Shown piece by piece: positions 1-64,000 of a DNA stretch of 64,000 nucleotides. The stretch lies in assembly GCF_027531705.1 (NCBI RefSeq), contig NZ_JAPZSP010000004.1, positions 62,001 through 126,000 of the forward strand. Reading direction: 5' to 3'. The stretch comes from Flavobacterium sp. GTDB lineage: Bacteria; Bacteroidota; Bacteroidia; Flavobacteriales; Flavobacteriaceae. How positions within the stretch are numbered: the stretch's first letter is position 1; each line of letters opens with the position of its first letter. A model generated the notes under the pieces. It was not told where the DNA came from. It ran no database searches and saw nothing but the letters and a program-made list of their open reading frames with translations. A program made the translations under genes and the position numbers.

Positions 1-1444
1 TTTCTTTTTCAATTGGATTAGATTGCTTCGATTTTAAAAGCAACATCAATTCGTTTTGCTTTTTGATGGCTTCATTTATTTTAGAAATATCAGCATATTC
101 TAGATTTTGTTGTTCTTTGAGAATGGTATTTTTCCAATTTTGCAATTGCTCATAAATTAATTTTTCTTCTTTAGAAATTACTTTATTTTTAGCAATTTCT
201 TGTTGCAAAACAGCTGATTTTGTTTTTTCTTGCAACTCAAAAGCTTTTTCTAAATAACTGATTTTATTTTCTTTACGAAAAAGCGAATAGTAAATAGCAA
301 TGCATTTTTCTGTTCGATTTCGATTTCTAATTTGATTGATAATTTTAGAATTTTCATGCATCAAAAGCGACTGTAATAATTCTTCAACATGAAATGAAAG
401 CGCATAACTTTCCAATGCTTTTTTGGGTTGATTTTCAGCCACAAAAAGTGTTGCTTGTAAATCGAGCGCATCAAGCAAAATCGTTTCAGCATATAATGCG
501 TTTTTGCTAGGTAAAATTGTTTTAGAATAATTTGGAAGCAATAATTTGAATACATCTGAAATCTTCTTTTTGGCTTCTTGAAATTTTTCTTGACTGAACA
601 ACATTTTGGCTTCAACCAAAAGAAAACTGGCTTTTTTTCGTGGTTCTATATTTTCAATTTTAGAAAAAATTGCTGAAGCTTTTTCTAAATAATTAATAGC
701 TTTTGACGGATTATTTTCAAGATACAAACTCGCTAAATTTCTATACGAATTAAAAAGCATTTCACTTTGTGAATCAACCTTTTTTAATTCAACAACTGAC
801 AATTCAAATGCGTTTTCGGCTTTTTTATAGTTTTTGGAAAGAAAATAATTATTACCCAAATTACTCAACAACTTTCCTTTTTCTGTCGAAGATAATTTCT
901 CGGTTTTAATCGTTTTTTCTAACAAAATAATAGCTTCATCGATCTTTCCAGTGTTTTGATAAACGTTTGACAGGTTCAAAATTGCTGCTGCTTTTTGTTT
1001 CGAATTTTTATCAATAGAAGCAATATAAAAATACTGTTTTATGGTGTTTTCGGCATTGTCATAATCGCCAACAATAGTGTAAAGATTTCCTAAAGGCTTG
1101 AGACAAGATTCAACAATATCATAATTGGAAAGTTTGTTTTGATCATAAAGTTGCCAAGCTTTTTCATAACTAGAAATTGCTTTTTGTGTTTGTCCAAATT
1201 GATTTTGATAGAAAGCAACATTGCATTTCAAAATAACAAGTGCCAACTTTTCGGTATTTGATTTTACAACAAAACTTTTTTCAGCAATCTCAATTTTATT
1301 GAGGCTTTCAATAGTTGGATTGGCTGCAAAAACTTCAACAGTTTCGTAGATTTTGTTTTCTAAAGTTTTATTGCTTTGTGAAAAAGCAAATTGAACTAAT
1401 AAAAAAAGTAAGACTATTTTCTTCCAACTTCCAACTTCCATCAT
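1..1444 (-). CDS. TPR-repeat secreted protein, 5' part only (probable TPR-CHAT protein)
   Basis: The reading frame is open from an ATG at 1444 to the window edge (about 481 codons), so the C-terminus is missing. The start MMEVGSWKKIVLLFLLVQFA is a signal peptide ending near FSQ. The rest is a helical TPR-like solenoid (runs such as KAISSYEKAWQLY, KAINYLEKASAIF). The last visible part has YLEKAFELQEKTKSAVL, which resembles the linker before the protease-like CHAT domain in TPR-CHAT proteins. The CHAT domain itself would lie outside the window, so that part is inference. The gene follows the PKD/barrel gene by 9 nt on the same strand and is probably co-transcribed with it. A GGAAGTT heptamer repeat covers the first codons; I see no alternative downstream start codon before the signal peptide. 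Confidence 0.75.
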   Translation of the reverse strand, partial: MMEVGSWKKIVLLFLLVQFAFSQSNKTLENKIYETVEVFAANPTIESLNKIEIAEKSFVVKSNTEKLALVILKCNVAFYQNQFGQTQKAISSYEKAWQLYDQNKLSNYDIVESCLKPLGNLYTIVGDYDNAENTIKQYFYIASIDKNSKQKAAAILNLSNVYQNTGKIDEAIILLEKTIKTEKLSSTEKGKLLSNLGNNYFLSKNYKKAENAFELSVVELKKVDSQSEMLFNSYRNLASLYLENNPSKAINYLEKASAIFSKIENIEPRKKASFLLVEAKMLFSQEKFQEAKKKISDVFKLLLPNYSKTILPSKNALYAETILLDALDLQATLFVAENQPKKALESYALSFHVEELLQSLLMHENSKIINQIRNRNRTEKCIAIYYSLFRKENKISYLEKAFELQEKTKSAVLQQEIAKNKVISKEEKLIYEQLQNWKNTILKEQQNLEYADISKINEAIKKQNELMLLLKSKQSNPIEKE

Positions 1445-1453
1445 CTAACTAAA

Positions 1454-3502
1454 TTAAAACTTCCAAATAGCATAAAATTGCCAATAATCGGAATCTTGTT
1501 CAAATGATTTGTAATATCTAGCTCCAACACTTGGTCCAATTCTGGCAAAACCAAAAGTCACATCGGCAAAAACACTTGTTTGAATTTCTTTAAATGGTTT
1601 TACCGTTTCTGATGTTGTTTCATTCTTCTTCAAATTTGTAAACTCCAATGTTTCAAACCCTGCTGGACCATCTTGTCTGTAGAAAAACCTTGTTTCAGTT
1701 TCAGTTTCAGTTTTTTGATTCAAATTAGCAGAAAATTGAGGTCCAAAACCAATTCCTATGTAATTATTAACATTATAGCGTAATGAAACAGGCACAATTT
1801 CCATATTACTCTTACTTGTATTTGTTTTGCTAGTTGTTTGCGAAGTTCCTGTTGTAGCAATGGTGCCATTACTTAATGGAATTCCTGGGATATATTCAAC
1901 TGGAACTAATTCTCCTATTTGACTTAAATTCTCATTTTTAAATGTCGTGTAATACAATTCAGATTGCCAATACCATCGATATGATTTATAGGGTGAAATA
2001 GTAGCTCCGATAAAATAACTCTGAGGTCTTTCTTGTGAAGAAATGTTTTCTATAGTTTCTTTATTTATTGATAATTCAGGTTTTGAATACAAATTGAAAC
2101 CAGCTCTAACTCCTATTGAAATGCCTGATTTGAATCTTGTTGTGGCTATATTAGTAATTACAGGTTCGTTTTTATCAAAAATAATAGCTGTTTGACTTCG
2201 TGTTTTTTGCTTGTGAAAATCTTTTGCAAATCGCATTGTATATTTTACAAAACCTTTGGTAGAATCGACTTCTTTTACATTTTTTTGATTACTGCCAGGA
2301 ATGTAAATATTCTTGAAAGTGAAATGAATTTGCTTTTTTTTAATCAAAGTATCTAAGCAACTATAAGTCACTTCTTGACCTTTTGGGCAAATAGGACATT
2401 TAGGATATGAATCGACAATTTGAAGTGTTTTTTTTTCAAACATATCAGGTGTGTCGGTTTCTAGTCGAATCATTCTTGCTGGACCTTCACCATTATTTTG
2501 AAATCTTGTTTTGAAATTTATTGTTTTGAAACGAACCGTTCTATAGTTCATCAAAGTGGCATTACTCGACATTTTGTTTGGATCATGCGAAGTCACAATT
2601 TCCATTTGAAGCGTTTTCTTTTTGTGGTTTTTATAATTTCTATCAGGCACAAAAACACTTCTCATTTTGACAATTGCCGAAGTATCTTTTAGCATTTCTG
2701 GTGTTGTTTTGAATGTAAAAAACATATTTCGGGTTTCATTGGCTTCCATATTATCAAACTCAAAAGCTTTTGAATCTGAAAATAATGTATTGCTTTCTGC
2801 TAAAGTCATTTCGAGATTTTCATCAACCAAATTAAATCCATTTTTAAAAGACGGATAAACATCAGTTGAAGCTAAATTTCTATACGAATCGTTGTTTTCA
2901 ACACTTGCAATTCCTGTTTGAGTTACCTCTCTTTCGCCAAAGTGTGTTCTGGTTTCAAGTAATTCAAAGTTTTTATTTTTGAATTCTTTATCGTTGTAAA
3001 ACAGATATATTTTTCCATTTGCGAGGTAATTAAGTTCATTTTTATAGCTAATTACCACCACAATTTCATCATTAGGTACAGGCTCACGATTATTGAAAAT
3101 TTTTAACGAAATAGTATCTGGCAAAGAGGCGATTTGATCAAACTTCAAATCAGAAATTTCATTAATGGCAACAGTTTGCGGACGAGTTTTAGGCGGTTTA
3201 CCATTATCATAGTTATTGGTTACAGACAAATTTACTTTATAATCGCCTTTCTTTTTATACGTTTTTTTAGGAGCTGGTTCTTTGCTATAACTGCCATCAC
3301 CCATTTCCCAAAAATAAGAATAATTTGCTTTTGGCGCTCCAAGAATTTGGTTTAACGTTGGAACTTCAGCATTATATTGAACCTGATTCCCTTTTTTATC
3401 AAAAAGAATTGTGGCTTTTCGAGTGGTTGTATCTTTTACTTGCGTTTGGGAAAAAGAGAAAATAGAAAATAGAATTAAGAAAATAGATAAAAGTAGTTTC
3501 AT
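1454..3502 (-). CDS. PKD-domain protein with C-terminal outer-membrane beta-barrel-like region
   Basis: This 682-residue protein begins with a signal peptide (MKLLLSIFLILFSIFSFSQ). Residues about 45-110 form a PKD domain with the typical WEMGDGSYS and KKGDYKVNLSVTN strands. The middle contains a conserved-repeat style motif (IIFDKNEPVITN) of the type found in Bacteroidota surface proteins. The last 200 residues read as alternating amphipathic strands ending in aromatic WKF, as in outer-membrane barrels. A cell-envelope location is therefore likely. It is the first gene of a pair with the downstream TPR protein. The exact function is unknown. Confidence 0.75.
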   Translation of the reverse strand: MKLLLSIFLILFSIFSFSQTQVKDTTTRKATILFDKKGNQVQYNAEVPTLNQILGAPKANYSYFWEMGDGSYSKEPAPKKTYKKKGDYKVNLSVTNNYDNGKPPKTRPQTVAINEISDLKFDQIASLPDTISLKIFNNREPVPNDEIVVVISYKNELNYLANGKIYLFYNDKEFKNKNFELLETRTHFGEREVTQTGIASVENNDSYRNLASTDVYPSFKNGFNLVDENLEMTLAESNTLFSDSKAFEFDNMEANETRNMFFTFKTTPEMLKDTSAIVKMRSVFVPDRNYKNHKKKTLQMEIVTSHDPNKMSSNATLMNYRTVRFKTINFKTRFQNNGEGPARMIRLETDTPDMFEKKTLQIVDSYPKCPICPKGQEVTYSCLDTLIKKKQIHFTFKNIYIPGSNQKNVKEVDSTKGFVKYTMRFAKDFHKQKTRSQTAIIFDKNEPVITNIATTRFKSGISIGVRAGFNLYSKPELSINKETIENISSQERPQSYFIGATISPYKSYRWYWQSELYYTTFKNENLSQIGELVPVEYIPGIPLSNGTIATTGTSQTTSKTNTSKSNMEIVPVSLRYNVNNYIGIGFGPQFSANLNQKTETETETRFFYRQDGPAGFETLEFTNLKKNETTSETVKPFKEIQTSVFADVTFGFARIGPSVGARYYKSFEQDSDYWQFYAIWKF

Positions 3503-3672
3503 AATCTTTTGGTTTGGTTAGTTTTATAAAGATATTAAAAAAATCATTCAATCATGAAAGTTTTATTTTTCATTGCATTATAAAGTATTTTGGTCTAACA
3601 AATAATTTACATTAGTAATCAGATTTAGCATAGGTTAATTTTTTGTTTGATATAGAATTGTTACTAAATTAC

Positions 3673-3706
3673 AAAATGGCTTGACTCTAACTAACCAAGC
3701 CATTTT
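3673..3706. terminator. orphan stem-loop, terminator-like
   Basis: AAAATGGCTTG and CAAGCCATTTT form a perfect 11-bp stem around a 12-nt loop, with A/T tracts on both sides. It lies between two divergent genes, so it does not end either of them. It may terminate an unrecognised small RNA or be left over from a lost gene. Confidence 0.45.
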
Positions 3707-3812
3707 AAAAAAACTAACAAAACTAATTACTGGTACAAATCTCCAAACTATTCTATAATCAGTTGATGAGCAATAAACTAAAATCATGATGTAGAATTAA
3801 CTATAAAAAATA

Positions 3813-3826
3813 CCGTTGTTTAACGG
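3813..3826. promoter_or_regulatory. palindromic operator candidate, copy 1
   Basis: CCGTTGTTTAACGG has 5-bp inverted arms (CCGTT/AACGG) around GTTT. The identical 14-mer recurs at 9884-9897. In both places the palindrome is followed, after exactly 50 nt, by a TTTG promoter box reading toward the downstream operon. A LuxR-type regulator is encoded in this operon, so it is a candidate binding protein (inference). Confidence 0.5.
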
Positions 3827-3872
3827 ATATAAAAATGGTGGTTTGGCTGATTTGCTTTTTTGAAGTAAAATG

Positions 3873-3880
3873 TTCCTTTG
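3873..3880 (+). promoter_or_regulatory. weak -7 promoter element of the signalling operon
   Basis: TTCCTTTG matches the TTTG half of the Bacteroidota TAnnTTTG -7 box but lacks the TA. A TTTG at 3851-3854 could act as the -33 element, 18 nt upstream. The poor -7 box fits a promoter that needs an activator. The start codon follows at 3923. Confidence 0.35.
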
Positions 3881-3922
3881 TATGAAAATAAAAACTATTT
3901 TTAATAACTAAAACCAACTATT

Positions 3923-4645
3923 ATGAAATCACAATTGCTAAAATGTTTATTACTTTGTTTGCTAACAGCCTTGTTAACCTATTTTTTAACCTGCTATTTT
4001 TGTAAAAAGAAATTTGGAGATATTCCTGAAAACACACGAAGTCTTACAGACATTTGTATGGATTATGATACTATTACGCCACCAACATTAACAACCGAAA
4101 TGGTAAAAAGTATGGTAACACAATATAGTGGAGCGCAATTAAACAGTATTCAAACCGCATCAACTAATGCAGTTGCTGTAGATGCTCGTTCTATATGGTT
4201 TGATTTAGAAACATTAAAAGAATTCTTGTATCAAATAGAACACAATGTGAATAAGAACCCAACACAAGGTAGAGATAAGGAACTTGGTGTTCGTATATAT
4301 TATGCTGCCTATCCAGATAACACAAAAATGAGAGATTTAGCTGCAACACAAACAGACCCAAACTTTAGTTATAATCCTGCTTACGAAAAAAAGCATACAC
4401 TAGTAATGATTCCGACTATTGAAAAAGATGGTAAAAATTATGACTTTAATCCGTTAGATGTTAATTCGTATATTGGTTTTACAAATATGAAAGCAGGCGG
4501 TCCTTATTCTCCAAATAGCTCTAGTTATGCAACTCTTTCTCTTGGTACAAGTGCTAATCCTCTTAATCCTTTACCAAACCCTACAATTGTTAGGAATCAT
4601 GGGATATTAAATCCTCCTGCAACTTCATCAGGAATGTCATTCTAA
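3923..4645 (+). CDS. membrane-anchored protein of unknown function, first gene of signalling operon
   Basis: The 240-residue protein has an N-terminal hydrophobic segment (residues about 5-25, ending in CYFCKKK) that should act as an uncleaved anchor. About 210 mostly hydrophilic residues follow, including IWFDLETLKEFLYQIEH and GVRIYYAAYPDN, and the tail is Pro/Asn-rich (NPLNPLPNP). I do not recognise a family. It sits 10 nt upstream of a multi-pass membrane gene and shares an operon with a kinase and a regulator, so it may present or sense the signal (inference). Confidence 0.7.
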   Translation: MKSQLLKCLLLCLLTALLTYFLTCYFCKKKFGDIPENTRSLTDICMDYDTITPPTLTTEMVKSMVTQYSGAQLNSIQTASTNAVAVDARSIWFDLETLKEFLYQIEHNVNKNPTQGRDKELGVRIYYAAYPDNTKMRDLAATQTDPNFSYNPAYEKKHTLVMIPTIEKDGKNYDFNPLDVNSYIGFTNMKAGGPYSPNSSSYATLSLGTSANPLNPLPNPTIVRNHGILNPPATSSGMSF

Positions 4646-4655
4646 ACTAATACCA

Positions 4656-5303
4656 ATGTATAATCGACCACCTATATTACTAGATTTACTTCATATTTGC
4701 GAACTAATTGCTTTTATAGGTGGTTTATATCAATATACTAAAATAAAAAAAACATATTGGATTTTTTTTGCGTTGTATTTGATGTACATAACGATTTTAG
4801 AAGTTTTTGGAGCACAAATTTTTAGCCACTTCAAATTAAACACACAAATATACCTTTCATATATTACTGTACCTATTGAATTTCTTTTTTTCATTTGGTT
4901 ATTTGCTTTGAAGTCCTTAAAAAGTGAAAAAATATACATCATTTGTACTTTACTTTATTTACTATCTTTTATACCTGATTTTTCAGTTGAAAAAGGTAAA
5001 TATTTTTTTAATTCATTCAATTACTTAATAGGTGGTTTTATACTTTTATATTTGATTTTATTAGAATTAAATAAACAAATAAAAAGTGAAGATATTCTTT
5101 TGTTCAAACAAGATAAAATGTTTTATATCACAATTGGAGTGGCTCTTTTTTATGTTGGCAATTTACCTTTTTTTGGATTATATTTCCTAATAATGAAAGA
5201 ACCTTCAATTTGGAATAGCTATTACATTTATTTTATGGTATCAAACTGTATCATGTATTTATTATTTGCAGCATCATTTATATGGGGAAAACCGAAATCA
5301 TAA
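4656..5303 (+). CDS. multi-pass membrane protein, probable partner of the adjacent kinase
   Basis: The 215-residue protein is almost entirely hydrophobic, with about six to seven membrane segments, such as the stretch around IYLSYITVPIEFLFFIWLFA and the final CIMYLLFAASFIW. Its last 22 nt overlap the histidine kinase start, which implies tight translational coupling. No catalytic motif is visible. It may be the membrane sensing part for a kinase that has only one membrane segment of its own. That role is inferred from position only. Confidence 0.7.
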   Translation: MYNRPPILLDLLHICELIAFIGGLYQYTKIKKTYWIFFALYLMYITILEVFGAQIFSHFKLNTQIYLSYITVPIEFLFFIWLFALKSLKSEKIYIICTLLYLLSFIPDFSVEKGKYFFNSFNYLIGGFILLYLILLELNKQIKSEDILLFKQDKMFYITIGVALFYVGNLPFFGLYFLIMKEPSIWNSYYIYFMVSNCIMYLLFAASFIWGKPKS

Positions 5304-6055
5304 TTACAATTGTCATTTTTAACCTGTTTTTTATTTTATTCATTGTCGGAATTGTTGTTTTTATTCGTCAATATAAAATAAAAAAGAAAGAACATTCTGC
5401 TATGCTACTCCATCAAAAAGAAGAACATCACAAAGAGTTACTGGCTACGCAAGTTGAGATTCAGCAACAAACCATGCATCATATTGGTAGAGAAATTCAC
5501 GATAATATTGGTCAAAAACTAACGCTTGCCAGTTTATATACGCAACAATTAGCTTTTGAAAACAAAGCGCCCAACATAAAAGATAATATCGAAAACATAA
5601 GTGCTATCATCAATCAATCGCTTGAAGAGTTGAGAGAATTGTCAAAATCATTAACCGATAATGCTATCGAAACCAATTCGATATATAAACTACTAAATGC
5701 AGAATGTACAAAAGTTAATGAGCTTAAAATTTGCAAAATAAATTTCAATTGTTCTAATAAAAAAATAGTTTTACCTTATCAACTAAAAGCAATTTTGGTG
5801 AGAATTACTCAAGAATTTATTCAAAATAGCATTAAACATTCGCAATGTAAATTGATAATAATTCATCTTGAAGAAGTAGAAAATAAAGTCATGCTAAATC
5901 TATCTGATGATGGAATCGGTTTTGATACTTCAAAGATGGTTAGCAACGGAATTGGGCTTTCAAACATGAAAAAAAGAACCGAAATGCTCGGAGGAAGTTT
6001 TGAAATGCAAAGTTCAAATTCAGGAACAAAATTAGCAATAGCTTTACCTTTATAA
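5282..6055 (+). CDS. sensor histidine kinase, NarL/LuxR-partner type (HisKA_3)
   Basis: A 257-residue kinase with one N-terminal membrane helix (residues about 7-28) and a short coiled segment. The HisKA_3 dimerisation helix has the phospho-acceptor His73 in GREIHDNIGQ. The ATPase domain shows an N box (QEFIQNSIKHS), a G1 box (DDGIGFD) and GIGLSNMKKRTEMLGG. There is no large sensory domain, so the two upstream membrane proteins are good candidates for input. It ends 2 nt before the cognate response regulator. Confidence 0.92.
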   Translation: MGKTEIIITIVIFNLFFILFIVGIVVFIRQYKIKKKEHSAMLLHQKEEHHKELLATQVEIQQQTMHHIGREIHDNIGQKLTLASLYTQQLAFENKAPNIKDNIENISAIINQSLEELRELSKSLTDNAIETNSIYKLLNAECTKVNELKICKINFNCSNKKIVLPYQLKAILVRITQEFIQNSIKHSQCKLIIIHLEEVENKVMLNLSDDGIGFDTSKMVSNGIGLSNMKKRTEMLGGSFEMQSSNSGTKLAIALPL

Positions 6056-6057
6056 AC

Positions 6058-6696
6058 ATGAAAAAAACAATTGTAATAGTAGACGATCATATCTTAATTG
6101 CGCAAGCATTGAAAGGAATTATCGAGAATTTCGAAAACTTTGAAGTCCTTTATGAATGTGAAAATGGTAAAGATTTACAAGAAAAACTCAAGCTAAAAAA
6201 GCCAATTCCTGATATCGTTTTGCTAGATGTAAGCATGCCAATTATGGATGGTTTTGAAACCGCTAAATGGCTAAAAGAAACGCATCCTGAAGTGTCAATC
6301 ATGACTTTGAGCATGCAAAATGACGATCAAAGTGTTATCAAAATGATTAAAAGTGGTTCTAATGGTTATTTGCTAAAAAACACACATCCTGCAGAATTAG
6401 AAAAAGCATTAAATAGATTACTAAACGATGGTTATTACTATCCTGATTGGGCTTCAAAAATTGTTTTTGCCAGTTTAGGCGAAAAAAATACTACGACAGA
6501 AACCATCAAACTTACCGAAAGAGAAAGGGAATTTCTAAAATATACCATTACCGAAATGAGTTATAAAGAAATAGCCGAAAAAATGTTCTGTAGCCCAAGA
6601 ACGGTAGAAAGTTACCGAGATTCTTTATTTGAAAAATTAGAATTAAAAACCCGAGTTGGATTGGCTGTTTTTGCTCTCAAAAACGGATTTGAATAA
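6058..6696 (+). CDS. response regulator, REC plus LuxR-type HTH
   Basis: A 212-residue protein with a receiver domain (acidic pair at residues 9-10, phospho-acceptor Asp57 in VLLDVSMP) followed by a LuxR/NarL helix-turn-helix at about 148-208 (LTEREREFLKY, EIAEKMFCSPRTVESYRD). It is the usual partner of HisKA_3 kinases and is the last gene of the operon. A palindrome upstream of the operon and of the surface-protein operon at 9764-7810 is a candidate target (inference). Confidence 0.93.
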   Translation: MKKTIVIVDDHILIAQALKGIIENFENFEVLYECENGKDLQEKLKLKKPIPDIVLLDVSMPIMDGFETAKWLKETHPEVSIMTLSMQNDDQSVIKMIKSGSNGYLLKNTHPAELEKALNRLLNDGYYYPDWASKIVFASLGEKNTTTETIKLTEREREFLKYTITEMSYKEIAEKMFCSPRTVESYRDSLFEKLELKTRVGLAVFALKNGFE

Positions 6697-6733
6697 AAAA
6701 TATGCTTTTATACTTTTTATTATTCAATTGTGA

Positions 6734-7732
6734 CTAATTATAATTGCTATTATTTGAAATCTGTTCAGAAATTTCATCAAGCATTTGGTAGCGCTTGTGA
6801 TACATTGAACGTTTATGAGATTGTATGTTTTCGTTCTGTTTCCGAATCATTTTCATAGGTAATTTAAACCATTCTTCATCTATTTTTCTTCCGTCAACTT
6901 CTGTCCAAAATTGATTATAATTGAATCTGATACGATGAAAGCAAGGAACATGAATGACGTGTTTTTTGCGATAAATTTGACATTTATCTGAAATTCCATA
7001 AATTGAATTAATATTCAAATTTTGACATAATTCTTGAATTACAAAAACTAATAAAGCACTTGGTCGCATACCAAACATTAGTTTTTGAATCGTTTTTACA
7101 GCCTCATGAGTATTTTCTTTATAGCCTTGAACACAACCAATAATACATATCCAAACATTATTTTCTACTTCTTCAAAAGAAATTGCTGCCGAAAAAATTT
7201 TACCGCCTAATTGTTTGCATTCTAGTGTGAAAACAAATTCACCTTCTTTTCGAAATCTCTCTTCATATCCTAATTTTAACAAAACATCATACTTGTTATT
7301 AGAAACATAATTTGCCAATTGTAAACCATTTGGATCATTTAAAAATTTCATATTAAGATTTTCGTAATTTCTTATAAATCGGTAGCTGTCGGCAATCACT
7401 TTTATTTTGTGTTGCTTATTCCAATTGGTAGAGATATATGGTAAGAAAGGTTTGATATATAATCTTGGACGATTCTGAAAGAAAAATTTGAAATCTTCAG
7501 AAGCGAGAAAAGTAATCCAATTAGATGAAAATTTTGGGTAAATAAATGAATAACAAATACATCTCAATTGTTGTTTAAGTCGGTAACTTTTTTTACGATG
7601 TAAATACCCGTTTGTCACAGCTTTCAAAGCAAAAAGAAGTGTCTTAACAAATTCAAATCTCAACAAAAATTTAGAAGAATTAAATTTGAAAACAATTTCT
7701 TTTGACGGATTTATTGTTTTGATTTGTTCCAT
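6734..7732 (-). CDS. DUF535 (VirK/YbjX-like) protein
   Basis: This 332-residue protein fits DUF535, which includes VirK and YbjX: YSFIYP, the central GCVQGYKE and GMRPSALLVFVIQELC, and the C-terminal GISDKCQIYRKKHV region are characteristic of the family. There is no signal peptide. Family members in enterobacteria are tied to envelope and antimicrobial-peptide phenotypes, but the biochemical role is unknown. It is transcribed on its own: a hairpin terminator precedes it and it converges with the response regulator. Confidence 0.8.
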   Translation of the reverse strand: MEQIKTINPSKEIVFKFNSSKFLLRFEFVKTLLFALKAVTNGYLHRKKSYRLKQQLRCICYSFIYPKFSSNWITFLASEDFKFFFQNRPRLYIKPFLPYISTNWNKQHKIKVIADSYRFIRNYENLNMKFLNDPNGLQLANYVSNNKYDVLLKLGYEERFRKEGEFVFTLECKQLGGKIFSAAISFEEVENNVWICIIGCVQGYKENTHEAVKTIQKLMFGMRPSALLVFVIQELCQNLNINSIYGISDKCQIYRKKHVIHVPCFHRIRFNYNQFWTEVDGRKIDEEWFKLPMKMIRKQNENIQSHKRSMYHKRYQMLDEISEQISNNSNYN

Positions 7733-7754
7733 ATTTTTAAGCTAAAAATTATTA

Positions 7755-7784
7755 AAATCCTCGAAAATAAAATTTCGAGGATTT
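7755..7784 (-). terminator. terminator after the surface-protein operon
   Basis: AAATCCTCGAAA and TTTCGAGGATTT form a 12-bp stem with a short loop, followed on the minus strand by a U-rich stretch. It lies 25 nt past the stop of the T9SS gene. Confidence 0.75.
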
Positions 7785-7809
7785 TTCAAAAAAAACTAAC
7801 TAAACAAAC

Positions 7810-8349
7810 TTATTTTTTTACAATTTTTTCAATTGAGCTTCCTTTATCAGTCGTTACTTTTAATAAGTACATACCGGTAGATAAATTTTCCATGTTGATT
7901 GTTACCTCTTTTTGATTTGGTGAAGAAGTTAGAATTATTCTTCCGTTAAAGTCAACTAACACCGTTTGAAGAATAGTTTCAACAGATTTTACATTCAAAT
8001 TAGAAGAAGTCGGATTAGGAAAAATACTTAGGTTTGCCACTACTTCATTTTGGTCGATTCCTAAAGAAATGCAAGGAGTTTGTACGACAGCAAGAAATAT
8101 TGAATTGGGTTGGGTTTCAAAACCTACATCCATCAAGACATAACCATCTGTTACTGGGTTTGCGTCTAATGTCACATCTGAACCTGTTGGAATAGTTGTT
8201 AATCCACTTGTTTTAATCCAAGTATACGAATTGGTATACGTTGCTGCATACGATCCTGAAATGATAATATCAGAAAGACAACCAGCTTGCGCCTGAATTT
8301 TATTAAATCCTAACAATAGTAGAAAATAAAATAAATATATCTTTTTCAT
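7810..8349 (-). CDS. secreted protein with T9SS type A sorting domain
   Basis: A 179-residue protein with a signal peptide ending in IQAQA, a short beta-rich region (GSYAATYTNSYTWIKTSG) common in Flavobacteriaceae adhesion-type proteins, and a C-terminal sorting domain at about 105-179 (IFPNPTSSNLNV, LSTGMYLLKV, ending IEKIVKK). T9SS exports such proteins across the outer membrane. It starts 5 nt after the DNRLRE gene, so the two form an operon. Confidence 0.85.
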   Translation of the reverse strand: MKKIYLFYFLLLLGFNKIQAQAGCLSDIIISGSYAATYTNSYTWIKTSGLTTIPTGSDVTLDANPVTDGYVLMDVGFETQPNSIFLAVVQTPCISLGIDQNEVVANLSIFPNPTSSNLNVKSVETILQTVLVDFNGRIILTSSPNQKEVTINMENLSTGMYLLKVTTDKGSSIEKIVKK

Positions 8350-8354
8350 AATTG

Positions 8355-9764
8355 TTAGTTTTTAGACATTTGATTTTTAAGGCTTTTATTTTGAGTTTTT
8401 AATACTTCAATTTCTTTTTTCATTTCTATCATGTACAAAGTCAACTCTTCAATTTTTGCCATTTGAAGTGATTGCATTACGCCTAAATCTAAACCATCTT
8501 TTTCAAGTTCAGTAGCAGATGGAATATTAGGTAAATGTTTATTAGTTTTAATGAACGCTTCAACTTCTGAAAGAGGTTTTAATTTATAATCAGTTGAAAA
8601 AACATAATCAGCCCAAGCAGCAGAATTAACAATTGCTACTTTTACTTTTTCGGTTAAAATTCCTTCCTCAACAAATAATTTGTACCCACTTGGTAAATTT
8701 GCCATGTTTCCAATTCTAACTTTACCATCTTCGTTAATTCGCATTCTCTCTTGATTGGTAGTCCAGTCCCAAAATAAAAGATGACCAGCTCCTTGACTGT
8801 TTCCGCTTCCAGTTGAATGCAAAGCCCATCTTTTTCCTGCTCCACCACTTGCGTTCAAATCTAATGTTGCAGCAGTTGTACCTGTTTGATTTACTTGAAT
8901 ACCATCATTTTGAGCTGTAGTTTCAACATATAGTTTTTGATATGTAGATATTCCTGCATTACTAACACTAAGTCTTCCTGCATAATCAAGAGTCATTCTT
9001 TGCGTATTATTTGTTTTAAAATTTAATGGTTGATTATTTATTGTTCCCAAGAAATCGGTCGCAGTTATTGTGTTTCCGCATGTTGACCAATCGTAGCAAG
9101 GAGTTGAATAGGTAACACACAATTCTGGTTTGTAAATTCCACCCGCACTTGTGTTTTCTCTAGATCCAAAAACTAAACTATGATAATAATCAGAATTATC
9201 GGTCATACTTGTCATAAAACCATTGTTTATTCCTGTTGAAATCATGTTTTGAACCATAGTTGTAACATCAACAATAACATCGGCAGTTGAGCCATTACCT
9301 ATAGACGGAATTGTAGTAGAACTTATAAAACTAGTTGGTGCAGTAAGCCATGTAACGGCACTTTCGTTCCATGCACTTCCAACTTGTTGAATAGTTGCAC
9401 CGTTTCCTGTACCTCCACCTAAATCATAATGTTGGTTGTAAGCAGCTATTGCAGTAACATCAACATGCAATTTCATAATTGCAGAAGTGATTATAGCTCC
9501 AACAGGCAAAGTTGATACATCAAACTGGTGTAAAACTTTAGTAGTATAAAATCCTGAGCCACCTCCTGCGTCGTATGTCCACCTGCTAGATGATAACAAT
9601 GGGTTTGTTCCATAGTTAGTAGTTGGAACCCATTCATGAATCATAGCGTCTTGAGTAGCTGGCAAGCATACTGTTATTGGTGCCGAGCTTCCAGCTTGTG
9701 CATTGACTTGAGAAGTTGTAAATGTTGCTATAACAATTGCAACTAAAAAATGTAATTTTTTCAT
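8355..9764 (-). CDS. secreted DNRLRE-domain protein with tail-fibre-like C-terminus
   Basis: A 469-residue protein with a signal peptide ending VNAQA. Residues about 30-225 match the DNRLRE fold (CLPATQDAMIHEW, TNYGTNPLLSSSRW, and VTYSTP at the end). The C-terminal third, with LKPLSEVEAFIKTNKHLPNI, then a coiled coil (about 430-465), is the tail-fibre-like module common in Flavobacterium surface proteins. It is the first gene of a two-gene operon with a candidate operator about 120 nt upstream. Confidence 0.82.
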   Translation of the reverse strand: MKKLHFLVAIVIATFTTSQVNAQAGSSAPITVCLPATQDAMIHEWVPTTNYGTNPLLSSSRWTYDAGGGSGFYTTKVLHQFDVSTLPVGAIITSAIMKLHVDVTAIAAYNQHYDLGGGTGNGATIQQVGSAWNESAVTWLTAPTSFISSTTIPSIGNGSTADVIVDVTTMVQNMISTGINNGFMTSMTDNSDYYHSLVFGSRENTSAGGIYKPELCVTYSTPCYDWSTCGNTITATDFLGTINNQPLNFKTNNTQRMTLDYAGRLSVSNAGISTYQKLYVETTAQNDGIQVNQTGTTAATLDLNASGGAGKRWALHSTGSGNSQGAGHLLFWDWTTNQERMRINEDGKVRIGNMANLPSGYKLFVEEGILTEKVKVAIVNSAAWADYVFSTDYKLKPLSEVEAFIKTNKHLPNIPSATELEKDGLDLGVMQSLQMAKIEELTLYMIEMKKEIEVLKTQNKSLKNQMSKN

Positions 9765-9883
9765 AATAAATAGTTTTTGATTTTCCCTACTCTATTTTTG
9801 GCTTTTCGGGTTACGCCGTTTTAGTGATACAAAATTGTGCTTATCTTTTTACTTTATCTTGGGTTCAAAAACGGTAATTGACA

Positions 9884-9897
9884 CCGTTGTTTAACGG
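9884..9897. promoter_or_regulatory. palindromic operator candidate, copy 2
   Basis: This is the same 14-mer as at 3813-3826, here extended to 6-bp arms (ACCGTT/AACGGT). A second, overlapping inverted pair, ACGGT at 9871 and ACCGT at 9883, lies beside it. On the minus strand TTTG follows after exactly 50 nt (9833-9830), reading toward the DNRLRE gene. Confidence 0.5.
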
Positions 9898-9928
9898 TAT
9901 TTTCTAATAATCAATATTTTATACAAAA

Positions 9929-9955
9929 AAAGCGATGAACTAATCTCACCGCTTT
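9929..9955 (-). terminator. terminator after the lipoprotein gene
   Basis: AAAGCGATGA and TCACCGCTTT form a 10-bp stem with one mismatch, followed on the minus strand by a U run. It lies about 37 nt past the stop codon at 9992. Confidence 0.65.
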
Positions 9956-9991
9956 TCTAACAAAACTAACCTAACAAATTAAATTTATATT

Positions 9992-10975
9992 TTATGGTAG
10001 GGCATTTATAGCAGCTTTCATTTGGACTTCGGTTCCTACTGTTGTTTCTGCTAAAGTGAAATTGTAGGTTGCACCAGCTGTAATTGTTGCTGTTTTTATA
10101 GCGTATCTCCAGTTTCCATTATCTTCTGTTACAAATATGATATGACAAGCGAGTCCGATTGGAATTTGACCATAATGTTCGCTAAAAACGCCTGTATTAT
10201 AAGTGTCCAATTTTGCTAAAGCACTTCCTTCTCCATCATAGTGCAAATAGATAGCACAGTTTTCAAAATCGTAACCCGTCGGTGCTGTTGCTTGAATAGT
10301 TGTTTTTGGTCGAGGATCGTTATAAAATTTATCCACATTTGTCCAACCAAAATCACTCACAAAAGCATAATATGCTGCAGTTCCACCTGTACCTTCTCCA
10401 AAAACACCACCTTGACCAGCAGGATTTTGGTCTTGTCTTTTCCAATCAAGATTTCCGTCTTCATCTATGTTTCCATTCCATAATAACATATCATTTTGAA
10501 GTCCACCTGTTAAATTGGCTGGTATTTTAAGTTGCATCGGACAAGTTATTGCTAACGAAACTCCTGCCTGTTTTGCGTCTATGAAAAATTCTCCGCCAGA
10601 AATAATCAGTGCCATACTTCCATCAGGTTGTTGTCCCATTGTAGTTTTATCAGTTACCAACATGGTTCCGCCGTCAAAAACTTCAATATAATCAATATCT
10701 ACAACGCCTGTAACTGGATTTCCATTTTTGGTTAAACAAGCTCCGTTTATGTTAATCTCTACACCTTTTGCAGATGTTAATGTGGTCAATCCGTTTTCGG
10801 CGGTGATTGTAAATTCTTGTTTGATAGCACCGAGTGCATCTTCTCTCAATCCTCCAAAAACAGCTGCTGTTGGAATTTTTGGTGTTTCAATAATTTGGTT
10901 GTCGTCATCATTGTTACAGCTTGCAAATGCTAAAGTTGCCACTACTACTAATCCAATGTTTTTTAAATTTTTCAT
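9992..10975 (-). CDS. putative lipoprotein of unknown function
   Basis: A 327-residue protein with a lipoprotein signal (hydrophobic helix, then the lipobox-like FASC at residues 16-19, then acidic NNDDDN). The mature part is beta-rich (ITAENGLTTLTSAKGV, MQLKIPANLTGG). I do not recognise the domain. It is divergent from the ECF sigma gene, which suggests shared regulation (inference). Confidence 0.7.
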   Translation of the reverse strand: MKNLKNIGLVVVATLAFASCNNDDDNQIIETPKIPTAAVFGGLREDALGAIKQEFTITAENGLTTLTSAKGVEININGACLTKNGNPVTGVVDIDYIEVFDGGTMLVTDKTTMGQQPDGSMALIISGGEFFIDAKQAGVSLAITCPMQLKIPANLTGGLQNDMLLWNGNIDEDGNLDWKRQDQNPAGQGGVFGEGTGGTAAYYAFVSDFGWTNVDKFYNDPRPKTTIQATAPTGYDFENCAIYLHYDGEGSALAKLDTYNTGVFSEHYGQIPIGLACHIIFVTEDNGNWRYAIKTATITAGATYNFTLAETTVGTEVQMKAAINALP

Positions 10976-11036
10976 GATTTCTAATTTTTTAATTGTTATT
11001 AATTTTGATTTCTATTGTTATATCAATTCTTGTTTT

Positions 11037-11141
11037 TATTTGTTACCCTTGTTTTGAAAATATTTTTTAAAACTTTAAATCTGTAACTCATTTAAAGATT
11101 GATTACACCCTTATATAAATCAACATTCCTATTTGTTACCC
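11037..11141 (+). promoter_or_regulatory. 12-bp direct repeat in the sigma/lipoprotein divergent region
   Basis: TATTTGTTACCC occurs at 11037-11048 and again at 11130-11141, both in the orientation of the sigma gene that starts at 11185. Repeats in an ECF sigma promoter region can reflect autoregulation. No binding evidence is available here. Confidence 0.35.
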
Positions 11142-11184
11142 ATTAATTTTATTTTTTTTACATTAGCCATTAAATAAAGTAGTT

Positions 11185-11766
11185 ATGTCAGAAAAAAATA
11201 CGCACCCAGATCAACTTTATATTAACGGATTATTACAGAACAATTCGAGTATTATTGATAGTATCTACAAAAAATTTGTACCCAAAGTCAAAAACTATAT
11301 TCGAACCAATAGCGGAAATGACGACGATGCTCAAGATGTAATTCAGGAAGTATTAGTCACTATTTACAATCAGGCAAAAACGAATGGTTTGCAATTGACT
11401 TGTCCTTTTGATGCTTATTTTTTTCTGCTTTGCAAAAGGCGTTGGCTTAACGAATTGAAAAAATCCTCCAATAAAGAGGTAACATTACAAGATGAAAATG
11501 TATCTATTGATGAATCAGTGCAAGAAATGACACTTCAAACCGAAGTTTTTGATGAAAAACAGTCATTATTTGACGAAATGTTTCAGAAACTTGGCGAAAA
11601 ATGTCAAGAAGTGCTCAAACTGAGTTTTGTAACCAAAACAATGGAAGAAGTGGCCGAAAAATTGAATGTAACTTATGGCTATGTGCGTAAGAAAAAATCA
11701 ATTTGCACGGGTCAATTAACCGAAATGATTCAACAATCAGCTAGATACAAATCTATAAATTACTAA
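11185..11766 (+). CDS. RNA polymerase sigma factor, ECF type
   Basis: A 193-residue sigma-70 family protein. Region 2 lies at about 28-95 (DDAQDVIQEVLVTIYNQA, FFLLCKRRWLNELKK) and region 4 at about 135-185 (CQEVLKLSFVTKTMEEVAEKL, YVRKKKSICTGQL). There is no region 1 or 3, as usual for extracytoplasmic-function sigma factors. The next gene starts 4 nt later and encodes a membrane protein that may act as its anti-sigma partner. Confidence 0.9.
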   Translation: MSEKNTHPDQLYINGLLQNNSSIIDSIYKKFVPKVKNYIRTNSGNDDDAQDVIQEVLVTIYNQAKTNGLQLTCPFDAYFFLLCKRRWLNELKKSSNKEVTLQDENVSIDESVQEMTLQTEVFDEKQSLFDEMFQKLGEKCQEVLKLSFVTKTMEEVAEKLNVTYGYVRKKKSICTGQLTEMIQQSARYKSINY

Positions 11767-11770
11767 TATC

Positions 11771-12499
11771 ATGAACGAAGAACTTTATATACTATTCGAA
11801 AATTATATCAATAACGAATTGAGTGAAAAAGAGAAAATTGACTTTGAAAACCAACTTCAAAATGATGCTTCTATTCGTGAAAAATTGATTATTTATAAAG
11901 AACTAAATGGTTTTTTAGAAAGCAAATTTTCGAAAGAATCGATTGATTTTAAAAAGAATTTGGAAACCATTTCTAAATCAAACTTCTCAGAAGACAAAAA
12001 ATATGAAACTAAAGTTATCAGCTTCAAACCTTATTATTTTGCCATTGCTGCTTCAATAGTTTTGGTTATTGGTACTTGGTTCATGATGCAAAATAGCATG
12101 CCGAATTACAATGATTATAACCAACACGAGGATGCTTATTTTACAGAACGTGGCGATATTATTAAAAACTTAAAATTGGCACAAGATGCCTTTAATGCTA
12201 AGAATTATTCTGAAGCTATAACCAATTTTGAGATTGTTTTAAAATCTCATAAAAGACCAGAAATTGAGTTTTATTACGCTGTTTCATTATTAGAAGTTGA
12301 TAAATTTACCGAAAGTGAAGCCATCTTTAACAATCTAAAATCGGGAACTTCAATCTATAAAGATAAATCGACTTGGTATTTAGCTTTATCATGCTTGAAG
12401 CAAAAGAAATATGAGGAAACTAAAGAATTCTTAAAACAAATTCCAGAAGATGCCGAAGATTATGCAAAAGCCGAAAAATTATTAGATGCGTTGAATTAG
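11771..12499 (+). CDS. membrane TPR protein, probable partner or anti-sigma factor
   Basis: A 242-residue protein. Residues 1-85 are a charged N-terminal domain similar in layout to anti-sigma proteins (ELSEKEKIDFENQLQNDASI), a single membrane helix spans about 88-106, and residues about 130-240 form TPR-like helices (AFNAKNYSEAITNFEIVL). The cytosolic N-terminus, helix and external TPR layout, together with tight coupling to the sigma gene, suggest that it controls sigma activity. The role is inferred. Confidence 0.75.
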   Translation: MNEELYILFENYINNELSEKEKIDFENQLQNDASIREKLIIYKELNGFLESKFSKESIDFKKNLETISKSNFSEDKKYETKVISFKPYYFAIAASIVLVIGTWFMMQNSMPNYNDYNQHEDAYFTERGDIIKNLKLAQDAFNAKNYSEAITNFEIVLKSHKRPEIEFYYAVSLLEVDKFTESEAIFNNLKSGTSIYKDKSTWYLALSCLKQKKYEETKEFLKQIPEDAEDYAKAEKLLDALN

Positions 12500-12526
12500 T
12501 TGTACTTTTACAACAAATAAACTACA

Positions 12527-13294
12527 ATGATTTTTACCGATACGCACACACATCTTTATTCAGAAGAATTTGATCAAGACAGAAACGAAATGATTCAACG
12601 AGCTATTGACGCTGGTGTTTCAAGATTTTTTGTTCCGTCGATTGATTCTAATTATACACAAAAAATGTATGAATTAGAAAAGCAATTTCCTGAGAATATT
12701 TTCCTAATGATGGGTTTGCATCCTACTTATGTAAAAGAAAATTATCTCGAAGAATTAGCGCATGTAGAAACCGAATTATCCAAAAGAAAATTTCAAGCCA
12801 TTGGTGAAATCGGAGTTGACTTGTTTTGGGATAAAACATTTTTGAAACAACAACAGCATGCATTTCAACATCAAATACAATTAGCTAAAAAATATAATTT
12901 AGGAATTAACATCCATTGTCGTGATGCTTTTTACGAAACTTTTGAAGTTTTAGAAAGTGAAAAAACAGCCGATTTATTTGGCATTTTTCATTGTTTTACA
13001 GGCGATTTAGCTCAAGCAGAAAAAGCGATTTCACTTGGAATGAAACTAGGAATTGGCGGTGTAGCCACTTTCAAGAATGGAAAAATTGATCAGTTTTTAA
13101 ATCAAATAGACCTAAAACATATTGTTCTTGAAACCGATTCGCCTTACTTAGCACCAGTTCCTTATCGTGGCAAACGCAATGAAAGTAGTTATGTGACTCT
13201 TGTTGCGCAGAAATTAGCAGAAATTTACAATCTTTCTATTGAAGAAATCGCTCAAATTACAACTGAAAATTCAAAAGCGGTTTTTGGGATTTAG
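12527..13294 (+). CDS. TatD-family metal-dependent hydrolase (3'-5' DNase type)
   Basis: A 255-residue TIM-barrel hydrolase of the usual TatD length. The metal ligands are visible: THTH (His7, His9), GEIGVDLFW (Glu), NIHCRDA, FHCFTG, and the final TDSPYLAPVPYRGKRN block. TatD enzymes are Mg-dependent 3'-5' exonucleases acting on DNA or RNA. It lies alone between the sigma operon and a toxin-antitoxin pair. Confidence 0.92.
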   Translation: MIFTDTHTHLYSEEFDQDRNEMIQRAIDAGVSRFFVPSIDSNYTQKMYELEKQFPENIFLMMGLHPTYVKENYLEELAHVETELSKRKFQAIGEIGVDLFWDKTFLKQQQHAFQHQIQLAKKYNLGINIHCRDAFYETFEVLESEKTADLFGIFHCFTGDLAQAEKAISLGMKLGIGGVATFKNGKIDQFLNQIDLKHIVLETDSPYLAPVPYRGKRNESSYVTLVAQKLAEIYNLSIEEIAQITTENSKAVFGI

Positions 13295-13350
13295 AAAAAG
13301 ATTTTATTAAAACGTTTTTGTATATTTGTTTTTCAATTAAGTTTATAATC

Positions 13351-13581
13351 ATGGATTTAGCTAAAAGAAAATATAATTTTATTCGTGCTCTAACGACTGT
13401 TGACGAAACTATTTTATCTAAATTAGAAAAAGTATTAAATGCAAATCAGCAAGAAAATGATTGGTATTTGAACTTGTCAAATGAAGAAAAAAAAGAATTA
13501 GAAGTTGGGGTTCAACAAGCTAACGACGATGAAGTAATAAGTCATGAAGAAGTGATGAAAAAATTTTCTAAATGGCATTAA
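13351..13581 (+). CDS. probable antitoxin of a type II toxin-antitoxin pair
   Basis: A small acidic protein (76 residues from the ATG at 13351, MDLAKRKYNFIRAL). An upstream in-frame start at 13318 adds only a poor hydrophobic leader, so 13351 is preferred. It has the helical DETILSKLEKVL segment and a C-terminal acidic tail, as in addiction-module components of Bacteroidota. Its 3' end overlaps the toxin start by 10 nt. Confidence 0.75.
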   Translation: MDLAKRKYNFIRALTTVDETILSKLEKVLNANQQENDWYLNLSNEEKKELEVGVQQANDDEVISHEEVMKKFSKWH

Positions 13582-13865
13582 CAATTCATTGGACAAAACT
13601 AGCTGATAAAGGTTTAGTAAAAGTAATTGACTATTTAGCCGAAGAATGGACAATAAACGAAATTTTACAACTAGAAAGTAAAATCAATCAAATAATTCAG
13701 CATCTAATTACTGACCCTTATTTATATCCAAAATCAGAAAAAGCCGACTCACTTCACAAGGCAATAGTTGACAAGAACAACTATTTGGTTTACAGAATTA
13801 ATAGCAAAAAATCTAGAATTGAAATAATTAATTTTAGAGGAACAAAACAAAAACATAAGCATTAA
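13572..13865 (+). CDS. RelE/ParE-family toxin
   Basis: A 97-residue protein with the RelE/ParE fold pattern: the N-terminal strand LTIHWTKLADKGL, two helices (YLAEEWTINEILQLESKINQ split over residues 16-37), and C-terminal strands with NYLVYRINSKKSRIEIINFRGT. Family members cleave mRNA on ribosomes or inhibit gyrase. It is translationally coupled to the upstream antitoxin. Confidence 0.85.
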   Translation: MALTIHWTKLADKGLVKVIDYLAEEWTINEILQLESKINQIIQHLITDPYLYPKSEKADSLHKAIVDKNNYLVYRINSKKSRIEIINFRGTKQKHKH

Positions 13866-13964
13866 ACCATTTTAATTATTGAAACTCTTTATTAGGATTA
13901 AATGATTTATTTAAGCAATAATTGAGAAAATTTTTGTTCTTTTGTTCTACTAATTTTTATCAAA

Positions 13965-15101
13965 ATGCAGAAATTCGATGCTATTCGCCCGTTTTATGAT
14001 GCCGAAGTAAACGAAAATATAAAATCGTCAGTAAATCATCCGATGATGAAGGCGATTATGAATTTTACTTTCCCAGAATTGGACGACGAAGTTTGGAAAG
14101 AGCAACTTCGAAGAACCTTTTCAATAAGAGATTTTCAGTGTAATTTCATCTATCACGCATTGCAAAAAGTGCTAGAAAAAAGCTCGGATGGACTAACTAC
14201 TTCGGGTTTCGAGAAATTAGAAAAAAACACTTCTTATCTCTTTATTTCAAATCATCGGGATATTATTTTAGATACCTCGTTATTAAATTCTTGCCTTTTT
14301 GATCATGGCTTGGTGATGACAGCGTCTGCTATTGGTGATAATCTGGTAAAAAGAGATTTCATGAATACGCTGGCAAAATTGAATCGAAATTTTTTAGTTC
14401 AAAGAGGTTTGTCGCCACGAGAATTGCTTCAAAGTTCAAAACTCATGTCAGAATATATCGGACAATTATTGTTGCGAGAAAATCGTTCGGTTTGGATAGC
14501 ACAACGAGAAGGAAGAACTAAAGATGGAAATGATGCTACACATTCAGGCGTTTTAAAAATGCTCGGAATGGGTTCTGATGAAAAAGATTTGATGCAGTAT
14601 TTCAAAAAACTAAAAGTAGTTCCTGTTTCTATTTCTTATGAATATGACCCCACAGATGCTTTGAAAATGCCACAACTTATGGCAGAAGCAAAAGATGAAA
14701 TTTATGTAAAAGAAAAAAACGAAGATTTTGTCAACTTACTTAGTGGAATTATTGGACAAAAGAAACGCATCCACATTCATGTTGGTGAAGTTTTAGAAAA
14801 GGAATTAGATATAATTGCTGCTGAAAATGACAACACAAACAAGCAAGTTCAAGCATTAGCGCAAGCAATTGACGATTCTATTTTACAATCGTATAAATTG
14901 TGGCCAACCAATTATATAGCCTACGATTTGCTAAATAAAACTAACACTTATAGCAATCATTATTCGGAAAACGAAAAATTATTATTCGAAAGAAGATTAG
15001 AAATGAAGATTGATATTTCTAACGAAATGATGGTCGAAAGTTTCCTAAATATGTATGCAAATCCTGTTGTAAACAAGTCTAAATACGAAAATGCACACTA
15101 A
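13965..15101 (+). CDS. glycerolipid acyltransferase-like protein (PlsC/PlsB-like)
   Basis: A 378-residue cytosolic acyltransferase. The catalytic HX(4-5)D-type block is NHRDIILD, followed by FLVQRG and the VWIAQREGRTKDGNDATHSG block that binds the phosphate. This corresponds to motifs I-III of the PlsC family, although the protein is longer than a standard PlsC. It probably acylates a glycerol or glycerophosphate-type acceptor. Its 3' end overlaps the asparaginase gene by 11 nt. Confidence 0.8.
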   Translation: MQKFDAIRPFYDAEVNENIKSSVNHPMMKAIMNFTFPELDDEVWKEQLRRTFSIRDFQCNFIYHALQKVLEKSSDGLTTSGFEKLEKNTSYLFISNHRDIILDTSLLNSCLFDHGLVMTASAIGDNLVKRDFMNTLAKLNRNFLVQRGLSPRELLQSSKLMSEYIGQLLLRENRSVWIAQREGRTKDGNDATHSGVLKMLGMGSDEKDLMQYFKKLKVVPVSISYEYDPTDALKMPQLMAEAKDEIYVKEKNEDFVNLLSGIIGQKKRIHIHVGEVLEKELDIIAAENDNTNKQVQALAQAIDDSILQSYKLWPTNYIAYDLLNKTNTYSNHYSENEKLLFERRLEMKIDISNEMMVESFLNMYANPVVNKSKYENAH

Positions 15102-16116
15102 GCCAAACATATTACTGATTTATACTGGTGGAACCATTGGTATGATGAAAGATTTTGAAACAGGTGCTTTGAAAGCTTTCAATTTTAAAAAATTACTCCA
15201 AAAAATCCCTGAAATAAAGCAATTAGACTGTACTATCGAAACCATTTCGTTTGAAAAGCCTATTGATTCATCAAATATGAATCCCGAAAAATGGGTAAAT
15301 ATGGCTTCTATAATTGAAGAAAATTATACAAAATATGACGGTTTTATAGTTTTGCATGGTTCAGATACAATGTCTTATTCGGCATCAGCATTGAGCTTTA
15401 TGCTTGAAAATTTATCGAAACCCGTGGTTTTTACTGGTTCACAATTACCTATTGGCGACTTGAGAACTGATGCCAAAGAAAACTTAATCACTGCTATCCA
15501 AATTGCATCTTTACAACAAAAAGGAAAACCTGTAATTCAAGAAGTCTGCCTTTATTTTGAATACAAATTATACCGTGGCAATCGAACAACCAAGATAAAT
15601 GCAGAACATTTCAATGCCTTCACTTCTCCAAATTATACCGAATTGGCTGAATCTGGAGTTCATTTAAAAGTGAATTCAACTTTATTATTACCAAAATCTT
15701 CCAAAAAATTTGTAGTTCACAAGAAATTAGATGATAATGTGATGGTAATCAAAATGTTTCCTGGTATAAATGAGAATATTTTAAATTCGATTAGTGCCAC
15801 ACCCAATTTGAAAGGAATTGTTTTAGAAACCTATGGTTCGGGCAATGCGCCAACAGAAGATTGGTTTATTCAAATTCTAAAAAAAGCTATTAAAAATGGT
15901 TTACACATTATAAATGTAACGCAATGTTCTGGCGGAAGCGTAAATATGGGTCAATATGAAACTAGTACACAACTCAAAAAGATTGGTGTAATTTCTGGAA
16001 AAGACATTACTACCGAAGCTGCTATTACTAAATTGATGTACTTATTAGGTCAAAATGTGGCTTCTAACGTTTTCAAAACCATTTTTGAAACTTCTTTGCG
16101 TGGAGAAATGAATTAA
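15091..16116 (+). CDS. ansA: type I L-asparaginase
   Basis: A 341-residue asparaginase that hydrolyses L-asparagine to aspartate and ammonia. The first catalytic Thr lies in YTGGTIGMM (residues about 11-19), and the second block is LHGSDTMSYSASALSF. The family signature is complete. There is no signal peptide, so it is cytosolic. It is coupled to the acyltransferase gene by overlap and ends just before the tRNA-Ser gene. Confidence 0.93.
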   Translation: MHTKPNILLIYTGGTIGMMKDFETGALKAFNFKKLLQKIPEIKQLDCTIETISFEKPIDSSNMNPEKWVNMASIIEENYTKYDGFIVLHGSDTMSYSASALSFMLENLSKPVVFTGSQLPIGDLRTDAKENLITAIQIASLQQKGKPVIQEVCLYFEYKLYRGNRTTKINAEHFNAFTSPNYTELAESGVHLKVNSTLLLPKSSKKFVVHKKLDDNVMVIKMFPGINENILNSISATPNLKGIVLETYGSGNAPTEDWFIQILKKAIKNGLHIINVTQCSGGSVNMGQYETSTQLKKIGVISGKDITTEAAITKLMYLLGQNVASNVFKTIFETSLRGEMN

Positions 16117-16162
16117 AGATTGTATTATTCCTAATTTTTACGGTTATTTGCACCACAATTTT

Positions 16163-16252
16163 AGAGAGGTGTCCGAGTGGTTGAAGGAGCAAGCCTGGAA
16201 AGTTTGTATATGGGTAACTGTATCGTGGGTTCGAATCCCATCCTCTCTGCCA
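16163..16252 (+). tRNA. tRNA-Ser (anticodon GGA), CCA encoded
   Basis: The acceptor stem AGAGAGG (16163-16169) pairs with CCTCTCT (16242-16248), with discriminator G and encoded CCA at 16250-16252. The anticodon loop CTGGAAA gives GGA at 16197-16199. The long variable arm is class II, as in serine tRNAs. The T arm is GTGGG-TTCGAAT-CCCAT. Ten T residues follow the CCA directly. Confidence 0.95.
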
Positions 16253-16610
16253 GTTTTTTTTTTATTTTTAGAAAAAATTAATTAAAGATATTGTTCGAAT
16301 CCCTATACTATTCTTCTGCTAATTTTATTTTTTAAATTTTTAGAAAAAATTAATTAAAGTATTGTTCGAATCCCTTTACTATTCTTCTGCTATTTTTATT
16401 TTTTAAATTTTTAGAAAAAATTAATTAAAGTATTGTTCGAATCCCTTTACTATTCTTCTGCTATTTTTATTTTTTAAATTTTTAGAAAAAATTAATTAAA
16501 GATCTTGTTCGAATCCCTATACTATTCTTCTGCTAATTTTATTTTTTAAATTTTTAGAAAAAATTAATTAAAGATATTTTTCGAATCCCAATATTCTTTT
16601 TTGCTAATAC
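16253..16610 (+). repeat. tandem array of tRNA-Ser 3'-end copies (5 units, about 71-72 bp)
   Basis: The T-loop word GTTCGAATCCC of the tRNA (16229) recurs at 16293, 16364, 16435 and 16507, and as TTTCGAATCCC at 16579, so the spacing is 64, then 71, 71, 72 and 72 nt. In most units a CTTCTGCTA tail follows in the place of the tRNA CTCTCTGCCA end, and then a shared A/T-rich spacer with AGAAAAAATTAATTAAAG. The units are therefore degenerate copies of the tRNA tail plus its downstream flank. The T-stem pairing is mostly lost in the copies. The gap holds no gene. Confidence 0.9.
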
Positions 16611-16675
16611 TAGCATTGAAAACCAATCGTAAGATCTTCAATTGAAGCTATTTTTTCTAAACACATTAAAATCAT

Positions 16676-16704
16676 AAGACAACTAAATAGGTTGCCTTTT
16701 TTTT
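16676..16704 (+). terminator. possible terminator at the end of the tRNA-tail array
   Basis: AAGACAAC and GTTGCCTT form a 7-pair stem with one mismatch around a 7-nt loop, followed by eight T residues (16697-16704). If used, it would end a transcript that runs from the tRNA through the whole array. Confidence 0.45.
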
Positions 16705-16730
16705 GTATTTTTATTGCAGAAAATTCTATT

Positions 16731-17426
16731 ATGCGATTACTTATCAAATTACTTTTTTGTTTTTCTGTTTTTACTACTTTTTCTCAAGAAATTGAAACTG
16801 AAAAATCGCTTACCAAAGTTGATTCTCTTTACCGTGAAGATCAATTTTATGGTAGCATGTCATTTAGCATGATGCAAACCAAACCGCAAAATTATTCAGT
16901 AACCAAGCTATCGGCTGGCTTTTCAGCTGGATTTCTTAGAGATATGCCTATAAATAAGTCGAGAACTATTGCAATTGCGGCTGGATTAGGCGCTTCTTAT
17001 AACAAATTTGTCCATAATTTGGTTGTCACCAAACCAGCTTCTGAAATAGTTTATTCTGTGATAAGCCCTTCAGACTATGATAAAAATAAGCTTGAACTTG
17101 CAACTTTAGATGTTCCAATTGAATTAAGATGGCGAAATTCTACACCTGAAAGTCATCGTTTTTTTAGAATTTATAGTGGTGTAAAGATGAGTTATGTCGC
17201 TTTTAGCAAATCAAGACTTATTGTAGATGGAGAAACTTTTAAAATTAGGAACAACCCTGATATTACTAATTTTAGAACTTCTGTTTATTTAGCTATTGGA
17301 TACAACACATGGAATTTTTATGGCTCTTATGGCTTAACTCCAATTTTTAAATCAAATGCTAAAGTAGATTCTCAGGAAATTGGGTTGAATAATGTAAATC
17401 TAGGTTTGATGTTTTACATCTTATAA
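16731..17426 (+). CDS. outer-membrane beta-barrel-like protein
   Basis: The ATG at 16731 (MRLLIKLLFCFSVF) starts a clean signal peptide; an upstream in-frame start at 16692 would put a poor leader before it. The 231-residue product has alternating strands (KLSAGFSAGFLRDMP, TIAIAAGLGASYNKF, VYLAIGYNTWNFYGSY) and ends in an aromatic/hydrophobic strand (LGLMFYIL), as in PorT-like or OmpA-like barrels. The function is unknown. It overlaps the convergent PAP2-like gene by 6 nt. Confidence 0.75.
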   Translation: MRLLIKLLFCFSVFTTFSQEIETEKSLTKVDSLYREDQFYGSMSFSMMQTKPQNYSVTKLSAGFSAGFLRDMPINKSRTIAIAAGLGASYNKFVHNLVVTKPASEIVYSVISPSDYDKNKLELATLDVPIELRWRNSTPESHRFFRIYSGVKMSYVAFSKSRLIVDGETFKIRNNPDITNFRTSVYLAIGYNTWNFYGSYGLTPIFKSNAKVDSQEIGLNNVNLGLMFYIL

Positions 17427-18026
17427 CCAAAATTTCCAAACAACCATTTGCGAAAAAAATCCGATACAAAATCCAAAAATCACCTCTTTTAAAGTGTGTG
17501 CTTTCATTTCTAATCGTGATGTGGCAATGATTCCGTTGAGTAAAATCATTATTGAAATTAGAATCAAATAATTGGATTGATTGCTAATGCTTAAGCCTAT
17601 TACAAATGCTGTCAGCGAACTTATTCCGACCAAATGCAAACTCGATTTCATTTTTACAAATAGTAATACAAATGAAATAATGGTGCTAATCAATCCGCCT
17701 ACAAAAAAATAATGCAACTCTTCTAAAACATCAACTCTAATGCTGTCTTTGGCTAAAATAAACAACAAAATTGCCTGAATTACCAATGGAATTTTACGCT
17801 CATCAATTTGCGATGCCATTACCGAATTGATTTTCCCCATTGATTTTAGCAAATAATAAAAAGCAATTGGAATAAAAATAGTAATGATAATAATTTGAAT
17901 AAGCACTAACCAAACTTGTCTAATTTCGAGACTTGTATCTTGCAAGACAATATACAAAATTGCACCATATAAAGGTGTGAAAACTGGATGAAACAAATAG
18001 GAAAATAAAGGCGTTACTTTTTTCAA
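17421..18026 (-). CDS. PAP2-like integral membrane protein
   Basis: A 201-residue protein with about six membrane segments. It carries traces of the PAP2 phosphatase signature: DERKIPLV, then MKSSLHLVGISS in the place of the PSGH block, and SRLEMKAHTLKE in the place of SRx5Hx3D, with Glu instead of the final Asp. Whether it is an active lipid phosphatase is uncertain. It lies 9 nt downstream of the SDR gene on the same strand. Confidence 0.65.
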   Translation of the reverse strand: MKKVTPLFSYLFHPVFTPLYGAILYIVLQDTSLEIRQVWLVLIQIIIITIFIPIAFYYLLKSMGKINSVMASQIDERKIPLVIQAILLFILAKDSIRVDVLEELHYFFVGGLISTIISFVLLFVKMKSSLHLVGISSLTAFVIGLSISNQSNYLILISIMILLNGIIATSRLEMKAHTLKEVIFGFCIGFFSQMVVWKFWL

Positions 18027-18035
18027 AATTGGTTT

Positions 18036-19043
18036 TTATTTAAAATACTTGGCTGTTATGCGAATTGTTTCGTCAATTTTTTGGAAATCGTACTTTAGTA
18101 ATTCTTTTATTTTTTGACTTGAAAATTCATCTTGACTGAACAAATAATCGGAAACTTGAAATGAAAAATCTCTTTTCTTTCCAGTTATCAAACAATGTAG
18201 CCAGTCTATTGGAATCATTACTTTAATCATCCAAGGTTTTGCTTGAATGGTTGCTTTTTTTACTTGCAAAGCTTCTGCAATAGTAATAACGATATCTTGG
18301 TAGGTTTTATTTTCTGAAACCAAACAAAATCGTTCGCCAAAGCATTTTTGTTGCACTAGTTGATACATGATGGCTACAACATCGGTTACGGCAACAAATC
18401 CAGTTTTGCCTTTGGTATAAAAAGGTAAACCGTTGTTAACGGTCCAAAAAAGTTTTTGGCTGCTGTTTTTCCAATTTTCTTTTATTGATGCTGGTCCAAT
18501 GATAATTCCAGGGTTTACGATTACTACTTGCAAACCTTCTTGCTGTCCGCGCCAAATTTCCATTTCGGCACCATATTTTGAAATGGCATAATCGCTGTGA
18601 AACAATTCTGGATTCCATTCTGAGTTTTCGTCGATATTGGCTTCGTGCTCTTTTTTGTCGCCTAAAGCTGCTATTGAGCTTACATAACAAAGTTCTTTTA
18701 CCTTTTTGTCGATACAAAAGTTAACAATGTTGGCCGTTCCTTCAATGTTGATTTTGCGTAACTTTTCTTCATCATTTGGATCAAAAGAAACCAATGCAGC
18801 ACAATGGTAAACGGTTTGAATGTTTTGAAAAGCAATTTCGAGTTGAGAAACATCCAAAATATCGGCTTCAACCCATTGGATTTTCTCGAAAAGATTGGAT
18901 TTGTTATACTGAGCAAATAACGCTTTGGTTGATTGAATACTTTTTTCAGAACGATAAGTAGCGCGAATGGTTTCGCCTTTTTCTATAAGGTGAAGTGCTA
19001 AATGCGAACCAACTAATCCTGTAATTCCAGTTATTAATATCAT
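18036..19043 (-). CDS. NAD(P)-dependent epimerase/dehydratase (extended SDR)
   Basis: A 335-residue extended short-chain dehydrogenase. The N-terminus holds the Rossmann motif TGITGLVG (residues about 5-12). The catalytic YxxxK is YAISKYG, after a VSSIAALG block. The substrate is likely a sugar nucleotide or a sterol/flavonoid-type reductase substrate; the sequence does not settle which. It is probably co-transcribed with the PAP2-like gene. Confidence 0.87.
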   Translation of the reverse strand: MILITGITGLVGSHLALHLIEKGETIRATYRSEKSIQSTKALFAQYNKSNLFEKIQWVEADILDVSQLEIAFQNIQTVYHCAALVSFDPNDEEKLRKINIEGTANIVNFCIDKKVKELCYVSSIAALGDKKEHEANIDENSEWNPELFHSDYAISKYGAEMEIWRGQQEGLQVVIVNPGIIIGPASIKENWKNSSQKLFWTVNNGLPFYTKGKTGFVAVTDVVAIMYQLVQQKCFGERFCLVSENKTYQDIVITIAEALQVKKATIQAKPWMIKVMIPIDWLHCLITGKKRDFSFQVSDYLFSQDEFSSQKIKELLKYDFQKIDETIRITAKYFK

Positions 19044-19077
19044 AAAACTGTTATTTATAAAAAGACAAAAACAAACT

Positions 19078-19183
19078 AACCCTGATAAGAATGGAAATCC
19101 TTTTTATTTTTTCTTTAAAAATAAAAAGATTGGAATGGATAGCAGGAAAGACGATTGCTAAAATGCCCAAGCCTTTCGTTCCT
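19078..19183 (+). repeat. dispersed intergenic hairpin element, copy R1
   Basis: The copy begins with CCTGATAAGAATGGAAATCC, has an A/T stem (TTTTTATTTTT, loop TCTTT, AAAAATAAAAA) and ends with GGATAGCAGGAA and an AATGCCCAAGCC tail. The same order of words occurs in R2-R6. It fills the gap between mgtE and the SDR gene. Confidence 0.8.
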
Positions 19184-19186
19184 AAA

Positions 19187-20539
19187 TTAAAATCCTAAAA
19201 TCAATTTTGCTATTGAGAAATAGATTAAAATTCCACAAATATCGTTGCTTGTTGTGATAAATGGTCCGGTTGCTAATGCTGGATCGATGCCAAACTTGTT
19301 TAATATCAATGGAATAAAAGTTCCAATTAAGGATGCTATTATGATTACCGAAATTAGGGCGATTGTTACGATATATCCAATTTTAGGATCTACGCCAAGT
19401 AAAAAATGACTTCCAACAAAAAGTATGATGGCAAGAATGGTTCCGTTGAGTAAACTTAGTGATATTTCTTTTAGCAAACGATTGAAAATAGAACCGCTAA
19501 TGCTATGATTTGCCAAACCTTGCACAATAATTGCAGATGATTGAACGCCAACATTACCAGCCATTGCGGCAATAAGCGGCGTGAAGAAAAATAATTCTCC
19601 GTGTTCTTTCATAGCGCCTTCAAAAAGTCCGAGCATTTTTACGCTAATAAAACCACCGAGAAGTGCCAAAACCAACCAAGGCAAACGCGCTTTGGTAAGT
19701 TCGAGAATGCTGTCATCGGCTTCTACGTCTTGCGAGATACCCGCTGCTAATTGGTAATCTTTGTCGGCTTCTTCCTTGATTACATCTACCACGTCATCTA
19801 TGGTTACACGACCTACTAATCTTCCCATTTCGTCTACAACAGGTATTGCCTCAAGGTCATATTTCTGCATGATTCGAGCCACTTCAACATTTGGCGTATG
19901 CACTTTTACATAATCTACCTTTTTGATATAGACATCACTTATCATGGTTTTGGTAGAAGTGGTCAATAAATCTTTGAGCGATAAACGTCCTTTTAATCTA
20001 TTTTCATCGTCAACAACGTATATTGAATGCACTCGTGTTACATTTTCTGCTTGAATACGCATTTCTTTTACGCAAGTCAAAACAGTCCAATTCTCGTTGA
20101 CTTTTACAAGCTCTTTTCCCATCAATCCACCAGCTTCATCTTCGTCGTAACGTAACAAATCGACAATGTCTTTGGCGTGTTCAACATCTTCAAGCTCCGA
20201 AATTACTTGCTCTTTTTTACTTTGAGATAACTCGGCGATAATGTCGGCAGCGTCATCGGTATCAAGTTCATCAAGTTCTTCAGCAATTTCTTTGGCTGAT
20301 AATCCGCTAAGGATTTTTTCGCGCAAATCGTCTTCTAGTTCAGGAAGGATTTCGGCTGTAACTTCACTATCTAATATTTTGAAAATATAAATAGCTTCTT
20401 CAGTATCAAGTTCTTCAAAAATTTCGGCAATATCAGCATGGTGCATATCGTTCAATAAAACTTCCAGTTGACTGTCGTTTTTTGAATGGATAAGCTCCTC
20501 GATTTGAACTAAAAGTTCTTTGCTGATTTTAAACTGCAT
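19187..20539 (-). CDS. mgtE: magnesium transporter MgtE
   Basis: A 450-residue transporter in standard MgtE order: an N-terminal acidic helical domain ([24 protein letters not shown]), two CBS domains at about 135-260 that sense magnesium, a connecting helix, and five membrane segments from about 285 (ending [10 protein letters not shown]). It imports Mg2+ and the N/CBS domains close the channel when Mg2+ is high. Its start overlaps the rsmA 3' end by 11 nt. I saw no magnesium riboswitch. Confidence 0.96.
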
Positions 20540-21305
20540 TGGCTTCTATTTTTTGAGTAAGTTCGATAAATTGTTCAACCGATAATTGTTCCGGACGCAG
20601 GTCAAAGATAGTGTCTTCTCGCAAATTATCGGGCAAATTTAGTGTTTTTAAACTATTTCGCATTGTTTTTCTGCGCTGTTGAAAAGCCGTTTTTACAACC
20701 GTAAATAGTAATTTCTCTGAACATGGTAATTCGTAATTCTCTTTTCGGCGTAATCGCAAAACACCCGATTTTACTTTAGGTGGCGGATTGAAAACATTTT
20801 CGTCAACGGTAAATAAATACTCGGCATCATAAAAAGCTTGCGCTAAAACCGATAAAATTCCGTAAACTTTGCTTCCTTTCTTAGAACAAATTCGTTCGGC
20901 TACTTCTTTTTGAAACATTCCCGAAAACTCAGGAATTTGACTGCGGTATTCCAATGTACGAAAAACTATTTGTGTCGAAATATTATAGGGAAAATTGCCA
21001 ATGATAGCAAATTGTTTTCCTTCAAAAATTTCGTTGATATTGTATTTTAAAAAATCTTTTGCGATGATTTTATCCTTCAATTTTGGATAATTTTCATTCA
21101 AATAATCAACCGATTCCGTGTCGATTTCTACTACATAAGTGGTAACTGGTTTTTCGAGCAAATATTTGGTCAAAACACCCATTCCTGGTCCAATTTCTAG
21201 CACATTTTCATAGCCAACAAGGTTTAACGTGTCTGCTATGTTTTTGGCAACCGATTCGTCTTTTAGAAAATGTTGTCCGAGATGTTTTTTGGCTTTTACT
21301 GTCAT
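20529..21305 (-). CDS. rsmA: 16S rRNA dimethyladenosine transferase RsmA (KsgA)
   Basis: A 258-residue SAM-dependent enzyme that dimethylates two adjacent adenines near the 3' end of 16S rRNA during 30S maturation. It has the [11 protein letters not shown] start typical of KsgA, the SAM motif [11 protein letters not shown] and the catalytic NFPY block (GNFPYNIS). The length is normal. It forms an overlapping pair with mgtE, a common arrangement in Flavobacteriaceae. Confidence 0.97.
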
Positions 21306-21355
21306 TATGTAGTGTGAAGTAATGCAACTTCTTTATTGGTAGTAATTGGAAACGG

Positions 21356-22486
21356 CTACAAATTTAGGAAAAATAAATCTGATGCGATTCCATCGGTCAG
21401 AAACTTTCCTTTTTTTGTGGTTTTGAGCGTATTATTTTCGACAAAAAGTAAGTTGTCGTCAATAAATTTAGATGCTTGTTTGTTTAGATAATCCAAATAG
21501 GTTTTTCCAAATTCAGCTTCAATTCTTTCTAACGAAACGCCCCAAATAGTTCGCAAACCCGTCATAATATACTCATTGTATTGATCAGTTTTGGAAAGAA
21601 TTTCAGTTTCAGATGGCAATCTGTTTTCGGCAATTGCTTTTAGATACATAGCATTATTGGAAATATTCCAACTTCTTGAAATTCCGTTAAAACTATGTGC
21701 TGATGGGCCAATTCCGATGTATTTTTTACCTAACCAATAAGCCGAATTGTTTTTGGAAAAATAATCAGGTTTTCCAAAATTGGATAATTCATAATGAATA
21801 AAACCATTTTCTTCGAGTTTTTCAACCAAAATATAAAAATGTTCTGAAGCCAAATTTTCGTCAAGATTCGGGATAATTCCTTTTTGAATAAACGAATGCA
21901 AAGCCGTTTTTGGCTCAACAGTCAAGGCATAACTAGAAATATGTGGAATATTAAAAGACAAAGCCGTTTCGATATTTTGAAGCCATTTTTCGTTGGTCAT
22001 ATTAGGCATTCCGTAAATCAAATCGATGGTGATATTGTCGAAATAACGAGTGGCGATTTCTAAACATTTTTTGGCTTCCGCCGAATTATGAGCACGGTTC
22101 ATCAACTCCAAATCGTCTTCAAAAAAAGATTGAATTCCGATAGAAAGACGGTTGATTCCGATTTTAGAAAGCTCGATTAAATAATCTTCCGACAAATCAT
22201 CTGGATTGGCTTCAAGTGTGATTTCGGGGTTTTTATCAACTTTATAATTTTTATAAATTGCATCAATCAGAAGTTTTAAATCTGCAATCTGCAATCTACT
22301 CGGTGTTCCACCACCAAAATAAATAGTTTCAATTAGTTCATTGTTGGATTCCTCTTTACGCAGTTCTATTTCTTTGACCAACGCCAAAACCATCTCTTCT
22401 TTTTTCTTCATAGAAGTAGAAAAATGAAAATCGCAATAGTGACAAGCCTGCTTGCAAAATGGGATATGGATGTAGATTCCGGACAT
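21356..22486 (-). CDS. hemW: HemW, radical SAM heme chaperone
   Basis: A 376-residue radical SAM protein with Cys11, Cys15 and Cys18 (FCKQACHYCDF), the GGGTPS block, and the HemW C-terminal domain. HemW is often mislabelled as an oxygen-independent coproporphyrinogen oxidase; this protein has the short CxxxCxxC form and start (SGIYIHIPFC) typical of HemW, which inserts heme into proteins. A GTTTTCAGTCGCAG-type repeat lies just upstream. Confidence 0.93.
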   Translation of the reverse strand: MSGIYIHIPFCKQACHYCDFHFSTSMKKKEEMVLALVKEIELRKEESNNELIETIYFGGGTPSRLQIADLKLLIDAIYKNYKVDKNPEITLEANPDDLSEDYLIELSKIGINRLSIGIQSFFEDDLELMNRAHNSAEAKKCLEIATRYFDNITIDLIYGMPNMTNEKWLQNIETALSFNIPHISSYALTVEPKTALHSFIQKGIIPNLDENLASEHFYILVEKLEENGFIHYELSNFGKPDYFSKNNSAYWLGKKYIGIGPSAHSFNGISRSWNISNNAMYLKAIAENRLPSETEILSKTDQYNEYIMTGLRTIWGVSLERIEAEFGKTYLDYLNKQASKFIDDNLLFVENNTLKTTKKGKFLTDGIASDLFFLNL

Positions 22487-22499
22487 TTTTTTTAGTATT

Positions 22500-22549
22500 C
22501 AGTCGCAGTCAAAGTTTGCAGTGTTGTGACTGAAAACTGTGACTGAAAA
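22500..22549. repeat. short GTGACTGAAAAC-type repeats upstream of hemW
   Basis: AGTCGCAGTC at 22501 is followed by two GTGACTGAAAAC copies. Related words lie at 37864-37890 and 48610-48692, also between co-directional genes. Confidence 0.6.
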
Positions 22550-23104
22550 CTATTTTTTAACTCGTTCTTCATTTTGTTTTACAAAAGCATCCCAACCGCT
22601 ATAACTTTTGCTTCCAACCACTTTTCCTGAATTGAAAAAATGGCAAACGGCTGCTGCCAATCCATCGGTTGAGTCTAGATTTTTTGGCAACTCTTTTAGT
22701 CCTAAAAGTTGTTGCAGCATTTTAGCAACTTGTTCTTTACTAGCGTTTCCGTTTCCAGTTATAGCCATTTTTATTTTCTTAGGTTCGTATTCGGTTATAG
22801 GAATTTGGCGTGATAAACCTGCAGCCATCGCTACTCCTTGTGCTCTACCTAATTTTAACATCGATTGTACATTTTTACCAAAAAAAGGTGCTTCAATAGC
22901 AATTTCGTCTGGATGATGTGTTTCTATAAGTTCGATTGTGCGTTCAAAAATGACTTTTAGCTTGGTATAATGATCGTCGTATTTGCTCAAAATAAGTTCG
23001 TTCAATTGAAGAAATTCCATTTTCTTATTGATTACTTTTATTAATCCGAAACCCATAATCGTTGTTCCTGGGTCGATTCCTAATATGATTCGTTCGTTTG
23101 CCAA
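22550..23104 (-). CDS. ruvC: Holliday junction resolvase RuvC
   Basis: A 184-residue RNase-H-fold nuclease that cuts Holliday junctions with the RuvAB helicase. The first catalytic Asp is in ILGIDPG (residue 11), Glu in IAIEAPFFG, and the C-terminal acidic pair in LDSTDGLAAAVCH. The start is TTG at 23104-23102; no ATG is available nearby and MANERIILGIDPG matches homologues. AGTTTAAA-type repeats lie just upstream. Confidence 0.95.
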   Translation of the reverse strand: MANERIILGIDPGTTIMGFGLIKVINKKMEFLQLNELILSKYDDHYTKLKVIFERTIELIETHHPDEIAIEAPFFGKNVQSMLKLGRAQGVAMAAGLSRQIPITEYEPKKIKMAITGNGNASKEQVAKMLQQLLGLKELPKNLDSTDGLAAAVCHFFNSGKVVGSKSYSGWDAFVKQNEERVKK

Positions 23105-23106
23105 TT

Positions 23107-23148
23107 TTTAGTTTAGAGTTTAGGAGTTTAAAAGTTTAAAAGTTTGTT
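23107..23148. repeat. AGTTTAAA-type short tandem repeat upstream of ruvC
   Basis: Four to five copies of a near-decamer (GTTTAGGA, GTTTAAAA) fill the gap between ruvC and the divergent membrane gene. On the ruvC sense strand the word reads TTTTAAACTC. The same orientation is seen upstream of four other minus-strand genes. Confidence 0.7.
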
Positions 23149-23159
23149 TCTTTGCACCA

Positions 23160-24083
23160 ATGATTACAATTTCTCACAAAGCTAAACAATTCTTGGTTTT
23201 TTCAGTCAAACTTTTGATTGTTGTTGGGGCATTTTATTTTATTTACAACCAACTTGCTACAAATGACAAGTTAGATTGGGATAAGTTTGAAAAATTAGTC
23301 CAAAAAAAGGCTTCGGTTTTGGGAATCCTATTTTTACTTTCTTTTAGTGTTGTCAATCGTTATTTGGAGATTTTGAAATGGCAAAACTTGGTTGCATTTA
23401 TCAAACCAATTTCAGTTGGAGAAAGTACCAAACAAGTTTTGGGCGCATTGACTGCGGGCATTTTTACACCAAATGGTTTAGGCGAATATGCTGGAAAAGC
23501 ATTGTATTTTGACAAAACAAAAACCAAACAAATCATTTTTTTAAACCTTATTTGTAATGGAATTCAAATGATTTTGACGGTCGTTTTTGGGTTATTTGGA
23601 TTAATGATTATTGGCTATCAAAAGGAAGTTTCTTTTTTAGGAACGGCTGTTTTAATTATATTCACTTTTTTATTTTTCACTAAAAAAATTAAAATAAAAG
23701 GATATTCAGTTGAAAAATTGTTAATGAAAATTGGAGAAATTCCAAATTCAATTCATGCAAAAAATAATATTTTAGCCGTTTGCAGATATTTGGTTTTTTC
23801 GCATCAATACTATTTTTTATTTCTAGCTTTTGATGTAGATTTACCCTATTTAACTATGATGGCGACAATTGCTGTAGTTTATTTTCTTGCTTCGTCGTTA
23901 CCAAGTTTTCAGTTTTTAGATTTTGCTGTAAAAGGTAGTGTGGCTGTTTTTTTCTTCGGAAAATTGGGCGTTAACGAATGGATTGTGGTTTTTATAAGCA
24001 CGTTAATGTGGTTTTTGAACGTTGTTTTGCCAGTAGTTATTGGAAGTTATTTTGTTTTAAAATTTAAACCCAAATGGAATTAA
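23160..24083 (+). CDS. lysylphosphatidylglycerol synthase TM-like (UPF0104) membrane protein
   Basis: A 307-residue protein with about eight membrane segments and the family block FTPNGLGEYAGKALYF. UPF0104 domains occur in MprF and in flippase-like proteins that move or modify lipid-linked molecules; here no catalytic domain is attached. Its 3' end overlaps a family 2 glycosyltransferase by 10 nt, so the two may build or move a glycolipid together (inference). Confidence 0.85.
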   Translation: MITISHKAKQFLVFSVKLLIVVGAFYFIYNQLATNDKLDWDKFEKLVQKKASVLGILFLLSFSVVNRYLEILKWQNLVAFIKPISVGESTKQVLGALTAGIFTPNGLGEYAGKALYFDKTKTKQIIFLNLICNGIQMILTVVFGLFGLMIIGYQKEVSFLGTAVLIIFTFLFFTKKIKIKGYSVEKLLMKIGEIPNSIHAKNNILAVCRYLVFSHQYYFLFLAFDVDLPYLTMMATIAVVYFLASSLPSFQFLDFAVKGSVAVFFFGKLGVNEWIVVFISTLMWFLNVVLPVVIGSYFVLKFKPKWN

Positions 24084-25207
24084 TTACGATTATTTTTTGT
24101 TTGATAACAATAGACTATGTAATTTTCATAAGTCTTTTGATTTATGGATTTGCCAAAGTAAAATCGTTTGAAAAAATCGATTTACAACCTAAAACAACCT
24201 TTTCAATAATTGTTCCTTTTCGAAATGAAGAAAAGAATTTTAGAACGCTTTTAGATTCCATTTCACAATTGAATTATCCTTTAGATTTGTTTGAAATTAT
24301 TGTAATTGATGATTTTTCGAATGACAATTCGGAGAAGATTTTTAACAAATGGCGAATGGAAAATGGTTTGATTCAAACAACGCTTTTGGAAAATCTTCGC
24401 TTGTCCAATTCTCCCAAAAAAGATGCTATTTCGAGAGCGGTTCCTGTTGTGAAAAATGAGTGGATTATCACTACTGATGCTGATTGTGAAGTTCCAAGAA
24501 ACTGGCTTTTAGCATTTGATAATTACATCCAATCGCATGAAGTTGAAATGTTGGTTGGTGCTGTAAATGTAAAAGCTAAATGGAATCCGTTTCATTATTT
24601 TCAGCAGATGGATTTGATGAGTTTGCAAGGAACAACTATTGGAAGTTTTGGTTTGAGAGAAGCTTTTATGTGTAATGGAGCTAATTTTGCTTACACCAAA
24701 AACTTGTTTAATTCGCTTGGTGGTTTTAATGGAAATGCAAAAATAGCCAGTGGCGACGATGTTTTTTTGTTGCAAAAAGCTGTTAAACAAAATGCAGAAA
24801 AAGTTCATTATTTAAAAAATATAGAAAGCATCGTATTGACAAAACCTGAAAATAATATTCTCAAACTTTTTATGCAACGTGTTCGTTGGGCAAGCAAAAC
24901 AGGAAGTTATGATAGCGATTTTGCCAAAGGATTAGCGGTAGTGGTTTTGTTGATGAATGCGTCTTTTGTTGCGGGTTGCGGGTTGTGGATTGCTGGTTTT
25001 GCTGATTGGAAACTACTTACTATTGCTTTCGGACTGAAGTTGGTTGTTGATTATATTTTGCTCCTTAAAACCAATAGCTTCTTGCAAAAAGGAAAATTTT
25101 TGTTTCCGATTATTAGTAGTTTGGTGTACCCTTTTTTTAGCAGTGTTGTTGGATTTTATTCTCTTGTTGGAACCTTTACTTGGAAAGACAGAAGTTTTAA
25201 AAAATAA
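24074..25207 (+). CDS. family 2 glycosyltransferase, membrane-associated
   Basis: A 377-residue GT-A glycosyltransferase. An N-terminal membrane helix precedes the catalytic domain (SIIVPFRNEEKNF, the nucleotide-binding VIDDFSNDNS, the DxD-like TTDADCEVP, and the QRVRW motif typical of processive GT2 enzymes). Three C-terminal membrane helices follow. It probably transfers sugar from a nucleotide donor to a membrane acceptor. It is coupled to the UPF0104 gene. Confidence 0.9.
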   Translation: MELITIIFCLITIDYVIFISLLIYGFAKVKSFEKIDLQPKTTFSIIVPFRNEEKNFRTLLDSISQLNYPLDLFEIIVIDDFSNDNSEKIFNKWRMENGLIQTTLLENLRLSNSPKKDAISRAVPVVKNEWIITTDADCEVPRNWLLAFDNYIQSHEVEMLVGAVNVKAKWNPFHYFQQMDLMSLQGTTIGSFGLREAFMCNGANFAYTKNLFNSLGGFNGNAKIASGDDVFLLQKAVKQNAEKVHYLKNIESIVLTKPENNILKLFMQRVRWASKTGSYDSDFAKGLAVVVLLMNASFVAGCGLWIAGFADWKLLTIAFGLKLVVDYILLLKTNSFLQKGKFLFPIISSLVYPFFSSVVGFYSLVGTFTWKDRSFKK

Positions 25208-25214
25208 CCAAGCC

Positions 25215-25306
25215 TTTCAGAACGCTTAGCCCAGATAGCAGTGGAAATCCTTTTCTTTTTTTCTTTAAAAAAGAAAAGATTGGAACGTATAGCTGGAAAT
25301 AGCTCC
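25215..25306 (+). repeat. dispersed intergenic hairpin element, copy R2
   Basis: It contains AGCAGTGGAAATCC, a stem of CTTTTCTTTTTT and AAAAAAGAAAAG around TCTTT, and GGAACGTATAGCTGGAAAT. The stem has a C-G pair where R1 and R6 have A-T style pairs, so pairing is kept. It sits between convergent genes. Confidence 0.8.
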
Positions 25307-25309
25307 TAA

Positions 25310-25771
25310 TTATTCTACTTTTAAAATTACTGGTAACGTGAATTGTGTTTTGACTGGAATTCCGCGTTTTATGGCTGGTTTTATGATTGGGAAATCGACT
25401 AATTTTGCTTTCAGAATACTGTCAATTTTTTCATTATCAGCTTGTTGTTGGGTTTCAAATTGCAAGGTTGAATTTGGCAAAATACTCACTTGAACGGCAA
25501 TGGTATCGAACTTGGCGAAAGGAAGTTTTGGTTTGTCGGCATCTAATTTTTGCTGAATTAAAGCCGAAAGTGTATTGATAAAACATTCCTGATTTTGGGT
25601 TTTGTCGGAAACTGAATCACAAGTTATGATGGTCGGAAATTCGTCCACTTTTTTCCAGTCAATGGTTTGTATTTCCTTGTTTAGCAACTCTTCTTCAGAC
25701 GGAATTTGCTTATCAATAAATTGACAAGAAACACATAAAAACAACATGAAAACGGCTGAATATTTTTTCAA
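25310..25771 (-). CDS. small lipoprotein with a TonB C-terminal-like tail
   Basis: A 153-residue protein. The N-terminus is a lipoprotein signal (MLFLCVSC lipobox, Cys16). The end (FPIIKPAIKRGIPVKTQFTL) resembles the strand pattern of the TonB C-terminal domain, but I cannot confirm this. It may form an operon with the secreted protein gene 17 nt upstream. Confidence 0.65.
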   Translation of the reverse strand: MKKYSAVFMLFLCVSCQFIDKQIPSEEELLNKEIQTIDWKKVDEFPTIITCDSVSDKTQNQECFINTLSALIQQKLDADKPKLPFAKFDTIAVQVSILPNSTLQFETQQQADNEKIDSILKAKLVDFPIIKPAIKRGIPVKTQFTLPVILKVE

Positions 25772-25788
25772 TTTATGCTAAAATTGGG

Positions 25789-26175
25789 TTATTTTTTCTC
25801 TTCTTTAAATTTAAGATAGTCTTCGTAGGTTTTAGAAAGCCATTCTTTTTTGTTAGACTCGGCTTCTGCTTTTCTGGCTGGATAAAGTTTTGCTAAACGA
25901 TCAGAAAATGTTGCAATTTTTACTGTAAAAGTATAAAATTCTTCGCGAGTGAAGGTGTAATTTTTATCATTTTGCTTGGCTAAAAAATCAAGAAACATCG
26001 AATCAAAATTTTTCATCGAGTAGTTTAAAACCGCCGCTTTGTATTGGTTGTATATTTTTTCTTTAAGAACCTCATCAGAAGTGCTTTTTGTATCTTGAGC
26101 ATGCATATTTGCAGTAAAAACAAATAGTAACGCAGCAAAAATTATTTTTTTACTAAATGTGTTATAAATTGCCAT
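25789..26175 (-). CDS. small secreted protein of unknown function
   Basis: A 128-residue protein with a signal peptide (KKIIFAALLFVFTANMHA) and a helical mature part (YNQYKAAVLNYSMKNFDSMF, YEDYLKFKEEKK). I see no recognised domain. Divergent from the DUF456 gene. Confidence 0.6.
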   Translation of the reverse strand: MAIYNTFSKKIIFAALLFVFTANMHAQDTKSTSDEVLKEKIYNQYKAAVLNYSMKNFDSMFLDFLAKQNDKNYTFTREEFYTFTVKIATFSDRLAKLYPARKAEAESNKKEWLSKTYEDYLKFKEEKK

Positions 26176-26223
26176 AAGTTTTGTTTTTTTACACCATAAT
26201 TATACATCAAAAGTACAAATTTT

Positions 26224-26718
26224 ATGGATACAATTTTATTAATTCTAGGTTTTGTTTGTGTTATAGTGGGAATTTTTGGAAGTTTTCTGCCCGTTTTACC
26301 AGGACCAATAGTAAGTTGGATTGGGTTACTTCTACTCTATTTTACAGAAAAAGTAGCCATGAATTATTGGATTTTAGGCATTTCGCTGTTTGTTGTTGTA
26401 ATTATTTCGATACTTGATTATACAATTCCTGCAAAAGGCACGCGCAAATTTGGCGGTAGTTCATACGGTATTTGGGGAACGAATATCGGAATGTTGGTTG
26501 GGTTTTTTGTTCCGATTCCTTTTGGATTTGTGATTGGTGCTTTTGTTGGCGCTTTTGTGGGTGAACTAATTTATAATTCGCAAGATAAAAACCGTGCTTT
26601 GAAAGCTGCAACTGGTTCTTTCCTAGGTTTTCTGGCTTCAAGTTTTATGAAGTTGGTTGTTTGTTTAGGATTTGTGGCTTTGTATGTTGTGATTGCTTTT
26701 AGGAATTTTGTTAGTTAA
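26224..26718 (+). CDS. DUF456 family membrane protein
   Basis: A 164-residue protein with about five membrane segments and the DUF456 features: FGSFLPVLPGPIVSWIGLLL near the N-terminus and GTNIGMLVGFFVPIPFG in the centre, with Gly-rich helix contacts. DUF456 proteins are small membrane proteins of unknown role. It is a single gene ended by a hairpin at 26734-26765. Confidence 0.88.
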   Translation: MDTILLILGFVCVIVGIFGSFLPVLPGPIVSWIGLLLLYFTEKVAMNYWILGISLFVVVIISILDYTIPAKGTRKFGGSSYGIWGTNIGMLVGFFVPIPFGFVIGAFVGAFVGELIYNSQDKNRALKAATGSFLGFLASSFMKLVVCLGFVALYVVIAFRNFVS

Positions 26719-26733
26719 AGTCTACAAAAGCAA

Positions 26734-26765
26734 AAAAGCTCATCACCTTGCGGTGAAAAGCTTTT
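26734..26765 (+). terminator. terminator after DUF456 gene
   Basis: AAAAGCT-CA-TCACC, loop TTGC, GGTGA-AA-AGCTTTT form a strong interrupted stem 16 nt after the stop codon. A second, separate palindrome (GTTCCGAT/ATCGGAAC, 26789-26806) follows. Confidence 0.7.
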
Positions 26766-26883
26766 CATTGGTCTAACTACTAAACCGTGTTCCGATAAAT
26801 CGGAACGAAAACAACACAACTTTCTTAAATGCTTTATTGGAACTCAAAAAACAATTTTTAATAAAATTACTTTTTTGGGCAAA

Positions 26884-26909
26884 AAAGCACTTTGTTTCCA
26901 AAGTGCTTT
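26884..26909 (-). terminator. terminator after tRNA-Asp
   Basis: AAAGCACTTTG, loop TTTC, CAAAGTGCTTT is an 11-bp perfect stem, with a U run downstream on the minus strand. It lies 12 nt past the tRNA 3' end. Confidence 0.85.
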
Positions 26910-26920
26910 CCCAATTTTAG

Positions 26921-26994
26921 CGGTCTGGACGGGACTCGAACCCGCGACCCCATGCGTGACAGGCATGTATTCTAACCAACTGAACTACCAAACC
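26921..26994 (-). tRNA. tRNA-Asp (anticodon GTC)
   Basis: On the minus strand the acceptor GGTTTGG pairs with CCAGACC (one G-U pair), discriminator G. The anticodon arm gives GTC in CCTGTCACG. The T arm is GCGGG-TTCGAGT-CCCGT. CCA is not encoded, as the genome continues with CTAA. A Rho-independent terminator follows. Confidence 0.95.
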
Positions 26995-27080
26995 TCTGCT
27001 TTATTGCGGTTGCAAATATACTACAGATTTTAATATCTGCAACTATTTATCTGAAAAAATTATAGTTATTTTTTAAAAAA

Positions 27081-28007
27081 TTATCCAAAAGACTGCTTTT
27101 CAACTAAATATGTAGTGAGTATTTTCTCGAAATTATCGCCAACACTTACTGGAACATACTTAATTTTGTTTTGAGCACAAGTCAAAGCGAGTTTTTTGAA
27201 AGAAGCGGCAACGTTTTTTTCATACATTTCTTTAACATTGTCAGCGTAAATATTTACTTCTTCTCCAGTTTCGAGGTCGATGAACTTTCTTGGAGCATTG
27301 TCAAAATCGAAATTTAGCTCTGTTTTGTTATCTACTACGTGAAATAGGACTACTTTATGTTTATTGTGTTTTAGATGCTGTAATGCATTGAAAAGCGCTT
27401 CTTCGTTCTCATGCTGAAACATATCTGTAAACAAGATTATCAATGAACGACGGTGCATTTTTTCTGCAATTTGGTGCAGATACTTTATCGTATCTGTCGT
27501 TTTGGCTTGTTTTGGATTTTCCAAAAGATCTTCGAGTTTACTCAAAATCATTCGGTGGTGTCTGTCTGAACCTTTTTCGGGTGCGTAATATTCGTATTGA
27601 TCTGAAAAAACACTCAATCCTACTGCATCACGTTGTTTTTTGAGCAAATTCATAAGTACCGCAGAAGCAAGAACAGAAAATCCGATTTTGCTTTCGTAAA
27701 AAAACTGGTCAGATACTAGCTTTGGGTAATGCATTGAAGATGAATTGTCAATAATTAAATGACAACGAAGATTGGTTTCTTCTTCGTAACGCTTGGTATA
27801 TAATCTGTCGGTTTTGGCAAAAAGTTTCCAGTCGATATGTTTGGTACTTTCGCCTGCATTGTAAATTTTGTGCTCGGCAAACTCGGCAGAAAACCCGTGA
27901 AATGGCGACTTGTGCATACCCGAAATAAATCCTTCAACTACTTGATTGGCTACAAGTTCGAGATGTTTGAATCCTGATATGAGTTCTTTTTGTTCTTCTA
28001 TCTTCAT
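27081..28007 (-). CDS. DUF58 protein with von Willebrand A-like domain
   Basis: A 308-residue protein of the DUF58 family. The signature block (DWKLFAKTDRLYTKRYEEE) is followed by a MIDAS-like VWA motif (IIDNSSSMHYP) and the IILFTDMFQHE block. Such proteins usually work with MoxR-type AAA ATPases in chaperone or metal-insertion systems, often in operons with Bat proteins. None of those genes is adjacent here. An AGTTTAAA-type repeat lies just upstream. Confidence 0.88.
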   Translation of the reverse strand: MKIEEQKELISGFKHLELVANQVVEGFISGMHKSPFHGFSAEFAEHKIYNAGESTKHIDWKLFAKTDRLYTKRYEEETNLRCHLIIDNSSSMHYPKLVSDQFFYESKIGFSVLASAVLMNLLKKQRDAVGLSVFSDQYEYYAPEKGSDRHHRMILSKLEDLLENPKQAKTTDTIKYLHQIAEKMHRRSLIILFTDMFQHENEEALFNALQHLKHNKHKVVLFHVVDNKTELNFDFDNAPRKFIDLETGEEVNIYADNVKEMYEKNVAASFKKLALTCAQNKIKYVPVSVGDNFEKILTTYLVEKQSFG

Positions 28008-28023
28008 GTTTCAAATGTAAATA

Positions 28024-28064
28024 AAAGTTTAGGAGTTTAAAAGTTTAGGAGTTTAAAAGTTTGC
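28024..28064. repeat. AGTTTAAA-type short tandem repeat upstream of the DUF58 gene
   Basis: GTTTAGGAGTTTAAAAGT occurs twice in tandem, starting 17 nt before the start codon. It has the same orientation relative to the gene as the copies at ruvC, trxA, the ferredoxin reductase gene and mrp. Confidence 0.7.
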
Positions 28065-28112
28065 AAAAAAGTTGTTTTTGAAAACTGTATTTTACAAAAA
28101 TGGATTGCTAAT

Positions 28113-28221
28113 TAGCCCTGACAGGAGAAAGTAGCTCCCGACTTGTTTCTTTAACAAGTTGGGACTACTTCGGATGGCAGGAATAGGGATTGTTGAAAAT
28201 GCCCATGCCATTCGCTCATAA
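28113..28221 (+). repeat. dispersed intergenic hairpin element, copy R3 (divergent stem)
   Basis: The flanks (AGCCCTGACAGGAG at the start, CGGATGGCAGGAATAGG and AAATGCCCATGCC at the end) match the family. The stem sequence is quite different: GTAGCTCCCGACTTGTT and AACAAGTTGGGACTAC, which still pair over about 16 bp around the same TCTTT loop. Confidence 0.75.
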
Positions 28222-28223
28222 AA

Positions 28224-28249
28224 AAAGGCCTAACTCTCGTTAGACCTTT
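28224..28249 (-). terminator. terminator after trxA
   Basis: AAAGGCCTAAC, loop TCTC, GTTAGACCTTT, with one mismatch, and a U run on the minus strand. It lies 19 nt past the trxA stop. Confidence 0.75.
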
Positions 28250-28268
28250 AGTTTATTCACTTTGCAGA

Positions 28269-28586
28269 CTACAACAATGCGTCGATTGCGTCTGTATATG
28301 TTTTTTTAGGAGCAACGCCTACTTGACGACCTACAACTTCTCCATTTTGAAAAATTAGTACCGTTGGGATGTTACGAACACCGTATTTTGCGGCAAATTC
28401 TTGGTTGGCGTCTACATCTACTTTTCCTACTACTGCTTTTCCTTCATATTCTGAAGAAACTTCGTCGATAACTGGTCCAACCATTCTACATGGTCCGCAC
28501 CAAGCTGCCCAAAAATCTACTACTACTGGTTTGTCTGATTTTAAAACTACTTCGTCAAAAGTAGCGTCTGTTATTGCTAATGCCAT
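28269..28586 (-). CDS. trxA: thioredoxin
   Basis: A 105-residue thioredoxin with active site Cys30-Gly-Pro-Cys33 (AAWCGPCRM) and the cis-proline block NIPTVLIF. It reduces disulfides in cytosolic proteins with thioredoxin reductase. The length and fold are standard and there is no signal peptide. Confidence 0.97.
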
Positions 28587-28593
28587 AATTTTT

Positions 28594-28632
28594 TAAGTTT
28601 AAAAGTTTATGTGTTTAAAAGTTTATGAGTTG
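28594..28632. repeat. AGTTTAAA-type short tandem repeat upstream of trxA
   Basis: AAGTTTAAAAGTTTATGTG and similar words are repeated 8 to 45 nt before the trxA start, in the same relative orientation as the other copies. Confidence 0.7.
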
Positions 28633-28857
28633 AGCTTCTAAACAATCTTTATTCATTTTGAAGCACAAAGATAAAGAAACATTTTAGTAATGAAATGTAA
28701 CTTGTATTACTTTTAGCTATTTTTTTATTGAGAGAATTGATTTAGTTAGAGGTTAAATCTATAAGAATTATATTTTTACTTGGTTAAACTATAAAAATAC
28801 AGTAGGTACAATACATTTACATGTATTTCTATCAACATTTCTATCAACATTATATGC

Positions 28858-30507
28858 TTATTTCATGTTTTTTACGTTGATAGAATATACTGTCCAACGT
28901 TTCTCTCCTGTTTTTACAATTAAATCGGTTGATATCATTTCATCAAGCTTGGATTTCAAAGTTCGCTGCTTAATTTCATCCCCAATCCTTTTATTAATTT
29001 CACTCACCGAACTGTCAGGATAGTTCTTCAAATCTTCATATATGAGTTCCTGCAATCTATGAGGTTCAATCCTTTTTAAATTAGTCTTTTCAATAAAATC
29101 ACTGTACCTTAAAAATTCGGGATTTACATAATAAAGCGTTCCTTTAGTTTTTCCTTTAGATAGAATAAGTCCAAAATCTACTAATCTACCTATCCAATTT
29201 TGCAAACCATTTTGCTTGATTACATTCAAGATAGCAGACAAATCAATTGCCGAAACTCCATCGTTTTGAGCAATTAGTCCTAATGTTATAAGTTCTCTTT
29301 GTCTAAGTTGAAGTTCTTTAGAAGCTTTATCCATAAGTCGTAAAACTTCGTTACTAATTATTTGTTTTTTTATAATAACTACTACTCTATCATCACCTTC
29401 AAAAACTTTAGGAACTTCTTTACCATTACCTAATAGTAATTCATACACTTTATCATAACCACTCCCTTCTTTCTCCATTAATTTTAAATCATAAAAAAGC
29501 TTAGCTATCAATGGGTTTCTTTGAATGGACTTTGTTAAAATATTTTCAGGCGTTACACCTAATGGCAGAAGCCCTGGACTATGTATTTCTAGTCTATCAC
29601 TATAAAGATTAATAAAAATATCTCCTCGCATAGAGTAATTACGATGTGCAAATGCATTTGCTACTAGTTCACGAATTACTTCAGGAGGATAATTATAAAT
29701 GTTTTTTCTGAAAATACCATCTGAAACCTCGACAAACTCATTCCAATCAGGAATTTGAGTTAAAATTTCATTTATTAATTCTTTTGGATTTTGAGAAAAA
29801 TCATCCCAAACTTTTTTAAAAACTTTACGTTCATCTATGTCATATTTAATAAACTGTACTGAGGGAGGATAATGTATTACAGCCCTATCTTTTCTTTTCC
29901 CAATCCACAATATCCCTAGATTGGTTAAAGTTCCATTATTAGATAAAAAATAATAGTCCGCAACTTCCTCGTCGGACATCTCTTTAACAAATGTACTGAC
30001 TCTTTCTGAAGAGCGAATATCTTTTAAAAACTGATTATATTTTATAACATCACATTCAAAAAGAGGAATTTTTCTAACTATTTTATCCTCCCAAACAAAA
30101 GTGTTTTTTTCTGAAAATAAACGTTCAATGTCATCTGGCAAAACTGGCTTGCAATCATCCGAAACACGCATATAATATTTACCATTTGTGGTTGAAGCTA
30201 TCGATTGGCTATTTCTTAAAACAGACAATTCAATATATTCTCCTCCGTTATTAGATTTAACTATTCTAGGAGCGATCCCAACATTAATAGTCAAGGAAGA
30301 TATTCTTTTTTGAATGTCTTCAATTAATTTCGGGTTAATTATTTGATTAGAAATAGGTTCATCTTCATCGTCTTCTATCCCAATGTTAATTTTACCGCCA
30401 TAACTATTAGCGAAACAAACACAATCCTTAGCTAATTCTTTCCAATTGGCATTTTTACCTTCTATAATAGAGAGTGCTTTTTTATCTAAAATGCTATTTT
30501 CTTTCAT
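28858..30507 (-). CDS. AlbA_2/Schlafen-type protein with ATPase-like domain
   Basis: A 549-residue protein. Residues about 15-130 form the AlbA_2 domain (WKELAKDCVCFANSYGG, INIGIEDDED). A GHKL-type ATP-binding module follows at about 265-375 (REL VANAFAHRNY, HSPGLLPLGVTPENIL), then C-terminal winged-helix regions. The family is annotated as RNA-binding or RecG-like transcriptional regulators, and some members are linked to phage defence. It stands alone, with 270 nt upstream of trxA. Confidence 0.85.
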   Translation of the reverse strand: MKENSILDKKALSIIEGKNANWKELAKDCVCFANSYGGKINIGIEDDEDEPISNQIINPKLIEDIQKRISSLTINVGIAPRIVKSNNGGEYIELSVLRNSQSIASTTNGKYYMRVSDDCKPVLPDDIERLFSEKNTFVWEDKIVRKIPLFECDVIKYNQFLKDIRSSERVSTFVKEMSDEEVADYYFLSNNGTLTNLGILWIGKRKDRAVIHYPPSVQFIKYDIDERKVFKKVWDDFSQNPKELINEILTQIPDWNEFVEVSDGIFRKNIYNYPPEVIRELVANAFAHRNYSMRGDIFINLYSDRLEIHSPGLLPLGVTPENILTKSIQRNPLIAKLFYDLKLMEKEGSGYDKVYELLLGNGKEVPKVFEGDDRVVVIIKKQIISNEVLRLMDKASKELQLRQRELITLGLIAQNDGVSAIDLSAILNVIKQNGLQNWIGRLVDFGLILSKGKTKGTLYYVNPEFLRYSDFIEKTNLKRIEPHRLQELIYEDLKNYPDSSVSEINKRIGDEIKQRTLKSKLDEMISTDLIVKTGEKRWTVYSINVKNMK

Positions 30508-30678
30508 TTTCTGTAATCTTTAAATAATTTCCTCTTGTAGTCCATAAAATTTATTTCACTTAGTGATTATCATTTTGTCAACTAAAGTATTTAGTCTAAA
30601 ATATTTAATATAGCTTTTCATTAAAACGATAAGATAAAATTATCTAATTGTAAATTCATCCAAGTGAGATGATGTAAT

Positions 30679-33600
30679 CTAATTCAATTTGAAATTAATC
30701 TGCATTCGTTCTAATTCTTCTAATAATTCTTTTGAAATTTTAATTTTTACTTTTCGGCTTGGCATTGATAATAGTGTTACAATTCTGTTTTCTTCTTTCT
30801 CTTCGGGAACACTTGCCACCACTTCTTCATCCTCCATTTCGGTTTCAATGTCTAAATTATCGATGTCGATTTCGGTGTCATTTTCTACAGGAAGTACTTC
30901 TTTTACTGGAATTACTTCTGTTTTCTTGATGACTTTTTCTATTTCTAACACTTCAAAACTTACTTGATTATCACCTTTATTGGCTTGAAAAACAGTATTT
31001 AAATGCTGAATTAAATTTTGTTGCAAGTCATAAATATTCAATTGGATGGAAATCTTTTTGGCAAATGTTGCTAATACATCAGCTAATAATTTGGCATCTT
31101 GAAAGTTAATTTGCGGATCCGATTTTTTGCCCGTTTCACGATTTACCCAACCATCTTTTACATTAATTCTAAAGTAAATGAATTGATTGTTTACCAAAAA
31201 ATGTCTGAATTTTAGATATTCTTCGTTGAAAATTCTAAAATCATGGCTTTCATCATAACCTTCTAAAGTGAACATCGCCCAATCTTTTCCGTTTTTTCCT
31301 GTTCGGTATTGAACATTTGTTACAATTCCTGCAAAAGTTAGATTTTTTCCAACTAAGGATTCTAAACTTTTTAAATGCGCCAATTTAGCATTGCAGAAAT
31401 ATTTCATTTCAAATCGATAATCGTCAAGAGGATGTCCTGAAATATAAATTCCGACAACTTCTTTTTCTTTGGCCAATTTTTCCATTGTACTCCATTCTTC
31501 ACATGGCGGCACAATTGGTTCGGCTATTTGAACATCGCTGGCTTCACCAAACAAACTCACTTGCGATGAATTTTCGTTTTCTTGAAACTTGGAACCAAAA
31601 CGCACTGCTTTTTCCAAAAACGTAATTCCTTCCCCTTCTATATGAAAATATTGTGCTCTGTGCGTTTCAGGAAAACAATCAAAACCGCCGGCATAAGCCA
31701 AACTTTCAAATGCTTTTTTGTTAGCAGCACGCAAATCAATTTTTTTGGCTAAATCAAATATCGATTTATAGGGTGCGTCTTTTCTGTTTTGAACAATAGT
31801 ATCAACGGCATTTGCTCCAACACCTTTAACAGCACCCATTCCGAAACGAACGGCGTATTCGTTATTTACTGTGAATTTATAATACGATTCGTTTACATCT
31901 GGCCCTAGAACCTTCAATCCCATTCGTTTACATTCCTCCATAAAGAACGAAACTTGTTTAATATCATTCATGTTGTTAGATAAAACAGCCGCCATATATT
32001 CAGCTGGATAGTTTGCTTTTAGGTAAGCCGTTTGATAAGCAATCCAAGCATAACAAGTAGAGTGCGATTTGTTGAAAGCATATTCGGCAAAAGCTTCCCA
32101 GTCTTTCCAAATTTTTTCAAGTTTTTCTTCCGAATGTCCTTTGGCAGCCGCTTGCGAAATGAATTTTGGCTTCATTTTATCCAAAACGTCACGTTGTTTT
32201 TTTCCCATTGCTTTACGCAAAACGTCGGCATCACCTTTGGAGAAATCGGCTAATTTTTGCGACAAAAGCATTACCTGCTCTTGGTAAACGGTAATTCCGT
32301 AGGTGTCTTTTAGCAATTCCTCACAGGCATCTAAATCGTAAACAATTTCTTCTTCGCCGTTTTTACGTTTAATAAAACTCGGAATATACGCAATAGGTCC
32401 TGGACGATAAAGTGCATTCATGGCAATCAAATCAGGAAAAACCGTTGGCTTCAATTCCTTCATGTATTTTTGCATTCCAGGACTTTCATATTGGAAAATA
32501 CCTACGGTTTCGCCACGTTGAAAAAGCTCATAAGTCTTTAAATCATCAATTGGAAATTCGTCAGGATTGAGTTCAATTCCCGTACGATATTTGACTAATT
32601 TGACCGTATCTTTAATTAACGTTAAGGTTTTTAATCCCAAGAAATCCATCTTTAACAATCCGGCACTTTCAACAACCGAGTTGTCAAATTGGGTAACATA
32701 TAAATCAGAATCTTTTGCCGTTGCTACTGGAACGAAATTGGTAATATCATCTGGCGTGATGATAACACCGCAAGCATGAATTCCTGTGTTTCGGAGATTT
32801 CCTTCTAATATTTGAGCTTGTTGGATGGTTTCTCCGCCCAAATCGGAAGCGTTTCCAAGTGCAATTAATTCTTTTACTTTATCAAAATCTTCTGGACGCA
32901 AAGCTGCTTTTAGCTTGGCATCATCCATTGAAAATATTTTGGCCAAATTCAAATTGGTTGGAATCAACTTAGCAATTTTGTCGGCTTCAAATAATGGTAA
33001 ATCCAAAACTCTCGCCGTATCACGAACCGATGATTTTGCTGCCATTGTTCCATAAGTGATGATTTGTGCTACTTGTTTAGAGCCATATTTTTGAATTACA
33101 TAATCCATAACTTTACTTCTTCCTTCATCATCAAAATCGATATCAATATCGGGAAGTGAAACCCTATCAGGATTTAGGAAACGCTCAAAAAGTAGATTGT
33201 ATAGTAATGGGTCAATGTTGGTAATTCCAAGGCAATAAGCAACTACTGAACCTGCTGCAGAACCACGACCTGGACCAACAGAAACGCCCATGTTTCTGGC
33301 TTCGGCGATGAAATCTTGTACAATTAAGAAATAACCTGGATAGCCTGAATTTTGTATTGTTAGTAACTCAAAATCAATACGTTCTTGAATTTCTGGAGTG
33401 ATTTCGGCATATCTACGTTTTGCTCCTTCGTAAGTTAAATGATGTAGAAATTTATTTTCACCGCGTTTTCCGGCATCAACTTTATCTTCTTCTACCAAAA
33501 ATTCTTCTGGAATATCAAATTTTGGAAGCAAAACTTCACGAGCCAAATTGAAAATTTCGATTTTATCTACAATTTCAGTGATGTTCGAAATAGCTTCTGG

Positions 33601-35214
33601 CAAATCGGCGAAGAGTTTTTTCATTTCTTCACTCGACTTGAAATAATATTCTTGATTTGGCAACCCAAAACGGTAACCACGACCACGACCAATTGGCGTA
33701 GATTGTTTTTCGCCATCACGAACACATAATAAAATATCATGCGCGTTGGCATCTTCTTTATTGATGTAAAATGAATTGTTAGTCGCAACCATTTTGACAT
33801 CATGTTTTTTTGCTAATGAAATCAGAGATTGATTAACACGGGTTTCATCTTCTTGATTGTGACGCATTAATTCGATGTACAAATCGTCACCAAATTGTTC
33901 TTTCCACCAAAGCAGCGCTTCTTCGGCTTGATTTTCACCGAGATTTAAAACTTTATTTGGAATTTCACCATATAAACTTCCAGAGAGAACGATAATATCT
34001 TCTTTGAATTGTTTTATGATTTCTCTGTCAATTCTTGGCACATAATAGAAACCGTCTGTGTAGGCAATTGACGCCATTTTTGCCAAATTATGATAGCCAT
34101 TTTTGTTTTTGGCAAGCAGTACAATTTGATAACCATTATCTTTTCGTGTTTTGTCTTTATGGTTCTCGCAAACGAAAAACTCACAGCCTACAATTGGTTT
34201 TATAACTATTTCAGTTGGTGTTTCGCCAGCTTCAACAGCCTCTTTGTTTTTGGCTTCTGCCGATTTATTATGATTTAAAATATCTCTAACAAAATGAAAT
34301 GCCCCCATCATATTTCCCATGTCAGTCATGGCAACTGCTGGCATTTTATTTTTCACGGCAGCCGCAACCAAATCTTTTACCGAAACGGTTGATTGTAAAA
34401 CAGAAAATTGAGTATGGTTGTGAAGATGAACAAAATCAGTATCGATTAGAATTTGTTTGTTTTCGGAAAGTGTTTCTTTGGAAATCGGAACATTTTCTTT
34501 TTCACCAAATTGCTGACGAATTTTATCAGATGCTTCTTTGAGATTGATATGTTTTAGACCAATTAACTGAATTGATCTTGGATTTTTTAGTTGAAAATCT
34601 TCAAAATATTCGGGTTCTACATCGAGTTCTTCTTTGGTAAAAACTTCGGTACGAATTAATTCTAAGAAACAACGTGTTGTAGCTTCAACGTCGGCAGTTG
34701 CGTTGTGTGCTTCTGCAAATGGTTCGTTGAAAAGGTATTGATGAAGCTCGGTTAATGTTGGCAATTTGAATTTTCCGCCACGACCGCCAGGTAATTTTAA
34801 AAGTGATGCCGTGACTTCGGTACAAGTGTCTAAAACAGGCATTTGTGTCATTGGCGAATCTATTCCCATACGATAGAATTCGCAACCCATTATATTGACA
34901 TCGAAACCAACGTTTTGACCTACAATATATTTGGCTTTAGATAAAGCAATATTGAATTTCTCCAGCATTTCTTTAAGCTCAATACCGTTTTGTTGTGCTA
35001 ATTCTGTGGAAATTCCGTGAATTCTCTCGGCATCATACGGAATATTGAAACCTTCAGGATTGATAAGATAATCTTGATGCTCGACAAGGTTTCCCATATC
35101 GTCATGCAGTTGCCAAGCAATTTGGATACATCTTGGCCAGTTGTCTGTGTCAGATATTGGTGCGGCCCATTTTTTGGGTAAACCAGTGGTTTCGGTGTCA
35201 AAGATTAAATACAT
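30679..35214 (-). CDS. dnaE: DNA polymerase III alpha subunit with N-terminal proofreading exonuclease
   Basis: A 1511-residue replicative polymerase. Residues 1-185 are a DnaQ-like DEDDh exonuclease (FDTETTG, NVGFDVN, HNATADVEA). The PHP domain starts at about 260 (VHLHNHTQFSVLQ). The polymerase core contains PGRGSAAGS and the catalytic LPDIDIDFDDEGR, then the tandem helix-hairpin-helix and OB regions. The fused exonuclease would give built-in proofreading. The exonuclease-DnaE fusion is the form I expect in Flavobacteriaceae. Confidence 0.96.
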   Translation of the reverse strand: MYLIFDTETTGLPKKWAAPISDTDNWPRCIQIAWQLHDDMGNLVEHQDYLINPEGFNIPYDAERIHGISTELAQQNGIELKEMLEKFNIALSKAKYIVGQNVGFDVNIMGCEFYRMGIDSPMTQMPVLDTCTEVTASLLKLPGGRGGKFKLPTLTELHQYLFNEPFAEAHNATADVEATTRCFLELIRTEVFTKEELDVEPEYFEDFQLKNPRSIQLIGLKHINLKEASDKIRQQFGEKENVPISKETLSENKQILIDTDFVHLHNHTQFSVLQSTVSVKDLVAAAVKNKMPAVAMTDMGNMMGAFHFVRDILNHNKSAEAKNKEAVEAGETPTEIVIKPIVGCEFFVCENHKDKTRKDNGYQIVLLAKNKNGYHNLAKMASIAYTDGFYYVPRIDREIIKQFKEDIIVLSGSLYGEIPNKVLNLGENQAEEALLWWKEQFGDDLYIELMRHNQEDETRVNQSLISLAKKHDVKMVATNNSFYINKEDANAHDILLCVRDGEKQSTPIGRGRGYRFGLPNQEYYFKSSEEMKKLFADLPEAISNITEIVDKIEIFNLAREVLLPKFDIPEEFLVEEDKVDAGKRGENKFLHHLTYEGAKRRYAEITPEIQERIDFELLTIQNSGYPGYFLIVQDFIAEARNMGVSVGPGRGSAAGSVVAYCLGITNIDPLLYNLLFERFLNPDRVSLPDIDIDFDDEGRSKVMDYVIQKYGSKQVAQIITYGTMAAKSSVRDTARVLDLPLFEADKIAKLIPTNLNLAKIFSMDDAKLKAALRPEDFDKVKELIALGNASDLGGETIQQAQILEGNLRNTGIHACGVIITPDDITNFVPVATAKDSDLYVTQFDNSVVESAGLLKMDFLGLKTLTLIKDTVKLVKYRTGIELNPDEFPIDDLKTYELFQRGETVGIFQYESPGMQKYMKELKPTVFPDLIAMNALYRPGPIAYIPSFIKRKNGEEEIVYDLDACEELLKDTYGITVYQEQVMLLSQKLADFSKGDADVLRKAMGKKQRDVLDKMKPKFISQAAAKGHSEEKLEKIWKDWEAFAEYAFNKSHSTCYAWIAYQTAYLKANYPAEYMAAVLSNNMNDIKQVSFFMEECKRMGLKVLGPDVNESYYKFTVNNEYAVRFGMGAVKGVGANAVDTIVQNRKDAPYKSIFDLAKKIDLRAANKKAFESLAYAGGFDCFPETHRAQYFHIEGEGITFLEKAVRFGSKFQENENSSQVSLFGEASDVQIAEPIVPPCEEWSTMEKLAKEKEVVGIYISGHPLDDYRFEMKYFCNAKLAHLKSLESLVGKNLTFAGIVTNVQYRTGKNGKDWAMFTLEGYDESHDFRIFNEEYLKFRHFLVNNQFIYFRINVKDGWVNRETGKKSDPQINFQDAKLLADVLATFAKKISIQLNIYDLQQNLIQHLNTVFQANKGDNQVSFEVLEIEKVIKKTEVIPVKEVLPVENDTEIDIDNLDIETEMEDEEVVASVPEEKEENRIVTLLSMPSRKVKIKISKELLEELERMQINFKLN

Positions 35215-35359
35215 ACTTTAAAAAATTTCAATTGAAAAATTCCAAATTCCAATAAAAATCGCACTTGTTTGTGATTTGGAACTTGTTTTTTTGGGATTTA
35301 CCAAAAGTACATTTTAATGAATTGTTTGTCAATTTTAGTTATTAACAAAAGTAAAAATG

Positions 35360-35523
35360 AATGGCTAAATAGCCTTGATTGTAGTGGAAATCCTTTTCTT
35401 TTTCTTCAAAAAAGAAAAGATTACTTCACATAATTTTCATTTTAATTGGAGTTCAGTGAACTACGTTTGGAACGAAAAGCAGGAACATGGATTACTGATA
35501 AAGCCCGAGCCATTCGCTTCTAA
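35360..35523 (+). repeat. dispersed intergenic hairpin element, copy R4 with an insertion
   Basis: The copy has TAGTGGAAATCC, a CTTTTCTTTTT stem and AAAAAAGAAAAG arm, then about 50 extra nt before GGAACGAAAAGCAGGA and the AAAGCCCGAGCCATTCG tail. The extra segment contains the palindrome AGTTCAGTGAACT. The other copies join the two parts directly. Confidence 0.75.
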
Positions 35524-35532
35524 AAACAAAAA

Positions 35533-35556
35533 AAACCATCCGGAAACGAATGGTTT
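35533..35556 (-). terminator. terminator after the RRM protein gene
   Basis: AAACCAT and ATGGTTT pair around a CCGGAAACGA region, with a U-rich run on the minus strand, 29 nt past the stop codon. Confidence 0.6.
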
Positions 35557-35584
35557 ATTATTTTAAATTGGGGAAAAGTGAGAT

Positions 35585-35938
35585 TTAGTAACCTCCTCTG
35601 TTTCCACCACCACGATTATCACCATAACCACCGCCACGGTTTCCTCCTCTAGAGTCACCTCCACGGTTGTTGTTGAAACTTCTTCTTTCGCCTTCTGGTT
35701 TTGGCTCAGATTTGTTTACAACAATTGCTCTTCCTTGAACAGTTGCACCGTTCAATTCGTCGATAGCTTTTTGTGCTTCTTCATCATTTGGCATTTCAAC
35801 AAAACCAAATCCTTTACTTCTACCTGTGAATTTATCACTAATAATTTTTACAGAATCAACTGCTCCATAAGCCTCAAAAGACTCTCTTAAATCTGCTTCC
35901 TCAATACTGAATGGAAGACTTCCAACAAAAATGTTCAT
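35585..35938 (-). CDS. RRM RNA-binding protein with Gly-rich tail
   Basis: A 117-residue protein. One RNA recognition motif (residues 1-78) has RNP2 IFVGSLPF and RNP1 KGFGFVEM. The tail is Arg/Gly/Asn-rich (RGGNRGGGYGDNRGGG). Proteins of this layout are cold-shock-like RNA chaperones in cyanobacteria and Bacteroidota. It is monocistronic with a terminator. Confidence 0.93.
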   Translation of the reverse strand: MNIFVGSLPFSIEEADLRESFEAYGAVDSVKIISDKFTGRSKGFGFVEMPNDEEAQKAIDELNGATVQGRAIVVNKSEPKPEGERRSFNNNRGGDSRGGNRGGGYGDNRGGGNRGGY

Positions 35939-36033
35939 ATGTATTTTTTTAAATATTAAACAAATGTAGTCTATTTTTTAAAGCAAAAAATTTATTTAAG
36001 CTCTTTTATCATTTATTTTAACTAAAATAAAAA

Positions 36034-36057
36034 AAACCGCCTTAAAAAAAGCGGTTT
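36034..36057 (-). terminator. terminator after the small lipoprotein gene
   Basis: AAACCGC and GCGGTTT pair around a 10-nt loop, followed by a U run on the minus strand, 26 nt past the stop. Confidence 0.7.
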
Positions 36058-36082
36058 GTATAACTAGTTTATTTTGAGAAAT

Positions 36083-36547
36083 TTATAGTTTTGTTACTGG
36101 AAGATTGTTGAAATATCCTTTTTTGAAATCAACATATAATTGATCTGCACCAAGATCTTCGTTTATTGCTTTGAACTCAAACTCTCCAGAAATAGTAGCT
36201 CCGTCATATTTGGTGATTTTTACAAATCCTTTATCTTCACTAATTCCAGTTGCAAAATTATTTTCAACACCATTTTCAATTATATAATAGGTCGCTTGAA
36301 TTACAGCTCCATTACCAATAACATAATTTCCTTTGTTAGCTGATGTAGTTTCTAAAGTTAGTAATTCATTAGCGTTGATTCCTTCGATAGTTAATGAGCC
36401 ATTTTTGGCAACAGTAACGGTATATTGCGGTGCTTTCCAAAAAGCAGTATTTTTTAGTGCTTGAAAAGCAACATCATTAAATTTTACGTTTTCAGAGCAA
36501 GAATTGAAAACCAATAATACAAGTAGGAATGAGGCTATTTTTTTCAT
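36083..36547 (-). CDS. small lipoprotein, possibly DUF6252-like
   Basis: A 154-residue protein with the lipobox VFNSC (Cys18). The mature part is beta-rich (NTAFWKAPQYTVTVAKNGSL, ATISGEFEFKA) and resembles the DUF6252 group of Bacteroidota lipoproteins; this assignment is weak. It is divergent from rpsP and ends in its own terminator. Confidence 0.65.
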   Translation of the reverse strand: MKKIASFLLVLLVFNSCSENVKFNDVAFQALKNTAFWKAPQYTVTVAKNGSLTIEGINANELLTLETTSANKGNYVIGNGAVIQATYYIIENGVENNFATGISEDKGFVKITKYDGATISGEFEFKAINEDLGADQLYVDFKKGYFNNLPVTKL

Positions 36548-36665
36548 TATTGAATTAATTAATATTTGTCAAAAATAGTTTTTTTAATAGAATTCTCTAA
36601 AAAAAAATCATAAAATTTCTATTTTTGGAGCTTTAACAACTTCATTACTCGAAAAATATAAGTAG

Positions 36666-36698
36666 TTGTAGTATAATTAAAAATAATTTATATCTTTG
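36666..36698 (+). promoter_or_regulatory. rpsP promoter (Bacteroidota type)
   Basis: TTG at 36666-36668 and TATCTTTG at 36691-36698 match the -33 and -7 boxes, with a 22-nt spacer. Confidence 0.7.
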
Positions 36699-36715
36699 CA
36701 CCCTTAAAAATAACC

Positions 36716-36730
36716 GAGGTCGAGTACCTC
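36716..36730 (+). promoter_or_regulatory. hairpin in the rpsP leader
   Basis: GAGGT and ACCTC form a 5-bp stem around CGAGT, about 19 nt before the start codon. Ribosomal-protein leaders often carry autoregulatory structures, but no known motif is recognised here. Confidence 0.35.
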
Positions 36731-36748
36731 AAATTAATCAAATAGATT

Positions 36749-37327
36749 ATGTCAGTAAAAATTAGATTACAAAGACATGGTAAAAAAGGGAAACCTTTTT
36801 ACTGGGTTGTAGCGGCAGATGCTCGCTCAAAAAGAGATGGTAGATACTTAGAGAAAATTGGTACTTACAATCCAAACACAAATCCTGCAACTGTTGAATT
36901 AAACCTTGAATCAGCTGTTCAATGGTTACACAATGGTGCTCAACCAACAGAGACTGCTAGAGCAATTCTTTCTTACAAAGGTGCTTTATTAAAACATCAC
37001 CTTGATGGTGGAGTTCGTAAAGGTGCTTTGACTCAAGAACAAGCTGATGCAAAATTAACTGCTTGGTTAGAAGCTAAAGCTGGTAAAGTTGATGCTAAAA
37101 AAGACGGATTGTCTAAAAAACAAGCTGAAGCTAAAGCTAAAGCATTAAAAGCTGAAACTGTTGCTAATGAAAAACGTGCTAATGCTGCTGTAGAAGCTGC
37201 AAAAGCTGCTGAGGCACCAGAAGTTACTGAAGAAGTAGCAGAAGAAACTACTGAAGAAGTTGTTGCAGAAGTTGCAGTTGAGGAAACTCCAGCTGCTGAA
37301 GAAGCTAGCGAAGAAACAGAAGCTTAA
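36749..37327 (+). CDS. rpsP: 30S ribosomal protein bS16, long C-terminal extension
   Basis: A 192-residue protein. The first 80 or so residues are a normal bS16 (VKIRLQRHGKKGKPFYWVV, RDGRYLEKIGTYNP). The remaining ~110 residues are an Ala/Glu/Lys-rich tail, first helical and basic, then very acidic (EVAEETTEEVVAEVAVEE). Typical bS16 ends near residue 80-90, but long tails occur in Flavobacteriia. It starts the rpsP-rimM-trmN6 operon. Confidence 0.96.
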   Translation: MSVKIRLQRHGKKGKPFYWVVAADARSKRDGRYLEKIGTYNPNTNPATVELNLESAVQWLHNGAQPTETARAILSYKGALLKHHLDGGVRKGALTQEQADAKLTAWLEAKAGKVDAKKDGLSKKQAEAKAKALKAETVANEKRANAAVEAAKAAEAPEVTEEVAEETTEEVVAEVAVEETPAAEEASEETEA

Positions 37328-37339
37328 TAAATTGCGATA

Positions 37340-37864
37340 ATGCGTAAAGAAGATTGTTTCTACTTAGGCAAAATCGCTAAAAAATTTAGTTTCAAAGGGG
37401 AAGTTCTTATCTATTTAGATACTGATGAACCCGAATTATATGAAAATATGGAATCAGTTTTTGTTGACTTCAACAAAAATTTGGTTCCATTTTTTATTGA
37501 AAACAGCAACCTACATAAAAATGATTTTCTTCGCACACAGTTTGAAGATGTAAACAACGAAGAAGAAGCTGACAGAATTTTGGGTTGCGAGGTTTACTTA
37601 CCACTTACAATGTTGCCAAAACTTGAAGGTAACAAATTCTACTTTCACGAAGTTATAGGTTTTGAAATTGAAGACCAACGTTTAGGTGTTTTTGGGAAAA
37701 TTGTTTCTATAAACGACACTTCAGCTCAACCTCTTTTTGAAGTGATTAATGGCAATGTGGAAATTCTTGTTCCAATGATTGACCAATTTTTGGTAAAAAT
37801 CGATAGAGAGAATAAGAAAGTGATTATGAATTTGCCAGAAGGCTTGGTGGAAATGTATTTGTAG
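37340..37864 (+). CDS. rimM: ribosome maturation factor RimM
   Basis: A 174-residue protein with the RimM N-domain (YLGKIAKKFSFKGEVLIYLDT) and PRC-barrel C-domain (NKFYFHEVIGFEIED, EILVPMIDQFLVKID). RimM helps fold the 30S head during assembly. It lies 12 nt after rpsP, as in many bacteria. Confidence 0.95.
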   Translation: MRKEDCFYLGKIAKKFSFKGEVLIYLDTDEPELYENMESVFVDFNKNLVPFFIENSNLHKNDFLRTQFEDVNNEEEADRILGCEVYLPLTMLPKLEGNKFYFHEVIGFEIEDQRLGVFGKIVSINDTSAQPLFEVINGNVEILVPMIDQFLVKIDRENKKVIMNLPEGLVEMYL

Positions 37865-37890
37865 TTTTCAGTCGCAGTCGCAGTTTTCAG
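37864..37890. repeat. short TTTTCAGTCGCAGT repeat between rimM and trmN6
   Basis: TTTTCAGTCGCAGTCGCAGT lies directly after the rimM stop codon, 23 nt before the TTG start. It is related to the repeats at 22500 and 48610. Confidence 0.6.
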
Positions 37891-37912
37891 AATTCTTAAA
37901 TTATAAATCATT

Positions 37913-38620
37913 TTGTTTAGTTTCAAACAATTTTCTGTTCAACAAGACAAATGTGCTATGAAAATTGGCACAGATGGTGTTTTACTTGGAGCTTGGTGTC
38001 CAATTGATAATAATCCGTTTTCGGTTTTGGATATTGGTGCTGGCACTGGAATTTTGTCATTGATGTTAGCTCAACGAAGCAATGCTGAACAAATTGATTC
38101 ATTAGAAATTGATGAAGAAGCCTACGAACAATGTGTTGAAAACTTTGAGAATTCTCCTTGGAGTGATCGATTGTTTTGTTTTCACGCAGGTTTGGATGAA
38201 TTTGTTGACGACCCTGAAGATGAATATGACATTATAATTTCAAATCCACCCTTTTATTCTGAAGATTATAAAACGGATAATTCTCAACGGGATTTGGCAA
38301 GATTTCAAGATGCTTTGCCTTTTAAAGATTTGATTGAAGCTGCCGATTTACTATTGTCAGAAAACGGGATTTTCGCAGTAATAATCCCTTACAAAGAAGA
38401 AGCAAAATTCATTGATTTATGTATAGAAATTGAGCTTTATCCTGTAAAGGTTACTCGTGTAAAAGGTTCACATACCACACCTATTGTTAGAAGTTTATTA
38501 GCTTTTAAACGATATGAGCTTTCTGTTTTAACAGCAGACGAATTGGTTATTGAAATCAACCGTCACGAATATACTGATGATTACATCAATCTTACGAAAG
38601 ACTTCTATTTAAAGATGTAG
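37913..38620 (+). CDS. tRNA1(Val) adenine(37)-N6-methyltransferase
   Basis: A 235-residue SAM-dependent methyltransferase of the YfiC/TrmN6 family. It has the AMKIGTDGVLLGAWC start block, SAM motif VLDIGAGTGIL, and the catalytic NPPF (SNPPFYSED). It methylates A37 of tRNA1(Val). The start is TTG at 37913; the alternative would lose the conserved MFxFKQF beginning, so TTG is preferred. Confidence 0.9.
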   Translation: MFSFKQFSVQQDKCAMKIGTDGVLLGAWCPIDNNPFSVLDIGAGTGILSLMLAQRSNAEQIDSLEIDEEAYEQCVENFENSPWSDRLFCFHAGLDEFVDDPEDEYDIIISNPPFYSEDYKTDNSQRDLARFQDALPFKDLIEAADLLLSENGIFAVIIPYKEEAKFIDLCIEIELYPVKVTRVKGSHTTPIVRSLLAFKRYELSVLTADELVIEINRHEYTDDYINLTKDFYLKM

Positions 38621-38621
38621 C

Positions 38622-38702
38622 CCTAGCCCAGATAGAAGCAGCATCCTTTTTCTTTTTTCTTTAAAAAGGAAAAGATAGAGCGGATAGCTGGAAATAGCTT
38701 CA
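38622..38702 (+). repeat. dispersed intergenic hairpin element, copy R5
   Basis: It has CCCAGATAGAAGCAGCATCC, the stem CTTTTTCTTTTT and AAAAAGGAAAAG around TCTTT, and GAGCGGATAGCTGGAAATAGC. It lies between trmN6 and the acyl-CoA dehydrogenase gene. Confidence 0.75.
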
Positions 38703-38716
38703 AAAAATAACAAACG

Positions 38717-38751
38717 TTGAACAATTTCTCAAATATGTTTTCTTAACTTTG
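38717..38751 (+). promoter_or_regulatory. acyl-CoA dehydrogenase promoter (Bacteroidota type)
   Basis: TTG at 38717-38719 and TAACTTTG at 38744-38751, 24 nt apart, followed 54 nt later by the ATG at 38806. Confidence 0.6.
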
Positions 38752-38805
38752 CAAACGTTTTCGTGAAATCGATATATATCATAAAACATTACAATATACA
38801 ATAAT

Positions 38806-39984
38806 ATGAAACCAGATTTATTTCAAGCTCCAGATTATTACTTGTTAGACGATTTGCTAACAGAAGAACATAAATTAGTACGTGATTCTGCTCGTGCTTG
38901 GGTGAAACGCGAAGTTTCTCCGATTATTGAAGATTATGCACAACGTGCTGAATTCCCTAAACAAATTATTAAAGGTTTGGGAGAAATTGGTGGTTTTGGA
39001 CCGTATATTCCAGAAGAATATGGTGGTGCTGGTTTAGACCAAATTTCTTATGGTTTAATTATGCAAGAAATCGAAAGAGGTGATTCTGGTGTTCGTTCAA
39101 CTTCATCGGTTCAATCTTCATTGGTGATGTATCCTATTTGGAAATTCGGAACCGAAGAACAAAGAATGAAATATTTACCAAAACTAGCAACTGGAGAATT
39201 TATGGGTTGTTTTGGGTTGACAGAACCTGATTTTGGTTCTAATCCAAGTGGAATGGTTACTAATTTTAAAGATATGGGCGACCATTATTTGTTGAATGGT
39301 GCCAAAATGTGGATTTCTAACGCGCCTTTTGCTGACGTTGCTGTAGTTTGGGCAAAAGACGAAACAGGAAGAATTCACGGATTAATTGTTGAACGTGGAA
39401 TGGAAGGTTTTTCAACTCCTGAAACACACAACAAATGGTCGCTTCGTGCAAGTGCAACTGGTGAATTAATTTTTGATAACGTAAAAGTTCCAAAAGAAAA
39501 TTTATTGCCTGGGAAATCTGGACTTGGAGCCCCAATGATGTGTTTGGATTCTGCAAGATACGGAATCGCATGGGGCGCAATCGGTGCTGCAATGGATTGT
39601 TACGACACGGCTTTACGATATTCAAAAGAAAGAATTCAGTTTGACAAACCAATTGCTGGTTTCCAATTGCAACAAAAGAAATTAGCCGAAATGATTACTG
39701 AAATCACCAAAGCGCAATTGCTAACTTGGAGATTAGGTGTTCTTAGAAATGAAGGAAAAGCAACAACAGCTCAAATTTCGATGGCGAAAAGAAATAATGT
39801 TGACATGGCAATTCACATCGCTCGAGAAGCCCGTCAAATGCTTGGTGGTATGGGAATTACAGGCGAATATTCAATCATGCGTCATAGCATGAACTTAGAA
39901 TCTGTAATTACTTACGAAGGAACACACGATATTCACTTGTTAATTACAGGTGCTGATATTACTGGAATTCCAGCATTCAAATAA
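38806..39984 (+). CDS. acyl-CoA dehydrogenase, glutaryl-CoA dehydrogenase-like
   Basis: A 392-residue flavoenzyme. The GCDH-like blocks are ERGDSGVRSTSSVQSSLVMY, FGLTEPDFGSNPSGM, and the catalytic Glu in TYEGTHDIHLL. The strong match to glutaryl-CoA dehydrogenase suggests oxidation of glutaryl-CoA from lysine/tryptophan catabolism, although substrate choice cannot be proved. It is a single gene with its own promoter and a terminator at 40005. Confidence 0.93.
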   Translation: MKPDLFQAPDYYLLDDLLTEEHKLVRDSARAWVKREVSPIIEDYAQRAEFPKQIIKGLGEIGGFGPYIPEEYGGAGLDQISYGLIMQEIERGDSGVRSTSSVQSSLVMYPIWKFGTEEQRMKYLPKLATGEFMGCFGLTEPDFGSNPSGMVTNFKDMGDHYLLNGAKMWISNAPFADVAVVWAKDETGRIHGLIVERGMEGFSTPETHNKWSLRASATGELIFDNVKVPKENLLPGKSGLGAPMMCLDSARYGIAWGAIGAAMDCYDTALRYSKERIQFDKPIAGFQLQQKKLAEMITEITKAQLLTWRLGVLRNEGKATTAQISMAKRNNVDMAIHIAREARQMLGGMGITGEYSIMRHSMNLESVITYEGTHDIHLLITGADITGIPAFK

Positions 39985-40004
39985 GAGTAAAAAAATATAT
40001 TAAT

Positions 40005-40034
40005 AAAATGCTTCTCATATTTGGGAAGCATTTT
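40005..40034 (+). terminator. terminator after acyl-CoA dehydrogenase
   Basis: AAAATGCTTC and GAAGCATTTT form a 10-bp perfect stem 21 nt past the stop. It lies just before the HAD gene start, so that gene's start is placed after it. Confidence 0.8.
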
Positions 40035-40050
40035 ACATTTAATAAATATA

Positions 40051-40686
40051 ATGAAATACAAGTGTATTATTTTTGATTGTGATGGAGTCTTGGTTGATAG
40101 CGAGGCAATTTCTAGTTCTGTTTTAACCGAAATGGCAAATGAACTTGGTGTTACAATATCACAAGAGGAAGCATTAGAAAATTTCACAGGAAAATCATTA
40201 AAATATAGCTTAAACTATATAGAAAACATATTTGGAAAATCATTACCATCTGATTTTGAATATCAATTCAGAATAAAATCATTTGAGCAATTTGCCAAAA
40301 ATTTGAAACCTATTAATGGAATTCACGAAGTACTCAACCAACTTAACGTTCCTTTTTGTGTAGCTTCAAGCGGGCCAATGGAAAAAATAGTTCGCAATCT
40401 TACAACGACAAAATTAATACATTACTTTGAAGGTAAAATATTCAGTTCTTATGAAATTAATAGTTGGAAACCCGAACCACACATTTTTTTGCATGCTGCT
40501 AAAAAAATGGGATTTGATAATACTAATTGTTTAATAATAGAGGATAGTATCACTGGAATTGAAGCAGCTAAAAAAGGCGGTTTTGATGTAATTGGATTTG
40601 TTAATGACAATAATAAAGAACGCTTCAAAAATGAAAATATACCTATATGCTTTTCAATGAACGAATTAAGCAATCTACTGAAATAA
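40051..40686 (+). CDS. HAD-family phosphatase (beta-phosphoglucomutase-like)
   Basis: A 211-residue HAD hydrolase. The nucleophile block DCDGVLVDSE gives Asp9 and Asp11; motif II is VASSGPM, the Lys block SWKPEPHIF, and motif III is EDSITGIEAA. The cap is the small helical type, as in beta-phosphoglucomutase and related phosphatases. The start at 40051 is chosen because an upstream in-frame start at 40021 lies inside a terminator hairpin. Confidence 0.88.
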   Translation: MKYKCIIFDCDGVLVDSEAISSSVLTEMANELGVTISQEEALENFTGKSLKYSLNYIENIFGKSLPSDFEYQFRIKSFEQFAKNLKPINGIHEVLNQLNVPFCVASSGPMEKIVRNLTTTKLIHYFEGKIFSSYEINSWKPEPHIFLHAAKKMGFDNTNCLIIEDSITGIEAAKKGGFDVIGFVNDNNKERFKNENIPICFSMNELSNLLK

Positions 40687-40714
40687 CATATTAAACAATA
40701 AATAAAATTGATAT

Positions 40715-40746
40715 AAAAAGCTTCTCATTTTCGAGAGGCTTTTTTA
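40715..40746 (+). terminator. terminator after HAD gene
   Basis: AAAAAGCTTCTC and GAGAGGCTTTTT form a 12-bp stem with one G-U pair, followed by T residues. Confidence 0.75.
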
Positions 40747-40768
40747 CTTTTACATAAAAATTTATACG

Positions 40769-41551
40769 ATGACTATTCAAACCATCAACAACAATATTCA
40801 AGAATATAAAAATCAATTACTTACTCATTCGTTATACGAAAAAGTAAAAACAATTGACGATTTACACTGCTTTTTAGAAAACCATATTTATGCCGTATGG
40901 GATTTTATGTCGTTGTTAAAAGCATTGCAAAACAAATTAACTTGCACAACAACACCTTGGTTACCAATTGGAAATCCTGAAGTTCGTTATTTAATCAACG
41001 AAATTGTTGTGGCTGAAGAAACTGATTTGGCACTTGATGGTTCACGTCAAAGTCATTTTGAAATGTATTTGGATGCCATGCAACAATGTGGAGCAAATAC
41101 AATACCGGTTATTAATTTTTTAGAAAATGTAAAAACCACTCAAAACATCTTTGTTTCTATCAAACAAAGTGATTTACATCCAAATGTGAAAGCTTTTTTA
41201 GATTTCACTTTCAGAGTTATTGAAGAAGGAAAATCACATAAAATTGCCGCAGCCTTTACTTTTGGAAGAGAAGATTTGATTCCGAGTATGTTTACCGAAA
41301 TTTTGAAGAATTTTCAAACCAATTTTCCTGAAACTGATTTATCAAAACTAATTTACTATTTCGAAAGACATATAGAACTTGATGCCGACGAACATGGTCC
41401 AATGGCAATGCAAATGGTAACAGAGCTTTGCGGTGATTCTGAACAAAAATGGAAAGAAGTTGAAGAAATTTCCATTCAAGCATTAGAAAAACGCATCGGA
41501 CTTTGGAATGCTATTGAAGCGCAAATGGAAATGAGACTTGAAATGGTATAA
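40769..41551 (+). CDS. DUF3050 protein
   Basis: A 260-residue helical protein with the DUF3050 pattern: LENHIYAVWDFMSLLKALQ near the N-terminus, LDGSRQSHFEMYLDAM, and HIELDADEHGPMAM near the C-terminus. Conserved His/Asp/Glu residues suggest a heme-oxygenase-like metal-binding helical fold (inference). The molecular role is unknown. Confidence 0.88.
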   Translation: MTIQTINNNIQEYKNQLLTHSLYEKVKTIDDLHCFLENHIYAVWDFMSLLKALQNKLTCTTTPWLPIGNPEVRYLINEIVVAEETDLALDGSRQSHFEMYLDAMQQCGANTIPVINFLENVKTTQNIFVSIKQSDLHPNVKAFLDFTFRVIEEGKSHKIAAAFTFGREDLIPSMFTEILKNFQTNFPETDLSKLIYYFERHIELDADEHGPMAMQMVTELCGDSEQKWKEVEEISIQALEKRIGLWNAIEAQMEMRLEMV

Positions 41552-41583
41552 AATTTATATCTTTATCAAGTAAATTTTACCTT

Positions 41584-42486
41584 ATGTCATCTCAAACAAG
41601 ATTAACACGCGCCTATCAACAAGCCAAACGAATTTCATTTACAAATTCGGATAAGTTTATATTGTTTAGTGATTGTCATCGAGGTGATGGAAGTTTTGCC
41701 GATGATTTTGCCAACAATCGCAATATTTATATGCACGCTTTAAACCAATATTATAAAAATGGTTTTCAGTATGTTGAACTAGGTGATGGTGATGAGTTGT
41801 GGGAAAATTTATTTTTCAAAGATATTTTGGAAGCTAATAAGAATGTTTTTTTATTACTAAAGAAATTCTATTTGCAAAATAAACTACACATGATTTATGG
41901 TAATCATGATATGGTTTATCGTAATCCGAATATTGTAAAAAAGAATTTTGCAGAATATTTTGATACTGGCGAAGGAAAAAACATGCCTTTCATGCCTAAT
42001 TTAGAATTTCATGAAGCTATCGTTCTAGAAAACTCAGAAACAGGTCAAGAGTTGTTTTTAACTCACGGACATCAGGCTGATTTTTTCAATTATGTAGGTT
42101 GGAAATTCAATCGTTTTTTTGTTAGAATTCTTTGGAAACCTTTACAAGTTTGGGGAATAAAAGACCCGACAAGTCCAGCAAAAAATTATCTTGAATCCAT
42201 AAAAGTAGAAAGAAGAATAAAAAAGTGGATAACTGATAATGGAAATATTATCACAATTGTTGGTCACACACATCGTCCACATTTTCCAAAACCTCAAGAA
42301 AATTTATTGAATTTTTTCAATGACGGAAGCTGTGTTCACCCTAGAAATATTACTGGAATTGAAATTGAAAACGGAAAAATTTCATTAGTAAAATGGCTAA
42401 TTGATACAAATGATGATGGTGTTTTACAGATTGTAAAAGAATATATTGAAACTCCAGTAGATATAATTTCGTATAAATCATTATGA
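41584..42486 (+). CDS. calcineurin-like metallophosphoesterase
   Basis: A 300-residue metallophosphoesterase. The metal ligands are in FSDCHRGDG, ELGDGDELW, YGNHDMVY, THGHQAD and VGHTHRPHF, in family order. The substrate is unknown. It ends with a 4-nt ATGA overlap with the SGNH hydrolase gene, so they are translationally coupled. Confidence 0.9.
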   Translation: MSSQTRLTRAYQQAKRISFTNSDKFILFSDCHRGDGSFADDFANNRNIYMHALNQYYKNGFQYVELGDGDELWENLFFKDILEANKNVFLLLKKFYLQNKLHMIYGNHDMVYRNPNIVKKNFAEYFDTGEGKNMPFMPNLEFHEAIVLENSETGQELFLTHGHQADFFNYVGWKFNRFFVRILWKPLQVWGIKDPTSPAKNYLESIKVERRIKKWITDNGNIITIVGHTHRPHFPKPQENLLNFFNDGSCVHPRNITGIEIENGKISLVKWLIDTNDDGVLQIVKEYIETPVDIISYKSL

Positions 42487-43181
42487 AACATTTACTTAAA
42501 ATAGGTTCTTTAGTATTATTCGCTTTGCTTGTAAGCTGTTCAGTAAATGATACGGTGCAGACTTCAACGAATGGAAAAACAATAAAATATCTAGCACTTG
42601 GAGACAGTTACACCATAGGACAAAGTGTATGTGAGACTTGTCGTTTCCCAATTCAATTACAAACCGAACTTAAAAATAATCTTACCTCTAAAGATGTTTT
42701 TGTGACTAATGTTATTGCACAAACAGGTTGGACAACTACCAATTTAAAATCGGCAATTTCTAGTCAAAATCCAACAAATGATTATGATTTAGTTACCTTA
42801 TTAATAGGTGTTAACAATCAATATCAAAACAAACCTTTTAGTTTGTACGAACTAGAGTTTCCGGAATTAGTAAATATTGCTATTACTAAGGCAAAAGGAA
42901 TAAAAGCAAATGTAATTGTAGTTTCAATTCCTGACTATGCCTACACACCTTTTGGAAATGGAAACACAACTATTTCAACTCAAATTGATGCTTACAACGC
43001 TTTTGCAGAAAATTATTGCATTCAAAACAATATCACTTTTGTGAACATCACTGATATTACAAGACAAGGATTAGCGCAACCTAATTTAGTAGCTAGTGAT
43101 GGTTTACATCCGTCAGAACTTGCTTACTCTAAATTTGTGGAAAGAATTTTTCCTAAAGCTAAAGTGGTTTTGGGGTTGTAA
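42483..43181 (+). CDS. SGNH/GDSL hydrolase, lipoprotein
   Basis: A 232-residue lipoprotein (lipobox LLVSC at residues 16-20). The SGNH blocks are LALGDSYTIG (Ser), LLIGVNNQYQ (Asn) and DGLHPS (Asp, His). It probably deacylates a sugar or glycan substrate at the cell surface or periplasm. It is coupled to the phosphoesterase gene. Confidence 0.9.
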   Translation: MKHLLKIGSLVLFALLVSCSVNDTVQTSTNGKTIKYLALGDSYTIGQSVCETCRFPIQLQTELKNNLTSKDVFVTNVIAQTGWTTTNLKSAISSQNPTNDYDLVTLLIGVNNQYQNKPFSLYELEFPELVNIAITKAKGIKANVIVVSIPDYAYTPFGNGNTTISTQIDAYNAFAENYCIQNNITFVNITDITRQGLAQPNLVASDGLHPSELAYSKFVERIFPKAKVVLGL

Positions 43182-43187
43182 AAAAAC

Positions 43188-44684
43188 CTAATAATTACTC
43201 CATTCCTTATTAAAAGTAGTCACTAAATTTTGATTATTCAACCTATTAATCAAAATTTCTTTTGACAACATATCTTTTGAAAAATGTGTTAAACTATTCC
43301 AATCATAATCATAAAATCGTAATCCTTTTATTTTTCGTTTCAATGTTAATGCTTTTTTTGAATTATTAACCATATTAAAACCCCATTCGCCAAAAGAAGG
43401 TAAATAGACATGATAAGGATAGGTGTTTTGAAATGAATATTTTATTGTTTCATTGATACACCAAAAAGATTTTGGAGCAAAAAATGGAGAAGTTGATTGA
43501 ACAGTTAAAATTCCGTTGGTAGATAAATGATTTTTTACTTTATCGTAAAATGTCGTTGAATATAATTTTCCAAGACTAAAATTGGAAGGATCAGGAAAGT
43601 CAATAAAAATTACATCATATTTTTCAAAATTTGAATCAAGCCACACAAAAGCATCGCTATTAATTACATTAACTTTATTATTTAACAGTGAATTTTTATT
43701 TAATCTCTTTAACAAAGGATTTTCTTTAAAAATATCTGTCATTTCTTTATCTAAATCAACTAGAGTGATTTTTTTTACTTCTTTGTACTTTAAAATTTCT
43801 CTTGCAGCCATACCATCACCACCACCTAAAATTAGTATATTCTCTATGCTATTTGCAAAAGAAATTGCAGGATGTACAAATGCTTCATGATATCTGTATT
43901 CATCGAATGAACTAAACTGTAGATTGTTATTTAAATATAGCTTATAATCATTTCGCTCGTGTGTTAAAACCAATCTTTGATATTTGGTTGTTTTTGAAAT
44001 GATGATATTCTCATTATAGAGACTTTTTTCAGAAAAAGCAATAATATTATCTGAAAAATAAAGAGTTACAACTAAAACTAAAAACATTAAAATTCCTTTT
44101 AATCTCAAAAACAAAATATTTCTCACGTGTTCTTTAAGAAAAAAACTCATGGCAATTCCCACCAGAATATTGAATAATCCGAAAATTAATGAGGTATTTA
44201 TTAGTCCAAATTGAGGTACAAAAAAAAGTGGAAATGCTATTGAAGCTAATAATGCACCTATATAATCAAAAGTAAATACGTTAGAGACAAGCGTATTAAA
44301 TTGAAATTTATCTTTTAAAATTATCATCAATATTGGAATTTCTAATCCTACTAAACATCCTATAATGAAAACTATAAAATATAAATAGAACTCAAAATAT
44401 TCAACATAATTAAAGATAAGAAAAAGGATTGGCGCACTTAAACCACCTATTAAACCAATTATTAATTCAATTTCAATAAATTTATTTACTAAATTATTTA
44501 TTATAAATTTTGAAAAATAAGAACCAATTCCCATTGCAAAAAGATAAATCCCTATTACAAGTGAAAATTGAGTGATTGAATCGCCAAGTAAATAACTTGC
44601 CAAAGCACCAGCAATTAACTCATAAACTAATCCGCAAGTTGAAATAATGAAAATGGTAAATAAAACAAGTCTTTCAATTTTCAT
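43188..44684 (-). CDS. membrane-anchored spermidine synthase-like aminopropyltransferase
   Basis: A 498-residue protein. The first ~215 residues form about seven membrane segments, and the C-terminal half is a spermidine synthase fold: RYHEAFVHPA, ILGGGDGMAAREILKY (cofactor site) and the IDFPDPSN block. It would transfer aminopropyl from decarboxylated SAM to a polyamine or other amine, at the membrane. It is the last gene of a five-gene operon whose first gene makes decarboxylated SAM. Confidence 0.88.
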   Translation of the reverse strand: MKIERLVLFTIFIISTCGLVYELIAGALASYLLGDSITQFSLVIGIYLFAMGIGSYFSKFIINNLVNKFIEIELIIGLIGGLSAPILFLIFNYVEYFEFYLYFIVFIIGCLVGLEIPILMIILKDKFQFNTLVSNVFTFDYIGALLASIAFPLFFVPQFGLINTSLIFGLFNILVGIAMSFFLKEHVRNILFLRLKGILMFLVLVVTLYFSDNIIAFSEKSLYNENIIISKTTKYQRLVLTHERNDYKLYLNNNLQFSSFDEYRYHEAFVHPAISFANSIENILILGGGDGMAAREILKYKEVKKITLVDLDKEMTDIFKENPLLKRLNKNSLLNNKVNVINSDAFVWLDSNFEKYDVIFIDFPDPSNFSLGKLYSTTFYDKVKNHLSTNGILTVQSTSPFFAPKSFWCINETIKYSFQNTYPYHVYLPSFGEWGFNMVNNSKKALTLKRKIKGLRFYDYDWNSLTHFSKDMLSKEILINRLNNQNLVTTFNKEWSNY

Positions 44685-44899
44685 TATCCATGAATTGCAA
44701 AACCAATTATTAGAGAAATACCTAAAATAAAAGCTGCAAAAACAATTGCTAAAGCAGTATTTTTATTTTGTACTATTTCTTTCCATGTGTTTTCTGGAGT
44801 TAATTTTTCAAGTATATAATAACAAATTAAAAGGATTCCAAATCCTAACATTGAATATAACACTGAATTGATTACTGGTTTTAATAAGATATCTTCCAT
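44684..44899 (-). CDS. DUF350 small membrane protein
   Basis: A 71-residue, two-helix membrane protein with the DUF350 block (NTALAIVFAAFILGISLII ending GFAIHG). DUF350 proteins (for example E. coli YjfL) often lie near PspA-like or polyamine genes. The stop overlaps the next start by 1 nt. Confidence 0.88.
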   Translation of the reverse strand: MEDILLKPVINSVLYSMLGFGILLICYYILEKLTPENTWKEIVQNKNTALAIVFAAFILGISLIIGFAIHG

Positions 44900-44905
44900 A
44901 TTTTT

Positions 44906-45091
44906 TTATTTGTGTTGGTAATTATTTGAATTATAAAATCGGTTTACTCTTGACCTTTTTTCTTGTTCTGTTTTTTCACAATTACAGATTCTATTTCCTG
45001 AAAGTGTGTAATAGTAATATCCACTTACAACTATTAAACTTATTAGTAGTGCAAATTTATTTTCTAATATATATGTTAATGCCTTTTTCAT
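44906..45091 (-). CDS. 61-residue one-helix membrane protein
   Basis: A short protein with a single membrane helix (FALLISLIVVSGYYYY) and a Cys-containing polar tail (NRICNCEK). I do not recognise it. It overlaps the DUF4178 gene by 4 nt and is followed by DUF350 after 6 nt, so it is a real operon member. Confidence 0.6.
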   Translation of the reverse strand: MKKALTYILENKFALLISLIVVSGYYYYTLSGNRICNCEKTEQEKRSRVNRFYNSNNYQHK

Positions 45092-46317
45092 TCTTCTTTT
45101 GAATAAGGTGAATAATCACTATCATTCCATCTTCGTTGCTCAAAACTATTTTTAATAAAAAATAAAATTATGACTATTATTAAAAAAACAACAAAAGCTG
45201 AAACGAAATTCCAATTGTCACTTTTATCCCAATAAACATCAATTTTAAATCTTGAATTTGAAACATCATTCGTGTCTTTACTAGGAACAAAAGTAATTTT
45301 ATATTTTCCAGAACTTACACCACAAATATTAAACTCATCAGTCGTATCTCCTTCTGTCCAGTTTTCTCCTCCTTCATATCCGTGATAATATTCAATATCT
45401 TTAGAAAAATAAGACGATTCACCTGTGGTTTGATTTACCAATGAAAAATCAGTTGCAACCCAAGAATTATCAACGTCTGAATTAATAAAAATTTTTAAAG
45501 GAGCAATCGGACCTTTTAATTCAAAAACATCTGTTGAAATTTCTTTGTTATTATTATCAAGCAAATTTATTTCATTAGAATATACTAACTGATTTTTAGA
45601 ACTATTACTAAAATACAAATGAGAAATTAAAATAAAAACACAGGCACTACAAAACACAATAATTGTGTTGTTTAAATTGAAATAAAAAGGTTGAACCATT
45701 CCAACTTGAGATTTAGTAGGAACAGATTTAATATTAAAAATACTTTTAATCTCTTTTGATGAAATGTGCTTTCCTAAAAAAGAGGTTTGTTTTCCGTCTT
45801 CGATTTCTATTGAAAGTAAACTTGGTGGGCAAATGAAATCAGCATATTCTATATTTTCATCTTTATCAATTTGATATTCAAAAAAACCTGCACCTGAAAA
45901 ATCAATATACTTACCTCGATCGTAAAGTTTATAATCGATGTCTTCATAATAAATTTCTCTTACAAACTTATCAGTACTCTTCAATTCAATTCCCTCAGAA
46001 ACAGTCCAATTACCATTTTCTTCAGTAAAATATTTTTTAGAATTATTATCAGAAATCAATTCATATTCTAACCAAGAATCATTTGATAAATCTTTCTTTA
46101 AAATAACATTTGAAACACAATATTTTTGATTTTCAAAATCAACGATTGTACCTATTGGAATTACATAATTAAATGAAGATTTATTTGAACTTTTTAATTT
46201 TAAATTACCATTTTCATTCTTATGAAGTGAAAAGCAATTTACACAAATATAGTAGTGATATGAAACTTCATATTGCACATTTAAAACATGATTACAGCTC
46301 AAACAACTTACTTCCAT
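45088..46317 (-). CDS. zinc-ribbon plus DUF4178 membrane protein
   Basis: A 409-residue protein. The N-terminus has two CxxC pairs (CLSC, CVNC), a likely zinc ribbon. Then comes a DUF4178-type region (GTIVDFENQKYCVSNVILKK, and an aromatic YKLYDRGKYIDFSGAGFFEY block). Two membrane segments (about residues 220 and 375) flank an extracytoplasmic part. DUF4178 has no known reaction. Coupling to DUF350 and to SpeD/SpeE suggests work on a polyamine or on membrane charge. Confidence 0.82.
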   Translation of the reverse strand: MEVSCLSCNHVLNVQYEVSYHYYICVNCFSLHKNENGNLKLKSSNKSSFNYVIPIGTIVDFENQKYCVSNVILKKDLSNDSWLEYELISDNNSKKYFTEENGNWTVSEGIELKSTDKFVREIYYEDIDYKLYDRGKYIDFSGAGFFEYQIDKDENIEYADFICPPSLLSIEIEDGKQTSFLGKHISSKEIKSIFNIKSVPTKSQVGMVQPFYFNLNNTIIVFCSACVFILISHLYFSNSSKNQLVYSNEINLLDNNNKEISTDVFELKGPIAPLKIFINSDVDNSWVATDFSLVNQTTGESSYFSKDIEYYHGYEGGENWTEGDTTDEFNICGVSSGKYKITFVPSKDTNDVSNSRFKIDVYWDKSDNWNFVSAFVVFLIIVIILFFIKNSFEQRRWNDSDYSPYSKEE

Positions 46318-46680
46318 CTATCTGAATATTTCGTGCTTTGAAATTATTTCTCCTTCAAAAAATTCAACAAATTTTTCTACTATTTCTCTAACCGTTTCTG
46401 TATTATCTTTAAAATAATTACACAAATATACATCAAGAGTTAATTGCATAAACTCTGGCCAAGTATGAATACAAATATGAGATTCTTTTAAACAAATTGC
46501 AATTGTATAACTTTTATTGTCAAAATCATGAACTGAAATCCCAACTTTTTCTAGCTGAAATTCTTCTAAAATTTTCTCAGAAAACTCAATAAAAACCTCA
46601 CTATTTGTTAGTTTATCAACATGAAAAACTTTTAACGTTATGAGTTTATGCAATCCATTTAAACTAGATTTTTGAATCAT
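46318..46680 (-). CDS. speD: S-adenosylmethionine decarboxylase, pyruvoyl type
   Basis: A 120-residue class 1B AdoMet decarboxylase. The self-cleavage site is Glu66-Ser67 in KESHIC, which makes the pyruvoyl group; the catalytic His72 lies in HTWPE and Cys87 in DVYLCNY. All needed residues are present. It makes decarboxylated SAM, the aminopropyl donor, for the spermidine synthase-like gene at the other end of the operon. Confidence 0.92.
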   Translation of the reverse strand: MIQKSSLNGLHKLITLKVFHVDKLTNSEVFIEFSEKILEEFQLEKVGISVHDFDNKSYTIAICLKESHICIHTWPEFMQLTLDVYLCNYFKDNTETVREIVEKFVEFFEGEIISKHEIFR

Positions 46681-46749
46681 CTATAGATATTTTTGTAAAT
46701 TAACAACTAATGTTGATTTTACGCAAGTAATTTTGTTTTGTTACAAAAA

Positions 46750-46771
46750 AAGCGAAAATTTCTTTTCGCTT
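46750..46771 (-). terminator. terminator after ferredoxin
   Basis: AAGCGAAAA and TTTTCGCTT form a 9-bp stem with a short loop, with a U run on the minus strand, directly past the ferredoxin stop codon. Confidence 0.75.
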
Positions 46772-46774
46772 CTA

Positions 46775-47107
46775 TTATTGTTCTGGTGCAATTTCGAGTT
46801 CTAATCCGTCGATGGCTTCTGTAATTGGAATTTGGCAACCCAATCTTGAATTTTCTTTTACATGATAAGCTTCCCAAAGCATGGCTTCTTCGTCGGGATT
46901 TCTTTCTAATGAAATAACATCATTTAAAACGTAGCATTGACATGATGCACACATTGCCATTCCGCCACAGACACCAACGGTTCCTTCTTCGGCTAATTCA
47001 TAAGCACGAATTAGTTCCATGATGTTCATGTTCATGTCGGTTGGAGCTTGAACTTCGTGTCGTTCTCCGTTTCTATCGGTTATGTATACTGTTACGTCTT
47101 GTGGCAT
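46775..47107 (-). CDS. 2Fe-2S ferredoxin
   Basis: A 110-residue ferredoxin of the plant/adrenodoxin type with the cluster ligands CGGMAMCASC and a fourth Cys in RLGCQIPI. It carries electrons from the reductase encoded just upstream, whose stop overlaps its ATG by 1 nt. Confidence 0.93.
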   Translation of the reverse strand: MPQDVTVYITDRNGERHEVQAPTDMNMNIMELIRAYELAEEGTVGVCGGMAMCASCQCYVLNDVISLERNPDEEAMLWEAYHVKENSRLGCQIPITEAIDGLELEIAPEQ

Positions 47108-48159
47108 TAGTCAATCGATTTTACAACTGCTTTTTCAGCTTCTTTTCTAGTTCCGTCGAATCCGTCAACTCCAGAAACTGTTGTATATTTTAAAACATAT
47201 CGTTTTCCTGGATTAATTCTTTGGTAAACACTTTGGCACATTAAAGTTGCTTCGTGGAAACCACACAAAATTAATTTTAATTTTCCTGGATAAATATTTA
47301 CATCTCCAATAGCATAAATTCCATCGATGTTGGTTTGGTAATCTAAAGCGTTGTTTACTTTAATGGCGTTTTTTTCTATTTCTAATCCCCAATTTGCGAT
47401 CGCTCCAAGTTTTGGAGTTAATCCGAAAAGTGGAATAAAATAATCGGTTTCAAAAACTTGTTGAACGCCTTCGTTTTCTAAAACAATACTTTCAACATGG
47501 TCTTTTCCGTTAATAGCTACAACTTCTGCTGGAGTAATCAAGTTGATTTTTCCAAGTTTTTTCAATTCTTGTACTTTTTCAACTGAATCTAAAGCACCAC
47601 GGAATTCGTTTCTTCTATGTACCAAAGTAACTTCTGAAGCCACGTTTGAAAGGAAAATACTCCAATCTAAAGCAGAATCGCCACCACCTGCAATTACAAT
47701 TCGTTTATCACGGAATAATTCTGGATCTTTTACAAAATATTCTACTCCTTTTTCTTCGTAGAAAGTAATATTTTCTAATTGTGGTTTTCTTGGTTCGAAA
47801 GTTCCTAAGCCACCTGCAATAGCCACCGCTTTGGCGTGATGTTTTGTTCCTTTATTAGTAGTAACTATAAAAGTTCCGTCTTCTAATTTATCTATAGTTT
47901 CAGCGGTTTCAGCCAAGGTAAATCCTGGTTGAAATTGTTTGATTTGTTCCATTAAATTGGTCACTAAATCACCTGCTAAAACTTCAGGATACCCTGGAAT
48001 GTCAAAAATTGGTTTTTTAGGATATAACTCTGCCAATTGTCCTCCTGGTTGTGGAAGAGCATCAATTATATGACATTTTAATTGTAAAAGTCCTGCTTCA
48101 AAAACGGCAAAAAGTCCAGTTGGACCTGCTCCTATAATAAGTATATCTGTTTCAATCAT
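47107..48159 (-). CDS. ferredoxin--NAD(P)H reductase (thioredoxin-reductase-like)
   Basis: A 350-residue flavoprotein with the FAD motif IIGAGPTGLFAVFEAG and the NAD(P) motif IVIAGGGDSALDW, and no redox-active CxxC. This is the YumC-type ferredoxin reductase layout. It pairs with the ferredoxin gene, which it overlaps by 1 nt. Confidence 0.9.
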   Translation of the reverse strand: MIETDILIIGAGPTGLFAVFEAGLLQLKCHIIDALPQPGGQLAELYPKKPIFDIPGYPEVLAGDLVTNLMEQIKQFQPGFTLAETAETIDKLEDGTFIVTTNKGTKHHAKAVAIAGGLGTFEPRKPQLENITFYEEKGVEYFVKDPELFRDKRIVIAGGGDSALDWSIFLSNVASEVTLVHRRNEFRGALDSVEKVQELKKLGKINLITPAEVVAINGKDHVESIVLENEGVQQVFETDYFIPLFGLTPKLGAIANWGLEIEKNAIKVNNALDYQTNIDGIYAIGDVNIYPGKLKLILCGFHEATLMCQSVYQRINPGKRYVLKYTTVSGVDGFDGTRKEAEKAVVKSID

Positions 48160-48163
48160 TTTG

Positions 48164-48213
48164 AAAGTTTATGAGTTTAAAAGTTTATGAGTTTAGAAGT
48201 TTAGAAGTTTAAA
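48164..48213. repeat. AGTTTAAA-type short tandem repeat upstream of the ferredoxin reductase
   Basis: Words such as AGTTTATGAGTTTAAAAGTT are repeated about five times, beginning a few nt upstream of the reductase start, in the same orientation as the other copies. Confidence 0.7.
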
Positions 48214-48267
48214 GATGCAAAAATCCAAAACATAAATTATTAAACATATGATATTTGTCAGTTACAT

Positions 48268-48358
48268 GATGCGTTAGGGATTGCAGTGGAAATCCTTTTA
48301 TTTTTTCTTTAAAAATAAAAGATTGCAACGGAAAGCCCGACCTGAAAGGGAACGCCCA
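48268..48358 (+). repeat. dispersed intergenic hairpin element, copy R6
   Basis: It has AGTGGAAATCC, the stem TTTTATTTTT and AAAAATAAAA around TCTTT, then GCAACGGAAAGCCCG. It lies between the NifU-like and ferredoxin reductase genes. Confidence 0.75.
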
Positions 48359-48365
48359 AATAAAA

Positions 48366-48605
48366 TTATGCAATATTTTCTACAGTCTCAATTTGAGGAG
48401 CATACTTTTTGATGGTAGTTTCAACTCCAGCTTTTAAAGTCATTTGATTTACGCTACAACCAATACAAGCACCTTCAAAACGTACCTTCACGTGTTTTTC
48501 CTCATCAATAGAAACCAATTTAATATCACCACCATCTGAATTCAAAAAAGGTCTGATTTCTTCTAATGCTTTTTCGATATTGAATGTTAATTCTTCGTGT
48601 GTCAT
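48366..48605 (-). CDS. NifU C-terminal-domain protein
   Basis: A 79-residue NifU-type scaffold with the CxxC cluster motif ACIGCSVNQMTLK. It assembles and hands over Fe-S clusters. It lies downstream of mrp, a common pair for cluster transfer. Confidence 0.93.
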   Translation of the reverse strand: MTHEELTFNIEKALEEIRPFLNSDGGDIKLVSIDEEKHVKVRFEGACIGCSVNQMTLKAGVETTIKKYAPQIETVENIA

Positions 48606-48609
48606 TTTT

Positions 48610-48692
48610 TTTAGTTTTCAGTTTTCAGTTTTCAGTCGCAGTAATCAGTCTTATATATTAACTGCTCACTGTGACTGCTTACTGAACACTAT
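48610..48692. repeat. short TTTTCAGT-type repeat between NifU and mrp
   Basis: AGTTTTCAGTTTTCAGT and CAGTCGCAGTAATCAGT are followed by related CTCACTGTGACTGC words. The set resembles the repeats at 22500 and 37864. Confidence 0.6.
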
Positions 48693-49819
48693 TTTTTAAC
48701 AGCAGAACATCCTGCCATTGTTGTTATTTTGATTGCTTCGGTTGGAGCAAGATTTTCGTTTCTATTCACTACTTCTTGAACCACGTTTCTAGCGATTTCT
48801 TCGTATATTTTTTCTAATGGAGATGCCGTTTGCAATGCTGCTGGACGTCCATAATCTCCTGCTTCGCGGATGCTTTGCACCAATGGAACTTCGCCTAAAA
48901 ATGGAATATTCAAATCTTCCGCAAGGTTTTTTGCGCCTTCTTTTCCGAAGATGTAATATTTGTTATTTGGCAATTCTTCTGGTGTGAAATAAGCCATGTT
49001 TTCGATAATACCTAAAACTGGAACATTGATGGCGTCACTTTGGAACATTGCAACACCTTTTCGAGCATCGGCTAAAGCTACATTTTGAGGCGTACTTACC
49101 ACAACCGCACCTGTAATAGGCAATGCTTGCATAATTGACAAGTGAATATCTCCTGTTCCTGGCGGTAAATCGATTAACATGAAGTCTAATTGTCCCCAAT
49201 CGGCATCAAAAATCATTTGGTTTAATGCTTTAGCAGCCATTGGTCCACGCCAAATAACGGCTTGACTTGGTGAAGTAAAAAATCCGATGGAAAGTAATTT
49301 GATTTCATAACTTTCGATTGGTTTCATTTTAGATTTCCCGTCAATTTCAACAGAAATTGGTTTTTCGTTTTCTACATCGAACATTATTGGCATACTTGGT
49401 CCGTAAATATCGGCATCAAGAACACCAACACTGAATCCCATTTTAGCTAAAGTTACGGCTAAATTTGCAGTAGTTGTAGATTTTCCAACACCACCTTTTC
49501 CAGAAGCTACGGCAATAATATTACTAATTCCTGGAATTGATTTTCCTTTTATTTCGTTTGGATTTTCTTTAGCTTCGACTTTGATATTTACTTTCACAAC
49601 AGCATCAGGAGAGAATTGTTCGTGAATTAGTTTTTTAATATCGTCTTCAGCTCTTTTTTTGATGTGCATTGCTGGAGTTGAAATCAACAAATCAACAACA
49701 ACCTCATCGCCAAAAGTGATTACATTTTGAACCGCACCACTTTCGACCATGTTTTTTCCTTCGCCAGCAATAGTTATTGTTTCTAATGCTTTTAGGATTT
49801 CTTTTCTATCTAACTTCAT
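48689..49819 (-). CDS. mrp: Mrp/NBP35-type Fe-S cluster carrier ATPase
   Basis: A 376-residue ATPase. An N-terminal DUF59-like domain (about 1-90) is followed by the deviant P-loop ASGKGGVGKSTTTANLA and the LIDLPPGTGDIHLS block. The usual Mrp CxxC cluster pair is not visible near the end (only GCSAVKK). It loads Fe-S clusters into apo-proteins. An AGTTTAAA-type repeat lies just upstream. Confidence 0.94.
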   Translation of the reverse strand: MKLDRKEILKALETITIAGEGKNMVESGAVQNVITFGDEVVVDLLISTPAMHIKKRAEDDIKKLIHEQFSPDAVVKVNIKVEAKENPNEIKGKSIPGISNIIAVASGKGGVGKSTTTANLAVTLAKMGFSVGVLDADIYGPSMPIMFDVENEKPISVEIDGKSKMKPIESYEIKLLSIGFFTSPSQAVIWRGPMAAKALNQMIFDADWGQLDFMLIDLPPGTGDIHLSIMQALPITGAVVVSTPQNVALADARKGVAMFQSDAINVPVLGIIENMAYFTPEELPNNKYYIFGKEGAKNLAEDLNIPFLGEVPLVQSIREAGDYGRPAALQTASPLEKIYEEIARNVVQEVVNRNENLAPTEAIKITTMAGCSAVKK

Positions 49820-49824
49820 CTTCT

Positions 49825-49860
49825 TGTTTAAAAGTTTATGAGTTTAAAAGTTTAAAAGTT
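49825..49860. repeat. AGTTTAAA-type short tandem repeat upstream of mrp
   Basis: GTTTAAAAGTTTATGAGT and further copies lie 6 to 40 nt before the mrp start, in the same relative orientation as at the other four genes. Confidence 0.7.
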
Positions 49861-50160
49861 GGCTAACTTTTTATTTAAACTGAATATGAATTGCAAAGAT
49901 AGTAAGAAGTTTAAAAGTATGATAGCAACAAGCTTTAAAGTTTTGTTATAATGAGATAGTTGATTTCTATATGGTTTTTGGAATTAATTGTGAATTTTGG
50001 AAAAATTAGGGAATAATTGAAATTCAATTTTCTAAAAGACATTAATAAATAAGTTTCTAAAAAATGATTTGTTCCTTGTTTGGAAGTCAAACTTTCAAGT
50101 ATTTTTTGTGTATTTTTAATTATTAGAATGAGTAAAAATATGATTTACAAATCAACAAAA

Positions 50161-50190
50161 AAGAGCAACTTAAATAGTTAAGTTGCTCTT
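50161..50190 (-). terminator. terminator after the second YceI gene
   Basis: AAGAGCAACTTAA, loop ATAG, TTAAGTTGCTCTT is a 13-bp perfect stem with a U run on the minus strand. Confidence 0.88.
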
Positions 50191-50215
50191 CTGTAACAAA
50201 ATAAAAAAATTGAGG

Positions 50216-50782
50216 TTAATACTGTAAAAACAAATTAAAATTAATATCAATATTATCATTAACTTCTATTAAGCCAAATATTTTTTTGGGACATTTTAAA
50301 TTGAAATCTTTGATATTTAATCTTAATGTTCCTTTTACGTTACTATTTTTTTCATTAAAAGCCATTGGAATTACATATTCTTTTGATTTTCCTGCAATTT
50401 CAATATTTAATTTAGTCATAAGGTAATTGTTGTTTATGTCTAGTTCCTTCAATTCAATATTTATATTATCATAATCATCAGCTTTCAAAATTGTTTTGAA
50501 ATCTTTAGTAATCATTTTATTTTTACAATCAAAACCTTTGCTTTTTATGGCGATTTTTGCATTACTTAAAGTGATTTTAGTTTCGTTATTTTTAAAAGTT
50601 GTAACTAAAATTTCATCTTCAAGATAATTAGAATTGTATTTACATTGGAAGGAATTTACATTAGATTTTCCATTAATAGTCACTTCACTTTTAGGTGAAA
50701 TTTTCACTTTTGTTTTGTTTATGATAGTGAAACCAAAACAAAGAAAAATTAAAACTAATATTGTAATTCTATATGCTTTCAT
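50216..50782 (-). CDS. YceI-like secreted protein
   Basis: A 188-residue protein. Its signal peptide (ITILVLIFLCFGFTII) precedes a beta-barrel domain with the YceI-like pattern (SEVTINGKSNVNSFQC, and the end VNDNIDINFNLFL). YceI proteins bind isoprenoid-type lipids in a lipocalin-like fold. It is divergent in sequence from the other YceI gene in this operon. Confidence 0.75.
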   Translation of the reverse strand: MKAYRITILVLIFLCFGFTIINKTKVKISPKSEVTINGKSNVNSFQCKYNSNYLEDEILVTTFKNNETKITLSNAKIAIKSKGFDCKNKMITKDFKTILKADDYDNINIELKELDINNNYLMTKLNIEIAGKSKEYVIPMAFNEKNSNVKGTLRLNIKDFNLKCPKKIFGLIEVNDNIDINFNLFLQY

Positions 50783-50790
50783 GACTTTTT

Positions 50791-50824
50791 AAAAAGAGAA
50801 AAGCTTAAACGCTTTTCTCTTTTT
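50791..50824. terminator. hairpin between the barrel and the second YceI gene
   Basis: AAAAAGAGAAAAGC and GCTTTTCTCTTTTT form a 14-bp stem. As it lies after the barrel gene stop, it may attenuate readthrough into the YceI gene. Confidence 0.65.
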
Positions 50825-50839
50825 TGTTTTTTAAGATTA

Positions 50840-52249
50840 TTAGAAAGTTATTACTGCTTCAAACATTAGACCATCGAATTTTCCACCGTATAAATCATTT
50901 AAGCTATTTCCACTAAATTCTGAATAATCATTGTATTTTTGAGTAGTGTAACCAAGTTTTGCTAAAATGTTTTTAGTCATAAACCAACCTAAAGAAGATT
51001 CAAATCTGTCAACACTAACTTCTTTTGCATCAGCATTGGCTAATTTTCCAGAAACTGTATTATATCTTGCTCCAATGTAGAATTTGTCATTTGTTCCAAA
51101 TCTATACACTACATCACCTGCAAATTGATTTACTTTTCTAGTTTCATCTACACCTTTTTTGTCTCCACCACTAGCTAATTCAATTGTTCCAAAAAATTCT
51201 AATCCTTTAAATTTCACAAATGGATTAACCATTACAGTTGTAAACCAGTTACCAAAACCAGGATTAAATCTACCTGTAGTTTGATTGGCAGCTAAATCAG
51301 TAGTAGCATTATTAGTAACAGAAGTTGTACCATAAGTATAGGCTGCATGAGACATAACATAGTAGTAACGGCTACCTGCTCTTTCAGAACTCCATGGATT
51401 ACCACTCATATTTGCACTGTGAGCAAATGAACCTGTTATTCTAAGTCTTAAATCATCACTTAATTGTTTGTCAAATCCTAATTTCGCTAGTATTGTAGGT
51501 GAAATTGTTGTGTTTTGATCTGGTGTAGCAGCAGTTGTAGCAGCTGGAACAAATTCAGTGACATTTTGATTTAATTTACCATTTGTCATTCCAAACATAC
51601 TTACAAAACCTCCTCTATTATAGTATAATTCTGCTCCCATTTCTGTTGTAAATGAATCCATAATATTACTTTCAATAAAAGGATTTACTATAGCATTACC
51701 ATTGTCAGATCTTCTAAAGTGCGCATCACCATAATTGTTTTCCATTTGTCCGATTTTGATTGTTGCATATTTCATAAAACCAGCTAAGAAATCTTTTTTA
51801 ATAAAATCTAATTTGTCTATTTGTAAGTAACCACCTTTTACCCAAGTTTCATTATGGTGTCTTGCAGCCAAATATAAATCTAAGTTAACTCTAACACCAT
51901 CATATAATTGAGCACCAATTGTCATATTTGCTGTAGGCAAGTTAAATTGATTTTCAAGATTATTAAGTCTATAATTTGTAATTGCTGTTCCGTTTGAAGC
52001 TGCATAAGAACCTTCTTGATGATCATTAAAAGAATTCATAGCTTGAAATTGTAAAGCAAATGCTCCACCTAGGTCTACACTAATTCCTTTAAATTCTACA
52101 CTGTCTTTTTTAACATCAAATTGATTGATTGCATCTTGATTTCTTGGGATTAAGTTTTGCATATTTCCAAAACTAACCTGTTGAGCCTGAATTAACCCTG
52201 ATACCATCAGGGCTAAAGCTATTACTGAATTTTTGAAATTTGTTCTCAT
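50840..52249 (-). CDS. outer-membrane porin-like beta-barrel protein
   Basis: A 469-residue protein with a signal peptide ending LIQAQ. The rest is long amphipathic strands (VRVNLDLYLAARHH, KFYIGARYNTVSGKL) and ends in an aromatic strand (FEAVITF), as for outer-membrane porins. Between two YceI genes, it may move their ligand (inference). Confidence 0.8.
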   Translation of the reverse strand: MRTNFKNSVIALALMVSGLIQAQQVSFGNMQNLIPRNQDAINQFDVKKDSVEFKGISVDLGGAFALQFQAMNSFNDHQEGSYAASNGTAITNYRLNNLENQFNLPTANMTIGAQLYDGVRVNLDLYLAARHHNETWVKGGYLQIDKLDFIKKDFLAGFMKYATIKIGQMENNYGDAHFRRSDNGNAIVNPFIESNIMDSFTTEMGAELYYNRGGFVSMFGMTNGKLNQNVTEFVPAATTAATPDQNTTISPTILAKLGFDKQLSDDLRLRITGSFAHSANMSGNPWSSERAGSRYYYVMSHAAYTYGTTSVTNNATTDLAANQTTGRFNPGFGNWFTTVMVNPFVKFKGLEFFGTIELASGGDKKGVDETRKVNQFAGDVVYRFGTNDKFYIGARYNTVSGKLANADAKEVSVDRFESSLGWFMTKNILAKLGYTTQKYNDYSEFSGNSLNDLYGGKFDGLMFEAVITF

Positions 52250-52268
52250 TTTTATTGATTTATTGATT

Positions 52269-52856
52269 TTAATTATAAGTTACTTTGAAATTTACTACCA
52301 CATCCTTACCTGTTCTTATTGTTCCCAAAAGAGCTTTTGGTGGTTTTACACCATAAACAGTCATGTCAATTTTTTGTTTTCCAGAAAAAACTACTTTTTC
52401 TCCAGCTACTTTTATTGTGAATGATTGGTTTATTAATTTTGTTGCTCCAGCAACTGTTAAATTACCTTGAGTTTCTACTGAGAAATTTCCATCTGAAACT
52501 TTAGTTATTTTAATCACTTTAGTCAACTTAAAGACTATAGATTTATGAACTTTTCCGTTCAATGCTTTAATTGTATTAGCATCCATACCATCATGTGTGC
52601 TTTTTAACTGATCGACATCAACGCTAAAATCCAAACTTTTTATTTCTTTTAGTGTATTTGCATCGATAACTAAATTTGCCTTTCCGTACATTTTTTTTGC
52701 ATCAATTGTCCAATCATGAAGATTAGATGTTCCATCGACTGTTAGTTTGCTTTCTGCAGAAACAACTTTTGCCTCTTGTGCTACTAAAGAAAATATGTTT
52801 GAAAAAAATAGAAGTATAATTAGTGCTTTTTTGTAATTGTTTTTACTAGTGTTCAT
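52269..52856 (-). CDS. YceI-family secreted protein
   Basis: A 195-residue protein from the ATG at 52856; the upstream in-frame TTG would only lengthen the leader. A signal peptide (IILLFFSNIFSLVAQ) is followed by a clear YceI domain: AESKLTVDGTSNLHDWTIDA, LKSTHDGMDANTIKALNG and KPPKALLGTIRTGK. It likely binds a lipid or isoprenoid in the periplasm. First gene of the operon. Confidence 0.87.
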   Translation of the reverse strand: MNTSKNNYKKALIILLFFSNIFSLVAQEAKVVSAESKLTVDGTSNLHDWTIDAKKMYGKANLVIDANTLKEIKSLDFSVDVDQLKSTHDGMDANTIKALNGKVHKSIVFKLTKVIKITKVSDGNFSVETQGNLTVAGATKLINQSFTIKVAGEKVVFSGKQKIDMTVYGVKPPKALLGTIRTGKDVVVNFKVTYN

Positions 52857-53213
52857 CGCAATTGTTTTTAAATTATAGGACAAATTTGCAATGAAAACTA
52901 AATACGTATTATGACTTTTGTCACATTTGTTACAAAAAGAAAGTTAGATATTTATTAAACAACAACTAAATCGATATAGTTGTATCAATATTTTGTGCAC
53001 TATTTATATTTTCATTAAACCATTTTTAGTATAGTAAGAAAAAGCCTGCTTAAAAATTATTTTGAATACGATTACATTAAAAAAAACCTCTAGAAAGAGG
53101 CGAAGTAATTTAAAAGAAAAACTGATTAAAAAAGAAAATGGAAAAATTATTCAATCTTTTGAAAGGAGAAAACTTGGTGTGATTTTATAGATTTTTGAAG
53201 AATTAGGAACTAA
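52857..53213. other. 357-bp intergenic region
   Basis: It contains the YceI operon upstream region and a small terminator for the ATL gene at 53087-53100. I see no gene in it. Confidence 0.6.
53087..53100 (-). terminator. short terminator after the MGMT-like gene
   Basis: CCTCT, loop AGAA, AGAGG forms a 5-bp stem, with eight U residues downstream on the minus strand. It lies more than 100 nt past the stop. Confidence 0.5.
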
Positions 53214-53537
53214 TTACAAATCCATCATTGGTTGCCAAAAGTGCTTTTCAAAATCTACAATTTGATTATCAACCACTTCTATTCCTTCGTTTTCGAGTAA
53301 TTGCTGCATTAAATTGGTTCCGTCAAAATGATGTTTACCTGAAAGTAGTCCTTTTCGGTTCACAACTCTGTGTGCTGGAATATCATCCATATTGTGAGAT
53401 GCATTCATTGCCCAGCCAACCATTCTTGCAGAACGAGCTGTTCCTAAAGCTTTGGCAATGGCTCCATAAGAAGTTACTCTTCCTTCGGGAATTTGACGTG
53501 CTATGGCATAAACGCGTTCAAAGAAATTTTCTTCCAT
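53214..53537 (-). CDS. MGMT-fold alkyltransferase-like (ATL) protein
   Basis: A 107-residue protein with the MGMT DNA-binding fold (PEGRVTSYGAIAKALG, SARMVGWAMNAS) but with IPAHRVVN where the active methyltransferases have PCHRV. Without the Cys it cannot take up the alkyl group; ATL proteins of this kind bind alkylated bases and recruit nucleotide excision repair. Starts at ATG 53537, overlapping the LysE gene stop by 1 nt. Confidence 0.88.
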   Translation of the reverse strand: MEENFFERVYAIARQIPEGRVTSYGAIAKALGTARSARMVGWAMNASHNMDDIPAHRVVNRKGLLSGKHHFDGTNLMQQLLENEGIEVVDNQIVDFEKHFWQPMMDL

Positions 53538-54172
53538 CAAAAATAATATTTCACCACATTGATAAGGGTTAACAATGCGCCTATTCCGGTGATGATTCCC
53601 AATATTTTATTCATATTTTGCATAAAATATTCGGTTTTTGATTTCATCTTAGTAAAGAAAACAACATAAAGATAGAATACCGAAAATGAACCCAAAACAA
53701 CGCCTGAAACCAAACTATAAATAGAAACGGTTTCAAAAGTAAAAATATTAAACGATGCTAACGTAACGCTAACAAAGACATAATAAGGAATAGGAAAAAT
53801 ATTTATCGCCGAAATCAACATTCCCAAAAAAAAACGACTTCGTTTACTTTTTAGTTGAATAGAATCGTCACTTTTAAGCTTTGGTTTTTTGGCAAAAAAT
53901 AAAAAATAAATGGAAAGTCCAGAGAAAATCACCAATCCGATTTCTCGTAACAAAACCACAATTTCTTGATGGCTATTTATATACTGTGCAAAAAGAACCG
54001 AAATATATGTTTGAAAGAAAACAACAATCGAAGCTCCTAAAACAAAAATCATGGCACGTTTTCGTCCATCGGTCAAATCGACTTTAGCAGCTGTCATATT
54101 AATTAATCCAGGCGGAAGAACTCCAATTACTGCAGCAATAAAACCAGATAAAAGCGGAAGGATTACATTCAT
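53537..54172 (-). CDS. LysE-family translocator
   Basis: A 211-residue transporter of the LysE/RhtB fold, with about six membrane segments and the N-terminal GFIAAVIGVLPPGLINMTAA motif. It probably exports an amino acid. The start is ATG 54172; a longer upstream reading has poor leader sequence (repeat DNA). It overlaps the ATL gene by 1 nt. Confidence 0.85.
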   Translation of the reverse strand: MNVILPLLSGFIAAVIGVLPPGLINMTAAKVDLTDGRKRAMIFVLGASIVVFFQTYISVLFAQYINSHQEIVVLLREIGLVIFSGLSIYFLFFAKKPKLKSDDSIQLKSKRSRFFLGMLISAINIFPIPYYVFVSVTLASFNIFTFETVSIYSLVSGVVLGSFSVFYLYVVFFTKMKSKTEYFMQNMNKILGIITGIGALLTLINVVKYYF

Positions 54173-54254
54173 TGTATATTGTAAAAATGTATTTTGTATA
54201 TTGTAAAAACTGGATAAATACATTATACAATTTTACAGTTTACATTATACAATT
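54173..54254. repeat. short TTGTATATTGTAAAA repeats, direct and inverted
   Basis: TTGTATATTGTAAAA occurs at about 54173 and 54194; inverted-type words ACATTATACAATT occur at about 54220 and 54242. The set can fold. It fills the gap between lysE and trmB. Confidence 0.6.
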
Positions 54255-54260
54255 CAAAAA

Positions 54261-54935
54261 CTATTTTATTTTAAAACGAATATACGTAATTGCTTTGTTA
54301 ATTTCCAAATATTGTTTTTCGTAAAAGGTTTGTATTTCAGTAACTTCTGCTGGCGAACCTTCATTTTTATAAACATTATGGTTAGCATACAAAACTTCGT
54401 GACCTTCGCCATGCAATAATCCTAAGGTATAACCGTGCATAAACTCGCTATCAGTTTTTAGATTTACAACGCCATCTGGTTTCAAAATTCTTTTGTATAA
54501 TTTCAAAAATTCTGAATTGGTCATTCTGTGTTTGGTTCGCTTATATTTTATTTGCGGATCGGGAAATGTTATCCATATTTCGGAAACTTCTCCATCGTCA
54601 AAAACATGATTGATTAGTTCAATTTGGGTTCTAACAAAAGCAACATTGTGCATTCCGTCATCGACAGCCGTTTTTGCTCCGCGCCAAAATCTTGCTCCTT
54701 TTATGTCAATTCCGACAAAGTTTTTGGTTGGATATCGTTCTGCCAAACCTACCGAATATTCACCTTTTCCACAACCAAGCTCAATTATTATTGGATTGTC
54801 ATTTTTGAAAAAATCACTATTCCATTTTCCTCTTAACGGAAATTCATTCCCTACAACTTCTTCTCTTGTTGGTTGAAAAACATTGTTGAATGTTTCGTTT
54901 TCCTTAAATCTCTTTAACTTATTTTTACTTCCCAC
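54261..54935 (-). CDS. trmB: tRNA (guanine-N7)-methyltransferase TrmB
   Basis: A 224-residue SAM methyltransferase with IIELGCGKGEYSVGLAERYP and the WITFPDPQIKYKRTKHRM block that is typical of TrmB. It forms m7G46 in tRNA. The length is normal for the family. Confidence 0.94.
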   Translation of the reverse strand: MGSKNKLKRFKENETFNNVFQPTREEVVGNEFPLRGKWNSDFFKNDNPIIIELGCGKGEYSVGLAERYPTKNFVGIDIKGARFWRGAKTAVDDGMHNVAFVRTQIELINHVFDDGEVSEIWITFPDPQIKYKRTKHRMTNSEFLKLYKRILKPDGVVNLKTDSEFMHGYTLGLLHGEGHEVLYANHNVYKNEGSPAEVTEIQTFYEKQYLEINKAITYIRFKIK

Positions 54936-55059
54936 TATTGATTTCTATTTTTCTGATGGCAAAATTAAGCAAATAATGTGCAACACTAATAAAGTTTTCA
55001 TAATGTTTAAGTAACCTTAACAATACAGCTATTCACTTCTTTTGCAGAAACTATTTATT

Positions 55060-55878
55060 TTGAAAAAAAGAAAAGTTGAAGTTGTTGTTATTTCCGATGT
55101 TCATTTGGGAACTTTTGGTTGTCATGCTAAAGAATTACTACAGTATTTAGCAACTATAAAACCGAAACTTTTAATTCTAAATGGCGATATAATAGACATT
55201 TGGCAATTCAGGAAATCCTATTTTCCGCAAAGTCATCTTAAAGTTATTAAGAAAATAATTTCGCTGAGTTCAAAAGGTACAAAAGTGTATTACTTGACAG
55301 GAAATCACGACGAATTTTTGAGAAAATTTACCGATTTACATTTAGGAAATCTGAGTTTACTCAACAAATTGGTGCTCGATTTGGATGGGAAAAAAGCATG
55401 GATTTTTCATGGTGATGTTTTTGATGCTTCGATAAATCACGCAAAATGGTTGGCAAAATTGGGCGGTTGGGGTTATGATTTTCTAATTTTAACCAATCGA
55501 TTTCTTAATTGGATTTTGGCTCGAATGAATAAAGAACCGTATTCACTTTCAAAAAAAATTAAGGATAATGTGAAATCGGCAGTGAAATTTATAACTAAAT
55601 TTGAAAATGTTTGCACCGATTTAGCAATAGAAAACAAGTATGATTATGTAATTTGCGGTCACATTCACGAACCAAAAATGGAAGTAGTTGAAAACGAAAA
55701 TGGCAAAACAACTTATTTGAATTCGGGCGATTGGATAGAAAATCTAACAGCTCTAGAATACAATAATAAGAAATGGAAACTTTACAAACATGCTAAAAAT
55801 GATGTAGATGTTGAAGAAGAACAATTTGAATACGAAAACCAACTTGCTGAACAATTTATAACTATCATAAAAAAATAA
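55060..55878 (+). CDS. LpxH-like metallophosphoesterase
   Basis: A phosphoesterase of about 272 residues. Metal ligands are in VISDVHLGTFG, ILNGDIIDIW, TGNHDEFL, IFHGDVFD and CGHIHEPKM, in the order of UDP-2,3-diacylglucosamine hydrolases. It may be a lipid A hydrolase or a relative. The TTG at 55060 is the best start; homologues begin near the KKRKVEVVVISD block. An upstream TTG at 55042 is possible. Confidence 0.82.
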   Translation: MKKRKVEVVVISDVHLGTFGCHAKELLQYLATIKPKLLILNGDIIDIWQFRKSYFPQSHLKVIKKIISLSSKGTKVYYLTGNHDEFLRKFTDLHLGNLSLLNKLVLDLDGKKAWIFHGDVFDASINHAKWLAKLGGWGYDFLILTNRFLNWILARMNKEPYSLSKKIKDNVKSAVKFITKFENVCTDLAIENKYDYVICGHIHEPKMEVVENENGKTTYLNSGDWIENLTALEYNNKKWKLYKHAKNDVDVEEEQFEYENQLAEQFITIIKK

Positions 55879-55885
55879 TTTTCCG

Positions 55886-56941
55886 ATGAACAAAAATATT
55901 CTTGTTGCACCTTTAAACTGGGGACTTGGTCACGCTACACGTTGTATTCCTATTATTAAAGAGTTGGAAAATCAGGGTTTCAACCCAATTATTGCTTCTG
56001 ATGGAGTTTCTTTGGATTTACTTAAAAAGGAATTTCCGCATTTAAAAACGTTAGAATTGCCTTCCTATCAAATAGAATATGCCAAAAAAGGTGAGAATTT
56101 TAAATGGAAATTGATAAAAAACAGTCCAAAAACAATTAATGCCATTTTATCTGAAAAAAAATTAGTCAAAGAATTAATCAAAGAACATGAAATAACAGGA
56201 ATTATATCAGACAATAGATTGGGCGTTCGTTCTAAAAAAGTTCCTTCGGTTTTTATTACACATCAATTAACGGTTTTATCTGGAAAAACAACGTGGATTT
56301 CAAGCAAATTGCATCAATTTTTTATATCAAAATTTAATGAATGTTGGGTTCCAGATGCAGAAGACAAGCCAAATCTTACTGGAAAGCTAGGCCATTTGAA
56401 AGATTCCGATTTAGAAGTAAAATATATTGGCGTTTTAAGTCGATTAGAGAAAAAAGAACTGCCAATAAAGTACGATTTAATGGTAATCCTTTCTGGACCA
56501 GAACCACAAAGAACTTTTCTTGAAGAAAAACTGATTGAAGAATTGAAAAATTACGACGAAAAAGTCGTTTTCATAAAAGGAAAAATTGAACCTGAACAAA
56601 AAAAGGAAGAAATTGATAATGTTACTTTCTACAATTTCATGCAAACTGAAGAATTAGAAAAAACGTTTAACGAAAGTAATTTTGTGCTTTGCCGCTCTGG
56701 TTATACAACCGTTATGGATTTGGCAAAACTAGAGAAAAAAGCGTTTTTTATTCCAACACCTGGACAGTTTGAACAAGAATTTTTAGCCAAAAAATACAAG
56801 CGTGAAGGCATTCTTCCTATGGCGAAACAAGATGATTTTAAGATTACTGATTTAGATGCGATTTGGCTTTATCAAGGTTTACCTAAGTTTAATTCAAACG
56901 TTGATTGGAAAAAACTATTCCTTCTTTTCGAGAGTGAATGA
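55886..56941 (+). CDS. glycosyltransferase, GT-B (UDP-glycosyltransferase-like)
   Basis: A 351-residue protein that begins ILVAPLNWGLGHATRCIPI, a GT28-like N-domain that binds the acceptor, and ends with a C-domain donor site (LVLCRSGYTTVMDLA, FFIPTPGQFEQEFLA). It probably adds a sugar to a lipid or peptide acceptor. Its end overlaps the convergent kinase gene by 27 nt. Confidence 0.85.
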   Translation: MNKNILVAPLNWGLGHATRCIPIIKELENQGFNPIIASDGVSLDLLKKEFPHLKTLELPSYQIEYAKKGENFKWKLIKNSPKTINAILSEKKLVKELIKEHEITGIISDNRLGVRSKKVPSVFITHQLTVLSGKTTWISSKLHQFFISKFNECWVPDAEDKPNLTGKLGHLKDSDLEVKYIGVLSRLEKKELPIKYDLMVILSGPEPQRTFLEEKLIEELKNYDEKVVFIKGKIEPEQKKEEIDNVTFYNFMQTEELEKTFNESNFVLCRSGYTTVMDLAKLEKKAFFIPTPGQFEQEFLAKKYKREGILPMAKQDDFKITDLDAIWLYQGLPKFNSNVDWKKLFLLFESE

Positions 56942-57958
56942 GAATTCTGAACCTTTTCCAAATTCGCTTTCTATGTAGATTTTTTCGTTATGTCCTTCAA
57001 TAATATGTTTTACTATTGAAAGTCCTAAGCCTGATCCGCCTTCGCTACGCGCGCCACTTTTATCAACTCTAAAGAAGCGTTCAAAAAGCCTTGGAATATG
57101 ATGTTTTTCAATACCTTCGCCGTTGTCGCGAATTCGAACAATAATTTTATTTTTTACTAAATCTTCAATAGAAACTTCGGTTGTGCCGTTTTCTTTTCCA
57201 TATTTTATTGAATTCATAACAAGATTAGTAAGTACTTGCTGAATTTTTTCTTGATCAGCTTTTACATATATAGATTTGTTATATTTTCTATCAAACATTA
57301 AAATGATATTCTTTTTATCGGCACTCATTTCGAGCAAGTCGAATACATTTTGAATCAATTCAACTATATTAAATTCAGAAAAATCAAGATTCAAATCGCC
57401 CATTTCTAATTTAGAAATCATATCTAAATCTTCCACAATATAGATTAATCGTTCAACACCTTTTTCGGCTCTTTCAAGATATTTTTTACGCAAATCTTTA
57501 TCCTTCATGGCGCCATCAAGTAAGGTAGAAAGATAACCTTGCACCGTAAATAGTGGTGTTTTTAGCTCATGAGATATATTTCCAAGAAATTCTCTACGGT
57601 ATTCTTCACGCACTTTTAGGTTTTCTATTTCAAGTTTTTTATCGGTGGCGAATTTCTTAACTTCTTTGGTCAAAGTTGCCATATCAGTAGTAATAGATTG
57701 GCTTCGCAAAGTAGTTGAATCAAGCAAAGAAACATCGTCATAAATCTTTTTTACACGGCGATAAATAAAATGTTCCACACGATATTGAAGAACAAAAAAA
57801 GAAAAAATCGCAATTGAAACTGCAAATGCCAAACAAAATTGCCAAGAAAAAGTAGCAAACAAAAGCAACAACCCGGCCACTAAACCAGTAGAAAAAAGTG
57901 TAATATACAAAGTCGATATTACAGCAAATCTATATGACTTTTTGAAATTTAAAGACAT
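56915..57958 (-). CDS. sensor histidine kinase, PhoR-like
   Basis: A 347-residue kinase from the ATG at 57958. Two membrane helices lie near the N-terminus (residues about 12-55), then the HisKA domain with phospho-His in FLGNISHELKTPL, and the HATPase with N, G1 (DNGEGI) and G2 (GGSGLGLSIVKHI) boxes. A long sensory domain is absent. Its partner is the regulator encoded 110 nt upstream. Confidence 0.93.
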   Translation of the reverse strand: MSLNFKKSYRFAVISTLYITLFSTGLVAGLLLLFATFSWQFCLAFAVSIAIFSFFVLQYRVEHFIYRRVKKIYDDVSLLDSTTLRSQSITTDMATLTKEVKKFATDKKLEIENLKVREEYRREFLGNISHELKTPLFTVQGYLSTLLDGAMKDKDLRKKYLERAEKGVERLIYIVEDLDMISKLEMGDLNLDFSEFNIVELIQNVFDLLEMSADKKNIILMFDRKYNKSIYVKADQEKIQQVLTNLVMNSIKYGKENGTTEVSIEDLVKNKIIVRIRDNGEGIEKHHIPRLFERFFRVDKSGARSEGGSGLGLSIVKHIIEGHNEKIYIESEFGKGSEFSFTLEKKE

Positions 57959-58067
57959 TTTTTGCAAAGTTTTCAGTTATTCACAGCTATCAGCAATTCT
58001 TTTAAATACAAATATACTGTTTTCAAAATTTACTTTATTTTCAGAATGAAATCTGAAATTTAGAAAA

Positions 58068-58751
58068 TTAAACTTCAAACTTATAACCAACACCTTTAAT
58101 GGTTTTGAATAAATCTTCGCCAATTTTTTCACGAAGTTTTCTTATGTGAACATCAATTGTTCTCCCGCCAACAATTACTTCGTTGCCCCAAACTTTATCG
58201 AGAATTTCTTCTCTTTTAAAAACTTTTCCAGGCTTAGAAGCAAGTAAATGAAACAATTCAAATTCTTTTCGCGGAAGCACAATTTCTCGGCCTTCCATAA
58301 CTATTTTATATTCTTCACGATTAATTTCGATTCCGCCAACATTAAGATTTTCGGGAGAAACTGTTTCGCTTTTTAGTCTTCTTAAAAGTGCTTTTACCTT
58401 GCTTACCAATAATTTTGGCTTGATTGGTTTGGCAATGTAATCATCGGCACCAGCATCAAAACCAGCAACTTGCGAGTAATCTTCGCTTCGAGCCGTTAGA
58501 AACGTTATGATAACATTGCTCAATTCTGGAATTTTTCTAATGTTTTCACAAGCTTCCATTCCGTCCATTTCGGGCATCATGACATCCATAATAATTAGTT
58601 GTGGATGTTCTTTTTTGGCAACGGCAATTGCTTCTTTTCCGTTGGTTGCCGTAACAATTTTATAACCTTCTTGAGACAAGTTATAGCCTACAATTTCTAG
58701 GATATCTTGCTCATCATCAACTAGTAAAATCTTTATGTCTTTTTTCTTCAT
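58068..58751 (-). CDS. response regulator, OmpR/PhoB type
   Basis: A 227-residue regulator with a receiver domain (acidic residues 12-14, phospho-acceptor Asp56 in LIIMDVMMP) and a winged-helix DNA-binding domain at about 130-227 (EFELFHLLASKPGKVFKREEIL, TIDVHIRKLREKIG). It probably acts with the kinase at 56915 in envelope or phosphate sensing. Confidence 0.94.
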   Translation of the reverse strand: MKKKDIKILLVDDEQDILEIVGYNLSQEGYKIVTATNGKEAIAVAKKEHPQLIIMDVMMPEMDGMEACENIRKIPELSNVIITFLTARSEDYSQVAGFDAGADDYIAKPIKPKLLVSKVKALLRRLKSETVSPENLNVGGIEINREEYKIVMEGREIVLPRKEFELFHLLASKPGKVFKREEILDKVWGNEVIVGGRTIDVHIRKLREKIGEDLFKTIKGVGYKFEV

Positions 58752-58893
58752 GATGCAAAAAATTGATTGTTTTGCGATTGTAAATATACATCTTTATCAT
58801 ATAATAAACATTCTTCGACCTTGACTTAACAGTAATTTAATATGTTAACGTTTAGATAATAACTACTTAAAAAATAAATTTTTTTATATATTT

Positions 58894-58926
58894 GGCACAA
58901 TACTTGAATAACAATTGTTATATTTG
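58894..58926 (+). promoter_or_regulatory. promoter of the small T9SS protein
   Basis: TTG at 58894-58896 and TATATTTG at 58919-58926 match the Bacteroidota -33 and -7 boxes, with a 22-nt spacer. Confidence 0.6.
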
Positions 58927-58944
58927 CAATAACCAAATGTACTC

Positions 58945-59274
58945 ATGACAAAAAATTACTTATATATAGTTTTGCTTTTTTGCTTCTTATCTTCAGCATC
59001 AATGCTAGGACAAGAAGGAAAAACTGCGTCAAGAGACAACATTGAGGGATTGACTTTTTATCCAAATCCTGTAAGCAATGGCAAGATATATATTTCGTCA
59101 AAATCGGGTGCAGATAAAGACATTACCATTTTTGATGTTTTAGGAAAAAAAGTACTTCAAGCTACACTTAACAATGCTAAAGAGCTAAACATTGCTAGCA
59201 TTTCTCCAGGTGTTTACATCATCAAATTTCGCGAAGGCGAAGCTACTGAAACTAGAAAGTTGATAGTGAAATAA
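58945..59274 (+). CDS. small T9SS sorting-domain protein without visible cargo
   Basis: A 109-residue protein with a signal peptide ending SMLGQ and then almost only a T9SS type A sorting domain (FYPNPVSNGKIYISS, ITIFDVLGKKVLQ, ending TRKLIVK). No other domain remains. It lies close to a larger T9SS protein. Confidence 0.85.
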   Translation: MTKNYLYIVLLFCFLSSASMLGQEGKTASRDNIEGLTFYPNPVSNGKIYISSKSGADKDITIFDVLGKKVLQATLNNAKELNIASISPGVYIIKFREGEATETRKLIVK

Positions 59275-59349
59275 TTGTATTTTGCTTATTTCTTTGAATA
59301 GTTAATAATTTTTTCACATTCATTTATAATTTCATTACAAAATACTTAG

Positions 59350-59357
59350 TATCTTTG
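59350..59357 (+). promoter_or_regulatory. -7 box of the CBM-like T9SS gene
   Basis: TATCTTTG at 59350-59357 is a full TAnnTTTG box, 27 nt before the start codon at 59385. Confidence 0.55.
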
Positions 59358-59384
59358 TACTCTAAACGTTTAAAAAATTAAGAA

Positions 59385-60164
59385 ATGAAAAAACTTTACT
59401 CTTTATTAGCATTAGTTGCTTTTTCAGCTTCAGTAAATGCACAAAATTTAGTTAATAACCCAACTTTTGACGATGGTCTTAACGGTTGGACAGCTGGGTT
59501 TACTACAACTTACACTTTACCAACATTAGTAGCTGGTGATGGTAGCGACGGTGCAAATTCAGTTCAATACATCCCAACTGCAACAAATGGTTTTTATCAA
59601 GAAATACCTATTACAGCTGGTGCACCATTAAATATTTCATTCTGGTACAAAGCAACAGGTGATGGAACTGATGCTAGAATTTGGAGTAATTACAAGGATG
59701 CAGCTGGAACTATCATTTATCAAAATGGGCAATCTTCAGCAGTTGGAGATCCATTAAGAACAGATAATAGCTATTTACCAACATCTGATGTTTGGGTTCA
59801 ACACAATATTTCAGTAACTACTCCAGCTAATGTTACTGTTTTTGCCTTAGCAGTTAGAGCATATAATGGTGGAACAGTAAGTTTTGATCAATTTTCAGTT
59901 ACTCAAACACCTCTTTCAGTAAGTCAAAATGCAATCGCTGGTTTAGATATTTATCCAAACCCTGTTACTAATGGTGTTTTAAACATCAATACTACAGCTA
60001 ACGATGCTAAAAATGTAATGATTTATGATGTATTAGGGAAACAAGTAGTAAACACTACTATTTCTGGAAACACTGTAAACGTAGCAAACCTTAAAAATGG
60101 TGTTTACATTGTAAAAATTACTGAAAACGGTAAAACAGCTACAAGAAAATTGGTTATTAGATAA
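59385..60164 (+). CDS. secreted protein with CBM-like domain and T9SS sorting domain
   Basis: A 259-residue protein. A signal peptide ends SVNAQ; residues about 20-175 look like a carbohydrate-binding jelly roll (LVNNPTFDDGLNGWTAGF, NISFWYKATGDGTDARI); residues about 185-259 are the T9SS sorting domain (IYPNPVTNGVLNI, ending TRKLVIR). It probably binds glycan at the cell surface. Confidence 0.87.
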   Translation: MKKLYSLLALVAFSASVNAQNLVNNPTFDDGLNGWTAGFTTTYTLPTLVAGDGSDGANSVQYIPTATNGFYQEIPITAGAPLNISFWYKATGDGTDARIWSNYKDAAGTIIYQNGQSSAVGDPLRTDNSYLPTSDVWVQHNISVTTPANVTVFALAVRAYNGGTVSFDQFSVTQTPLSVSQNAIAGLDIYPNPVTNGVLNINTTANDAKNVMIYDVLGKQVVNTTISGNTVNVANLKNGVYIVKITENGKTATRKLVIR

Positions 60165-60185
60165 TTAAATTTCTTTTACATAACT

Positions 60186-60217
60186 AAAGCCCTTTCCAAT
60201 TGGTAAAGGGCTTTTTT
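60186..60217 (+). terminator. terminator after the CBM-like T9SS gene
   Basis: AAAGCCCTTT and AAAGGGCTTT form a 10-bp stem around CCAATTGGT, followed by T residues, 21 nt past the stop. Confidence 0.85.
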
Positions 60218-60244
60218 ATTTTAGTACTTTTGCAAAAAATAACT

Positions 60245-60252
60245 TATCTTTG
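60245..60252 (+). promoter_or_regulatory. -7 box of the toxin-antitoxin operon
   Basis: TATCTTTG at 60245-60252 is a TAnnTTTG box, 29 nt before the first small gene. A further TACTTTTG lies at 60225-60232. Confidence 0.5.
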
Positions 60253-60281
60253 ATTTACTTTTAATCCTATTTTTATATACT

Positions 60282-60482
60282 ATGAAAATAATTCAAGTTG
60301 AAATAAATAACGAAAGTGCCTTTGCCCTTCTAAAAGAATTAGAAGAACTTAAAGTATTGAGAATTGTCAAAGAAAATGTTTTAGAAAAAAAAGCTAAAAT
60401 TTCTGAAAAATACAGAAATGTTTTTTCTAAAGAAGATGCAAAAGATTTTGATATTCATTCACAAACAATGAGAAGCAACTAG
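60282..60482 (+). CDS. small antitoxin-like protein, first gene of the triple locus
   Basis: A 66-residue charged protein with a central helical region (LLKELEELKVLRIVKENVL) and an acidic tail. It resembles small Bacteroidota antitoxin-like components. It lies 17 nt before the second small gene in an apparent operon with a RelE/ParE toxin. Confidence 0.65.
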   Translation: MKIIQVEINNESAFALLKELEELKVLRIVKENVLEKKAKISEKYRNVFSKEDAKDFDIHSQTMRSN

Positions 60483-60499
60483 TATAAATCAAAATAATT

Positions 60500-60724
60500 A
60501 TGACTACAATCACTTTAAAAATTAACGAACGCTCTAAAGCTGGCAAAGCTTTTATGACGATGACTAACTTTTTTATTGAATCAAAGTCAGTCAAAATAAT
60601 TGAAAGTTCTTCAACTAAAAATACTGTTTATCAAGAATTTGAAGAAGCACTAAAAGAAGTTAAACAAATAGAAGAAGGAAAAATAAAACCAAAATCACTA
60701 AAAGAATTTTTGGATGAGCAATAA
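60500..60724 (+). CDS. DUF2683-like antitoxin
   Basis: A 74-residue protein starting with the strand TTITLKINERSKAGKAFM, typical of DUF2683/ribbon-like antitoxins, followed by an acidic helical tail (EFEEALKEVKQIEEGKI). Its end overlaps the toxin gene by 11 nt. Confidence 0.75.
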   Translation: MTTITLKINERSKAGKAFMTMTNFFIESKSVKIIESSSTKNTVYQEFEEALKEVKQIEEGKIKPKSLKEFLDEQ

Positions 60725-61052
60725 TGTAATTCCTCTTTCAAGTTTTATAAAAAACTATAAGCGATTTATAAAAAAGTTTCCAAATTTAAAACACGAACTT
60801 GAAATTCTTGAGGAAGAACTAATGAAAAACCCAGAAACGGGCGAAAGTTTAGGACACAATCTTTATAAAATTAGATTAGCTAGTAAAGATAAAAATTCAG
60901 GTAAAAGTGGCGGTTTTAGAATTATAAGTTATTTAATAGTAAAAACCGAAAACGAAACCAATGTCTATTTATTAAAAATTTACGACAAGTCCGAAGATCA
61001 AACCATAAAAACCTCAATTTTGATAAAACTTGTAAAATCAATTTTTGGTTAA
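60714..61052 (+). CDS. RelE/ParE-family toxin
   Basis: A 112-residue protein with the RelE-type layout: helices (FIKNYKRFIKKFPNLKHEL), then YKIRLASKDKNSGKSGGFRI and the strand VYLLKIYDKSED. It is coupled to the upstream antitoxin by overlap. Confidence 0.82.
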   Translation: MSNNVIPLSSFIKNYKRFIKKFPNLKHELEILEEELMKNPETGESLGHNLYKIRLASKDKNSGKSGGFRIISYLIVKTENETNVYLLKIYDKSEDQTIKTSILIKLVKSIFG

Positions 61053-61085
61053 CTCTTTTTCTAATTCAATTATAACAACAACTAA

Positions 61086-62066
61086 TTGATTTCTCCACAA
61101 GACATTTTCACCATCGCCAATCAAAAGCAATTTGAAAAAACAGCTTTGAAAGTTTTTCGTTTTCAATACGAGAATAACTCCGTGTACCGTGATTTTTGTG
61201 ATTTTCTTAAAGTTGAAAAAAGCAGTGTTAAGTCATTGCAACAAATTCCTTTTTTACCAATACAGTTTTTCAAAAGTCACGAGGTTGTTTCTTCAACCAA
61301 TCCTGTTCAAGAAACATTTACTAGTAGCGGTACAACTGGAATGATAACCAGCAAACACTTAGTTACAGATGTTAAACTATACGAGCATAGTTATCGAAAC
61401 GCTTTTTCCGAATTTTATGGAAATATTGAAGATTATGCGGTTTTGGCTTTGCTTCCATCCTATTTAGAAAGAAAAGGTTCGTCGCTCATTTATATGGTGA
61501 ATGATTTAATTCAGCTTTCAAATAACACAAATAGCGATTTTTATTTGCATAATTACGACGAGTTAACTTCTAAATTAATCGAACTAGATTCTGAAGGTCA
61601 AAATGTGTTGCTAATTGGTGTGACTTATGCTTTGTTAGATTTAATAGAAAAGCAAAATTTTCAATTGCAAAACACCATTGTAATGGAAACCGGCGGCATG
61701 AAAGGTAAACGAAAAGAAATTATCCGAGAAGAATTACACGAAATTTTGTGCAAAGGTTTTGGCGTTTCAAACATTCATTCAGAATATGGAATGACCGAAT
61801 TATTATCGCAAGCATACTCACTTGGTAACGGAATTTTTGAGTGTCCTAACTGGATGCAAATTTTAATTCGTGACACAGAAGACGCTCTATCCTATGTTTC
61901 AACAGGAAAAACAGGCGGTATTAATATAATCGATTTGGCTAATATCAATTCATGTTCGTTTATTGCTACGCAAGATTTGGGAAAAAAATATCCCAACAAT
62001 TCGTTTGAAGTATTGGGACGTTTTGATAATTCTGATATTCGTGGTTGTAACTTGATGGTTATTTAG
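61086..62066 (+). CDS. LuxE-like acyl-protein synthetase / acyltransferase
   Basis: A 326-residue protein of the LuxE family, with the serine-like acyl site region FTSSGTTGM and the VIMETGGMKGKRKE-like block (here IVMETGGMKGKRKE). LuxE enzymes activate acyl groups by adenylation. The start is TTG at 61086; no ATG lies near. It sits between two toxin-antitoxin loci, so its role is unclear. Confidence 0.8.
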   Translation: MISPQDIFTIANQKQFEKTALKVFRFQYENNSVYRDFCDFLKVEKSSVKSLQQIPFLPIQFFKSHEVVSSTNPVQETFTSSGTTGMITSKHLVTDVKLYEHSYRNAFSEFYGNIEDYAVLALLPSYLERKGSSLIYMVNDLIQLSNNTNSDFYLHNYDELTSKLIELDSEGQNVLLIGVTYALLDLIEKQNFQLQNTIVMETGGMKGKRKEIIREELHEILCKGFGVSNIHSEYGMTELLSQAYSLGNGIFECPNWMQILIRDTEDALSYVSTGKTGGINIIDLANINSCSFIATQDLGKKYPNNSFEVLGRFDNSDIRGCNLMVI

Positions 62067-62324
62067 TTACTCATAAATGTCTTTTCGATGACCTAAGTCT
62101 ATAACATCTATTAACAATATTTCGTCAAAAATCTCATAAATAATTCTGTAATTTCCAACTCTTATTCTATAACCGGATCTTCCTTTTAACTTCTTACAAC
62201 CTTGAGGTCTTGGGTTTTCTGCTAAGCCTTCAATTGCTTCAATAATTGGCGTAATAATAGCATCAGACATTTTGTCTAATTTCTTTTTAGACTTCTTATT
62301 AAAATTGATTTTATAAAGAGGCAT
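62067..62324 (-). CDS. RelE-family toxin
   Basis: An 85-residue RelE-type mRNA interferase with YKINFNKKSKKKLDKM and the C-terminal RVGNYRIIYEIFDE and DLGHRKDIYE strands. It is coupled by a 14-nt overlap to the upstream antitoxin gene. Confidence 0.9.
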   Translation of the reverse strand: MPLYKINFNKKSKKKLDKMSDAIITPIIEAIEGLAENPRPQGCKKLKGRSGYRIRVGNYRIIYEIFDEILLIDVIDLGHRKDIYE

Positions 62325-62517
62325 CTTTTTTTGACTTTCTTAATTTCATGAAGTCTTCCAAAGATATCCTATAACCATCATCATTTTTCTTAGCTTCATC
62401 ATACAATTTTATATCGTGCAAATCTTCTAATTGCTCAATCATTTTATTGTATTTCTTTATTGGCAATACAACTGCAGTTTTATTACCTTTTTCGTCGGTT
62501 AAAAATTGTGTTTCCAT
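62311..62517 (-). CDS. antitoxin of the RelE pair
   Basis: A 68-residue protein with an N-terminal strand region (FLTDEKGNKTAVVLPIKKYN) of the Phd/RelB-like or DUF2281-like group and a C-terminal helix. It precedes and overlaps the RelE toxin. Confidence 0.8.
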   Translation of the reverse strand: METQFLTDEKGNKTAVVLPIKKYNKMIEQLEDLHDIKLYDEAKKNDDGYRISLEDFMKLRKSKKDASL

Positions 62518-62551
62518 AATTATGAATAATTTACCAAGTAAAGTTATGAAA

Positions 62552-63847
62552 TTATTTAACTCTAATCACAAAATAATTTTTCTTACCACTTTGCAACAAA
62601 ACAAACTGGTTATTGATTAAGTCGTTTGATGTCAAGTTAAATTCCTCTGTAACTTTAGCTTTATTTACCGAAATCGAATTGGCACTCAAAGCGCGTCTTG
62701 CTTCACCATTTGACTTCATAAAACCTGTTTTTTCATTCAAAACAGTTACAATATCTATTCCAGCCTCAATATCTGCTCTCGAAATTTCTGCTTGAGGAAC
62801 ACCATCAAAAACTTCCAAAAAAGTCGCTTCATCTAAGTTTTTCAAATCATCAGCCGTTGCATTTCCAAACAAAATTGCCGAAGCCTGAATTGCTTTGTCT
62901 AATTCATCTTTTCCGTGTACAAACGTTGTAACTTCTTCAGCTAATTTTCTTTGCAACACTCTCAAATGCTGCGCTTCATGATGTTCTGCTATCAAAGAAT
63001 CGATCGTGTTTTTATCTAAAAAGGTGAAAATCTTGATGTATTTTTCTGCATCAACATCGGTTGTGTTCAACCAAAATTGGTAAAATTTATAAACCGAAGT
63101 TTTATCTGCTGTTAACCAAACATTTCCGCCTTCCGATTTTCCAAATTTAGAACCATCTGCTTTGGTAATCAACGGACAAGTCATTGCAAATGCTTTTGCA
63201 CCTTCGCCATTCATTCTTCTAACCAATTCTGTTCCAGTAGTTATATTTCCCCATTGGTCGCTTCCACCCATTTGTAACAAGCAATTATGCGTTTTATACA
63301 AATGATGAAAATCATAACCTTGAATCAATTGATAAGTAAACTCCGTAAAACTCATTCCTTCGCCTTCTCCAGCCAAACGTTTTTTTACCGAATCTTTTGC
63401 CATCATGTAGTTCACTGTAATACGTTTACCAACATCGCGGGCAAAATTTATAAACGAAAAATCCTTCATCCAATCGTAGTTATTTACCAAAATAGGAGCA
63501 TTCGCAGCAGTCGAATTAAAATCTAAAAAGCGAGACAACACCGCTTTTATTCCAGCCACATTTTTATCTAAAGTCGCTTCGTCTAATAAATTTCTTTCAT
63601 CGCTTTTTCCCGATGGATCACCAATCATTCCCGTGGCACCACCAACCAAAGCAATCGGTTTGTGTCCAAATTTTTCTAAATGAACCAACAAAATAATCGG
63701 CACCAAACTTCCTATATGCAACGAATCGCTCGTTGGGTCAAACCCAATATACGTGGTAGTCATTTCTTTAGTCAGTTGTTCTTCGGTGCCAGGCATAATA
63801 TCATGCACCAATCCGCGCCATTGTAATTCTTCTACTAAATTATTCAT
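62552..63847 (-). CDS. tyrS: tyrosyl-tRNA synthetase
   Basis: A 431-residue class I synthetase. It has the HIGH-type block HIGSL, the [14 protein letters not shown] block, and KMSKS-type KFGKSEGG, and an S4-like RNA-binding C-terminus ([18 protein letters not shown]). The start is ATG 63847; an upstream in-frame start adds a poor leader. It charges tRNA-Tyr. Confidence 0.96.
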
Positions 63848-63973
63848 CTCACTAAGATTATATTTATTTAAGTTGTTCGATGCAATTGCCTTCGGCTTCA
63901 TGCCATCGTAAAACTATAATTTGCGCAAATATAACGAAAGTCAATGGCAATGCCAATTTCAAAAATTAATTTA

Positions 63974-64000
63974 AAATTAGGAGCGAATGGCTCGGGCATT
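63974..64000 (-). repeat. dispersed intergenic hairpin element, copy R7 (partial, at edge)
   Basis: The window ends in GCGAATGGCTCGGGCATT, whose reverse complement is the tail of the element as in R4 (GCCCGAGCCATTCGC). The rest lies outside the window. Confidence 0.6.

Follow-up and report, generated by a model that had tools for sequence, protein, structure and literature searches.

Tandem copies of tRNA gene ends associated with a 25-bp directional palindrome in Flavobacterium

Background

In Escherichia coli the tyrT gene is followed by tandem repeats (rtT) that carry the 3' end of the tRNA. We know of no clear origin for these tandem tRNA-tail repeats, and Rfam contains an rtT family. REP/BIME sequences are palindromic repeats associated with RAYT transposases. 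The rtT RNA of Salmonella is reported to be a 175-bp VNTR whose unit number differs between two strains (PMC2658671), and displaced tDNA fragments are reported to mark the ends of known islands (PMC4383910).

The window analysed here is a 64-kb stretch of a Flavobacterium genome of 3.15 Mb, and it contains a tRNA-Ser(GGA) gene followed by tandem copies of the gene's own end. As in the rtT locus of E. coli, which an earlier note on this DNA had named as a parallel, and in that of Salmonella, tandem units carrying the 3' end of the tRNA follow the tRNA gene. The parallel holds for this arrangement, but no rtT match was obtained when positions 15900-17000 were scanned with Rfam to an E-value of 5. 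Unlike rtT, the Flavobacterium units measure mostly 65-115 bp, hold a directional palindrome (M), occur at several tRNA genes, involve 5' as well as 3' gene ends and are found genus-wide. At islands and prophages integrated into tDNA (attL/attR) a displaced fragment extends from a fixed point in the tRNA to its end, as it does here; unlike att scars, no element was seen between the copies, and the arrays reach 15 counted units and also involve the 5' ends of tRNA and ribBA genes. REP/BIME sequences are, as M is, short palindromic intergenic repeats near gene ends, but they are dispersed in many copies, whereas M lies at two places in the 3.15 Mb of its own genome. From sequence comparison, the arrays appear to work like a recombination scar array and are at most candidate members of the rtT, att-scar or REP families. 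No arrays of this kind in Flavobacterium were found in the literature, as covered by titles and abstracts with most subscription journals outside the coverage, and neither RAYT in Flavobacterium nor tandem repeats at Flavobacterium tRNA-Cys yielded any literature. Palindrome M, the occurrence of the same architecture at other tRNA genes and its spread through the genus are new relative to the earlier note.

Results and discussion

The array downstream of tRNA-Ser(GGA)

The tRNA-Ser(GGA) gene was located by ARAGORN at 16163-16252 on the forward strand (Rfam tRNA score 53.8 bits). It is the source of the copied tail and is followed by five tandem copies of its own 3' tail, as had been claimed from the sequence. 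The T-loop word GTTCGAATCCC is at 16229 within the tRNA and recurs at 16293, 16364, 16435 and 16507; in the fifth tail copy, at 16579, it reads TTTCGAATCCC, with the first base changed. The spacings of 64, 71, 71, 72 and 72 given in the earlier note agree with these positions. The sequence TTCGAATCCC occurs six times on the two strands of the 64-kb window, always within the tRNA-Ser gene and its array, and a repeat finder returned one family of five members with spacings of 71, 71, 72 and 72. The tail word CTTCTGCTA is kept in four copies, and the fifth has TTTTTTGCTA. By word search on the forward strand, the first copy runs from the T-loop core to CTTCTGCTA at 16293-16321, copies 2 to 4 occupy 16364-16392, 16435-16463 and 16507-16535, and the decayed fifth copy (TTTCGAATCCC...TTTTTTGCTA) lies at 16579-16606.

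The shared A/T-rich spacer described in the earlier note is present and contains M, a directional palindrome of 25 bp (AATTTTT-NNN-AAAAATTA-NNTAAAG) located between the tail copies. The pattern scan of the source genome placed M on the forward strand at 16263-16287, with one mismatch to the consensus, and at 16335-16359, 16406-16430, 16477-16501 and 16549-16573. The tail copy begins 4-6 nt past M. The window's list of open reading frames has none of at least 80 aa inside the array, in agreement with the claim that no gene lies there.

A terminator-like hairpin with eight T residues had also been reported at the end of the array. It is present, although weak, at about 16680-16704 of the forward strand. 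Positions 16690-16714 are identical to a stretch in an array-free genome of the same genus (G002), where this stretch begins 35 nt past the tRNA-Ser match, versus 437 nt past the tRNA in the window. Because the array-free genome has the identical stretch 35 nt past tRNA-Ser, the site at 16680-16704 is probably the original terminator of tRNA-Ser, with the array sitting between the tRNA and its terminator. An assembly artefact is an unlikely source of the array because the architecture recurs in many independent assemblies; records titled complete genome or chromosome that have it include AP025183, CP096136 and CP051546, among others.

Distribution of M

A scan of the 3.15-Mb source genome that required AGA in the loop and tolerated at most three mismatches gave six M matches, five at the Ser array and one 5' of tRNA-Leu(TAA); the backward control gave two. 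A free loop with two mismatches yielded 11 matches versus 3 for the backward control, but with a free loop and up to two mismatches the pattern is too noisy to count, since it hits 90 of 101 genomes and often scores equally well when reversed. Of the 299 genomes sampled from the genus, 101 had exact M and 198 lacked it, versus 2 of 299 for the backward control (read from the table). An order-wide sample had exact M in 14 of 296 genomes, comprising 13 of 25 of the same genus and 1 of 271 others. This single out-of-genus match, in a 0.3-Mb genome and apparently inside a coding stretch, is probably due to chance.

The combination of M with the T-loop word was also sought in one genome from each of 84,980 species, which returned 108 stretches. 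Eighty of these were classified by title: 75 are from Flavobacterium or Flavobacteriaceae, two from uncultured Bacteroidetes, one from [Flexibacter], and the remaining two from MAGs labelled Rhizobium and Bifidobacterium. A partial test for a tandem pair of the Cys tail word found none in 249 genomes of the family, using a pattern tuned to the Flavobacterium tail with two mismatches, which had any match in only 77 of the 249. The tRNA-Cys flanks printed from 20 loci of family genomes showed no tail array; one family locus (L388) has a second whole tRNA-Cys.

Genes that carry M and copied ends

Exact M was found in 298 distinct contexts. It lies beside a tRNA in 287, and in all 287 it reads away from the tRNA, which is tRNA-Cys(GCA) in 260 cases, tRNA-Ser(GGA) in 15, tRNA-Leu in 11 and tRNA-Ala(GGC) in one, the share of tRNA-Cys being also shaped by the way the loci were found. 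M is 3' of tRNA-Cys, -Ser and -Ala and 5' of tRNA-Leu (CAA in nine, TAA in two). Three Leu matches that point towards the tRNA come from these palindromes in reverse reading, because the pattern used there also accepted A as the last base. All tRNA-side contexts are within 2.7 kb of the tRNA, most of them in arrays starting beside it, and in most loci among those listed the first M is 11-45 nt from the tRNA. Nine further contexts have no tRNA in the stretch and a T-loop word after M; two of these, both in one locus (L302), match the array of G292, for which a longer flank (L109) shows tRNA-Cys. The last two contexts are the one probable chance match and one site at a ribBA gene. In a second tRNA-Ala case (L225) M has one base changed.

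At tRNA-Leu and ribBA it is the 5' end of the gene that has been copied, and the copies start other than with GTTC. M is followed by a copy of the first 12 nt of the tRNA at tRNA-Leu(TAA) of the source genome, and at ribBA (L235, a gene with the Pfam domains DHBP_synthase and GTP_cyclohydro2) it lies between two copies of about 92 bp from the gene's 5' side. Because the direction of M follows the copied end and not transcription, a DNA-level process is favoured, and a role as transcribed RNA appears less likely. This also bears on the earlier proposal of a transcribed tail array yielding small RNAs, which has become less likely: a DNA-level cause would fit the direction of M better, Rfam gave no rtT match, and the two Ser-type units that were folded are no more stable than shuffled sequences.

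Most of these loci had been fetched for holding M. Results are given separately for 30 loci that were retrieved only because they contain the tRNA-Cys gene (those with the highest scores among 60 matches). In 22 of them an M-like stretch (up to three substitutions) lay no more than 75 nt from the tRNA, versus 1 of 30 for the backward control, and exact M was within 700 nt in 16. A tail copy was present in 18 loci and missing from 12. All 48 T-loop words found within 700 nt downstream were preceded by an M-like stretch, sought in the 42 nt before each word; a few of these stretches are decayed (L153 and L171, judged by eye). Since each T-loop word has an M-like stretch before it, M and the tail copy go together.

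The junction between M and the copied end

In 187 motif-anchored Cys units (8 units without a tail were dropped), identity to the own tRNA was 0.11 at the second base before G53, 0.48 at G52 and 0.80 at G53, and 0.91-0.94 over the three bases after G53. A linker column with T at 0.72 also matches the tRNA, as expected for an A/T-rich linker in a gapped alignment. The linker, counted from TAAAG to GTTCGAATC, was 4, 5 or 6 nt long in 114 of 115 distinct units and 9 nt in the other, lengths of 0-20 nt being allowed.

These junctions have to be weighed against the main rival explanation, hairpin-driven slippage, in which M as an A/T hairpin stalls replication, the polymerase slips into the gene end and unequal exchange amplifies the product with no dedicated enzyme. 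The structure of the units is exactly what slippage would leave, since gene end, spacer and M are duplicated together in tandem. Several arrays that were scored as tail-ended continue into spacer and a partial M, and the units in G001 are near-perfect. Against this, copies begin repeatedly at the T-loop G, in the tRNAs for Cys, Ser and Ala alike, and at 11/12 in two kinds of tRNA-Leu, the linker keeps its narrow length range, and M-like arms are kept also in loci that were not chosen by M. Slippage without an enzyme is judged unlikely, although it is the strongest of the alternatives.

Conservation of the unit

G/C identity to the tRNA was 0.94 in the T-loop core versus 0.68 in the acceptor part (74 loci; bootstrap difference over loci 0.20-0.32). 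The corresponding values were 0.92 versus 0.71 in 33 one-unit loci and 0.95 versus 0.68 in 19 usable tRNA-chosen loci. The last unit of an array is less conserved (0.86 versus 0.57). A larger set gave 0.95 versus 0.65 (18 of 306 units and three tRNAs of length 74 dropped); it includes pattern-found loci, as do the last-unit values and the 28-mer set described below. These loci were retrieved with a pattern that required M and the T-loop word with 2-6 nt of linker between them. Pattern-found loci were left out of the 115-unit linker and 74-locus conservation counts, from which 15 of 190 units were dropped. The conclusions stand without the pattern-found loci and on the 30 tRNA-chosen loci, with slightly smaller contrasts. 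As the T-loop identity exceeds the acceptor identity, what is conserved is not the whole tail but M together with the T-loop core, a composite some 42 bp long.

The palindrome itself was examined in 171 distinct 28-mers, which have 1238 Watson-Crick cells versus 1213.6 (sd 3.3) after shuffling, a value reached in none of 2000 shuffles. This covariation is thin evidence: most pairs are invariant, the loci are mostly M-chosen and related sequences can exceed shuffles. The near-invariance of M in the 28-mer set carries the same selection bias, from which the 48 stretches of the tRNA-chosen loci are free. Viral loci (L239-L266) were excluded from the context, junction-conservation, linker, covariation, unit-number, array-end and diagnostic-position counts, except that in the diagnostic-position count L239 was kept and L240-L266 were excluded.

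Loci with a single unit still show conservation of M and the T-loop core. Amplification alone does not account for the persistence of the core there, which is the observation that fits a purely selfish reading least easily and could mean a cellular function. A cellular role of the composite is the next rival after slippage. The composite would then be a protein-binding or transcribed element kept by selection, with copies that must match the tRNA. The printed Cys units often keep a hairpin-plus-T terminator, one folded Cys unit is more stable than its shuffles (z -3.6), and the Ser array, lying ahead of what is probably the original terminator, may be transcribed together with the tRNA. We nevertheless consider such a role improbable, in view of several observations: no unit is present in 17 of the 134 Cys loci examined, many of which had been chosen for M, no tail copy in 12 of the 30 tRNA-chosen loci and no exact M in 198 of 299 genomes; two folded Ser-type units fail to beat their shuffles (z +1.5 and +1.4); no Rfam family except tRNA reached the gathering score in the sequences scanned; and the direction of M is reversed relative to transcription at Leu and ribBA. 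Structured RNA as a general feature was rejected on the foldings of two Ser units, one Cys unit and one Leu-array stretch.

Array size and turnover

Loci with a deviant tRNA-Cys provided ten tail copies with 17 diagnostic positions, of which 15 agree with the local tRNA and none with the commonest tRNA. It follows that the tail copies are made from, or kept level with, the local tRNA. The number of units per Cys locus ranged from 0 to 15 in 134 loci, a set rich in M-chosen loci: 17 had none, 33 one, 38 two and 46 three or more. Array ends were scored in 135 Cys loci after dropping 26 with short flanks. Twenty-two arrays end in M without a recognised tail, ten loci were scored as having M only, several of them (such as L108, L059 and L116) owing to altered tails, and seven have nothing. 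Because relatedness links the units of a locus, and likewise the loci of the genus, these counts are not numbers of independent events.

The unit length is mostly 65-115 bp, and about 168 bp in one species. In the Cys array of G314 the unit terminators switch between two sequence types. The composite units of about 168 bp, in F. cellulosilyticum (L290), carry a stretch like GAAGAGATACAGAAAAATGATGAATTTAAAGAATTG. In F. fryxellicola (L296) and in L108 and L063, some units have an insert in the T-stem copy that is near the perfect palindrome TCCCGAAGCTTCGGGA; judging from these near-palindromic inserts, other small repeats seem to land inside the arrays.

Relation to mobile elements

If each unit were the displaced tRNA fragment of an integrated phage or island reduced to its end, the copies would begin inside the gene, as they do, and displaced tDNA fragments of this kind are reported to mark known island ends (PMC4383910). 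The earlier note had offered remains of repeated integration as its other explanation, and the sharp start at G52/G53 and the displaced-fragment geometry agree with it, but neither an integrase nor cargo was seen in the interval from tRNA to tails. More generally, integrase plus cargo was not found between gene and fragment, the two large gaps opened holding transposase genes. Such an origin would also require that at several genes almost nothing but the same 25-bp M had survived. Exact scans of viral contigs gave no match to TTTTTAGAAAAAATTANNTAAAG and none to the end of M joined with the T-loop word, while a looser form of the palindrome matched 28 stretches. BLAST with a Cys unit returned three phage records with short, weak matches. 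With the window array, 177 plasmid and 107 phage records were returned, and the best 10 of each lie nearly all over the tRNA part; the single phage match that covers the array region (E 0.5) lacks M and contains just one T-loop-like word. We regard it as very improbable that the units derive from integrated phages or islands.

The searches made did not link M to any recombinase, integrase gene or element with cargo. Three candidates were set aside. Gene-bearing cassettes were rejected, as the array gaps of about 1.5 kb (G314) and 1.85 kb (G292) hold transposase genes (rve core; DDE_Tnp_1). A phage or plasmid origin was rejected, there being no M/T-loop site among the viral, phage and plasmid matches listed. 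A requirement for REP/RAYT was also rejected, as M is not dispersed and does not track Y1 transposases: exact M occurs in 32 of 87 genomes positive for PF01797 versus 8 of 20 listed negatives, some genomes being incomplete, and in 5 of 14 further, unlisted negatives identified by elimination (hand count).

A possible mechanism

Site-specific recombination at these loci is likely. The more specific reading to which we tentatively lean is that an array consists of M and the neighbouring gene end and arises by such recombination between a point past M and a fixed point in the gene. The right break falls just past M. The left break is gene-specific: it recurs at the T-loop G (G53) of the tRNAs for Cys, Ser and Ala, and two kinds of tRNA-Leu have it near position 11/12. 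A recombinase or nickase may act at M, each event tandemly duplicating the stretch from the T-loop to M, and the arrays could then grow, shrink and homogenise by further exchange. Neither an excised circle nor polymorphism between strains was observed. It is possible, though more doubtful, that M represents a gene-free minimal recombination element of a new class, a directional palindrome of about 25 bp that captures the adjoining gene end, duplicates it in tandem and prefers tRNA genes, and that an enzyme in trans has spread it and keeps it active across the genus.

With one directional site, a recurrent junction, 5'-end cases and a protein-gene case, the genus-wide family offers natural replicates of the process, and M gives a defined sequence for testing. 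Should the site prove active, few DNA elements that rewrite the surroundings of tRNA genes would be as small, and unit number might serve as a strain marker.

Other repeats near tRNA genes

At tRNA-Cys of the source genome (L164), what appears to be a decayed M is split by a short REP-like insert, and there is no tail copy. In the same genome tRNA-Leu(TAG), tRNA-Leu(GAG) and tRNA-Arg(ACG) (L205, L182 and L207) have short tail copies about 80-170 nt downstream. These stand behind a different, less A/T-rich lead ending in GAAGTWA, and similar copies occur at tRNA-Ser in L016 and L029; they are possibly a second family of the same kind. A related stretch follows the tRNA-Ser(GGA) hairpin in several species (L009, L011, L016, L029). 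In L029, where it is best kept, it has a GACAAAC...GTTTGTC-like inverted repeat and TCAGGCATAAAATGCC; it looks like an unnamed intergenic element.
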